From a virus: 32,566 nt of DNA. Under the pieces are notes generated by a model that worked only from the letters and a program-made list of their open reading frames with translations, had not been told where the DNA came from and did not search any database. Where the stretch lies: positions 1 to 32,566 of IMG/VR virus record IMGVR_UViG_3300042691_010833; one strand, given 5' to 3'. How positions within the stretch are numbered: the stretch's first letter is position 1; each line of letters begins with the position of its first letter. The position numbers and the translations under genes were made by a program. Shown here piece by piece: positions 1 to 32,566 of the stretch.

Positions 1-808
1 TATCGCCAAGTGCTTCAAGGCAACGAGCGGCACATCGTTGTGCTAGAACAGGATGTAGGTCAGATGGACACTGAGGGATCATACATTCGCCAGCTAGAGC
101 AATGTGATCTCCAACTTCAACTTCTGAGTCAATTCCAGCACTTAGGAAAGTAATGGTCTTGTTAGTTTGATTGATAGAAGTTGCAAGTAGATCAATGTTA
201 CGTGTCTTGTGACCGGGCTTGGACTGTAGAAGATCAAGTCTGGTAGTTACCGAGAATAGAGAAGGAACGCCATCCACAGTAAAGGTGATAGTACCTGCAA
301 TTTCATCCCGAGCAATATTACTAATTACAGCGATTCTATCTTCCGATACGAGTTCATTGGGGCGAATGAAGTAAGTAAAAACAAAGTTACCGCTCGCATT
401 TGACTGGATCGGTGGAGTAACAACGATGTTATTATTTTCTACGTAAAAGAAGATGAAACTTGTACCAATACTGCTGCGCTGGTAAATTGATTTGTCTTCT
501 GGAGCAATCCTAGCCATTTCGACTAGATTGCCATTTTCGTCCTGCCAGAAGATATCACGTAACCTACCGCCAACCGCTCTTGATGGAATAGCGTAAGAAG
601 ACTTGTTCTGAACGACTGGTACGGTTTCCGTAAACACATAGAATTCTTCATGAACAGATAGAACGCTAGGAAGAATACCTACCTTCATCTCTTCGTTCGC
701 AAAAGCAAGAAAATCCTCTTCTGTGAACGTGGACTGATTGGTAGGCAGCATCGCTTTGCGCTTAATCTGCTCAATTAGAGTATCTGTTGTGTAATACGGT
801 AAAGCCAT
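1..808 (-). CDS. Virion structural protein, possible head-tail adaptor (partial, cut by left edge)
   Basis: An open frame runs leftward from ATG at 806-808 to the window edge without a stop, giving about 269 residues. It begins MALPYYTTDTLIEQIKRKAM and continues with a helical stretch (FTEEDFLAFANEEMKVG), then beta-rich sequence such as YVFTETVPVVQNKSSYAIP, and ends near CAARCLEALGD. The helical N-terminus followed by beta sequence, and its place after other virion genes, resemble head-tail adaptor or connector proteins I associate with podovirus-like phages; that is inference. The ATG follows the stop of the upstream acidic gene by 3 bases, so it is probably translationally coupled; no clear SD is visible. 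The C-terminus is missing, so full length is unknown. Confidence 0.75.
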   Translation of the reverse strand, partial: MALPYYTTDTLIEQIKRKAMLPTNQSTFTEEDFLAFANEEMKVGILPSVLSVHEEFYVFTETVPVVQNKSSYAIPSRAVGGRLRDIFWQDENGNLVEMARIAPEDKSIYQRSSIGTSFIFFYVENNNIVVTPPIQSNASGNFVFTYFIRPNELVSEDRIAVISNIARDEIAGTITFTVDGVPSLFSVTTRLDLLQSKPGHKTRNIDLLATSINQTNKTITFLSAGIDSEVEVGDHIALAGECMIPQCPSDLHPVLAQRCAARCLEALGD

Positions 809-811
809 ACT

Positions 812-1174
812 TTACGCTTTCATTGCAAGTTTTTCTTTTAGCTTCTGGAGTTCAGCCATCTTTTCTTCAATCTCTTCGAGGGACATGGCTTCTTCTTCGC
901 CTTCTTCCTCTTCTTCAGATTCTTCAGATGCCATTTCTTCCATTTCTGGCATTTTGGATTCCATCATGTCTTCAGCTTTTTCAAGGCCCATCTTTAGACC
1001 CTTAGCGTCTGGAGCAGCTACGGTGACTTTCTTGAGGCCACGAACGTCGTCGCCCATCATCTTAGTCATTTCTTCGTGTAGCGACTTTAGTGTATCCATT
1101 TTAGCTGACTTATAATCTTCGTCAAGTTTCATAGGCTTTTTCTTAGCCATTAGTTTTTCCAACATATCTTTCAT
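812..1174 (-). CDS. Acidic coiled-coil virion-associated protein
   Basis: This protein has about 120 residues. The N-terminal half is Lys/Met-rich (KDMLEKLMAKKKPMKLDEDY) and the C-terminal half is extremely acidic, with a run of about 15 mostly Glu residues before a final coiled coil (SLEEIEEKMAELQKLKEKLA). No enzymatic motif is seen. Two in-frame ATGs lie six bases apart, at 1178-1180 and 1172-1174. The SD AGGAG is only 2 bases from the first but 8 from the second, so I choose the second; starting at 1180 adds two residues. The gene starts directly after late motif copy 1 and overlaps the stop of the HNH gene. The charge pattern would suit a scaffold-like or DNA-mimic role, but the function is unknown. 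Confidence 0.8.
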   Translation of the reverse strand: MKDMLEKLMAKKKPMKLDEDYKSAKMDTLKSLHEEMTKMMGDDVRGLKKVTVAAPDAKGLKMGLEKAEDMMESKMPEMEEMASEESEEEEEGEEEAMSLEEIEEKMAELQKLKEKLAMKA

Positions 1175-1179
1175 TGTCA

Positions 1180-1776
1180 TTACTCCTTATTATTAGTTGT
1201 TAACCAAGTGTTATTATCGTAAGTAAAGTCAAATTTGTTACTTTTCCTACAATTCTGTTCAATATCTAAATATTGTAAATTCCAAGGAACATGTAGTCCG
1301 CAAACATTTTTGTTTGAAATAGGTATAATATGATCTACGTGTTTTCCTTTTGGACAATTTAAGTAGACCTGATACAATTCTTCTTTATTTGCCCAATTTG
1401 GAATTGATCTTTTCTTAATTGCCCTTCTTTTTGAATTTTTAAATCTAACTCTTTGAAGATTATTATTTTCCCATTCTTTTCTAATCTTCTGCATTCTTTC
1501 TTTATTTTGCTCAACCCATCTCTTCGTTCTATTAGAATGAGCCTTTTTATTTTCTTGATACCATTTTTTGAAGTAACTATTAAAATACTCTTTATATTCA
1601 GAAGTTTGTCTTTTTTCTTTTGCAATCTTCTTTAAGGATTCCTTATTAATTTCTCTGTAATTTTTTTTCTGAGTACTAATTTTTTCCTTGTTTAACTCTC
1701 TATACTCTAAATGATAATGTCTTTTACATTTTTCTTTACAATAAACAGAGTTTGAACAGCTTTCAACTTTACACAT
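1180..1776 (-). CDS. HNH homing endonuclease 1
   Basis: Free-standing HNH endonuclease of about 198 residues. The N-terminus has a Cys/His cluster (MCKVESC, YCKEKCKRHYH) that looks like a small zinc knuckle. A long Lys/Glu/Asn-rich basic middle follows. The HNH core lies near the C-terminus: HVDHIIP, then CGLHVPWNLQYL, then NCRKSNKFD. The start is taken at 1774-1776 because the second HNH gene starts with the same Cys-cluster arrangement; a longer reading from 1842 would run back across the neighbouring gene. No SD is visible. The DNA is much more AT-rich than its neighbours, a sign of recent transfer. The last codons, LTTNNKE-stop, are spelled by late motif copy 1 and the SD of the next gene. 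Confidence 0.9.
   Translation of the reverse strand: MCKVESCSNSVYCKEKCKRHYHLEYRELNKEKISTQKKNYREINKESLKKIAKEKRQTSEYKEYFNSYFKKWYQENKKAHSNRTKRWVEQNKERMQKIRKEWENNNLQRVRFKNSKRRAIKKRSIPNWANKEELYQVYLNCPKGKHVDHIIPISNKNVCGLHVPWNLQYLDIEQNCRKSNKFDFTYDNNTWLTTNNKE
1188..1203 (-). promoter_or_regulatory. Late motif copy 1 (putative phage promoter)
   Basis: The minus strand reads TTAACAACTAATAATA followed by AGGAG. It differs at one position from the consensus TTAACAACTTATAATA. It sits inside the last codons of HNH gene 1 and ends directly at the SD of the next gene. If it were a sigma70 -10 box, transcription would begin at or after the start codon, so a promoter with +1 right after the motif fits better. 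Confidence 0.6.
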
Positions 1777-1781
1777 TTTAT

Positions 1782-2171
1782 TTAAGTTAGAATTAGTCCT
1801 AGAATGACAGCCGTTTGAATTGCCATTGCTAGGATTGCCCATTTAGAAACTTTTTCTCGAATGATAAGTTTTGGAACTTCCATGATTTTTACAATCTCAA
1901 CTGGAACTTCCTTTGTTACAATTTTTTCTACAATCTTTTCTACGTGCTTTTCCACCGGAACTTCAATTGGTACGTGAATTTTCTTAATCACTTCAACGGG
2001 TTTATCAACGTAGACGAGTTTTTCAACTTCTTTAATTACTTCTTTTGGAACTTCCACAATCTTATCAACATACACGATCTTTTCTTGAATTACAATCTCC
2101 TTTTCGACAGGAGCAGCACTCAAGTTGACCGTGGAATTGTCTAAACTTGTGAAAGTCTTAATCTTTGCCAT
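1782..2171 (-). CDS. Repeat-rod protein with C-terminal membrane anchor
   Basis: A 129-residue protein in three parts. Residues 1-21 are a short lead-in. Residues 22-103 are a Val/Lys/Glu/Pro repeat; the unit KxVYVDKxVEV appears at 31-41 and again at 51-61, followed by VPVEKHVEKIVEKIV-type repeats. Residues 111-129 are a hydrophobic helix (WAILAMAIQTAVILGLILT) at the extreme C-terminus. This is a tail-anchored layout with no signal peptide, so the rod probably faces the cytoplasm. Start and stop are coupled to the upstream gene (TAATG at 2171). The function is unknown; a membrane-linked lysis or virion-assembly role is only a guess. Confidence 0.8.
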   Translation of the reverse strand: MAKIKTFTSLDNSTVNLSAAPVEKEIVIQEKIVYVDKIVEVPKEVIKEVEKLVYVDKPVEVIKKIHVPIEVPVEKHVEKIVEKIVTKEVPVEIVKIMEVPKLIIREKVSKWAILAMAIQTAVILGLILT

Positions 2172-2533
2172 TAGGATTGTCCTACAATCATACAGCCGGT
2201 AACTTTAACCTTCATGGCACAAAGCTGCTTAACTTCTAGATTGGCGACAGGAAGTTCTACCCAAGATGAACCATCTGGAGAAACATGAACCGATCCACCT
2301 TCACCGTACTTGCAAATCCTTCGGAGAGACTGGCAATCTACTTCACCGTCTTCTTCTTTGATGCATTGGGTTTTGGCTACAGAGAGAACGCTATCGCCTT
2401 CTTCAGCACGAATCTCAATCGCCATTTCGGTGTTCACGGCTTGAACAACTCGAATAGCGTCATGTTCGCAATCAAAAGATCGCTTGAACGATTGTGCTGT
2501 GTCTAATTGGCTGATGTTTCTGTTATGGGCCAT
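2171..2533 (-). CDS. Small virion protein with shared N-terminal anchor motif
   Basis: A 120-residue protein. Its N-terminus (SQLDTAQSFKRSFDCEHDAIRVV) follows a pattern LDxxQxxKRxYDxxxDAIRV that also begins the 179-aa protein at 18344-18883, and more loosely the 871-aa fibre protein at 3174-5789. The remainder is beta-rich with Gly and Cys (SLRRICKYGEGGSVHVSPDG). The shared start probably attaches these proteins to the same virion site, which is inference. The gene follows late motif copy 2, whose end lies about 12 bases before the ATG; GGGAT is a weak SD. It overlaps the next gene's start by the TAATG arrangement. Confidence 0.75.
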   Translation of the reverse strand: MAHNRNISQLDTAQSFKRSFDCEHDAIRVVQAVNTEMAIEIRAEEGDSVLSVAKTQCIKEEDGEVDCQSLRRICKYGEGGSVHVSPDGSSWVELPVANLEVKQLCAMKVKVTGCMIVGQS

Positions 2534-2545
2534 GTGTAATATCCC

Positions 2546-2561
2546 TATTATAAGTTGTTAA
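2546..2561 (-). promoter_or_regulatory. Late motif copy 2 (putative phage promoter)
   Basis: The minus strand reads TTAACAACTTATAATA exactly, followed by GGGATATT. It begins one base after the stop codon of the 186-aa gene (2562) and lies just before the 120-aa gene at 2533. The leader from the motif end to the ATG is only about 12 bases. Confidence 0.65.
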
Positions 2562-3122
2562 TTATAGGCCAGTTGTAATGGCCCTAAATTTAATTGTCGC
2601 ACTGGTAAACCCTGCATTATTGCCAGAGACATATTGTACCTGACCTGTGCTGGTAATAGAAAAGGTAATACCTGAATTGTCACCTACACCGGTTTGACTC
2701 ATCATCCATCCTGAATCTTTCTGGATACCGTGTAGTTTAATACTCTCAAAGAGAGAAGATGTTGCGTCAATTGCTACAGACACAAGTGCTTCAAAAGAAC
2801 GAACCTGTGCGTTATTAAACGTTAGACCTGTAACGTTAGCCGGGGAGGTCTGATTATTAACTGGCGAGAAAGAGGTTTCAGGAATGTCGTTTGGACTACC
2901 GCTTCCTCCTCCTGCTCCCAATTCACTCCAGTCTGTGCTATTAGAGCCTGTTTTCTTGTACACCTTACCGTTGACTGAACTGAGTGCCAAAGAGCCTACA
3001 GGGGCAACTAGACCGTCTACAGGAGGATTTAGAGTGGTACTGATGAGGTCCGATTTACCGTTTAGACTGAGGGTATCTTTTAAGGCTTTTACCTTACTAC
3101 CCTGAAAAATTGTTGCTGGCAT
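2562..3122 (-). CDS. Tail-fibre-like protein with C-terminal beta domain
   Basis: A 186-residue protein. The N-terminal part (GLVAPVGSLALSSVNGKVYKKTG) resembles the short strand-turn stretches common in phage fibres, followed by a Gly/Ser linker (GAGGGSGS). Residues from about 85 form a beta-rich domain with VRSFEALVSVAID, GVGDNSGITFSITSTGQVQY and IKFRAIT. The same domain, clearly related, ends the 156-aa protein at 8856-9326. There is a good SD (GGAG, 7 bases before the ATG). It lies in a leftward run of fibre genes. It could be a receptor-binding or decoration protein; no enzymatic motif is seen. Confidence 0.8.
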   Translation of the reverse strand: MPATIFQGSKVKALKDTLSLNGKSDLISTTLNPPVDGLVAPVGSLALSSVNGKVYKKTGSNSTDWSELGAGGGSGSPNDIPETSFSPVNNQTSPANVTGLTFNNAQVRSFEALVSVAIDATSSLFESIKLHGIQKDSGWMMSQTGVGDNSGITFSITSTGQVQYVSGNNAGFTSATIKFRAITTGL

Positions 3123-3173
3123 TAAGTAGCTCCTTTAGCTAGTTCCTTTCGGAAGTTATTGCCGGTCTATATC

Positions 3174-5789
3174 TTACCCTAAAAAGTTAATAGCAACAAT
3201 ACCTGAATCAATTGCAGCGGTTCCGTCAAGACGCTTTAGCTTGATGGTTGATCCTGAAGCGATTGAATGTTCGATTGTTTGGTCTGAACCGGGTCCGATT
3301 ACAAGTGCTAGAGCATCTGCGACATAAAGTCCGATGAAAGCACCTGTGGTATCGAGAATTTGCATTTTCTTTACGTTGGAAGCTAGACTTGAAACAACCG
3401 TAAGTGCGGCACTTACGCTACCGGGAATGTTAGTAGAGCTAGTGTCTAGGATGTTTGCGTCTAGAAGATCGACAACCGATAGGCTGTTTACATCGACTTT
3501 ACCGATGGTGTTAGAACCAGCAGGAAGGCTTGCAACAACGTCAACTTGTAGTTCGCTACCTGAAACAGCATCGTCTAGAAGTTCGACAGCGGTTTTGATT
3601 GCCCCAAGTGTGGTTTCTGTTGCTGCTCCAGAGGGGAGTGCAGAAGAAACAACCGTTACGTTTCCAGTATCTACAGCAGTTACCTTGCCGTTTAGAGAAG
3701 AAAGGGTTGCTTCTGATGCAAGACCAGAAGGATCGACAGTAACATTAATGTTTTCAAGGGCAGCTAGAGTTGCAGCATCGAGTGCTACCGTACCGCTGAC
3801 AGGAAGCGGGTTACTAGCGTCGTTACTAATTTCAACTTCATTACTTACTACGACTGTGATATCTTCAAGTGCAGCAAGTGATGCAGCATCTAGTGCAACA
3901 ACTGAACCAGATACATCAACTTTGTCTGTGCTAAAGCTGAGATCACGGATATCTAGATCGGTTGCGGATACAGGCTGAGTAACGCCGCTACCATCTACGA
4001 GGAGTTTGTCGGTTGAAACTGTTAGTCCTGAAGGTAGCTTACCGTCGATAGATGCTACAGTAGTTTCAGAGGCAAGACCTGAAGGATCAACTGTTACATT
4101 GATGTTTTCAAGTGCGGCTAGAGTTGGACCATCTAGTGCGACAGTCGAACCGGTAACGTCAACCTTGTCGGTAGCAAACGCTAGATCGCGTACATCTAGG
4201 TCTGTTGCGCTGACAGGTTGGGTCACTCCGCTTCCGTCTACGAGAAGTCTGGTTGAACTGACTGTGAGATCGGAAGGTAGCTTACCGTCGATAGACGCAA
4301 GGGACGCATTTCCGGTATCTTGTTTAGCATCGGTGGCTAGACCGGCAGTGTCAATGGTGACATTCTCTAGTGCGGCAAGTGTTGCAGCATCGAGTGCTAC
4401 TGTGGACCCGGTAGCGTCAACTTTATCAGTGGCAAAATCAAGATCACGGATATCAAGAGCAGTTGCGCTAACAGGCTGTGTTACATTTGAACCGTCAACT
4501 AGAAGTGCTCCGAAACTCGCTGAGAGGTTTGGTAGCTTGCTGTCAATTGAGAAAAGGTGAAGGTTTGCAGTATCTTGCTTGGCTTCAGTAGAAGCACCGG
4601 TAGGAAGCGTTGAAGAGGTGACTTCTGCTTGTACGGCAAGTGCTCCAGATGGATTTACCTTAACATCTACGAATCCGCCACCACCGGCAGTAGTAACGCC
4701 GCTAATAATTCCTTTAGTTAGAATTACTTGCGATTCTGATGTAAATGGTCTACTTGCTCTATAGCTAGATGGAGATAGAGATGTTGGCTTTAGGTTGGCA
4801 ACAATAACGAGGTTTGCAGGACTAGCACCGTTTGTATATTGAACACTAAAGTATCTAAACTCGGCAGCTAGTTGATAACCGACTCCATTTGAGGAAGCGG
4901 AAAAAGTCCAAACGTGTTCGTGATGTACAGAAACGCCATCGGCTGAATAACGAATTCTTAGTCCGTCTGTCGCACTGTTAGCGTCAGAATGAACGCCAAG
5001 ATTGATGGAGTTATAATCTTTAATTTCTGTCCAGTTACCAGTAAAGATTGCACCGGGATCAAGTGTTCCAGAATAACTGTTGTTTGAATCAATTACACCT
5101 TCAAGTGTCTTAACATCAACTTGCATCTCATTTCCAGAGATAGCATTGTCAATGATTTCGACAGCAGCTTTCACCGCAGCTAGACTTGTTTCAGTTGCTG
5201 CACCTGTAGGTAGTGGGAGAGAATCGGCACTTACTGGCTGTGTAACTCCGCTACCGTCTACTAGAAGTTTATTGCTACTTACGGTAAGATCGGCAGGTAC
5301 TTTATCACTAAGAGTAACAAGTGTTGCATCTTTAGCAAGTAGAGAAACATCTGGAGATGCGGCAGTAATAGCATTAATAGTTGCACTATCAAGAGCTACT
5401 GTCGATCCTGTAGAATCTACACTAAGTACGCCATTTGTATCTGTTTTTAGGACTTGAAGATTGGTGCCGTCACTACCTGCAACAAGTTTGGCTTTACTTG
5501 GATTAGGTTGTCCTTCTTCACCGATTGCTTCTTCTGCGATTGTTGCAGAAACCCGAAGTGAGCCGGTTGCGTCTGTCGTTAGAGGAATGAACCTACCATC
5601 GGAAGCGAGAGGAGTACCGCTGTCATTTCTGACAGCCATCATCTTCGCGCCGGTATCTGTTGGTTCAGCTACTTCGTTATCTACATAACCGAATACAAGA
5701 CCACCGGGGTTTTGAATTGTTACCGAGATGGAAGCAGTTGCATCATCGTAGATTTTCTTGATAATTTGACCGGGATCAAGTAAGCTCAT
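3174..5789 (-). CDS. Large repetitive fibre protein (871 aa)
   Basis: The N-terminus MSLLDPGQIIKKIYDDATAS matches the anchor motif of two smaller proteins in this window, suggesting virion attachment there. The body contains at least three tandem modules of about 85 residues (roughly residues 400-650). Each has SIDGKLPS, LLVDGSGVTQPVSA, LDIRDLxFATDKVD and GSTVALDAATLAALENI. A second duplicated module, LPxGAATETxLxAxKxAVE followed by QVDV, occurs once near residue 200 and once near 755. The C-terminal ~100 residues (ALTVVSSLASNVKKMQIL to AINFLG) look like a cap domain. The SD AGAGG lies 6 bases before the ATG. It is probably an elongated trimeric fibre; receptor unknown. Confidence 0.85.
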   Translation of the reverse strand: MSLLDPGQIIKKIYDDATASISVTIQNPGGLVFGYVDNEVAEPTDTGAKMMAVRNDSGTPLASDGRFIPLTTDATGSLRVSATIAEEAIGEEGQPNPSKAKLVAGSDGTNLQVLKTDTNGVLSVDSTGSTVALDSATINAITAASPDVSLLAKDATLVTLSDKVPADLTVSSNKLLVDGSGVTQPVSADSLPLPTGAATETSLAAVKAAVEIIDNAISGNEMQVDVKTLEGVIDSNNSYSGTLDPGAIFTGNWTEIKDYNSINLGVHSDANSATDGLRIRYSADGVSVHHEHVWTFSASSNGVGYQLAAEFRYFSVQYTNGASPANLVIVANLKPTSLSPSSYRASRPFTSESQVILTKGIISGVTTAGGGGFVDVKVNPSGALAVQAEVTSSTLPTGASTEAKQDTANLHLFSIDSKLPNLSASFGALLVDGSNVTQPVSATALDIRDLDFATDKVDATGSTVALDAATLAALENVTIDTAGLATDAKQDTGNASLASIDGKLPSDLTVSSTRLLVDGSGVTQPVSATDLDVRDLAFATDKVDVTGSTVALDGPTLAALENINVTVDPSGLASETTVASIDGKLPSGLTVSTDKLLVDGSGVTQPVSATDLDIRDLSFSTDKVDVSGSVVALDAASLAALEDITVVVSNEVEISNDASNPLPVSGTVALDAATLAALENINVTVDPSGLASEATLSSLNGKVTAVDTGNVTVVSSALPSGAATETTLGAIKTAVELLDDAVSGSELQVDVVASLPAGSNTIGKVDVNSLSVVDLLDANILDTSSTNIPGSVSAALTVVSSLASNVKKMQILDTTGAFIGLYVADALALVIGPGSDQTIEHSIASGSTIKLKRLDGTAAIDSGIVAINFLG
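3850..4590 (-). repeat. Tandem ~250-bp in-frame repeat in the fibre gene
   Basis: Three consecutive coding repeats of about 250 bp, with LDxRDLxFATDKVD at each repeat near positions 4450, 4195 and 3945. The repeated protein block VDGSGVTQPVSATDLD is near-identical between copies 2 and 3. Boundaries are approximate because they were aligned by eye at the protein level. Confidence 0.7.
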
Positions 5790-5805
5790 TTTATGCCTCT
5801 AATTA

Positions 5806-8800
5806 TTAATAGTTACCGATTCGTTCAATTTCAATGTAGTTCAGCGACGAATCAGAAATGCTGTGGGTTTGACCGGTTGCATTAAGTCCACGTAAGTCAA
5901 TGTACTCACCAGCCAATAGACGAACGGTGCTTGAACCCGAACTTGCCTTGTAAGTGCTTGAAGTAGTTTTTGCAATATCTAGCGCAACATACTGAGCACC
6001 CGTACCGTTCTTCCAAAGTCGTGTCCCAACTTCGTTCGTAATTGCTGCTGCTGTAGCAGAGTTTGTGTAGAATCTGTTCGTTACGCGATACAATCCGCTT
6101 ACAGGAGCCGTGAATTTCCACGATGCTCCTGTGGTTACAGCCCCGTGTGTATCGTAGTCCTTGGTTGCGTAGTCAATGATTGTGTCGGTTACGATGTTAG
6201 TAGAAGTACTTCGCGTATATCTTGCTGCCACCGTTTCCCCGCCAAGCAGTGTGGTGTTACCAGCAATTCGTTCAATGTTAAGGCGAGTAATTAAACCATT
6301 TCCAAGTAGCTGACTTGTAGAATTGTTGTTTCCGCCGTAGAAATACAATTCAACATAATCACCAGCATTTAATTGAACAATACCAGATGCGGTTCTTTCT
6401 TGATTTCTTGTGGCGACAGCACCTTGCGTAGAAAAAATATTAGACGATGAACCATTTACATAAATTACTGCACCATACGCTGTTTCAAGTACGTTAGTTG
6501 ATGCAACGTTTACAGTTCCAGATACTTTATAAATGCCAGAAACAGGAGCTACCCATCTTGAAAGAGATGTATTGTTTGTTCCATGAGTATCAATAATTGA
6601 AGTATTTAGCGGAACCTTGACAAAAGAAGTGTTTGGAGCAAGGTTAAAGTTTGAACTATTTGTCAATACTGACGCAACCACCCGACCTTCGCTAGAATCG
6701 CTCACGATCTGAGCAGAGGATGACCAGCCGACGATTGGGACCGAAAACTCGGCTGTAAAAGTATCGGCGGTGGTCATTGATGCAGTGGTAAAAGTCCCTG
6801 AATCGCTTTTACGGAATGAAACAGTCGTAGACGTATTATAATCTACTGTTCCGATTCCGTTCGCAGCACCACCGGCATCATCGTAGAGTTTATATACACC
6901 TAATGAAGTTGTGACTTCTGCCGCAGGAAGTTTTGACGTATCAATAGTATATCCATCTGGAATTGTTAATTGAAGACCAGTTGCTGCACCTGTTCCTGCA
7001 CTTGGATTAAAAAATGCTCTGACAAACATATATGATCCAACTCGCCAATAAGTTAGACTGTTTGCGCTTGTTCCAGAGAATCCAAGGTTACTCCAAGAAG
7101 GAGTTTTTGAAACTGGATCGGTTACTGGTGTTGTAAATGCAACGTTCTGAGGACCGACTTGTACGTTGTCAATTCCAAGTGAGAATTCTAGACTTGTTGA
7201 CGATGGTACGTGTAGACATAGACGATAACTTGTTGTAGTTGAAAGGGTTTGGAAAGTGGCAGTAAGTTTGCCCTTTGTTCCACTTGAAACGTTTACAACC
7301 TCATAACCAGCAGGTTGAATGACAGTTGGTGTACCGTTAGGGTCGGCAACAATATACACAGCAACGTCACCAGTGGAAGTATATGTACCGCTGAGTACTT
7401 CGTAGTTAAATGAAATTACTAGAGATTTAGCTAGGTCTGCTGAATCAATTGTAAAGTCAGTTGCAACCCCTTCACCGATAGCAGAGTTAGATGTAGTCTT
7501 TGCGAGTACGAAATCAGCAATTCCGCGAAGTGGAGAATCCTGTGAACGAGTCCAGCTAATTAGAGAAAGACCTCCAGTACCGCCACCGTTTGTAGGTCTT
7601 AGACCGTTACCGTTTGCAGCATTTGGAGAGTCATAGTATGTTGACCAGCCGACAGTGTTTGCTTCTGCATCTGGATTGGTGATATAGTTAATACCGCCAC
7701 CAGAACCGGTGCCTACCGCTGTCTCGTTACCGAGGGAATCGCGGAGATATAGCTTGCCATCGGTCTTTAGACCAAGGCGACGACGACCGGCAGAAGGACT
7801 TGCTAGTGAACTTTCTTCAATAAGATCAACACCATCGTCAACAACAGGACTGAGAAGCGTCTTGTTGCTGAGTGATTCTGTGCCAGCAAGGGTAGCTAGT
7901 GTTCCTGTCGCGGGGAAGGTTAGGCTTGTGTTATCCTGTCCAGAACCGCCGCGAGACTTGGCAAGTTGTGCCTCAGAAGATAGAGCACCCGTTCCATCGT
8001 TGATGATAACGTGGTTTGCTGTTCCGTTTGCAACCTTACTACGTGCAATTGCAGCAGAAGTTGAAATATCTGAATCTGTAATAGAGTCAGAAAGTTCTAG
8101 TTTAGAATAAGCAATTGCTGCACCGGCTTTGATGTTAGCGTCAACAATGTTTGAAAGAGTGTTTAGATCAGAGTCAATTGTCTTATTTGTAAGTGTTTGA
8201 GTTGTACCAGTTCCAACTACAGAGTTACCTACACCAACACCATGAACGTTTTCTGAAGCAGAAGTGTGAGATGAAAGTGAGGATTCTGCGGTATCTACTC
8301 TACCTTCAACTTCGTCAATAGCTGCCTGTACTTGAGTAGCTGTAAGACCGGAGGCGGTGTTACTATATACAATATCGGAAGCATCGTGGGCAGTTGCGCT
8401 GTCTACGTGAGCCTGAAGGTTGGATTGTACATCTTCAACCGCATCTTGTACGTTTGTGCCGGGGATAGAACCGGTAGGATCGAAGGTAATTTCAGAGGCT
8501 TCGTTTTGACCTTCTAGTGCAGTCTTAACCGCTAGAGCCGAAGGAATCTCTGTGTCAGATGTTGCGAGACTTACGTCGGTAACTAGGACACCAGCCTTGA
8601 GGTTGTCTGTCTCTAGATTTGAGATCGTGTTGGAGTCGGCATCAATTGTCTTGTTGGTGAGTGTCGCTGTATGCGATTCTGTGACAATTGGAGAATCGGT
8701 AGCACCGTCATGGTAGGAAATCTTACCACTTGCACTGTCAACCGCGAGATCGCCCTTTTCACTAGGTGTCTCGGAACCGGGTTGAACGTTTACCGATTTT

Positions 8801-8826
8801 TTAATTTTAAAGCTATTGTCTGCCAT
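5806..8826 (-). CDS. Long tail-fibre-like protein with two C1q-like C-terminal domains (1006 aa)
   Basis: The N-terminal third (to about residue 300) is typical trimeric-fibre sequence, with TLTNKTIDADSNTISN repeated as TLTNKTIDSDLNTLSN. A region near 315-370 (TLLSPVVDDGVDLIEES, GRRRLGLKTDGKLYLRDSLG) leads into a carbohydrate-binding-like segment at about 379-565, beginning INYITNPDAEANTVGW. Two beta-jelly-roll modules of C1q/TNF type follow: about 710-860 (WVAPVSGIYKVSG, LNAGDYVELYFYGG) and 865-1006 (KFTAPVSGLYRVTN, LLAGEYIDLRG). Each ends in a matching strand (NIERI, EIERIG). The SD GGAG precedes the ATG. Likely role: host surface or glycan binding; this rests on fold resemblance only. Confidence 0.85.
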   Translation of the reverse strand: MADNSFKIKKSVNVQPGSETPSEKGDLAVDSASGKISYHDGATDSPIVTESHTATLTNKTIDADSNTISNLETDNLKAGVLVTDVSLATSDTEIPSALAVKTALEGQNEASEITFDPTGSIPGTNVQDAVEDVQSNLQAHVDSATAHDASDIVYSNTASGLTATQVQAAIDEVEGRVDTAESSLSSHTSASENVHGVGVGNSVVGTGTTQTLTNKTIDSDLNTLSNIVDANIKAGAAIAYSKLELSDSITDSDISTSAAIARSKVANGTANHVIINDGTGALSSEAQLAKSRGGSGQDNTSLTFPATGTLATLAGTESLSNKTLLSPVVDDGVDLIEESSLASPSAGRRRLGLKTDGKLYLRDSLGNETAVGTGSGGGINYITNPDAEANTVGWSTYYDSPNAANGNGLRPTNGGGTGGLSLISWTRSQDSPLRGIADFVLAKTTSNSAIGEGVATDFTIDSADLAKSLVISFNYEVLSGTYTSTGDVAVYIVADPNGTPTVIQPAGYEVVNVSSGTKGKLTATFQTLSTTTSYRLCLHVPSSTSLEFSLGIDNVQVGPQNVAFTTPVTDPVSKTPSWSNLGFSGTSANSLTYWRVGSYMFVRAFFNPSAGTGAATGLQLTIPDGYTIDTSKLPAAEVTTSLGVYKLYDDAGGAANGIGTVDYNTSTTVSFRKSDSGTFTTASMTTADTFTAEFSVPIVGWSSSAQIVSDSSEGRVVASVLTNSSNFNLAPNTSFVKVPLNTSIIDTHGTNNTSLSRWVAPVSGIYKVSGTVNVASTNVLETAYGAVIYVNGSSSNIFSTQGAVATRNQERTASGIVQLNAGDYVELYFYGGNNNSTSQLLGNGLITRLNIERIAGNTTLLGGETVAARYTRSTSTNIVTDTIIDYATKDYDTHGAVTTGASWKFTAPVSGLYRVTNRFYTNSATAAAITNEVGTRLWKNGTGAQYVALDIAKTTSSTYKASSGSSTVRLLAGEYIDLRGLNATGQTHSISDSSLNYIEIERIGNY

Positions 8827-8855
8827 TGTTTACTCCGACTTCATTATCCGTCTGG

Positions 8856-9326
8856 TTAGTTTTGTTCATATGCTCGCGCTTTAAACGTGAGCAATCCTGT
8901 GGGGTTAGTACCGATATCTGTAGACTTGTATTGTGCCTGTCCAACTGATGTGATTGTGATTTCAACACCGGCATCGCCAACTCCGTAACGAGCAACTTCC
9001 CAAGTACCTGCAATGGACTTGTAAGTAATAAGCATTGTACCACATTCACTTAGCTCTTGGCTATCAGAAGTTCTATAAATAGAATATTCAATGACAGCAG
9101 AACGGACTTGTGTGATATCGAAGTTAAGTGCGGAGATGTTGGTTGGTGTAGTTACGTTGTTGCTGAGTTCAAACTTTGTTTTGGCAATGTCATTTGGACC
9201 TAGAGTATCGTTTGCTGCATCAACAAGAGCCTGTAGCAAATCCGATAGTTCTTCACCCCAAGGTGGATTATCGCCACTCTGATTTAGAATAAATGTGTTA
9301 CTGCCAATTGTAACTTGCTTGCTCAA
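8856..9326 (-). CDS. Fibre or decoration protein, TTG start
   Basis: A 156-residue protein with no in-frame ATG near the expected start; translation begins at TTG (9324-9326), 8 bases after a clear AGGAG that joins late motif copy 3. The N-terminal ~45 residues contain SDLLQALVDAANDTLG. The rest is a beta domain (ISALNFDITQVRSAVIEYSI, GVGDAGVEITITSVGQAQY, LTFKARAY) matching the C-terminal domain of the 186-aa protein at 2562-3122. It is the first gene of the fibre group read toward 2562. A virion surface protein is likely; the ligand is unknown. Confidence 0.8.
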   Translation of the reverse strand: MSKQVTIGSNTFILNQSGDNPPWGEELSDLLQALVDAANDTLGPNDIAKTKFELSNNVTTPTNISALNFDITQVRSAVIEYSIYRTSDSQELSECGTMLITYKSIAGTWEVARYGVGDAGVEITITSVGQAQYKSTDIGTNPTGLLTFKARAYEQN

Positions 9327-9339
9327 AGGGGTTATCTCC

Positions 9340-9355
9340 TATTATAAGTTGTTAA
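9340..9355 (-). promoter_or_regulatory. Late motif copy 3 (putative phage promoter)
   Basis: The minus strand reads TTAACAACTTATAATA exactly, followed by GGAGATAACC. The GGAG after the motif is also the SD of the TTG-start gene at 9326. A sigma70 start about 7 bases after TATAAT would cut this SD out of the transcript, whereas a start at the G right after the motif keeps it. Confidence 0.65.
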
Positions 9356-9359
9356 CTTG

Positions 9360-9388
9360 TTGATGTTTAATTGTAGTTTAGCTAAAAT
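9360..9388 (+). promoter_or_regulatory. Sigma70-like promoter for a leaderless gene
   Basis: -35 TTGATG (9360-9365), a 17-base spacer, and -10 TAAAAT (9383-9388). The ATG at 9396 is 7 bases after the -10, so the transcript should begin at or within a base or two of the start codon. No SD is present. The -35 and the next four bases (TTGATGTTTA) are identical to those before the deaminase gene at 30157. Confidence 0.6.
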
Positions 9389-9395
9389 TAGACAT

Positions 9396-9623
9396 ATGGG
9401 TTTTGAGTTTTTCATCCTTTTAGTCGTTTTCTTTATTATTTTAGCTGTTCCTACCAAAGAGGACAAAGAGCAGATCCCTCTGCGCTTTCGTGAGTTATTA
9501 CACTGTAAAAAGCACAAATGGGTACAGAAACAGCTAAAAGATAATAATTCATACACCATCTGTTCTGAGTGCGGCTTTAAACCCACTGAAGACTTGCGTA
9601 AAGATGATGGTTCGGATTATTAA
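9396..9623 (+). CDS. Small membrane zinc-ribbon protein, isolated gene (moron candidate)
   Basis: A 75-residue protein encoded against the direction of all its neighbours. Residues 3-18 (FEFFILLVVFFIILAV) form one membrane helix. The C-terminal part carries HCKKHKW (Cys37) and ICSECG (Cys56, Cys59), a compact Cys/His arrangement like that of small prophage proteins of the DUF1660 type. The ATG at 9396 is preferred over an earlier TTG at 9357 because the sigma70-like promoter ends 7 bases before it. The stop overlaps the convergent endolysin stop by 3-4 bases. Its own promoter and opposite orientation fit a moron, an added gene expressed independently of the late program. The function is unknown. 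Confidence 0.65.
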   Translation: MGFEFFILLVVFFIILAVPTKEDKEQIPLRFRELLHCKKHKWVQKQLKDNNSYTICSECGFKPTEDLRKDDGSDY

Positions 9624-10048
9624 GGCTTGAAGAACCTTTTACCACTTTTGGGAGCTAGACACTGAACATGCACCCAATTAGGAGTGTGTTCAAATGCTTC
9701 ACAGTAAAGGTCTAGTTCTTCTAGGATGCTTTCGTTTTTCTTAATCCAAGCCTTTAGCTTACCGTCACGATCTTCTAGATCAACCGCCGCACAAATAAGG
9801 TGACGACTAGACATAGGCACCTTTAGCTGCGGTAATCCGGTAGCTTTCCGCTTGGCATTGATGTTTTCATAAATCCTGAGATGGTCTTCCATTGTCCGAA
9901 GACCAGACGTAACCATCCTGAAACTGCCAAACTTCTCAAGTAGTTGATTGACTTTAGGAATGAGAGTATTAAGATTGGAAACTTGCTCGGGAGTAAGTTC
10001 CTCCATCTTTACTTTGCCCAAATAATCTTGCATTGAAATGTAACGCAT
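9620..10048 (-). CDS. Endolysin, peptidase M15 (VanY/D-Ala-D-Ala carboxypeptidase-like)
   Basis: A 142-residue protein with the order of an M15 zinc peptidase: VTSGLRT at 47-52, SSRHLICAAVDL with zinc ligands His83 and Asp90, and NWVHVQ with His127. The family cleaves peptidoglycan stem or cross-link peptides, and in phages it acts as endolysin at the end of infection. The length is normal for single-domain phage M15 lysins. No signal peptide is seen, so release needs a holin. It follows the 122-aa gene by 1 base, so the two are co-transcribed, probably from the promoter at 10425-10453. The GxAxD part of the usual SxHxxGxAxD motif reads CAAVD, a mild deviation. Confidence 0.85.
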   Translation of the reverse strand: MRYISMQDYLGKVKMEELTPEQVSNLNTLIPKVNQLLEKFGSFRMVTSGLRTMEDHLRIYENINAKRKATGLPQLKVPMSSRHLICAAVDLEDRDGKLKAWIKKNESILEELDLYCEAFEHTPNWVHVQCLAPKSGKRFFKP

Positions 10049-10049
10049 A

Positions 10050-10418
10050 TTAGTGTTTCATGTCAGAAGGTGGTGCCAAATCCTTGATACTCATTGTTTC
10101 CAATTCGTATCTGAACGCAGCTTCTTCACCCCAATACAGTGTACCGTCCTTTGCGCGATAGAAGGTTTCTCCTAACGCACAGGGGGTAATGTAAAAGAGG
10201 TTAATCATCATATCTGCAACAATATAAGTGTCGTGAAAGTCGTAAGCCAAGCTAACAATAATGCCGGGGAATTGCTTCTCCTCAACAATGAGGAAACAAA
10301 AGACCTTTTCCCCACGGCTTGTAGCAACTTCCAAAAGATTCTCATCTGCAAAACGAGTGTGCATCTTCTGTTTTTTAAACATTTCTGCGGCACGTTCTAG
10401 ATAAGGATTCTTTTTCAT
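10050..10418 (-). CDS. Hypothetical protein upstream of the endolysin
   Basis: A 122-residue soluble protein that I do not recognise. It has a basic helical N-terminus (PYLERAAEMFKKQKMHTRF), then mixed beta sequence (KVFCFLIVEEKQFPGIIVSL, TYIVADMMINLFYITP) and an acidic end (YWGEEAAFRYELETMSI). There are no membrane helices. No SD lies before the ATG, but a TAAAAT -10 box sits 6 bases upstream, which suggests a leaderless message. It ends one base before the endolysin, so a lysis-timing role is possible but unproven. Confidence 0.75.
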   Translation of the reverse strand: MKKNPYLERAAEMFKKQKMHTRFADENLLEVATSRGEKVFCFLIVEEKQFPGIIVSLAYDFHDTYIVADMMINLFYITPCALGETFYRAKDGTLYWGEEAAFRYELETMSIKDLAPPSDMKH

Positions 10419-10424
10419 AACACT

Positions 10425-10453
10425 ATTTTAGCTATTTAGGATTTAAACTTCCA
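10425..10453 (-). promoter_or_regulatory. Sigma70-like promoter for a leaderless gene (lysis pair)
   Basis: On the minus strand: a weak -35 TGGAAG (10448-10453), a 17-base spacer that begins TTTAA and ends TAGC, and -10 TAAAAT (10425-10430), 6 bases before the ATG at 10418. The spacer contains the stop codon of the GIY-YIG gene. Compared with the promoter at 9360, the boundary strings GTTTAA and AGCTAAAAT are the same, but the -35 box is poor. Confidence 0.45.
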
Positions 10454-11212
10454 GAAATAACCAGCATAAGCCGATCTTTCGCCTCTAAGTACTCGTCTTA
10501 TCGAAGAAATTCTAAAACCTTGGTCTTTTGCTTCAAACAAATTTGCAAAAACTTTATCAGGTTTTCCGAACTGACTTATGGCAATTACAGGTTTTACATT
10601 AGTGTCGTCTAATTTTTTATTTAAAATAGTTTTTGCTTCTGTAATATAATAATCTTTAGAAATATTAGAATCTTCGTAAAACCAACAATAATTATATGCA
10701 TGTTTGCAGATTCTTCTCAATGATTGACATACTGAGCCTAATTTAAATCCATTACGATCTGCATCGTGAATTGACTCAAAACGAATAACACTTAAATCAA
10801 ATCTATTTACTCCAATAATAGGTCTTTTAATACTATTTTTTTTCATTTTACTAATTCTTAGACTTCTTTGTTCAGGATTTTTCCAAACATTTTTCATTAG
10901 TTTGGATATGTAAATTCTTCCTTCTTTTACAGGAATTGAATTGTAACCTTTTGTAAAGTTCAAGGAGTCATAGAAATCAATAAAATATTGTTCAATTTTT
11001 TCCAGATGCTCTAAATCTTTAGTACAATAGATTACTTCAATCTTAAAAAATTCTATACCATGTTTTCTAATTGCTCGATGAAATCTGTACTTTGATTCTT
11101 TTAATGCTGCGCTTTTATGCTGAACCCAACGCCTATTAATTTCTTTAATGGTTGAACCAATGTAAATTTTGTTATTTTTTATATTAGTAATTTTGTAAAT
11201 GTATCCAACCAT
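10436..11212 (-). CDS. GIY-YIG homing endonuclease with repeated NUMOD1-like modules
   Basis: A 258-residue free-standing endonuclease. The GIY-YIG nuclease is at the N-terminus: GYIYKITN at 3-10, KIYIGST at 15-21, then RRWVQHKS. The C-terminal half carries two DNA-binding repeats of NUMOD1/IENR1 type. The first has VNRFDLSVIRFESIHDADR and ends in the tryptophan motif CWFYED; the second has ISQFGKPDKVFANLFEAKDQ and ends GYFWKFKS. It lies after the capsid terminator and has no SD, so expression is probably low. Its AT-rich DNA contrasts with the capsid gene. Its stop codon falls inside the promoter of the next gene. Confidence 0.92.
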   Translation of the reverse strand: MVGYIYKITNIKNNKIYIGSTIKEINRRWVQHKSAALKESKYRFHRAIRKHGIEFFKIEVIYCTKDLEHLEKIEQYFIDFYDSLNFTKGYNSIPVKEGRIYISKLMKNVWKNPEQRSLRISKMKKNSIKRPIIGVNRFDLSVIRFESIHDADRNGFKLGSVCQSLRRICKHAYNYCWFYEDSNISKDYYITEAKTILNKKLDDTNVKPVIAISQFGKPDKVFANLFEAKDQGFRISSIRRVLRGERSAYAGYFWKFKS

Positions 11213-11234
11213 ACTTACTAGGAGCAGTATAACT

Positions 11235-11271
11235 AAAAAGAAAGGGGAAATATATGAAATACTTCCCCTTT
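11235..11271 (-). terminator. Rho-independent terminator after the capsid gene
   Basis: A perfect 9-bp stem (AAAGGGGAA with TTCCCCTTT; arms 11263-11271 and 11241-11249) around a 13-base loop. On the minus strand it is followed by CTTTTT. It lies 15 bases after the capsid stop codon and before the GIY-YIG gene. Confidence 0.85.
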
Positions 11272-11286
11272 CCCTTTATTTATCGC

Positions 11287-12501
11287 TTATGAGTTAACGA
11301 TATTTGAGATGAGTACGTTCTTACCGGGGGCATCGCAGAAGAGAGCCTGATCGGTATAAGCGCGTAGCTCGTAACCAGCGTTAGCTTCGAGGTCGCGGAA
11401 GAAGTCGCCTTCCATCGCAGGACGCTTGAAGGTTACGTCGGTGCTGCCGACACGCATCATGGTGTCCATAGCGAGTACGTAAGCATAGCCTTCTTTGCAA
11501 TAGATTGTGGGTTCGATTGCAACTAGGCCGTTCTGTCCATAGAACTTGATGCTCTTAGCACCGGCTTCAACTTGAGCGGAGCTATAGCTTGAGTCGTACT
11601 TGCGGAGAGCAGCTTGCTCAACGAGGAGGTCAGCCCAAGTCTTAGGAGAGACTAGAACTGTTACGTCGCTGTCAAGACCCTTGGCAACTGCTAGAGCGAT
11701 AGCACGTTCAATCTTGGCGAGTGAAAGTGATGCGCTACCGGCAGAATACTCGTTACCCTTCCAGAGTGAGTATTGTGAAGCGGAGATATCGAAGAGTGAA
11801 CCAGTGTTGGTGATGATCTTGTGGATACCTGCGAATTCATTACCTTTTGCACCCTTGTGGTAGATAACGTCGTCAGCCTGAACGCCAGTTGCGTCAGCAA
11901 CGGTGACTTTCTTGGCATCAAGGTCAACTGAGGATACAGTGGTTGAAACGCGAAGTGTTGTGAGGTCTTCGCTGTAGATATCTACAGGCATACCTTCAGC
12001 ACCGGACCAAATACCAGAAGCCCACTCAGCGGCGGCAATGGTAAGTTGTGTACCGGAAACTGAATCAACTTTGCCGTAACCTACCTGACCATAGAGAAGC
12101 TCAATTTCGAGTTTCTTGGTGATAGAACGGAGCATGTTAGCAACTAGGAACTTAGTTGCATCCATGAATGCCTTCTGGTCGCCACCGATTGCACTTGAAG
12201 CAGCCTTGTAACCAAGGACTGAACGGAGTACAACTGGATTGCCGCGAATAGAAGCGTTCTTAACTGCGCCAGCAACGGCAGCGTTAAGAGCGAACGCATC
12301 GTCGTCAGAAGCAGCGAAGGTGACACCGTGTTCATGGCCGAGAATAACTGGCTGATTGTAGGAGTTACCTAGCTTGGTCTTCTGTTGGAATTCGATCATC
12401 TTGTAGAGTTTTACGCCATCTGGAATAAGATTCTGAATCTTATCAGCATAAACTTGCTTGAATAGCGCGTTTAGTGATTGGAAAGTGTTGTTAGCGGACA
12501 T
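11287..12501 (-). CDS. Major capsid protein (HK97-fold type)
   Basis: A 404-residue protein without membrane segments, placed one gene after the scaffold and closed by a strong terminator, the usual location of a major capsid gene. The N-terminus (NTFQSLNALFKQVYADKIQN) and the VLVSPKTWADLLVEQAALRKYDSS segment resemble phage capsid subunits of the HK97 fold. A beta-rich insertion occupies about residues 155-235 (VDSVSGTQLTIAAAE to VIYHKGAKGNEF). The C-terminus is rich in beta strands (LRAYTDQALFCDAPGKNVLI). The SD AAGGAG lies 9 bases before the ATG in the loop of a hairpin, in an unusually long structured leader. The assignment rests on context and sequence character. Confidence 0.85.
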   Translation of the reverse strand: MSANNTFQSLNALFKQVYADKIQNLIPDGVKLYKMIEFQQKTKLGNSYNQPVILGHEHGVTFAASDDDAFALNAAVAGAVKNASIRGNPVVLRSVLGYKAASSAIGGDQKAFMDATKFLVANMLRSITKKLEIELLYGQVGYGKVDSVSGTQLTIAAAEWASGIWSGAEGMPVDIYSEDLTTLRVSTTVSSVDLDAKKVTVADATGVQADDVIYHKGAKGNEFAGIHKIITNTGSLFDISASQYSLWKGNEYSAGSASLSLAKIERAIALAVAKGLDSDVTVLVSPKTWADLLVEQAALRKYDSSYSSAQVEAGAKSIKFYGQNGLVAIEPTIYCKEGYAYVLAMDTMMRVGSTDVTFKRPAMEGDFFRDLEANAGYELRAYTDQALFCDAPGKNVLISNIVNS

Positions 12502-12504
12502 TTG

Positions 12505-12524
12505 TTTTATCTCCTTAGATAAAA
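12505..12524 (-). promoter_or_regulatory. Hairpin displaying the capsid SD in its loop
   Basis: A perfect 8-bp inverted repeat: on the minus strand TTTTATCT, loop AAGG, AGATAAAA. The capsid SD AAGGAG consists of the whole loop plus the first two bases of the 3' arm. The ATG is 3 bases beyond the stem. Confidence 0.65.
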
Positions 12525-12572
12525 TTTTGTTTTAGTTAGTTAGTTATTATCATCGGGAATTACCGTTCCAGA

Positions 12573-12655
12573 GGATACCTTTCACTATCTAAGGAAATGG
12601 GTATGTCCGGTAAGACAATCCTTCCTTACTAGGAGAAGGTCCAAAAGTTAGGACC
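12573..12655 (-). promoter_or_regulatory. Structured 5' leader of the capsid message
   Basis: Three successive inverted repeats lie between late motif copy 4 and the capsid SD. At 12638-12655, GGTCC pairs with GGACC around an 8-base loop. At 12610-12629, GTAAG pairs with CTTAC. At 12573-12608 an imperfect hairpin pairs GG, ATACC and TTTC with GAAA, GGTAT and CC. With the SD hairpin at 12505-12524 this gives four stem-loops in a leader of about 165 bases. A further stretch (AACT repeated three times) lies between. The role is probably message stability or translation control; no known riboswitch is recognised. Confidence 0.5.
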
Positions 12656-12666
12656 AATAACTCTTC

Positions 12667-12682
12667 ATATTAAAGTTGTTAA
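12667..12682 (-). promoter_or_regulatory. Late motif copy 4, degenerate (putative phage promoter)
   Basis: The minus strand reads TTAACAACTTTAATAT followed by GAAGAG. The first ten bases match the consensus exactly and the AT-rich end is altered. It lies between HNH gene 2 and the capsid gene, at the head of the structured capsid leader. Confidence 0.5.
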
Positions 12683-12748
12683 CGGAATTACTTTATACTG
12701 ATAAAAAATTTACAAGTAGCTGATATCAAAGAAAAAGGGAAGAAGTTA

Positions 12749-13381
12749 TTAAGTCTTATTTTGCCAACTTGTATTATCGTATGTAAAATCGAATTTATTG
12801 CGTTTGAAATTATTGTCTTTTTCTGATAGATATTGAAGGTTCCAAGGCACGTGTAAACCGCAAACATTTTTATTAGTAATTGGTATAATGTGATCTACTT
12901 GCATACCTTCTGGACACTTTTGATAAATTTCATTTATTTCATCAATTTTTTCTAAATAAATTAACGCAGTTTTTACCTTTTTATCTCTTAAACGCCAATG
13001 ATTTTTGATTTTTCCAAAATTTTTTGAGCGATATTCTTTATTAAGTTGTTTAACTCTTTCTGGATTGTTTTTTCTCCATTCAGAGATTTTTTGATTTATA
13101 GCAAGTTTATTATTTTCTCTATAAACTCTTTTTTTAGCTAAAATTTGTTCTTTATTTTTTTGATAATATTCTTTATCTTTTGACAACTTCGTTTCTTTGT
13201 TTTTTTGATAATAATTTTTACATAGTTTTAGATTTTTTTGACGAACTAATTCTTTCGGTTGTCTATAAACTACAGGTTTGTCAAATGAAATATTGTTTTT
13301 TTGTCGATAAATATGAAAAGCACAGTAACCAATTTTACTAGCTGATCGCTTTGTACAATTAGTTACTGTGCAAATTTTCAT
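12749..13381 (-). CDS. HNH homing endonuclease 2
   Basis: A 210-residue free-standing HNH endonuclease, a paralogue of the one at 1180-1776. The N-terminus has a Cys/His cluster (KICTVTNCTKRS, GYCAFHIYRQK). A long Lys/Asn/Glu-rich linker follows. The catalytic core is near the C-terminus: QVDHIIP, CGLHVPWNLQYL and NNFKRNKFDFTYD. The block NKNVCGLHVPWNLQYL is identical in both paralogues. The gene is very AT-rich, has no SD, and its ATG overlaps the scaffold stop as TAATG. It sits between scaffold and capsid and ends 66 bases before late motif copy 4. Confidence 0.92.
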   Translation of the reverse strand: MKICTVTNCTKRSASKIGYCAFHIYRQKNNISFDKPVVYRQPKELVRQKNLKLCKNYYQKNKETKLSKDKEYYQKNKEQILAKKRVYRENNKLAINQKISEWRKNNPERVKQLNKEYRSKNFGKIKNHWRLRDKKVKTALIYLEKIDEINEIYQKCPEGMQVDHIIPITNKNVCGLHVPWNLQYLSEKDNNFKRNKFDFTYDNTSWQNKT

Positions 13382-14355
13382 TAGAACTTACCGCGAAGGA
13401 AATCTTTCATATGAATACGTTGATCTTCCTTCTTTTCAGCCTTAACTTCAGCCTGTCCTGTAGATTTTACAGCGTTGGCAGTCTGTGCGACCTGCTGTTG
13501 TTTTACCTTAGCGACAGTACGCTTACGAAGGCGCGAGATGGTGTCCTTACCGAGTAGTTCCTCAAGTACATCGTCACTGGATGCACTGAAGAGTTCCTTA
13601 ATGTCAGAATTCATCTGCTTACGGAGAAGAGGGACCAAATCCTTTGGAGAAAGGTCAATATCGTTCTGTAGAGCAAGCATCATCATTTCTGCCATCTTAC
13701 GGACGGTATAAGGTGTCTTGGGAAGTTCGTTAGTGCTTAGAGCGGATTCAATGTCGTTCTGAATCTTTTCTTCCTGTTCAGCCTGTAGACGTTGAAACTC
13801 ACGTTCTTTACGCTGTGTTTCTTCCTTCTCAAACTTAGACTTTAGTTCCTCAAGTTCGCGCTGAAGTTTCTCTTTTTCGAGTTGTTCTGGTGACTTGGAG
13901 GCTTGTTCAATTTCCTCATTAATAATTTCTTGAGCGAATTGCTTGAGGTCAACACCGATGTTTGGATCGGTTAGTACCCTACGTGGGTTCTTGCGAAGCA
14001 TTTCAATGAATTCTTCCGCAGCCTTACGTAGTTCGGTAGCCTCTTGCATACGCTTCTGAGCAGCCTTAGACATTTGAAGATGCTTTTTGATCTGTTCTTC
14101 ATTGTCTAGATCGAGTTCGATATCCTCGATTTTGCCGTCAACTTTAATCTGGTATTTCTTGATTAGCTTCTTTTCAGCTTTGGTAAGTTCGGCAGGGTCT
14201 TTAGCTGCAAGTTCTTGAGCCTTTTCAGCTTCGGCAGTTTCAGCAGCAGCTTCGGCTTCTCCACCTTCAGCGGCTTCAACTTCCTGATTTTCTTCTGCAA
14301 TTTGTTGTTGGGGTTGTTCTGCTTGAATAGCAGCTTGTGCTTGTGCTTCGGACAT
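13381..14355 (-). CDS. Capsid scaffolding protein
   Basis: A 324-residue, highly charged protein with an Ala/Glu/Gln-rich N-terminus. A conserved-looking block follows (IKVDGKIEDIELDLDNEEQI, QMSKAAQKRMQEATELRK, KNPRRVLTDPNIGVDLKQF). Next is a long coiled coil of Glu/Lys/Arg heptads (about residues 155-215). The short basic C-terminus (RIHMKDFLRGKF) is the sort that binds capsid subunits. Its position one gene before the capsid gene, the absence of Cys, and high helix content all fit a scaffold that leaves the prohead. The SD AAGGAG lies 5 bases from the ATG. Expression probably starts at late motif copy 5, about 75 bases upstream. Confidence 0.85.
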   Translation of the reverse strand: MSEAQAQAAIQAEQPQQQIAEENQEVEAAEGGEAEAAAETAEAEKAQELAAKDPAELTKAEKKLIKKYQIKVDGKIEDIELDLDNEEQIKKHLQMSKAAQKRMQEATELRKAAEEFIEMLRKNPRRVLTDPNIGVDLKQFAQEIINEEIEQASKSPEQLEKEKLQRELEELKSKFEKEETQRKEREFQRLQAEQEEKIQNDIESALSTNELPKTPYTVRKMAEMMMLALQNDIDLSPKDLVPLLRKQMNSDIKELFSASSDDVLEELLGKDTISRLRKRTVAKVKQQQVAQTANAVKSTGQAEVKAEKKEDQRIHMKDFLRGKF

Positions 14356-14367
14356 AATTACTCCTTA

Positions 14368-14385
14368 TCATCCCATTGGGGTAGA
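14368..14385 (-). promoter_or_regulatory. Leader element shared with 27599-27617
   Basis: The minus strand reads TCTACCCCAATGGGATGA. The same string with one extra A occurs at 27599-27617. Both copies lie in the 5' leader downstream of a late motif, here 12 bases before the scaffold ATG. It could be a protein-binding or RNA element. Confidence 0.45.
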
Positions 14386-14429
14386 TTAATAATAGTTGAT
14401 CCGTCACCGATATGGTGGTAGGATTGTTC

Positions 14430-14445
14430 TATTATAAGTTGTTAA
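14430..14445 (-). promoter_or_regulatory. Late motif copy 5 (putative phage promoter)
   Basis: The minus strand reads TTAACAACTTATAATA exactly, followed by GAACAATCC. It begins directly after the stop of the 46-aa gene (14446) and heads the scaffold leader. Confidence 0.65.
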
Positions 14446-14586
14446 TTAATGTAGGATTGTGTAGATAAGTTGACCGATATTAGCAAGGACGCTAACAATG
14501 AGTAGGTCACGAAAGAACACACTTCTAGGCTTGTATTCTTTTTTAAAGTGAGGGTCGCCTTTTTTACGATAAATGATTTTAGCCAT
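14446..14586 (-). CDS. Small membrane protein (46 aa)
   Basis: A 46-residue frame from ATG 14584-14586 to TAA 14446-14448. The N-terminal 20 residues are basic (AKIIYRKKGDPHFKKEYKPR). Residues about 24-45 are a hydrophobic helix (FFRDLLIVSVLANIGQLIYT). Its ATG overlaps the stop of the 403-aa gene as TAATG, so it is translationally coupled. Its stop is directly followed by late motif copy 5. A positively charged N-terminus before one helix suggests the N-terminus stays inside the cell. The function is unknown; a small holin-like or assembly peptide is possible. Confidence 0.65.
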   Translation of the reverse strand: MAKIIYRKKGDPHFKKEYKPRSVFFRDLLIVSVLANIGQLIYTILH

Positions 14587-15797
14587 TAGTTAAGTGCCTC
14601 TACAATGATATTTAGCTCAGTAACCAGCAGGTTGTTTGCGTTAGTTCCGTTTGCGATAAACAACTCAATAAAGTCATTTGTAGTCAATTCTACAATAGCT
14701 TGAGAATAGAAGTTTTCGTTACGACCGGTAGCGGAAGTTGTTGCTTGTGACTCTGATTCGGCTAGAGTTGTGCCATTTTTTGCGGCGCGAACAAGAATAA
14801 CGGCAGCAGGTGTCACCACAGAGTTAGCCGAACAGGATGCTGTAATTCGGAACGATCTTGTAATACCGCCCGTATAAGTAAGTCTGTTATCGGTATGAGA
14901 AAACTTTTGATTTACTGAACTTGGGGTTGTCACTCCCTGAATTTTCTCGAATACACCAGTGGTTGCAATAGGGTTTGGTGTTGTGTTATTTGTAAAATAC
15001 GCTTGACCAATTTCAGCAGAGTTACCAATACCTTTACAGTTTGTGAACAAAGCCTTGTTATCGTTAAATTGTACACCAGCGGTATAGGTGGCACCGCCAG
15101 AAAAGTTAACAGTATCAAGGATATAGCCTTCAACTGGAATTACAGCAGAAGTGCTGACGTTAATTGCGGTTGCTCCACCAAATGCAACAAACGAGCTATA
15201 AGTAACTCGAATACGTCGTGTAATTGTTAAGGTGCTTGGAAAGTTCAAGGTAGTCTGTCCGGCTACACCTGAAAATAAACATTGTGTAAATCCAACAGTA
15301 CCAAGGGTTCCATTAAATGTCATGCCGGAACTATTTAGCAAAGCGCAATCCGACATGATAAAGTTGGAATAATTTTGAATAGTACCAACTCCTGAACCGC
15401 CATTAGAACTATTACAATTTGTAAAATTTACACCAAACCAGTCAATAGCTGCGGTTGGCGTTCCTGCACCATTTAAGTCAAGGGCAGTGTCATGAGTAAT
15501 ACTTAGATTACGCATTGGTAAGCTATACTGCGATGTAATTAATGGTGTTGCCGCACTTAAACCTGTAGATTTTAGGAAACAGTTTTCTGAACTTCCGCCG
15601 ATAATGGTGGTGTTTTGACCACATACGAGTCTGCTACCAAGCAAATCAACCGTAGTGGTAATAAAGTAAGTCAAATTATCTTCTAGAGTAATTACGCTGG
15701 AAACAGGTGCAGGAAAATCCTCAACCTTGTCGATAAATTTGATCTTTTGGCTTTCTAGCCAATTGTTATATTTAGCGTAATTTTCTCTAAAACTCAT
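14586..15797 (-). CDS. Beta-helix tailspike-like protein with C1q-like end
   Basis: A 403-residue protein. Residues 1-30 form a helical start (SFRENYAKYNNWLESQKIKF). Residues about 35-285 have the short strand repeats of a right-handed parallel beta-helix: ITLEDNLTYFI, LVCGQNTTIIGG, MRNLSITHDTALDL, NYSNFIMSDCALLNSSG, ALFTNCKGIGNS. This is the fold of pectate lyases and phage tailspikes. Residues about 295-403 look like a C1q/TNF jelly roll (ITRSFRITASCSANS, AIVELTTNDFIELFI). No catalytic residues can be assigned. A terminator lies directly before the ATG and no SD is present, so expression may need readthrough. Confidence 0.8.
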   Translation of the reverse strand: MSFRENYAKYNNWLESQKIKFIDKVEDFPAPVSSVITLEDNLTYFITTTVDLLGSRLVCGQNTTIIGGSSENCFLKSTGLSAATPLITSQYSLPMRNLSITHDTALDLNGAGTPTAAIDWFGVNFTNCNSSNGGSGVGTIQNYSNFIMSDCALLNSSGMTFNGTLGTVGFTQCLFSGVAGQTTLNFPSTLTITRRIRVTYSSFVAFGGATAINVSTSAVIPVEGYILDTVNFSGGATYTAGVQFNDNKALFTNCKGIGNSAEIGQAYFTNNTTPNPIATTGVFEKIQGVTTPSSVNQKFSHTDNRLTYTGGITRSFRITASCSANSVVTPAAVILVRAAKNGTTLAESESQATTSATGRNENFYSQAIVELTTNDFIELFIANGTNANNLLVTELNIIVEALN

Positions 15798-15804
15798 ATT
15801 TTAT

Positions 15805-15832
15805 AAAACCGGGGGCAGTTGCCCACCCCCGG
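15805..15832 (-). terminator. Rho-independent terminator before the beta-helix gene
   Basis: A 7-bp GC-rich stem (CCGGGGG and CCCCCGG; arms 15826-15832 and 15809-15815) with a 10-base loop, followed on the minus strand by TTTT. It closes the fibre group ending at 15846, and its T-run ends 7 bases before the next ATG. Confidence 0.8.
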
Positions 15833-15845
15833 CCTCATTTAGTTA

Positions 15846-17177
15846 TTAAACGATAGCAACTTTAGCGTACTTGACTCGTACAATATCACCAACGGAGAGT
15901 TTTTCCTGTCCGACAGTGATGAGTGAACCAGCAAAGGTAATGCGGGTAACACCGCCAACAACGCTAATAGTATAATCGTCTGTCTCATGAATAGCAAGAC
16001 GATCTACGTAAGCGTTAATGGAAGCACCAATCGCAAGATTAGCTAGAGTGACGTAACCGTTTGAAATGTCACCAGAAGCTAGTGTAAACTTCTCTTGAAC
16101 AAATTCAACGGAAGCGGCTTCTAGAGCATCAACACGTAGGTCGAGTGCAGCTTCGGCAGCTTCAGCGCGGTTCTTTTCGGTGAGTACTTCTTGGTCGGTG
16201 TACGCTTCAGCAGAAGCCAAGGTAGCAGAAGCAGAAGCATCAAGTTGACCCTTATTGACAGCATCAGAAGATACAGTACCGTCTGCAAGGTTAGTAATCT
16301 TCTGGCTACCGACAGCAATATCGCCACCGCTAAAGCTGAAAGCCTTATTCTCCATCTTGAAGAGAGTGTTCGATACGTTGTCACCCTGTTCAAGTTCAAC
16401 TTTCGTGGTAGTAACTTGAAGCCAAGTGTAATCGCCAGTAACGTTGTCGATTGGTCCGAGATTTGCTTCACCTAGACCAATGTAGTGTTCGCTCCCAACA
16501 GTGACAGTGTTAGCACTAACGCCATCTGCACCTGAAACGGAATTTCCGTTCATGTTGAGTGCGCCAGTCATTGGGCGTGAACCATCTAGCTTTAGGAAGG
16601 TGAGGTCTTCAGCTTCACGAGCGGCGGTTTCTACGGCAATAGCTGCATCACGGTCAATTACTTCTTGAGCAATTAGACCATCTGCGTAAGCCTTGGCATC
16701 TGCTTCGGCCTTAGCTACAGAACCTTCTACTGTTGCGTCACCTTCGATGATATCTAGACGACCGTCTAGAGCAATGTCAGCTTGCTCACGAGCGGTTTGT
16801 TCGTTAGAAATAGCGGTGGTGACTGTGGTGACGAAGTTTGGATCGTCACCAAGTGCCGCAGCAAGTTCGTTAAGTGTATCAAGTAGCGCGGGTGCGGAAT
16901 CTACTAGATCAGCAATTTTCTGATCTGTATAAGCATTTGCGCTTTGAACTTGAGCATCTAGGTACGACTTACGAATAATATCGTTAAGTGCAACTGGATC
17001 ACTTGTTACTTGTGGTAGAGTTAGAAACTCTAGCTTATCGGAAGAAGTTAGCTTGAGAAGCTCAACATCTCCGCTATCAGCGGCGTTACGTGCCCTTAGA
17101 GCACCGTTGTTAAGTAGAAGAATTTTCGACTCATCAATTGAATTGTCGCCAATAAACTTCTTTTTAATTTGTGACAT
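15846..17177 (-). CDS. Tail-fibre-like protein (443 aa)
   Basis: The N-terminus (SQIKKKFIGDNSIDESKILL) and the segment SDPVALNDIIRKSYLDAQVQ are typical of phage fibres. A helical module, SAPALLDTLNELAAALGDDP followed by NFVTTVTTAI, is closely matched in the neighbouring 295-aa protein. A coiled coil with SNEQTAREQADIALDGRLD and AEAAEAALDLRVDALE suggests trimerisation. The C-terminal ~80 residues are beta sequence ending GDIVRVKYAK. The SD GAGG precedes the ATG. It is the last gene before a terminator and probably a virion fibre; the receptor is unknown. Confidence 0.8.
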   Translation of the reverse strand: MSQIKKKFIGDNSIDESKILLLNNGALRARNAADSGDVELLKLTSSDKLEFLTLPQVTSDPVALNDIIRKSYLDAQVQSANAYTDQKIADLVDSAPALLDTLNELAAALGDDPNFVTTVTTAISNEQTAREQADIALDGRLDIIEGDATVEGSVAKAEADAKAYADGLIAQEVIDRDAAIAVETAAREAEDLTFLKLDGSRPMTGALNMNGNSVSGADGVSANTVTVGSEHYIGLGEANLGPIDNVTGDYTWLQVTTTKVELEQGDNVSNTLFKMENKAFSFSGGDIAVGSQKITNLADGTVSSDAVNKGQLDASASATLASAEAYTDQEVLTEKNRAEAAEAALDLRVDALEAASVEFVQEKFTLASGDISNGYVTLANLAIGASINAYVDRLAIHETDDYTISVVGGVTRITFAGSLITVGQEKLSVGDIVRVKYAKVAIV

Positions 17178-17203
17178 TATTTTTTCCTCATTAGTTAATT
17201 ATA

Positions 17204-18091
17204 TTAATACCATACGATCCTTAGAGTATCCCCTTCCGTAAGGACACCTTCAAACCGACCACCCAAAATCCCCCATGACAGAGTGTCGTTTGAAACAATA
17301 AAGTCTTTTACATATTTTCCTGCACCACCACCATCTAGAACATCCAACAAAACCCTGCTTGGTTGTGTCGGAGTACCACTTAATACAACACTTTGATCGT
17401 TCGCTTGTAGCGCATTTAAATCGATATAATCGACTTTATAGGAAACAACAGAATTTACCTCATCGGCCTTATCGTCAACATACTGCTTATTAGCAGCATG
17501 TTCCGGTAAGGTAGGAACTGCTGGTTCTTCTATAATAGTTGTTAAATCTACAAGTCTTAAAGCACCGGTCATTGTGTCGCCAGATTTTGACACCTTTTGA
17601 TCGATTGCGTTATTAACAGTAGTTGCAAAGTTAGCGTCACCGCCTAGAGCGTCTGAAATCTCTTTTAGAGTGTCTAGAAGTTCAGGAGCAAGATCAACTA
17701 CTTCAGCAATTGCGTTGTCGGTATATGTATTTGATGTACTGATTGCAGTAGTTACACCTGCATCAATAGCTAGTTGTTGTGCGGTAGAGACAGGTTTATC
17801 TAGATCGCTAGTATTGTCAACCTGATCCAAACCTACATCGGACTTGGTTAGGCTAATACTTAGATGTTTAGCTACCGCATCGTATTGAATTGGAGGGTCA
17901 ACTGAGAGAATGCCAGAACCGGGAGGCCCTTGAATGCCACCGTAAGGTAAAAGCTGCCAAGGATCGATTCCGTTACCGACCTTGAACTGATCGGTATCTA
18001 GCTCTAAACCAATCTCACCTTCAGCGAGGATTGGATTAACGCTATTCCAAACAGTTGAAATATCTCTTCTTAGTTGAATCCTTACAGCCAT
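17204..18091 (-). CDS. Fibre protein with Mtd_N-like N-terminal domain
   Basis: A 295-residue protein. Residues 1-50 (MAVRIQLRRDISTVWNSVNP, ILAEGEIGLELDTDQFKVGN) match the phage tail domain also found at the N-terminus of the Bordetella phage major tropism determinant; it serves for virion attachment or trimerisation. A Gly/Pro stretch (GIQGPPGSG) follows. Then comes the module APELLDTLKEISDALGGDAN, shared with the next gene, and the fibre motif SKSGDTMTGALRL. The C-terminus is beta sequence ending GDTLRIVWY, similar to the end of the 443-aa protein. The two genes are probably partial duplicates. Confidence 0.82.
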   Translation of the reverse strand: MAVRIQLRRDISTVWNSVNPILAEGEIGLELDTDQFKVGNGIDPWQLLPYGGIQGPPGSGILSVDPPIQYDAVAKHLSISLTKSDVGLDQVDNTSDLDKPVSTAQQLAIDAGVTTAISTSNTYTDNAIAEVVDLAPELLDTLKEISDALGGDANFATTVNNAIDQKVSKSGDTMTGALRLVDLTTIIEEPAVPTLPEHAANKQYVDDKADEVNSVVSYKVDYIDLNALQANDQSVVLSGTPTQPSRVLLDVLDGGGAGKYVKDFIVSNDTLSWGILGGRFEGVLTEGDTLRIVWY

Positions 18092-18104
18092 TTTATTTTA
18101 CCTT

Positions 18105-18344
18105 TTAACTGGCCCCTCCAGCATCGAACGGTTCAATCGGCGTATAAATAGCATCTGCGTCACCGCCGTCGATATTAGAGAATGTAATACCGTCAACACC
18201 TTTAGGGATAGTAAAGTTTAGCACAACGTTTTGTGTAGTTCCAGCATTTACTACTTGTGCGGGTGTATTAGGATCGCCAGTTGTAACTGTACCAACTTCT
18301 ACTTTAGGAGGGTTAGTTACTGTGGTTTGTGTAATAAATGGCAT
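18105..18344 (-). CDS. Small fibre-segment protein (79 aa)
   Basis: A 79-residue protein with the phage fibre pattern VGTVTTGDPNTPAQVVNAGT followed by QNVVLNFTIPKG and a Gly/Asp/Ala-rich end. This repeat type normally appears inside longer fibres. Here it is an independent small gene whose ATG overlaps the previous stop (TAATG) and which ends 13 bases before the Mtd_N-like gene. It may be a broken-off fibre part or a bundle component; I cannot decide. Confidence 0.7.
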   Translation of the reverse strand: MPFITQTTVTNPPKVEVGTVTTGDPNTPAQVVNAGTTQNVVLNFTIPKGVDGITFSNIDGGDADAIYTPIEPFDAGGAS

Positions 18345-18883
18345 TAGGCAATCTCCATCACTCTAACTTCGCAGCTTGTGCCGGGAGCACATACTGCATA
18401 TAATTCTACAGCAGAGTTATCCCTTACATCAAGAATCATTTCTTCATACTGCTTTTTTGGATAACCATTGTTAATAGTTACGTTGGATGTACCAAAGTAA
18501 ACATCTTCTGTGCCAATAACCCTTACGCTAATTCCGTTTCGATTAGCTAGAGGAATAGGTGGAACCTTTGTTGGAATGTCACCAACGATCATTTTAAGCG
18601 TTCTAAAACCAGTACTTAGACCGGTTGCTTGAAAGTTACCAGAAACAACGCCACCGATAATCACGGCGTTAAGTCCTACGTCACCGTCAACTGTAGTTGT
18701 TCCGACAAGACTTGAACCATCGCCAATCTTAATAGAGTCGTCAACGTGAGAAATGACGACCTCTTGTGTATCGATGTTTGCGCTAATCTTAGCATCAACT
18801 CGAATGGCATCGTTAGCCTCATCGTAGACCCGCTTGATGATCTGTGCCTGATCTAGTAGTGATGGGTTGGGATTCTTAGCCAT
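18344..18883 (-). CDS. Virion protein with shared N-terminal anchor (179 aa)
   Basis: The N-terminus PSLLDQAQIIKRVYDEANDAIRV is the clearest form of the LDxxQxxKRxYDxxxDAIRV motif shared with the proteins at 2171-2533 and 3174-5789. The remaining ~150 residues are beta-rich (VVISHVDDSIKIGDGSSLVG, ISVRVIGTEDVYFGTSNVTI, AVELYAVCAPGTSCEVRVME). No enzymatic residues are seen. The gene is coupled to its neighbours on both sides by TAATG overlaps. It is probably a decoration or tail protein attached through the anchor. Confidence 0.78.
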   Translation of the reverse strand: MAKNPNPSLLDQAQIIKRVYDEANDAIRVDAKISANIDTQEVVISHVDDSIKIGDGSSLVGTTTVDGDVGLNAVIIGGVVSGNFQATGLSTGFRTLKMIVGDIPTKVPPIPLANRNGISVRVIGTEDVYFGTSNVTINNGYPKKQYEEMILDVRDNSAVELYAVCAPGTSCEVRVMEIA

Positions 18884-18987
18884 TATTTCTTTTCTTTCTT
18901 TTTCTTAGGATATTGTTGTTTTAGGAAAGCCTTGAGAGATGCAAAGGTATTTGCTTGCCCTTGCATATTTCCACCATTCTGTTCCAT
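18883..18987 (-). CDS. Small basic peptide (34 aa)
   Basis: A 34-residue frame from ATG 18985-18987 to TAA 18883-18885. It begins MEQNGGNMQGQANTFASLKA and ends in a run of lysines (YPKKKKEKK). An SD AAAGGAT lies 5 bases before the ATG. It starts 3 bases after the 103-aa gene and overlaps the next ATG, so it fits the operon tightly. The function is unknown. Confidence 0.65.
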   Translation of the reverse strand: MEQNGGNMQGQANTFASLKAFLKQQYPKKKKEKK

Positions 18988-18990
18988 AAC

Positions 18991-19302
18991 TTATCCTTTT
19001 AAAGATTTCTTTAGCTTGCTAAACTTACCGCTCAAGATTTTAGAAACGCTTGGCTTGCTCCACATTTTACAGGACCAGTATCGGGCTTTGGTCTTAGGAC
19101 CGGGGTCTTCACAGTTATGTCGTGCTCTAAAATTCTTTCTACGATCGGGGTTATCTCGTTTGATCTCCATATCGGGATCACCAAAGTTCACCTTTACGGT
19201 GTTACCCTTCTCGTTTTTAGTATAGACTGAAAACTTCTTAGGACCATCTGGTGTCCTAAAGGGTTTATTAAGTGCTTTTTTGATCTTATCAAATTTAGCC
19301 AT
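18991..19302 (-). CDS. Conserved phage protein of unknown function (103 aa)
   Basis: A 103-residue basic protein. Its core, KKFSVYTKNEKGNTVKVNFG, then DNPDRRKNFRARHNC and PGPKTKARYWSCKMWS, is a pattern I have seen repeatedly in phage structural regions without an assigned function. Two cysteines (in RHNC and WSCKMW) are part of that core and may bind metal. The C-terminus is Lys-rich. It lies between the polyvalent protein and the small basic peptide, where capsid-internal or head-maturation proteins would be expected. Confidence 0.78.
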   Translation of the reverse strand: MAKFDKIKKALNKPFRTPDGPKKFSVYTKNEKGNTVKVNFGDPDMEIKRDNPDRRKNFRARHNCEDPGPKTKARYWSCKMWSKPSVSKILSGKFSKLKKSLKG

Positions 19303-19304
19303 AG

Positions 19305-22300
19305 TTATCTACCGAAAAGATTCTTGATTTTGTTAAATTTTTGAGCACCCTCTAGAGCCTTTTTCCCCAAACCTACACCCATCAGATTTGTCGCATCGAT
19401 GCCCATGTCAGCAACAAACCCTAGCGGTTTTTCTAGAAGATATTTATTATCTGAATCTTTTTTCATAAATAGATTAAGAAAACTTTCTCTTGGAATTACA
19501 GATTCAGCTTTTTCGAGCACATTGTGTGCAATATCGTCACCTTGGGTCTTCTTACCCATGAATCCTTCTTTAGCTGCTGTAATTGGATTTTTTCCTTCAA
19601 GTGCAGCAAGGGTGGCAGCTTTAAAAGGTTCTGTAGTTGTTCTATCAACAATTTCACCAACGGCTTCAAAAGGTTCAAGACCGGTTTCTTTTTCGGGAGG
19701 GTTGTCAAGGTAGTATGAACCACTTGGTTTTCTTACTTGAGATGCTTTGTTAAATAGTTCAAACCAAGATTTAGGTTTCTTTTCTTGGGTTGGAAGCGTA
19801 GCTTCTTCTTTCTTTGCTTGATTAATTTCAGATTCTTGTGAAGAAGTTACTCCATCATAGAGATTTGCTTGATCGTCATGTAGTTTTTCAGCGGCTTTGG
19901 TTGCTTCTTCAACATTCTTATAAATTCCTAAATGTTGTCCTGTACGTCTAAAATGATCCACTGCTTCTTTTTCAGATACAACCTTATCACCAATGACAGT
20001 TGGGATATTAATTGCTCCCTTATCTGTTGTAATAGTCATTGTTCTTACTGTAGAATAAGAACCATCCGAATTTTTTACTTTAGTTCTTGAATTTAGATCA
20101 ATATTACCGGGTTCAACAAGTGAATCATTTGAGATAGGCCCTTCGGCAGCGGGAGCTAAAGCAGCGGAAGCCATTAGACCTTTACCAGTCATATCACTGG
20201 TTTTGTCAAAAATACGTTTAATTTGACGGAAACGTGGAGCAGCTTCAGCATCCTCAGAGTTAAGCATGGATGCACCGGTTGCAGCACCCGTAATAGCTGC
20301 TGCTTTTTTAAACTTGGTACCCATAAGTTCCTCATGGTTTTTTTGAAAGGTTTTTTCTAGTTCGTTTAGCTTTTTAGCAGCAGCCTTAACATCAGTGACG
20401 TTAACATTGCCCTGCTCAACAAGTTCTTTAGCTTTTTCAAGTTCAAAATTTTTAGGAAATTCAATATGATGATTGCCTGTAAACTGTTGAAGGAGTTCTT
20501 CTCGACTTAAATTTGGATTGTCAAAATAACCATACGCTTGCTTAGGATTGCCTGATGCAAGTTTTAGCATGTCTTGTGGAGTAAAAAGAGTTCCATCAGA
20601 CATATAGAGTTGATTTTGAAATTCCTCTAAAGTTAGTTTCTTTTTAACTTTTGGATTAGAATTGTAAATGTCAACTAAATTCTGTAGAAGTTGTGGATTT
20701 TGCGAAGCTACATCGTAGACACGCCTTGGGTCGTCATTGACAGTTTTAATCATTTTTCTTTTATCAAGTTTAATACTAGGTATTGGAGTTGATAAAGAAA
20801 GGGGATAGTTAATGCTATCTTTAAGATGTTGACCTTCGTGCAGAAGTGTCGATACTAGACTTGTCTTATAATTTTCTAAATCTGGAGAGTATACAATTTC
20901 AGAAGACTTTGGATTACTTCCGTAATAATTATTATTCTCATCAAACAAAACAGGTCTTGAAAATTTACCTTGAACACCGGGGTCTAATGGTGCAGATGAT
21001 ACACCACCGCGAATTAGGTCAACTTCTGGATACATCCGACGTAATGCTTCCATGTATTGATCTTCTGGCAAACCTAGTCTTTCAAGAGCAACGTGACCCA
21101 ACAAATCTGAAGTTTTTCTTAAATTGTCACGAAATTTTAAAGGCTCAATTTGCATCAATTCTAACAGTTTAGGTGTATTTAAAACGCCGTCCTGCGTAGA
21201 TTCTTTTAGAAACTTTTCAATTAGTTGTCTAGGAATGACTTTTGTTGACGCTTCGGCATCTTCAGAGTCGCCAAGCATCGCAGCCGTACCAAGACCTACA
21301 CCAGTTAATGCCGCAGCTTTCTTTCCGTCAATTGAAGACGCTTGAGTATCATATCTACCTTCGTTAATAGCCCAATCTGGTAAGATACCTGCTTTTTGTG
21401 TAGCATATGTGGTATTGGCTGGATTTGCTCTATTTTCCGCACCTTTAGGTCCAAAGTTGACCCAACTGTTTTGACCACGAGTTTCTGTAGCAAGTGCCTT
21501 TTGTGCTTCAGGACTGAACATCCTCATGTGCGCCTGAAATGCATTTTCCTCACCGCGAGCACCAAATCCCACACCCTCTTTGGCATGGCCGAAGATATCA
21601 TGAACAATCCTGAATAGATCATTTGCAACTAGCTCTTGATCTCCGATTTTTTCTCCGGTCTTAGCAAGTAGAGGATGATCTAATTGTTGAGTAGGGTCTG
21701 TACCAAATCCTTGTTCTGTTGGATAATACCATAGATGATTATTCTCCTGCATGTCTTTAATCATGTCAGCAGAACCACCGGCATATGGATTTGGTTGACC
21801 GGGTTTAATAGGTTCAATTTTTAGACCGGATTCTTTAAGTTTTTGATATTGTTCTAAAGTTTCCTTGATTAGAGCATCATATGCACGTTTAACGTTTTCG
21901 TCGTTTGGAGCATGAGGCATTTCGTCGTATGCCTTCGCAATCCTAGTACCAAGTTCGGGATTAACTTTTTGGTAGGGAAACTCTGGAAGAACAGCTAGAC
22001 CTTTTTCTTTGTTGAACAATTTTGCAAGTTGTTCAAACTTAGAGATTTTTGCAAGTGGGGCACCGATTGCCGCATTTGCTTCTTCAGAATCGCCCAACAT
22101 AGCGGCTGTGCCGATACCGGCACCAGCTAATCCTGCGGATAATTTAGCACTGTCTTTCTTTGCTGGATCAAACTCAGCAAATTTGGAACGAACCTTTTTT
22201 GGATCAAACACAATTGTTTCTGATCCATTTTTAATTCCAGAATAACCTAAATTTTTAATCTTTTCTGATAAAAGACTATCTTGATAAGTTGGAGAATAAT

Positions 22301-22727
22301 TGTAATACTGTGGATTTTCTTTGATTATATCTTTAATTAAATTATTAGTTTCTGAACTATTAATATCAAAAATTTTTCCAGAAACATGAGTTGGAATAAT
22401 TCTTGCATTTTTTCTGTAATCAAAATATTTATTTCCAGAAGGATCATTAACTTCAGTTCCTAAAAAATTGTCAACATTTGAATTTTCTGATAGATAAGTT
22501 CCCGAAAATCTACCAGAAGTTTGTTTTTTGGGGTCAAATGCTTCAAAATTTTCAGCAGCGTTAGTGCCATGATAGTAAACTTTATCTGTATCAAACCCCA
22601 TCTCTTTAGCGCGAGCTAAACGAGAAGCCTCATCCATAGGCAGTTCGTCGGCAGCTTTCGCACTAAGTTCTGCTGCGGTTTCTGCACCTTTAGCTAATGC
22701 TTTTTTGAGCGCGGTGAACTTACTCAT
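19305..22727 (-). CDS. Multidomain polyvalent protein: ART-like and zincin-like domains (1140 aa)
   Basis: Residues about 48-190 resemble the ADP-ribosyltransferase-like domain of phage polyvalent proteins: YYHGTNAAENFEAFD, SGTYLSEN and the ending KKVRSKFAEFDPAKKDS. Residues about 230-460 hold a second domain with LFRIVHDIFGHAKEGVGFG and ETRGQNSWVNFGP. Residues about 500-800 hold a third with TLLHEGQHLKD, a HExxH zinc-peptidase motif at 630-634. Residues 868-955 hold a fourth (VEPGNIDLNSRTKVKNSDG, HFRRTGQHLGIY). Three similar Gly/Ala-rich hydrophobic linkers ending in SE(D/E)A(E/N)A separate the first domains (195-219, 469-494, 808-830). Polyvalent proteins are thought to be injected with phage DNA. 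It sits after the portal, like an internal head protein. Confidence 0.8.
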   Translation of the reverse strand: MSKFTALKKALAKGAETAAELSAKAADELPMDEASRLARAKEMGFDTDKVYYHGTNAAENFEAFDPKKQTSGRFSGTYLSENSNVDNFLGTEVNDPSGNKYFDYRKNARIIPTHVSGKIFDINSSETNNLIKDIIKENPQYYNYSPTYQDSLLSEKIKNLGYSGIKNGSETIVFDPKKVRSKFAEFDPAKKDSAKLSAGLAGAGIGTAAMLGDSEEANAAIGAPLAKISKFEQLAKLFNKEKGLAVLPEFPYQKVNPELGTRIAKAYDEMPHAPNDENVKRAYDALIKETLEQYQKLKESGLKIEPIKPGQPNPYAGGSADMIKDMQENNHLWYYPTEQGFGTDPTQQLDHPLLAKTGEKIGDQELVANDLFRIVHDIFGHAKEGVGFGARGEENAFQAHMRMFSPEAQKALATETRGQNSWVNFGPKGAENRANPANTTYATQKAGILPDWAINEGRYDTQASSIDGKKAAALTGVGLGTAAMLGDSEDAEASTKVIPRQLIEKFLKESTQDGVLNTPKLLELMQIEPLKFRDNLRKTSDLLGHVALERLGLPEDQYMEALRRMYPEVDLIRGGVSSAPLDPGVQGKFSRPVLFDENNNYYGSNPKSSEIVYSPDLENYKTSLVSTLLHEGQHLKDSINYPLSLSTPIPSIKLDKRKMIKTVNDDPRRVYDVASQNPQLLQNLVDIYNSNPKVKKKLTLEEFQNQLYMSDGTLFTPQDMLKLASGNPKQAYGYFDNPNLSREELLQQFTGNHHIEFPKNFELEKAKELVEQGNVNVTDVKAAAKKLNELEKTFQKNHEELMGTKFKKAAAITGAATGASMLNSEDAEAAPRFRQIKRIFDKTSDMTGKGLMASAALAPAAEGPISNDSLVEPGNIDLNSRTKVKNSDGSYSTVRTMTITTDKGAINIPTVIGDKVVSEKEAVDHFRRTGQHLGIYKNVEEATKAAEKLHDDQANLYDGVTSSQESEINQAKKEEATLPTQEKKPKSWFELFNKASQVRKPSGSYYLDNPPEKETGLEPFEAVGEIVDRTTTEPFKAATLAALEGKNPITAAKEGFMGKKTQGDDIAHNVLEKAESVIPRESFLNLFMKKDSDNKYLLEKPLGFVADMGIDATNLMGVGLGKKALEGAQKFNKIKNLFGR

Positions 22728-22730
22728 TAT

Positions 22731-24788
22731 TTATCTCGCGTTAGGAGGGGCCATTTCTGGATTTGGTAATAGATTTGGGTCTACTGGAGGCAAATTCGGC
22801 ATATTAACACCCTGTTCAACTCCCGGTCCTTCTAGTTGCATACCGGTAGCATCAGGGGTAGGGGTTACTCCTGCTTGTCCCTCTTGTGGCGGTGCCATTG
22901 GTCCTTGCGGTGCCTGTGTAGCATCACCCGGAGGAGGAACCTGCGGAGCTAGGGATTGTTGTCCTAGTAGAGCTAGGAGATTTGGATCGCCAGTTTGTAG
23001 GAGTGTAATATGTTCTTGAATGTGACCTAGTGTACGCTGAACAAGAGAGGCATCCTTACGGAGATCAGGGTCTTGTAGGACTTTCCTGTGCTCTAGGATG
23101 TGCTGTTTATGGTCATCGATAATGGTGACAGGCGGAATCTCACCTTCGGTCAAACTCTCGTTTTCACGACGGATAAGGTCAAGTTCGTCCTGAATGTCTT
23201 CGGTAACTGCATCTAGGCGACCAGTATTAAGAACCTGCATGAGTTGATTTGGGTTCTTGATGATCTGGTACTGCATCATCTGTTGTGCAAGTTCCATACG
23301 ACCGGCAATAGTTCTTGCAAGAGGATTGCCTACGTCTACGAACACACGAGTAATTTTGGAGATATCCTCACCAATAAACTCTTTTAGTTCTGTACGGTTA
23401 GTCTTACCGACGATTGCAATCATGCGGGGAGCAGTTGCGTAATCCTGTAGTAGCTTGATAATCGCTGTACCAACGTCTTCAACAAGTGCAATATAAGACT
23501 GTTGTAGACCGGACATGAACTGAAGTGCCATTGACTGAACGAGCGCAAGTGCTGCACCTGTCTTTAGGCTTGCTTCTGGATTACCGCGAGCTACGCTGTT
23601 AACACCTGAGATTGTTTCAGCAACACGCTCAAGCATCTGTAGGAAGTTAAAGATTTCAGCAGGAGTGTGGAGTAGCTCTAGAACTTCAGGCTTCTCCATG
23701 CTTTCGATTAGGTTCAAGCCGCCAGCCAAGCTACTAACGTTGAGGTTGCTACCGGGCTTAACCCAAAAGTTTTGTACACCGGAAGAATTCTGGTTAGTGA
23801 GAATGGTGCTGTAAAGCGAATTGATTGCTTCCTGAATGGGAAGAATGTCGAATAGTGGTGTATATGCATGTGGACTTCCTAGAATCTCACCAGCGGAGAT
23901 ACGGAAGATTGGCATTACGCGATAGGGGAGGCCAATATCCTGAAGAACAATGCTTTCTTCAAGGAATAGCATATAGCGACCGTTAGGTAGGGCATCGGTA
24001 CGCTTATGATAGAATTCGTAAACTGGAACGTCATCGGTTTCTTCTAGCTGATTGCTGATACCTAGACGATAACGGTAAATATCTGATTTTGTTTTGAGAT
24101 TCTTAATCTCGTCAGCAAGTTCTGGATACTTTACAGCAAGATCGAACTTGTTCTTAAAAGTTCTAACAAGATACCAGTCTTGATGGTGATTTTCTTTTGT
24201 ACCATCAAACATTACGTCGAAAGGCGAAAGGTTTGAAAACTCAATGTCGCCTTCATAGATCGGACGTTCTGGATCAGGTTCACCGGTAGCCTCATCCTCG
24301 AAGTAATCATATACTTCTCCGGTTGTGGCGTTCCACTCCAACTTGATAAAACCGGCACCCAAAACAACTGCATGTTCTACAGCGGTCTTGAGATACTTTT
24401 CAAGACGCTTTTCGCGCATATAGTAGTCTAGAATGCCGGTCGCTAGTTTCGTTTGGGAGATTGACTTATAGTCGGTATTAATTGCCCTAGCTTCCATTGT
24501 AGGGCGGTTGGAGGTCGTCATTGTGATGATATGACTTGCGAGGTTACGAAGGTGATTGACTGGAAGCTGTACGAGTTCGCCTTCTTCACCTGTAAAAGTA
24601 ATCTTGTGACCATCGGATACATCTTTGTAGTATGCGCCGTGATAACTTGACCACATTGTTCTTAGCTTTTCAAGATAACCAGTTGATTCTAAATTAATAG
24701 TCCAACTATCAGCTTTAGCTAAAAGAACAGATGCGGTTTTTGAACCTTCGTCTAATGCAAAATATTCTTGATTTGTTTCTTTTGACAT
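22731..24788 (-). CDS. Portal protein (P22-like)
   Basis: A 685-residue protein close in length to long podovirus portals such as P22 gp1 (725). Features are the N-terminal WSSYHGAYYKDVSDG and NHLRNLASHIITMTTSNRPT segments, the wing and clip region (SPFDVMFDGTKENHHQDW), and SGVNSVARGNPEASLKTGAA before the long helices near residue 400. A Pro/Gln/Gly-rich, probably disordered tail fills residues from about 600. Portals form the dodecameric DNA gate at one capsid vertex. The upstream HNH gene ends 3 bases before the ATG and has displaced the promoter; no strong SD remains. Its place after TerL supports the call. Confidence 0.92.
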   Translation of the reverse strand: MSKETNQEYFALDEGSKTASVLLAKADSWTINLESTGYLEKLRTMWSSYHGAYYKDVSDGHKITFTGEEGELVQLPVNHLRNLASHIITMTTSNRPTMEARAINTDYKSISQTKLATGILDYYMREKRLEKYLKTAVEHAVVLGAGFIKLEWNATTGEVYDYFEDEATGEPDPERPIYEGDIEFSNLSPFDVMFDGTKENHHQDWYLVRTFKNKFDLAVKYPELADEIKNLKTKSDIYRYRLGISNQLEETDDVPVYEFYHKRTDALPNGRYMLFLEESIVLQDIGLPYRVMPIFRISAGEILGSPHAYTPLFDILPIQEAINSLYSTILTNQNSSGVQNFWVKPGSNLNVSSLAGGLNLIESMEKPEVLELLHTPAEIFNFLQMLERVAETISGVNSVARGNPEASLKTGAALALVQSMALQFMSGLQQSYIALVEDVGTAIIKLLQDYATAPRMIAIVGKTNRTELKEFIGEDISKITRVFVDVGNPLARTIAGRMELAQQMMQYQIIKNPNQLMQVLNTGRLDAVTEDIQDELDLIRRENESLTEGEIPPVTIIDDHKQHILEHRKVLQDPDLRKDASLVQRTLGHIQEHITLLQTGDPNLLALLGQQSLAPQVPPPGDATQAPQGPMAPPQEGQAGVTPTPDATGMQLEGPGVEQGVNMPNLPPVDPNLLPNPEMAPPNAR

Positions 24789-24791
24789 AAG

Positions 24792-25286
24792 TTAGATTTC
24801 CACATGGGACCAGCATCGTCCGCTTTTAATATTTCTAATTGTGATACGACTTACATTGTATTTTTTTGCAAGTAGACGTTCACTATTGCTAAAAATTTCA
24901 GCTTTAATTAGTTTTACAACTTCTTCATTCAATTTCGCACCAATAAGTTTGCTACCTTTTTTGCGTAAATTTGTAATGTAAGAATGTTTTACATTTTCAG
25001 ACGGAGTTACCCATTCAAGGTTACTTAAACGATTATCTAACTTATTGCCGTTTTTATGGTTTACTTCAAATTCTTGAGTTTTGTAACCTAAAAAAGATTC
25101 AGCAACTAAACGATGAACACTAAACGCTTTATTACGTTTGATTGTGTTTGTATAAAGACCAATTCTGAAGTAACCGTTTCTTTCAGATGGAGTTAAAATT
25201 TGCAAAGTTACTTTATTGCGAACGCGACCAGAGTCACTCACTTGGTATTTGCCTTCGTAATTAATAATATCCTTCCAAATTTCCAT
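24792..25286 (-). CDS. HNH homing endonuclease 3 (NUMOD4-HNH-HTH)
   Basis: A 164-residue free-standing endonuclease. Residues 1-30 are a NUMOD4 module (EIWKDIINYEGKYQVSDSGR). Residues 55-95 are the HNH core (FSVHRLVAESFLG, FEVNHKNGNKLDN, LSNLEWVTPSEN). Residues 117-160 are a helix-turn-helix DNA-binding end (KLNEEVVKLIKAEIF, LAKKYNVSRITIRNIKSG). It belongs to a different subfamily from HNH 1 and 2. It starts 9 bases after late motif copy 6 with SD GGAG and is inserted between TerL and portal, so it takes the position of first gene after the promoter. Confidence 0.94.
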   Translation of the reverse strand: MEIWKDIINYEGKYQVSDSGRVRNKVTLQILTPSERNGYFRIGLYTNTIKRNKAFSVHRLVAESFLGYKTQEFEVNHKNGNKLDNRLSNLEWVTPSENVKHSYITNLRKKGSKLIGAKLNEEVVKLIKAEIFSNSERLLAKKYNVSRITIRNIKSGRCWSHVEI

Positions 25287-25295
25287 GAAATCTCC

Positions 25296-25311
25296 TATAA
25301 TAAGTTGTTAA
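25296..25311 (-). promoter_or_regulatory. Late motif copy 6 (putative phage promoter)
   Basis: The minus strand reads TTAACAACTTATTATA, one mismatch from consensus, followed by GGAGATTTC. It lies 2 bases after the TerL stop and 9 bases before the HNH 3 ATG; the GGAG also serves as SD. Confidence 0.65.
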
Positions 25312-25313
25312 AC

Positions 25314-26753
25314 TTATTTTATATTCAGAATTTTCTTTAGGTTGGAAAGGTTGGTGTTTTGAACCGGGTTAGTTTGATAGAAAATATTCTGACCCTTAGC
25401 CAATGCCCAACCGGGGGGATAGGGATTATGGGTAAAGTCAACGTTACGAACTAGGTACTTTAATGAGTCAATAGCGTCGAAGTGACCATTGTCGCCTGAA
25501 CGCTCATAGGAAGACTTGGATTTATTCCAAACGCCTGTCTCTAAATGTCTAATAAGATTAGTACATCTTGGGTTAATGATAATATGCTCATCCTTCAGCA
25601 TGATCCTCATGTTATTAAGAGCGGCATCGGCATCGTCTTTGCGTGTAGGATAGAATACAAGATTGTGTAGACGGTACAAGTCGTTAATAAGAATTAGGTT
25701 ATTATCACTTACACGCTTGTAAGGTTCGCGCATTTCGCCGCTGAATGGATTGGAAAAGGACTTCTCTTCCTTTTGTTTGATACCTTCGGCTAGAGCCTGT
25801 GTAGTAAACTGCTGACCATTAATAACAAGTTCATCTTCGATGACGAGTTTGTTCTTTCTAAAATCAAAGTATGCAAACAAGACTACGGTCAAGTCTTTCA
25901 TACCAACGTCCATTGCGACGTAACCATCAAAGAACGGAGGCTTTTCCCATTCCTTAACGATTTTAGATTTAAGTTCCTCATCGAATTCTGGTACAACTGC
26001 GCGAGTAGCGTCTGTAATAATTTGTGCCATGTACTCTCGCCTAAAGTTTACACTGGAGTAACCGCCAGCACCTTTGGCAAGAATATCAATATCTTCTTTC
26101 GACAGTCGAGGGTTATCGAACACGTTCTTTGTCGAGAAGGCATTCTCAGCTCTAGCCTGATTGATAAAGAATACGAACTGGTGCGAAGAAGACTTGGGAG
26201 GAGTTGAGCAAAGGATGATCTTTCCCTTGGTTAGCGTAGTCGTGGGGAGAAGAATTGAGTTTACGATATACTCTAGGTCGCTTTCAACGAATCCTGCCTC
26301 ATCGATGATACATAGGTCTGCGTTACTACCGCGAACCGATTCGGCACGACCTGCGTCACATCCTGCAAACTGGATTTGTGATCCTGTGCTTGGGAAGAAC
26401 CAAATACCTTGAGCCGATTTCTCAATCGGTCTAAGTTCTTCTGGACAGCTTGCTGTAACTTCGCGCATCAACGGTCTAATGTTTCGCTTAACGTCTGTTT
26501 GTTTAGGCTGGAGGAACTTTACTACACAATTCTTACGTTGAAGACACAATTCCGTAGCAATTACAACCAGCAGGTAAGATTTACCGATACGGCGTGAACA
26601 CGACCACACCAGAGTTTTACCTTTATAACCTAGATACTGATTATACAACTCTAGTTGGTTAGAATCTAGAAGAAACTTGAGGTTCGCCTTGCGCCAAAGT
26701 ATGTTCCGCGCTTCTTCGGGACTGATTTGTGGCAATTCATCAGGGCTACTCAT
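25314..26753 (-). CDS. terL: Terminase large subunit
   Basis: A 479-residue packaging ATPase-nuclease. Walker A is SCSRRIGKSY (51-60), Walker B is LCIIDEAG (147-154) with Asp151 and Glu152, and the coupling motif is CSTPP (182-186). The C-terminal RNase-H-like nuclease starts at YVAMDVGMKDLT with Asp282; the late acidic residues are in HFDAIDSLKY (Asp426, Asp429). The length is normal. The enzyme cuts concatemeric DNA and pumps it into the prohead through the portal. Its ATG overlaps the stop of the zinc-ribbon gene, and late motif copy 6 follows the stop directly. Confidence 0.96.
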   Translation of the reverse strand: MSSPDELPQISPEEARNILWRKANLKFLLDSNQLELYNQYLGYKGKTLVWSCSRRIGKSYLLVVIATELCLQRKNCVVKFLQPKQTDVKRNIRPLMREVTASCPEELRPIEKSAQGIWFFPSTGSQIQFAGCDAGRAESVRGSNADLCIIDEAGFVESDLEYIVNSILLPTTTLTKGKIILCSTPPKSSSHQFVFFINQARAENAFSTKNVFDNPRLSKEDIDILAKGAGGYSSVNFRREYMAQIITDATRAVVPEFDEELKSKIVKEWEKPPFFDGYVAMDVGMKDLTVVLFAYFDFRKNKLVIEDELVINGQQFTTQALAEGIKQKEEKSFSNPFSGEMREPYKRVSDNNLILINDLYRLHNLVFYPTRKDDADAALNNMRIMLKDEHIIINPRCTNLIRHLETGVWNKSKSSYERSGDNGHFDAIDSLKYLVRNVDFTHNPYPPGWALAKGQNIFYQTNPVQNTNLSNLKKILNIK

Positions 26754-26901
26754 ATCTCTTCTTGTTTTCTTCTTTAGTGATGCAAAATCCGCAAAACTCG
26801 CATTTCAACCAGTTGTGTTGCTCGTCGTGCTGACAAAGAAGTGCTACATGACAATGGGGACAGATATTTCGAGCTAACGATTTATCTGACTCCTTACTCA
26901 T
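26746..26901 (-). CDS. Zinc-ribbon peptide between the terminase genes (51 aa)
   Basis: A 51-residue frame from ATG 26899-26901 to TAG 26746-26748. It contains ICPHCHVALLCQHD and WLKCEFCGF, two CxxC pairs about 18 residues apart with extra Cys/His between, a zinc ribbon. It overlaps the preceding stop by 8 bases and the TerL start by 8 bases, so translation is coupled. It lacks an SD of its own. It may be a DNA-binding accessory to packaging; no family is recognised. Confidence 0.7.
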   Translation of the reverse strand: MSKESDKSLARNICPHCHVALLCQHDEQHNWLKCEFCGFCITKEENKKRYE

Positions 26902-27313
26902 CTTTGGGTCCAATACGAGCTAGTTTGAGCAACTCATCCTCGGAATAATCCTTTTTGTGTTTAGCAGTACCGTTAATGGTTGTGGGTTCGTTTGAGAGTA
27001 ACTTTTTGTTTTTAATAAGCAAATCCAGAACCTTCACTTCTTCCAGAGTGAGTTCTTTCTGTAGAGCGCGGTTCTGTAGAATGTCAATCTGTGCTTCAAC
27101 AATGCATAGTTCTGGACTTTTAATGATACGTTCGGTTTTACCGACGAGGGGAGTCATCGAAGCTAACATCTGTTGGAGATGTGTAATCTCTTCTTCCAGC
27201 TTGTTGATCTTTTCAACAGAAGCCTGTAGAGCTAGGTACTGTGCATTGGTGTATGCAACTAGTTCCTTATTGCTTTTAAACTTTTTTCCGTCAATCGTAA
27301 TAATCTCTGCCAT
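26894..27313 (-). CDS. Probable terminase small subunit
   Basis: A 139-residue helical protein. Residues 1-16 (AEIITIDGKKFKSNKELV) form a short lead. Residues about 25-55 form a coiled coil (SVEKINKLEEEITHLQQMLA). The segment IVEAQIDILQNRALQKELTL followed by EEVKVLDLLIKNKKLL is a helical hairpin typical of small terminase-like proteins. The call rests mainly on position upstream of TerL and this helical layout; no clear helix-turn-helix is visible. The SD AGGT lies within the previous gene's last codons. Confidence 0.6.
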   Translation of the reverse strand: MAEIITIDGKKFKSNKELVAYTNAQYLALQASVEKINKLEEEITHLQQMLASMTPLVGKTERIIKSPELCIVEAQIDILQNRALQKELTLEEVKVLDLLIKNKKLLSNEPTTINGTAKHKKDYSEDELLKLARIGPKDE

Positions 27314-27315
27314 AT

Positions 27316-27567
27316 TTACCTACCTTTGATAAGTACGGCACCAACCTTAGTTTCGGTTTTAGATGCTTTGTCTTCTACCGACGCAAGGCGGTCTAGAATG
27401 TCCTGATTGACTCTTGGTTCTTTTTTGGATTCGATATGTAGGTATAGCCCGTAAACACCAGAAAGCGAGAGAATCGCAAGGGCATCCCCGATGGACGCAC
27501 CTGTAATAAGAAGGCGAGCTACAAATAGAGATAATAACATCTCAATGAGTGATTTTGGCTGTAACAT
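27316..27567 (-). CDS. Small membrane protein with coiled-coil tail (83 aa)
   Basis: First gene of the leftward block. Residues about 8-45 are hydrophobic and can form two short helices (IEMLLSLFVARLLITG, GDALAILSLSGVYGLYL). Residues 46-83 are charged and helical (ILDRLASVEDKASKTETKVG). It could be a holin or an assembly protein at the membrane; this layout alone cannot decide. The SD AAAGGAT precedes the ATG. It is transcribed from a leader of about 135 bases after late motif copy 7. Confidence 0.75.
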   Translation of the reverse strand: MLQPKSLIEMLLSLFVARLLITGASIGDALAILSLSGVYGLYLHIESKKEPRVNQDILDRLASVEDKASKTETKVGAVLIKGR

Positions 27568-27598
27568 TGTCCAATCCTTTTAGGGTATGGTCTTTTTG

Positions 27599-27617
27599 TC
27601 ATCCCATTTGGGGTAGA
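27599..27617 (-). promoter_or_regulatory. Leader element shared with 14368-14385
   Basis: The minus strand reads TCTACCCCAAATGGGATGA, differing by a single added A from the copy before the scaffold gene. It lies about 31 bases before the ATG of the 83-aa gene. The surrounding leader also contains a short inverted repeat at 27664-27675 (CCCTA and TAGGG). Confidence 0.45.
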
Positions 27618-27703
27618 CTTAGGATTTTGAAGGTTTGCGTGAGCAGCTATTTTCTTTAAATTTCCCTATGTAGGGCCGTCTGCATTGCTTACTTCGGCTT
27701 CCT

Positions 27704-27719
27704 AATAATAAGTTGTTAA
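27704..27719 (-). promoter_or_regulatory. Late motif copy 7 (putative phage promoter)
   Basis: The minus strand reads TTAACAACTTATTATT followed by AGGAAGCC, two mismatches from consensus. It heads the packaging operon with a leader of about 135 bases and lies back to back with the rightward promoter region starting at 27723. Confidence 0.6.
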
Positions 27720-27722
27720 AAC

Positions 27723-27751
27723 TTGATTTACGGGTTTAAATAATGTAGTCT
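27723..27751 (+). promoter_or_regulatory. Weak sigma70-like promoter for the rightward operon
   Basis: -35 TTGATT, a 17-base spacer, -10 TAGTCT, then 6 bases to the ATG at 27758. The -35 and the spacing match the two better leaderless-type promoters at 9360 and 30122, but the -10 is poor. Start-site mapping would decide whether it is used. Confidence 0.3.
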
Positions 27752-27757
27752 TTAGAG

Positions 27758-28474
27758 ATGAGAATGATTCTTTTAGTCTTATCCCTCCTCTTTGTACCCT
27801 ATCCAACCCAAGCTGAACAAAAACTTATTAGAGTAGGCATCGTAGATACAGGGCTTGATCTCGCCGATCGTAGGTTCTTTAGTGTGTTGTGTAAAAATGG
27901 ACACAGGAACTTTGTTAACGATACTAACGATACATACGATTATCACGGCCACGGCACTCACGTTGCTGGTACGATTAAGAATCATTCAGGTAAAGGTAAC
28001 TTTTGTCTTGTCATCCTAAAATATTACGACAAAGACACAAACTTAATGTCTAACGTTTACAACTTCCGTAGAGCGATTCAACACGCTATTGACCTTAAAC
28101 TGGATATCGTAAACATCTCAGCAGGTGGTCCACAATTTGACGAGACTGAGTATTTACTACTGAAGCGAGCAAATAAGATTCGCTTTATTACCGCCGCTGG
28201 TAATGACAATCAAAATCTAGACATGCCGTACAATAAATTTTATCCGGCATCATATGGACTGCCTAATATTATTGTAGTGGGAGCACTTGAGGAATCTGGA
28301 TTCAAACTATCTACCAGTAACTATGGTGAAATTGTCAAACATTGGGAGATTGGTCAAAACATACATGCAGAATTACCTAATGAAAAGTTTGGATACCTTT
28401 CCGGCACCTCAATGGCAACAGCAGTCAAAACCGGCAAAATCATTAAGCTAATGCTAAATCGGAAATCACAATGA
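27758..28474 (+). CDS. Secreted subtilisin-like serine protease (S8)
   Basis: A 238-residue protein. Residues 1-19 are a signal peptide (MRMILLVLSLLFVPYPTQA). The catalytic triad is complete: Asp30 in IVDTGLD, His65 in HGHGTHVAG and Ser218 in SGTSMATA; the oxyanion Asn149 is in AAGNDN. The mature domain of about 219 residues is short for the family, and the catalytic core starts only ~5 residues after the signal peptide, so the usual inhibitor propeptide is absent. It is the first gene of the rightward operon and overlaps the next start by ATGA. It likely acts in the envelope or outside the cell; the substrate is unknown. The start could also be the second ATG, two codons on. Confidence 0.92.
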   Translation: MRMILLVLSLLFVPYPTQAEQKLIRVGIVDTGLDLADRRFFSVLCKNGHRNFVNDTNDTYDYHGHGTHVAGTIKNHSGKGNFCLVILKYYDKDTNLMSNVYNFRRAIQHAIDLKLDIVNISAGGPQFDETEYLLLKRANKIRFITAAGNDNQNLDMPYNKFYPASYGLPNIIVVGALEESGFKLSTSNYGEIVKHWEIGQNIHAELPNEKFGYLSGTSMATAVKTGKIIKLMLNRKSQ

Positions 28475-28806
28475 GTGCAGAATCAAGTAAGAAAAGTGGC
28501 TTTGTATTCTTAGTAGGAGAAGCCGATCCTCTTCTAGAGTCTTATCTAACTTCAGTATTTGACGAAGATACCGAACAAGACATTGAAGAAATCAAATTAG
28601 AAATGGAAGAAAAGAAGCTATTTACGCAAATATCGAAAATTAAGGTGTTACTATTTCCACTAGAGATTGTATTAACTTACATGTTTATGGATAAAAAATG
28701 GGTTACTGACAAAATTGAAGCAAACCGATTGTATTGGAACTTTCTAAGAGGAAAGATTACAATGGATCAGATGAAGCAGTCGCTTATTCGGATGATGGAG
28801 GTATAA
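28471..28806 (+). CDS. Hypothetical protein (111 aa)
   Basis: An acidic, helical protein with no family I recognise. The N-terminal half has FVFLVGEADPLLESYLTSVF and a Glu-rich stretch (DIEEIKLEMEEKKLF). The C-terminal half has KVLLFPLEIVLTYMFM, moderately hydrophobic but flanked by charges, and RMMEV at the end. Its ATG overlaps the protease stop (ATGA), so it is translationally coupled to it. Confidence 0.75.
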   Translation: MSAESSKKSGFVFLVGEADPLLESYLTSVFDEDTEQDIEEIKLEMEEKKLFTQISKIKVLLFPLEIVLTYMFMDKKWVTDKIEANRLYWNFLRGKITMDQMKQSLIRMMEV

Positions 28807-28809
28807 GGT

Positions 28810-28998
28810 ATGTTTATGGAAACACGTGAACTCGATTATCAGCAAGAGATTGACGAACTTAGAGCTAAAGTTAGTAAATTGGAAAAGCAACTAGAGGAAA
28901 AAGAATATCACCTTTCTCTACTGTCCGCAACCGTAGAAGATATGATTGATTTTGGTCGTGAAACACTTAGGAAAGTTAGACGAGGAATTGCAGTATGA
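28810..28998 (+). CDS. Small coiled-coil protein (62 aa)
   Basis: A 62-residue protein almost entirely coiled coil: YQQEIDELRAKVSKLEKQLE at 10-29, followed by LSLLSATVEDMIDFGRETLR. GGAGG lies 8 bases before the first ATG. It overlaps the next gene by ATGA. An oligomerising partner of a neighbour is plausible; the function is unknown. Confidence 0.72.
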   Translation: MFMETRELDYQQEIDELRAKVSKLEKQLEEKEYHLSLLSATVEDMIDFGRETLRKVRRGIAV

Positions 28999-29375
28999 AC
29001 ATTGGACTAAAACATCAGAACCCGGATAATCATCTCTTTGAACGTGGAACTCTTGCGGTCGTTCTTCCAGATAAGCATGTTCTTGAATCTATGGAACAAG
29101 AACTTCCTATCGATCTAGGTATCTCAATGGTACACCCAGACGATCAATTTGTAAAGAAGATCGGTAGGGACATTGCTATCGCAAGGCTTGAACCTAAAAC
29201 TGCACTTCTTCATGAAATTCAGCAACGAGGTACTCGTACTGTTTATCATATGTCGGTAATTGTTGAAAATCACAAAGAGATTCAACCCAAGCATCTGCTA
29301 ATTGAACTTGGTATCTCATTTGTTCCAGAAAGCGATCACACTCGTTTGGAATATGCGTTTTTTGGACACATTTGA
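28995..29375 (+). CDS. Hypothetical protein (126 aa)
   Basis: A soluble mixed alpha/beta protein (GTLAVVLPDKHVLESM, IDLGISMVHPDDQF, VYHMSVIVENHKEIQPKHLL). LGIS occurs twice (IDLGISMV and ELGISFV), hinting at an internal repeat. No known family or catalytic motif is recognised. It is coupled by ATGA to the coiled-coil gene. Confidence 0.72.
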   Translation: MNIGLKHQNPDNHLFERGTLAVVLPDKHVLESMEQELPIDLGISMVHPDDQFVKKIGRDIAIARLEPKTALLHEIQQRGTRTVYHMSVIVENHKEIQPKHLLIELGISFVPESDHTRLEYAFFGHI

Positions 29376-29385
29376 GGTAATTTGA

Positions 29386-29589
29386 ATGTTTGACGAATCG
29401 GACAATCCGTTTAAAAAAGGTGATCGAGTAATCGTATCTGACACCGAGTCACAGTTTCATAAGCTGAAGGGTACAGTCAAATACACCTTTGATATCTCAA
29501 CCGAAGTTCTGCTAGATAATAAAACAACTGTCGTAATTTGTTATAAAAGATTGCAAAAGTTGAAGAAAGTTAAAAAGAAAAAGAAATGA
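29386..29589 (+). CDS. Small SH3/KOW-like protein (67 aa)
   Basis: A 67-residue protein with the KOW-like run FKKGDRVIVSDTESQFHKLK followed by GTVKYTFDISTEVLLDNK and a basic end of lysines (KVKKKKK). The pattern suggests a small beta-barrel that binds nucleic acid; this is by resemblance only. The SD GAGGT lies 7 bases before the ATG. Confidence 0.7.
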   Translation: MFDESDNPFKKGDRVIVSDTESQFHKLKGTVKYTFDISTEVLLDNKTTVVICYKRLQKLKKVKKKKK

Positions 29590-29599
29590 TTTTAGCCGG

Positions 29600-29932
29600 A
29601 TGCGTACTTATCTTTCTCTTATTGCTCTTGTTTTCTTAATCTTCTGTAACGAAGCAGAGGGCAGAAATTACTCTGTCGCCTTAGATAAAGCAAGGAAGGC
29701 ACTTTACATCCAAAGTGGGATGAAGTCTGCCGTCAGAAAAGCAGAGAAAAGTGTGATGCGCGAATTAGAACACATTATCGAGGAATTTGAAATGAAAGAA
29801 GAAGTAGCTATTACGCTTTCTGCGTATTACATCTACTCTAAACGTCAGGTAATGTTTAAGTACCGTAATAATGTTTTTAAACTTAGTCCAAATTCGGTTC
29901 AACTGACATTTCCAATTGAATACACGAGGTAA
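29600..29932 (+). CDS. Secreted hypothetical protein (110 aa)
   Basis: Residues 1-21 form a signal peptide (MRTYLSLIALVFLIFCNEAEG). The mature part is helical and basic (YSVALDKARKALYIQSGMKS, SVMRELEHIIEEFEMKEEV), then beta (YYIYSKRQVMFKYRNNVFKL). Cys16 is within the signal region but does not sit in a clear lipobox. The start lacks an SD. It is one of three exported products of this operon, with the protease and the lipoprotein. Confidence 0.72.
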   Translation: MRTYLSLIALVFLIFCNEAEGRNYSVALDKARKALYIQSGMKSAVRKAEKSVMRELEHIIEEFEMKEEVAITLSAYYIYSKRQVMFKYRNNVFKLSPNSVQLTFPIEYTR

Positions 29933-29934
29933 AC

Positions 29935-30132
29935 ATGCTTAATTTTATTGTTACTCTAATTGCATCTATTGCAAAGACTACGATTGCTGCATATATCACC
30001 TACACTCTAGTGTTTAGTCTGACTTCTGATGAAAAACTAGCTATTACCGCATCCATTGTTGTTGCAATGCTAACTCCTAGCGTAAACGTTCAACAGGTAG
30101 AACATAAAAAGAGCAATTCTCTTGATGTTTAG
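29935..30132 (+). CDS. Two-helix membrane protein, holin-like (65 aa)
   Basis: A 65-residue protein with two hydrophobic segments (about 3-27, FIVTLIASIAKTTIAAYITY, and about 36-49, LAITASIVVAMLTP) and a polar C-terminus (QVEHKKSNSLDV). Size and layout are those of small holins that release the endolysin, but many phage membrane peptides look similar. The SD GAGG lies 5 bases before the ATG. It is far from the endolysin at 9620, so the pairing is uncertain. Confidence 0.65.
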   Translation: MLNFIVTLIASIAKTTIAAYITYTLVFSLTSDEKLAITASIVVAMLTPSVNVQQVEHKKSNSLDV

Positions 30133-30150
30133 TGTTATTTTTCATAAAAT
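30122..30150 (+). promoter_or_regulatory. Sigma70-like promoter for the leaderless deaminase gene
   Basis: -35 TTGATG (30122-30127), a 17-base spacer, -10 TAAAAT (30145-30150), then 6 bases to the ATG at 30157. TTGATGTTTA is identical to the start of the promoter at 9360. The gene has no SD. The -35 overlaps the last codons of the holin-like gene. Confidence 0.6.
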
Positions 30151-30156
30151 CCTTAT

Positions 30157-30519
30157 ATGCGACTGAGTTACTTTCGTATTTGCGAAAAAGTGTCCAAGTT
30201 TTCCGATCACCGACAGCATAAGATCGGAGCAATTGTCGTAAATAACGGAAAAGTCCTCTCAACTGGCTTTAATAAGCTGAAGACGCACCCTCTTTCCCCT
30301 CATCCTTACAAGAGTTGCCATGCAGAATTCATGGCAATCAAATATCTTAGTCCAAAAGACCTGAAGAACGCAACCATTTACGTCCTTCGTAAGAACCGCG
30401 ATGGTAAATTTGCAAATGCAAAGCCTTGTGTTAGCTGCCGTAAGATGATCGAAGACAGTGGTATTAAGAAAATCATTTACACGAATGATAATTCTGTCGA
30501 AATTGAGGAGATTGCTTAA
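30157..30519 (+). CDS. Cytidine/deoxycytidylate deaminase-like protein
   Basis: A 120-residue protein with the zinc site of the deaminase fold: CHAEFMAI with His55 and Glu57, and KPCVSCRKMI with Cys91 and Cys94. Glu57 would be the proton shuttle. The N-terminal SDHRQHKIGAIVVNNGKVLS and FNKLKTHPLSPHPYKSCHAE fit a short dCMP or tRNA-type deaminase. It is short but complete for the minimal fold. In phages such enzymes usually adjust deoxynucleotide supply (dCMP to dUMP), but an RNA or base-editing substrate cannot be excluded. There is no SD; a leaderless promoter precedes it. Confidence 0.88.
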   Translation: MRLSYFRICEKVSKFSDHRQHKIGAIVVNNGKVLSTGFNKLKTHPLSPHPYKSCHAEFMAIKYLSPKDLKNATIYVLRKNRDGKFANAKPCVSCRKMIEDSGIKKIIYTNDNSVEIEEIA

Positions 30520-30522
30520 TTT

Positions 30523-31320
30523 ATGAATCCAATTCTTGCTGAATTTTTGTCGTATCGAGATAAACACGGTCTTATTCAACCCGGTCCTCTTGGTTCGCTT
30601 AACGGTATTCTGTATACTGGCGAATCTATGGTTGTCATGAAGGACAATGACGTACTTACTCCGCAAGTTGAAGACGAATTGTTCAAAGTTATCAAATCCT
30701 GCGAACTTTATCCGGGGTTGATGACTAGAACTCCTACTTTTGCTGGCGGTCAACAGGCACATGATGACTATGTCGGCTTCCTTGCGGCGTGTTATCAGTG
30801 CAAACGTTACGATCTTGCTGAGATTGTTCTGCAATACGGTCAAAGAACTACAAAATTTGGGTTCATTCCTTTTAAATTTGTGTTCAACACTGTTATTCCG
30901 GGGACCATGCTTCATCCTACTACCGAAGCGCAGAACGCAAAGCGTCCTTGGTATGAGCGTTTGTTCACTCGTTACTTTGCCGAACCGGGATTTCGCATTA
31001 ATTTCTCGGCTTGGCTTGGTCGTCTGCCACAGTTTGTAGCACACGTTTATTGGGCAAGCAATAAAAAACCTCCACTTTTGCATCGAATTGCACAAGCTAT
31101 TGTTATTTGGAACAATAGCAAGCTAAAAGATGGTGGTCATCCCGACACTTGGATGCTTACTTGGCTTATGGTTCGCACGATGGACAACCGTTGTTGGATG
31201 GGTCGTTGGGCCGCTAAGAAGTTTTACGCAAACATGCACCGCATTTTTGGCCCCGAAGGACTAAAAAAGCTGTTCTACATTGGCGGCAAACATCCAATTA
31301 ACAAATATTGGGTCAAGTAA
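30523..31320 (+). CDS. Conserved phage protein of unknown function (265 aa)
   Basis: A soluble, Trp- and Tyr-rich helical protein. Landmarks are FLSYRDKHGLIQPGPLGSLN near the N-terminus, AGGQQAHDDYVGFLAACYQC, QFVAHVYWASNKKPPLLHRI and DTWMLTWLMVRTMD. I recall similar sequences in environmental phages, all without assigned function. The HDDYVG motif and conserved Trp residues could form a binding pocket. GAGGAG lies about 12 bases before the ATG. Codon use and reading pattern clearly favour this frame over a long opposite-strand frame. Confidence 0.8.
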   Translation: MNPILAEFLSYRDKHGLIQPGPLGSLNGILYTGESMVVMKDNDVLTPQVEDELFKVIKSCELYPGLMTRTPTFAGGQQAHDDYVGFLAACYQCKRYDLAEIVLQYGQRTTKFGFIPFKFVFNTVIPGTMLHPTTEAQNAKRPWYERLFTRYFAEPGFRINFSAWLGRLPQFVAHVYWASNKKPPLLHRIAQAIVIWNNSKLKDGGHPDTWMLTWLMVRTMDNRCWMGRWAAKKFYANMHRIFGPEGLKKLFYIGGKHPINKYWVK

Positions 31321-31509
31321 ATGAAGAAACACCTGATCGAAGAGATTAGGACGATGCTCGATGAGATTGAGAATCCTAATCTGGAAGAATACGAAAACAC
31401 TAGCGACTTCTGTGACGAACTTTATCGGTATAATCTAGTGAGAGTACAGAAGATTTACAGCGAAGTGTACGATCAGTACAAGAAAACTAAGCACAAGGAA
31501 GATAACTAA
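31321..31509 (+). CDS. Small acidic helical protein (62 aa)
   Basis: A 62-residue charged helical protein (KHLIEEIRTMLDEIENPNLE, YDQYKKTKHKEDN). It starts on the base after the previous stop and overlaps the next ATG as TAATG. No family is recognised; the tight spacing supports a real gene. Confidence 0.68.
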   Translation: MKKHLIEEIRTMLDEIENPNLEEYENTSDFCDELYRYNLVRVQKIYSEVYDQYKKTKHKEDN

Positions 31510-31709
31510 TGCGAGTTGTTGAAGATTATATCGGATATGTCGTCTGCGACAACTGCAACTGCATTATTGATGAAACCGTTCCTTTTGGACGATCACAAGG
31601 ACACGACTTTTGTAAGAAATGCATGGAATACCAAGATGCTCAAGAAAGCGCAGATTGGTACGACGATCACCGCGAGATGCTTGAAGACATGATTAGGAGT
31701 AAAAAATGA
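31509..31709 (+). CDS. Small CxxC zinc-finger protein (66 aa)
   Basis: A 66-residue protein with VVCDNCNCIID and DFCKKCMEYQ, two CxxC pairs spaced about 19 residues apart, a treble-clef or ribbon-like zinc site. An acidic helix (DWYDDHREMLEDMIRS) follows. It overlaps neighbours on both sides (TAATG and ATGA). A DNA, RNA or protein-binding regulator is plausible. Confidence 0.75.
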   Translation: MRVVEDYIGYVVCDNCNCIIDETVPFGRSQGHDFCKKCMEYQDAQESADWYDDHREMLEDMIRSKK

Positions 31710-31945
31710 AGTACTTGACACTTTTAGCGGTATTTGTTTCCGGCTGTGCAAGCAATATTTATGCAGTTAAGCCTGAAGGCAATAGCTGTGTTCGTCTTCT
31801 GATTAGGAATCGCAACTACTGTATTTCGGAGATCAAGCAACATACCGAAGATTGTCTACAACAAATTAAACTCGAATGTAAAGCACAACGTAAAGGCGTT
31901 ATTGTCATTAAGGAACCTAGACAAACTAGAGGCACTAGGGACTAA
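31706..31945 (+). CDS. Small lipoprotein (79 aa)
   Basis: The N-terminus MKYLTLLAVFVSGCASN has a lipobox VSGC, so Cys14 should be lipidated after signal peptidase II cleavage. The mature ~66 residues contain four more cysteines (SCVRL, NYCISE, EDCLQQ, ECKAQ) and a basic end. A clear SD AGGAG lies 6 bases before the ATG. Candidate roles are an outer-membrane spanin subunit or a superinfection-blocking lipoprotein. No inner-membrane spanin partner overlaps it, so neither can be preferred. Confidence 0.78.
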   Translation: MKYLTLLAVFVSGCASNIYAVKPEGNSCVRLLIRNRNYCISEIKQHTEDCLQQIKLECKAQRKGVIVIKEPRQTRGTRD

Positions 31946-32098
31946 ATGATTCTACCTGTCGATATCATTCAGCTTCTAACCGACGAGGAGATCGAAACGC
32001 TAATCCGTTTTTACGGTACGGAATTGTATAAACCTTACTTGGCGAAAGTTAAAAGAAAGTATGCCAAGATGCTAGAAATCTTGGATGATGACGAATGA
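31946..32098 (+). CDS. Small hypothetical protein (50 aa)
   Basis: A 50-residue frame that starts on the base after the lipoprotein stop and ends TGA at 32096-32098. It reads MILPVDIIQLLTDEEIETLI, then a Lys/Tyr helix (KPYLAKVKRKYAKMLEIL), and overlaps the next gene by ATGA. It is helical and amphipathic, with no known family. Overlaps on both sides support it. Confidence 0.65.
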   Translation: MILPVDIIQLLTDEEIETLIRFYGTELYKPYLAKVKRKYAKMLEILDDDE

Positions 32099-32566
32099 AT
32101 TCAACAGTCGATATCCCACTACAGCGAGTTTACGTTAGGAACGAATTTCTAGGGTCTAATCTCACCGGACTCACTCCGGGGTATTGGCATTCTGTCACTT
32201 CTGTACCTGCGCGAGCATTTACCTGCCATGTGGTTCTAGACAATGGTGCTCATTGGGCCGGTATTCCAATTCACGCTATTGTCACTAAACCGGACGCATC
32301 TGCAATCGACTTGAGTGTAGCGCAAAGCTACGACTGCTTCAGCTACGACGTTCAGGTAGTAAGGCACACGTTCCTTAGAGATCAGCTAGTTAGCTGTCTA
32401 AAGACCAAGGTTAAGGGACGATACCTATTTACCATCCACAGTGTTGACCCGTTGGGTAAGGCACCCTTTGCTGAATTTCCAGAACAATACAAGACCTTCA
32501 CCTTTATCGAAACAGAAGCCGGGAACATCATCGCAAGACCGAATAACTATATCCGTTGGATTGACC
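32095..32566 (+). CDS. Hypothetical protein, partial (cut by right edge)
   Basis: An open frame from ATG 32095-32097 runs to the window edge, giving 157 residues. It begins MNSTVDIPLQRVYVRNEFLG and is rich in beta-type sequence (HWAGIPIHAIVTK, YDVQVVRHTFLRDQLV, GRYLFTIHSVDPLG). No catalytic motif or membrane segment is visible. It is coupled to the 50-aa gene by ATGA. The missing end prevents a firmer call. Confidence 0.7.
   Translation, partial: MNSTVDIPLQRVYVRNEFLGSNLTGLTPGYWHSVTSVPARAFTCHVVLDNGAHWAGIPIHAIVTKPDASAIDLSVAQSYDCFSYDVQVVRHTFLRDQLVSCLKTKVKGRYLFTIHSVDPLGKAPFAEFPEQYKTFTFIETEAGNIIARPNNYIRWID

Follow-up and report, generated by a model that had tools for sequence, protein, structure and literature searches.

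The locus raises the question of how a long phage protein with several unlike domains is divided, and what the short hydrophobic separators between those domains do. The window, i.e., the whole stretch of 32,566 nt that was analyzed, is a 32.6-kb uncultured virus record encoding a terminase, a portal, a major head protein, and tail fibers. The portal is of the P22/SU10 type, and 3 nt lie between its stop codon and the start of the 1140-aa ORF under study. The features are as follows.

22731..24788, minus strand, portal protein gene, directly upstream of the polyvalent protein gene (PF16510 E = 6e-9, phrog_156 E = 8e-24)
19305..22727, minus strand, polyvalent protein gene, 1140 aa (from the ORF list)
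22164..22622, minus strand, ART-like domain, residues 36-188 (PF18760 ART-PolyVal E = 2.5e-5, alignment A1)
22071..22145, minus strand, separator 1, residues 195-219, KLSAGLAGAGIGTAAMLGDSEEANA, putative cut behind its last residue (strict pattern)
21327..22052, minus strand, FGHAKEG domain, residues 226-467 (phrog_3170 E = 2.9e-16)
21249..21323, minus strand, separator 2, residues 469-493, KKAAALTGVGLGTAAMLGDSEDAEA, putative cut behind its last residue (strict pattern)
20307..21248, minus strand, HEGQH-bearing domain, residues 494-807 (motif only)
20241..20306, minus strand, separator 3, residues 808-829, KAAAITGAATGASMLNSEDAEA, putative cut behind its last residue (strict pattern)
19308..20240, minus strand, C-terminal module, residues 830-1140 (tblastn match of residues ~870-957)

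Four homing-endonuclease-like genes on the minus strand are interspersed among the head and tail genes (1180-1842, HNH/EndoVII; 10436-11212, GIY-YIG; 12749-13381, HNH; 24792-25286, HNH), two of which have the C-terminal segment IIPI(S/T)NKNVCGLHVPWNLQYL in common. The product of 3174-5789 (minus strand) is 871 aa long and contains repeated segments similar to VDGSGVTQPVSATDLDIRDL; it gave a weak family match only (phrog_10590, E = 0.021) and is probably a fibrous virion protein. The ORF at 32095-32565 (plus strand), truncated by the window end, matches the phage ferredoxin family phrog_3704.

Four modules were distinguished in the 1140-aa protein, three of which had been named in a sequence-only reading of the window. 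The first, ART-like, domain is flanked by the strongly conserved motifs RAKEMGFDTD and RSxxAxFDP (RSxxAxFDPxK); the window segment itself scored 25.5 bits against PF18760, under the Pfam gathering cutoff of 31.2, and seven of the eight aligned members of this segment matched the family, with a best E value of 2e-15. The FGHAKEG domain proved to be phrog_3170, a phage domain of wide distribution that occurs in cyanophages, mycobacteriophages, and others and has no Pfam family. Its identity to 13 relatives was 40-58%, with H-D-x-(F/Y)-G-H, GEE, H, and RGQNS invariant, and its AF2 model reached a pLDDT of 83.8. The HxxxxH...E spacing in this domain resembles that of iron-binding aromatic amino acid hydroxylases; the hydroxylase fold is not claimed, because the top Foldseek matches, which are such hydroxylases, had an E value of 0.24 at best and a second aligner gave none at Z >= 2.

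For the third domain, described previously as zincin-like, the HEGQH motif was located at residues 630-634 (20826-20840). Pfam, PDB, and phage searches found no zincin family or relative; the domain, which has no obvious third ligand, is labeled zincin-like from its motif and is a possible metallopeptidase. The fourth domain (residues ~870-957), absent from the sequence-only reading, showed 38-50% identity in tblastn to proteins annotated as DNA transfer, structural, or IVP-C-like in phages SPN1S, Bas106, 4_4512, and Klyazma, and in Bas106 and 4_4512 it is encoded by the last of the three P22-like DNA-transfer genes. The viral contigs scanned with the C-terminal module gave no matches.

Disparate effector-type domains (ART-like, FGHAKEG, and ejection protein) are combined here in one ORF, and this ORF lies among head genes, behind the portal in the window and directly behind the portal (L128 and L144) or the terminase large subunit (L064 and L208) in relatives. 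From the gene order and the ejection-protein domain, this polyvalent protein is probably packaged and injected. This class of proteins is known; the separator is a new, testable feature of it.

Each separator consists of a Gly/Ala-rich hydrophobic stretch followed by S-E-(D/E)-A-(E/N)-A, and the three end at residues 219 (...LSAGLAGAGIGTAAMLGDSEEANA followed by AIG), 493 (...AAALTGVGLGTAAMLGDSEDAEA followed by STK), and 829 (...AAAITGAATGASMLNSEDAEA followed by APR). A strict pattern, defined as a 12-residue hydrophobic window without D, E, K, R, or H, then a helix-breaker, a polar/acidic stretch, and A-x-A, was matched three times in the window, always in the polyvalent ORF, versus 0.05 times in shuffled proteins (Poisson P ~2e-5). 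The claim of three linkers with such ends was thus borne out. Their description as near-identical fits the first two linkers, which share 12 of 14 aa, and is loose for linker 3 (6 to 8 of 14). At identical linker residues, codons agreed in 5/12, 1/6, and 3/8 cases, against 5.3, 2.3, and 3.6 expected from codon usage. Because the agreement is no higher than codon usage predicts, the peptide itself, as judged from these codons, is constrained, and not its DNA; the same counts led us to reject the idea that linker DNA was recently duplicated inside the gene.

That the linkers separate domains was supported by the AF2 model, in which pLDDT fell below 50 at all three of them (191-226, 461-498, and 804-874), flanking the confident domain 230-460, and by relatives, in which domain homology often ends at a linker. 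The whole-protein model had a mean pLDDT of 54.7 and is useful for the boundaries and the FGHAKEG domain only. Membrane crossing, one of two functions suggested earlier for the linkers, found weak support in the form of stable transmembrane helices, which were rejected: over 19 residues, the Kyte-Doolittle score of the window linkers peaked at ~1.1, and only 14% of 95 linkers reached 1.6. Signal-peptide-like h-regions fit better.

The same element was found between domains in ~70 uncultured-phage ORFs, several of them Pfam-confirmed polyvalent proteins (ART-PolyVal, PBECR5, and LPD23) and several adjoining portal or terminase genes. A hydrophobic run of ~14-21 residues precedes Pro/Ser at -6; Ala stands at -1 and, with one exception (Val), at -3, and -2 is free. 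The uncharged run spans 14-17 residues in the window and up to 23 in relatives. Among 29 linkers, P, S, or G occupied -6 in 27 and Ser/Gly/Ala occupied +1 in 22, -4 and -5 were mostly E/D/Q, and -2 was free. The Ala residues at -3 and -1 in this set are partly a product of how its members were chosen, and the features at -6, -2, and +1 were not selected for; control scans matter for this reason. When a degenerate DNA pattern representing the end of the linker was run against 2.9 million viral contigs, A-x-A gave 109 stretches, and 45 of the 70 unique ones examined stood behind an uncharged hydrophobic run, in ORFs of up to 2322 aa and many without ART. With Gly for both Ala residues (G-x-G), 17 stretches were obtained and a hydrophobic run in 0/13 (P = 1e-5); with A-x-(D/E) the figures were 25 stretches and 2/23 (P = 2e-6). 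Since hydrophobic runs were almost absent from these control scans, Ala at -1 is, by this pattern search, part of the element, and Gly does not stand in for the Ala pair.

A further view came from loci retrieved with the ART segment, which were chosen without regard to the linker (alignment A1 query; the best 80 viral loci among at least 399 relatives, plus three loci from bacterial genomes). They contained 22 strict-pattern matches versus 0.65 in shuffles. In L079 and L112, an ART module, two more ART-like modules, and a C-terminal module are joined with a linker at every joint; L190 carries, in this order, PBECR5, an LPD23 that contains HELQH, and a further module; and L165 has three linkers. 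The ORFs of L189 and of L158/L196 begin with the element itself, as in MVSPLLKLRSLGATGAAAAAMQPEDAEA followed by GLLNQ. The element was missing from several polyvalent relatives that carry these same domains, which counts against the processing reading preferred below; our search found no cultured phage carrying it, and in the open-access literature, to which the search was confined with subscription papers outside it, no paper describing it was found. Many linker proteins, among them L079, L101, L107, L155, and L165, bear at the C-terminus a short hydrophobic tail preceded by D/E (AVDVVL, ATEFLL, ASDVFL, and AALDLM), possibly a packaging signal.

The chain behind the ART domain (...FDPxKxxSxNLLAG...) is hydrophobic and often closes in P/S-x-E/D/Q-A-x-A if a further domain follows. 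Among non-redundant cases, A-x-A was present in 14/28 internal ART tails versus 0/31 C-terminal ones (P = 3e-6, or 3e-5 minus two loose matches among the 14), whereas the hydrophobic part was equally common in both (21/28 and 24/31). These P values are indicative, because the C-terminal tails are short (22-62 aa past FDP) and relatedness was ignored. The motif was missing in some internal cases (L006, L008, L086, L099, and others).

Exchange of domain cassettes at the linkers had also been suggested, and it is supported in relatives and finds no counterpart among the three window copies, whose DNA is no more alike than codon usage predicts. In comparisons between relatives, 20 of 47 internal ends of DNA homology were, in both genes, no more than 30 nt away from the end of the linker, the pairs being non-independent. 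Several ended exactly at the linker, as in L064 and L071, which are 91% identical across 633 nt and unrelated beyond, and many homologies started ~100-150 nt ahead of it, at the RSxxAxFDP motif. The modules reassort, with the ART module preceding several different ones. An apparent exchange of cassettes at the separators is supported in these relatives because their homology often stops there. Modules behind a separator (L101, L155, L109, and others) can start like the N-termini of whole ORFs of relatives (MAIGSRLRGILDELIATGYPDE versus GVLSNLIKAGYPEE), as though each module had formerly been a separate gene.

Cleavage, the other function suggested earlier, is our preferred reading of the linkers, sharpened from the sequence pattern to a type I signal-peptide A-x-A site. 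We put at roughly 40% the probability that the separators are built-in, signal-peptide-like processing sites in an injected polyprotein, cut behind A-x-A, most likely by LepB. The sequences show that the element exists, is conserved and specific, and lies between modules that are exchanged at it, in a gene located among head genes. We infer that the polyprotein would be packaged in the virion and then injected, and that each separator would present, behind a hydrophobic segment, a c-region in which -3 and -1 are Ala. The chain would be cut behind A-x-A once ejected into the cell envelope, and the ART-like, FGHAKEG, HEGQH, and C-terminal ejection modules would separate to act at different places. 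The favored cutter is signal peptidase I (LepB) of the host inner membrane, because of the A-x-A rule and the N-terminal form of the element. A wider proposal, in which internal signal peptides delimit effectors in injected polyproteins of tailed phages, host signal peptidase cuts them at entry, and the separator is the standard joint for cassette swaps, is more tentative.

The separators have a charge-free hydrophobic h-region (14-17 residues in the window) and small neutral residues at -3 (Ala, once Val) and -1 (Ala); in Gram-negative SPase I sites Ala-x-Ala makes up 58.9%, and Ala and Val dominate P3/P1 (PMC2638155). The c-regions of such sites are usually neutral and polar (PMC2638155), whereas E/D/Q fills -4/-5 in most linkers, and the acidic residues (D/E) there count against signal peptidase I. 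The position also departs from the N-terminal one, being internal in the window and N-terminal only in L158, L189, and L196. A functional signal peptide should moreover act during synthesis and so compete with packaging, which is a further argument against this enzyme. Host proteases acting on incoming proteins have precedents in P22 gp7, processed by host OpdA (PMC8402733), and in the nuclease colicins, processed on import in an FtsH-dependent manner (PMC4026351); the role of LepB in colicin D import is non-catalytic, which counts against it as the cutter (PMC4026351).

The separators might instead stay uncut and act on membranes, by aiding insertion or translocation or as tail anchors, while also being recombination-tolerant joints. 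This is unlikely: the C-terminal ART domains do keep a hydrophobic tail without A-x-A, which speaks for it, but Ala at -3/-1, Pro/Ser at -6, and the absence of A-x-A at C-termini are left unexplained, and most linkers are less hydrophobic than transmembrane helices. Conservation solely as a recombination joint spread by DNA homology would account for the clustering of homology breakpoints at the linker and the RSxxAxFDP motif ahead of it, but codon sharing among the three window copies is not above chance and the amino acid pattern persists between unrelated DNA, which makes this explanation very improbable.

Another cutter is conceivable for the same sites. A phage prohead-type protease could cut the separators during head maturation, the hydrophobic piece serving as a capsid-targeting leader like the T4 and SPN3US propeptides. 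The polyvalent genes are located in head/packaging operons, the element can be an N-terminal leader, and there are known cases of ejected head proteins whose propeptides a protease removes, as in SPN3US, where gp245 cuts after A-x-E (PMC10052503). We nevertheless consider this protease an unlikely agent, about on a par with uncut segments. The (S/A/G)-x-E motif, rejected as the linker cut site, was found in just 12/29 linkers, the A-x-(D/E) control had almost no hydrophobic context (2/23), and S78 proteases were present in 1/18 linker-bearing records and ClpP-type and S49 ones in 0/15, the records often being partial. Less probable again is cutting in cis by the HEGQH metallopeptidase-like domain, a mechanism that Iyer et al. 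put forward for MPTase domains, the classical candidates for polyvalent-protein processing (PMC5512222). An HExxH motif adjoins linkers in the window and in some relatives (L005, L104, and L190); however, many linker proteins have none, and the window domain is without a detectable relative or an obvious third ligand. The window also encodes a small subtilisin-type protease (27758-28474, plus strand; PF00082 E = 5.5e-23) with all of the D, H, and S motifs and an apparent N-terminal signal peptide of its own, MRMILLVLSLLFVPYPTQA. It was rejected as a conserved linker protease; subtilases occurred in one of the 22 records searched, namely, the window itself.

The splitting of polyvalent proteins into working units and the delivery of their domains to different places were raised, and left unsettled, in PMC5512222. 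A short, repeated, and recognizable site makes such processing directly testable, offers a marker of domain boundaries in uncharacterized giant phage proteins, and reveals the points of effector-cassette exchange. Should the cutter be host signal peptidase, phage entry would draw on an essential protein-export enzyme, and if the internal-signal-peptide reading is true, one gene would deliver multiple effectors.

The closest known systems share parts of this arrangement. Phage polyvalent proteins are likewise multi-domain, reside in late/head neighborhoods, and combine ART, PBECR, LPD, and MPTase-like domains, and their processing into units by MPTase autoprocessing has been proposed (Iyer, Burroughs, Anantharaman, and Aravind 2017, PMC5512222). 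In the window protein and its relatives, in contrast, the candidate cut site sits at the junctions, also in proteins without any HExxH; a word search of the main text of PMC5512222 found neither linker, signal peptide, nor transmembrane segment. The P22-type ejection proteins (gp7, gp20, and gp16) are similar in that domain 870-957 occupies the third DNA-transfer position of P22-like phages and that gp7 loses a leader to host OpdA (PMC8402733), and differ in being three separate genes; mature gp7 starts with KGGKG, and no such A-x-A separator has been reported for it. Nuclease colicins are also incoming multi-domain proteins processed at the host inner membrane before a domain acts, but their FtsH-dependent cut lies near D420, LepB is non-catalytic for colicin D (PMC4026351), and no A-x-A separators have been reported. 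Type I signal peptides (SPase I/LepB) resemble the separators in the hydrophobic core, the helix-breaker, Ala/Val at -3, Ala at -1, and often basic residues ahead of the core; the separators differ in being mostly internal and repeated, in their acidic c-region and Pro at -6, and in belonging to proteins expected to be packaged rather than exported. In viral polyproteins, internal signal sequences delimit products and are cut by host signal peptidase in the eukaryotic endoplasmic reticulum, and the phage separators parallel these by analogy only, without homology.
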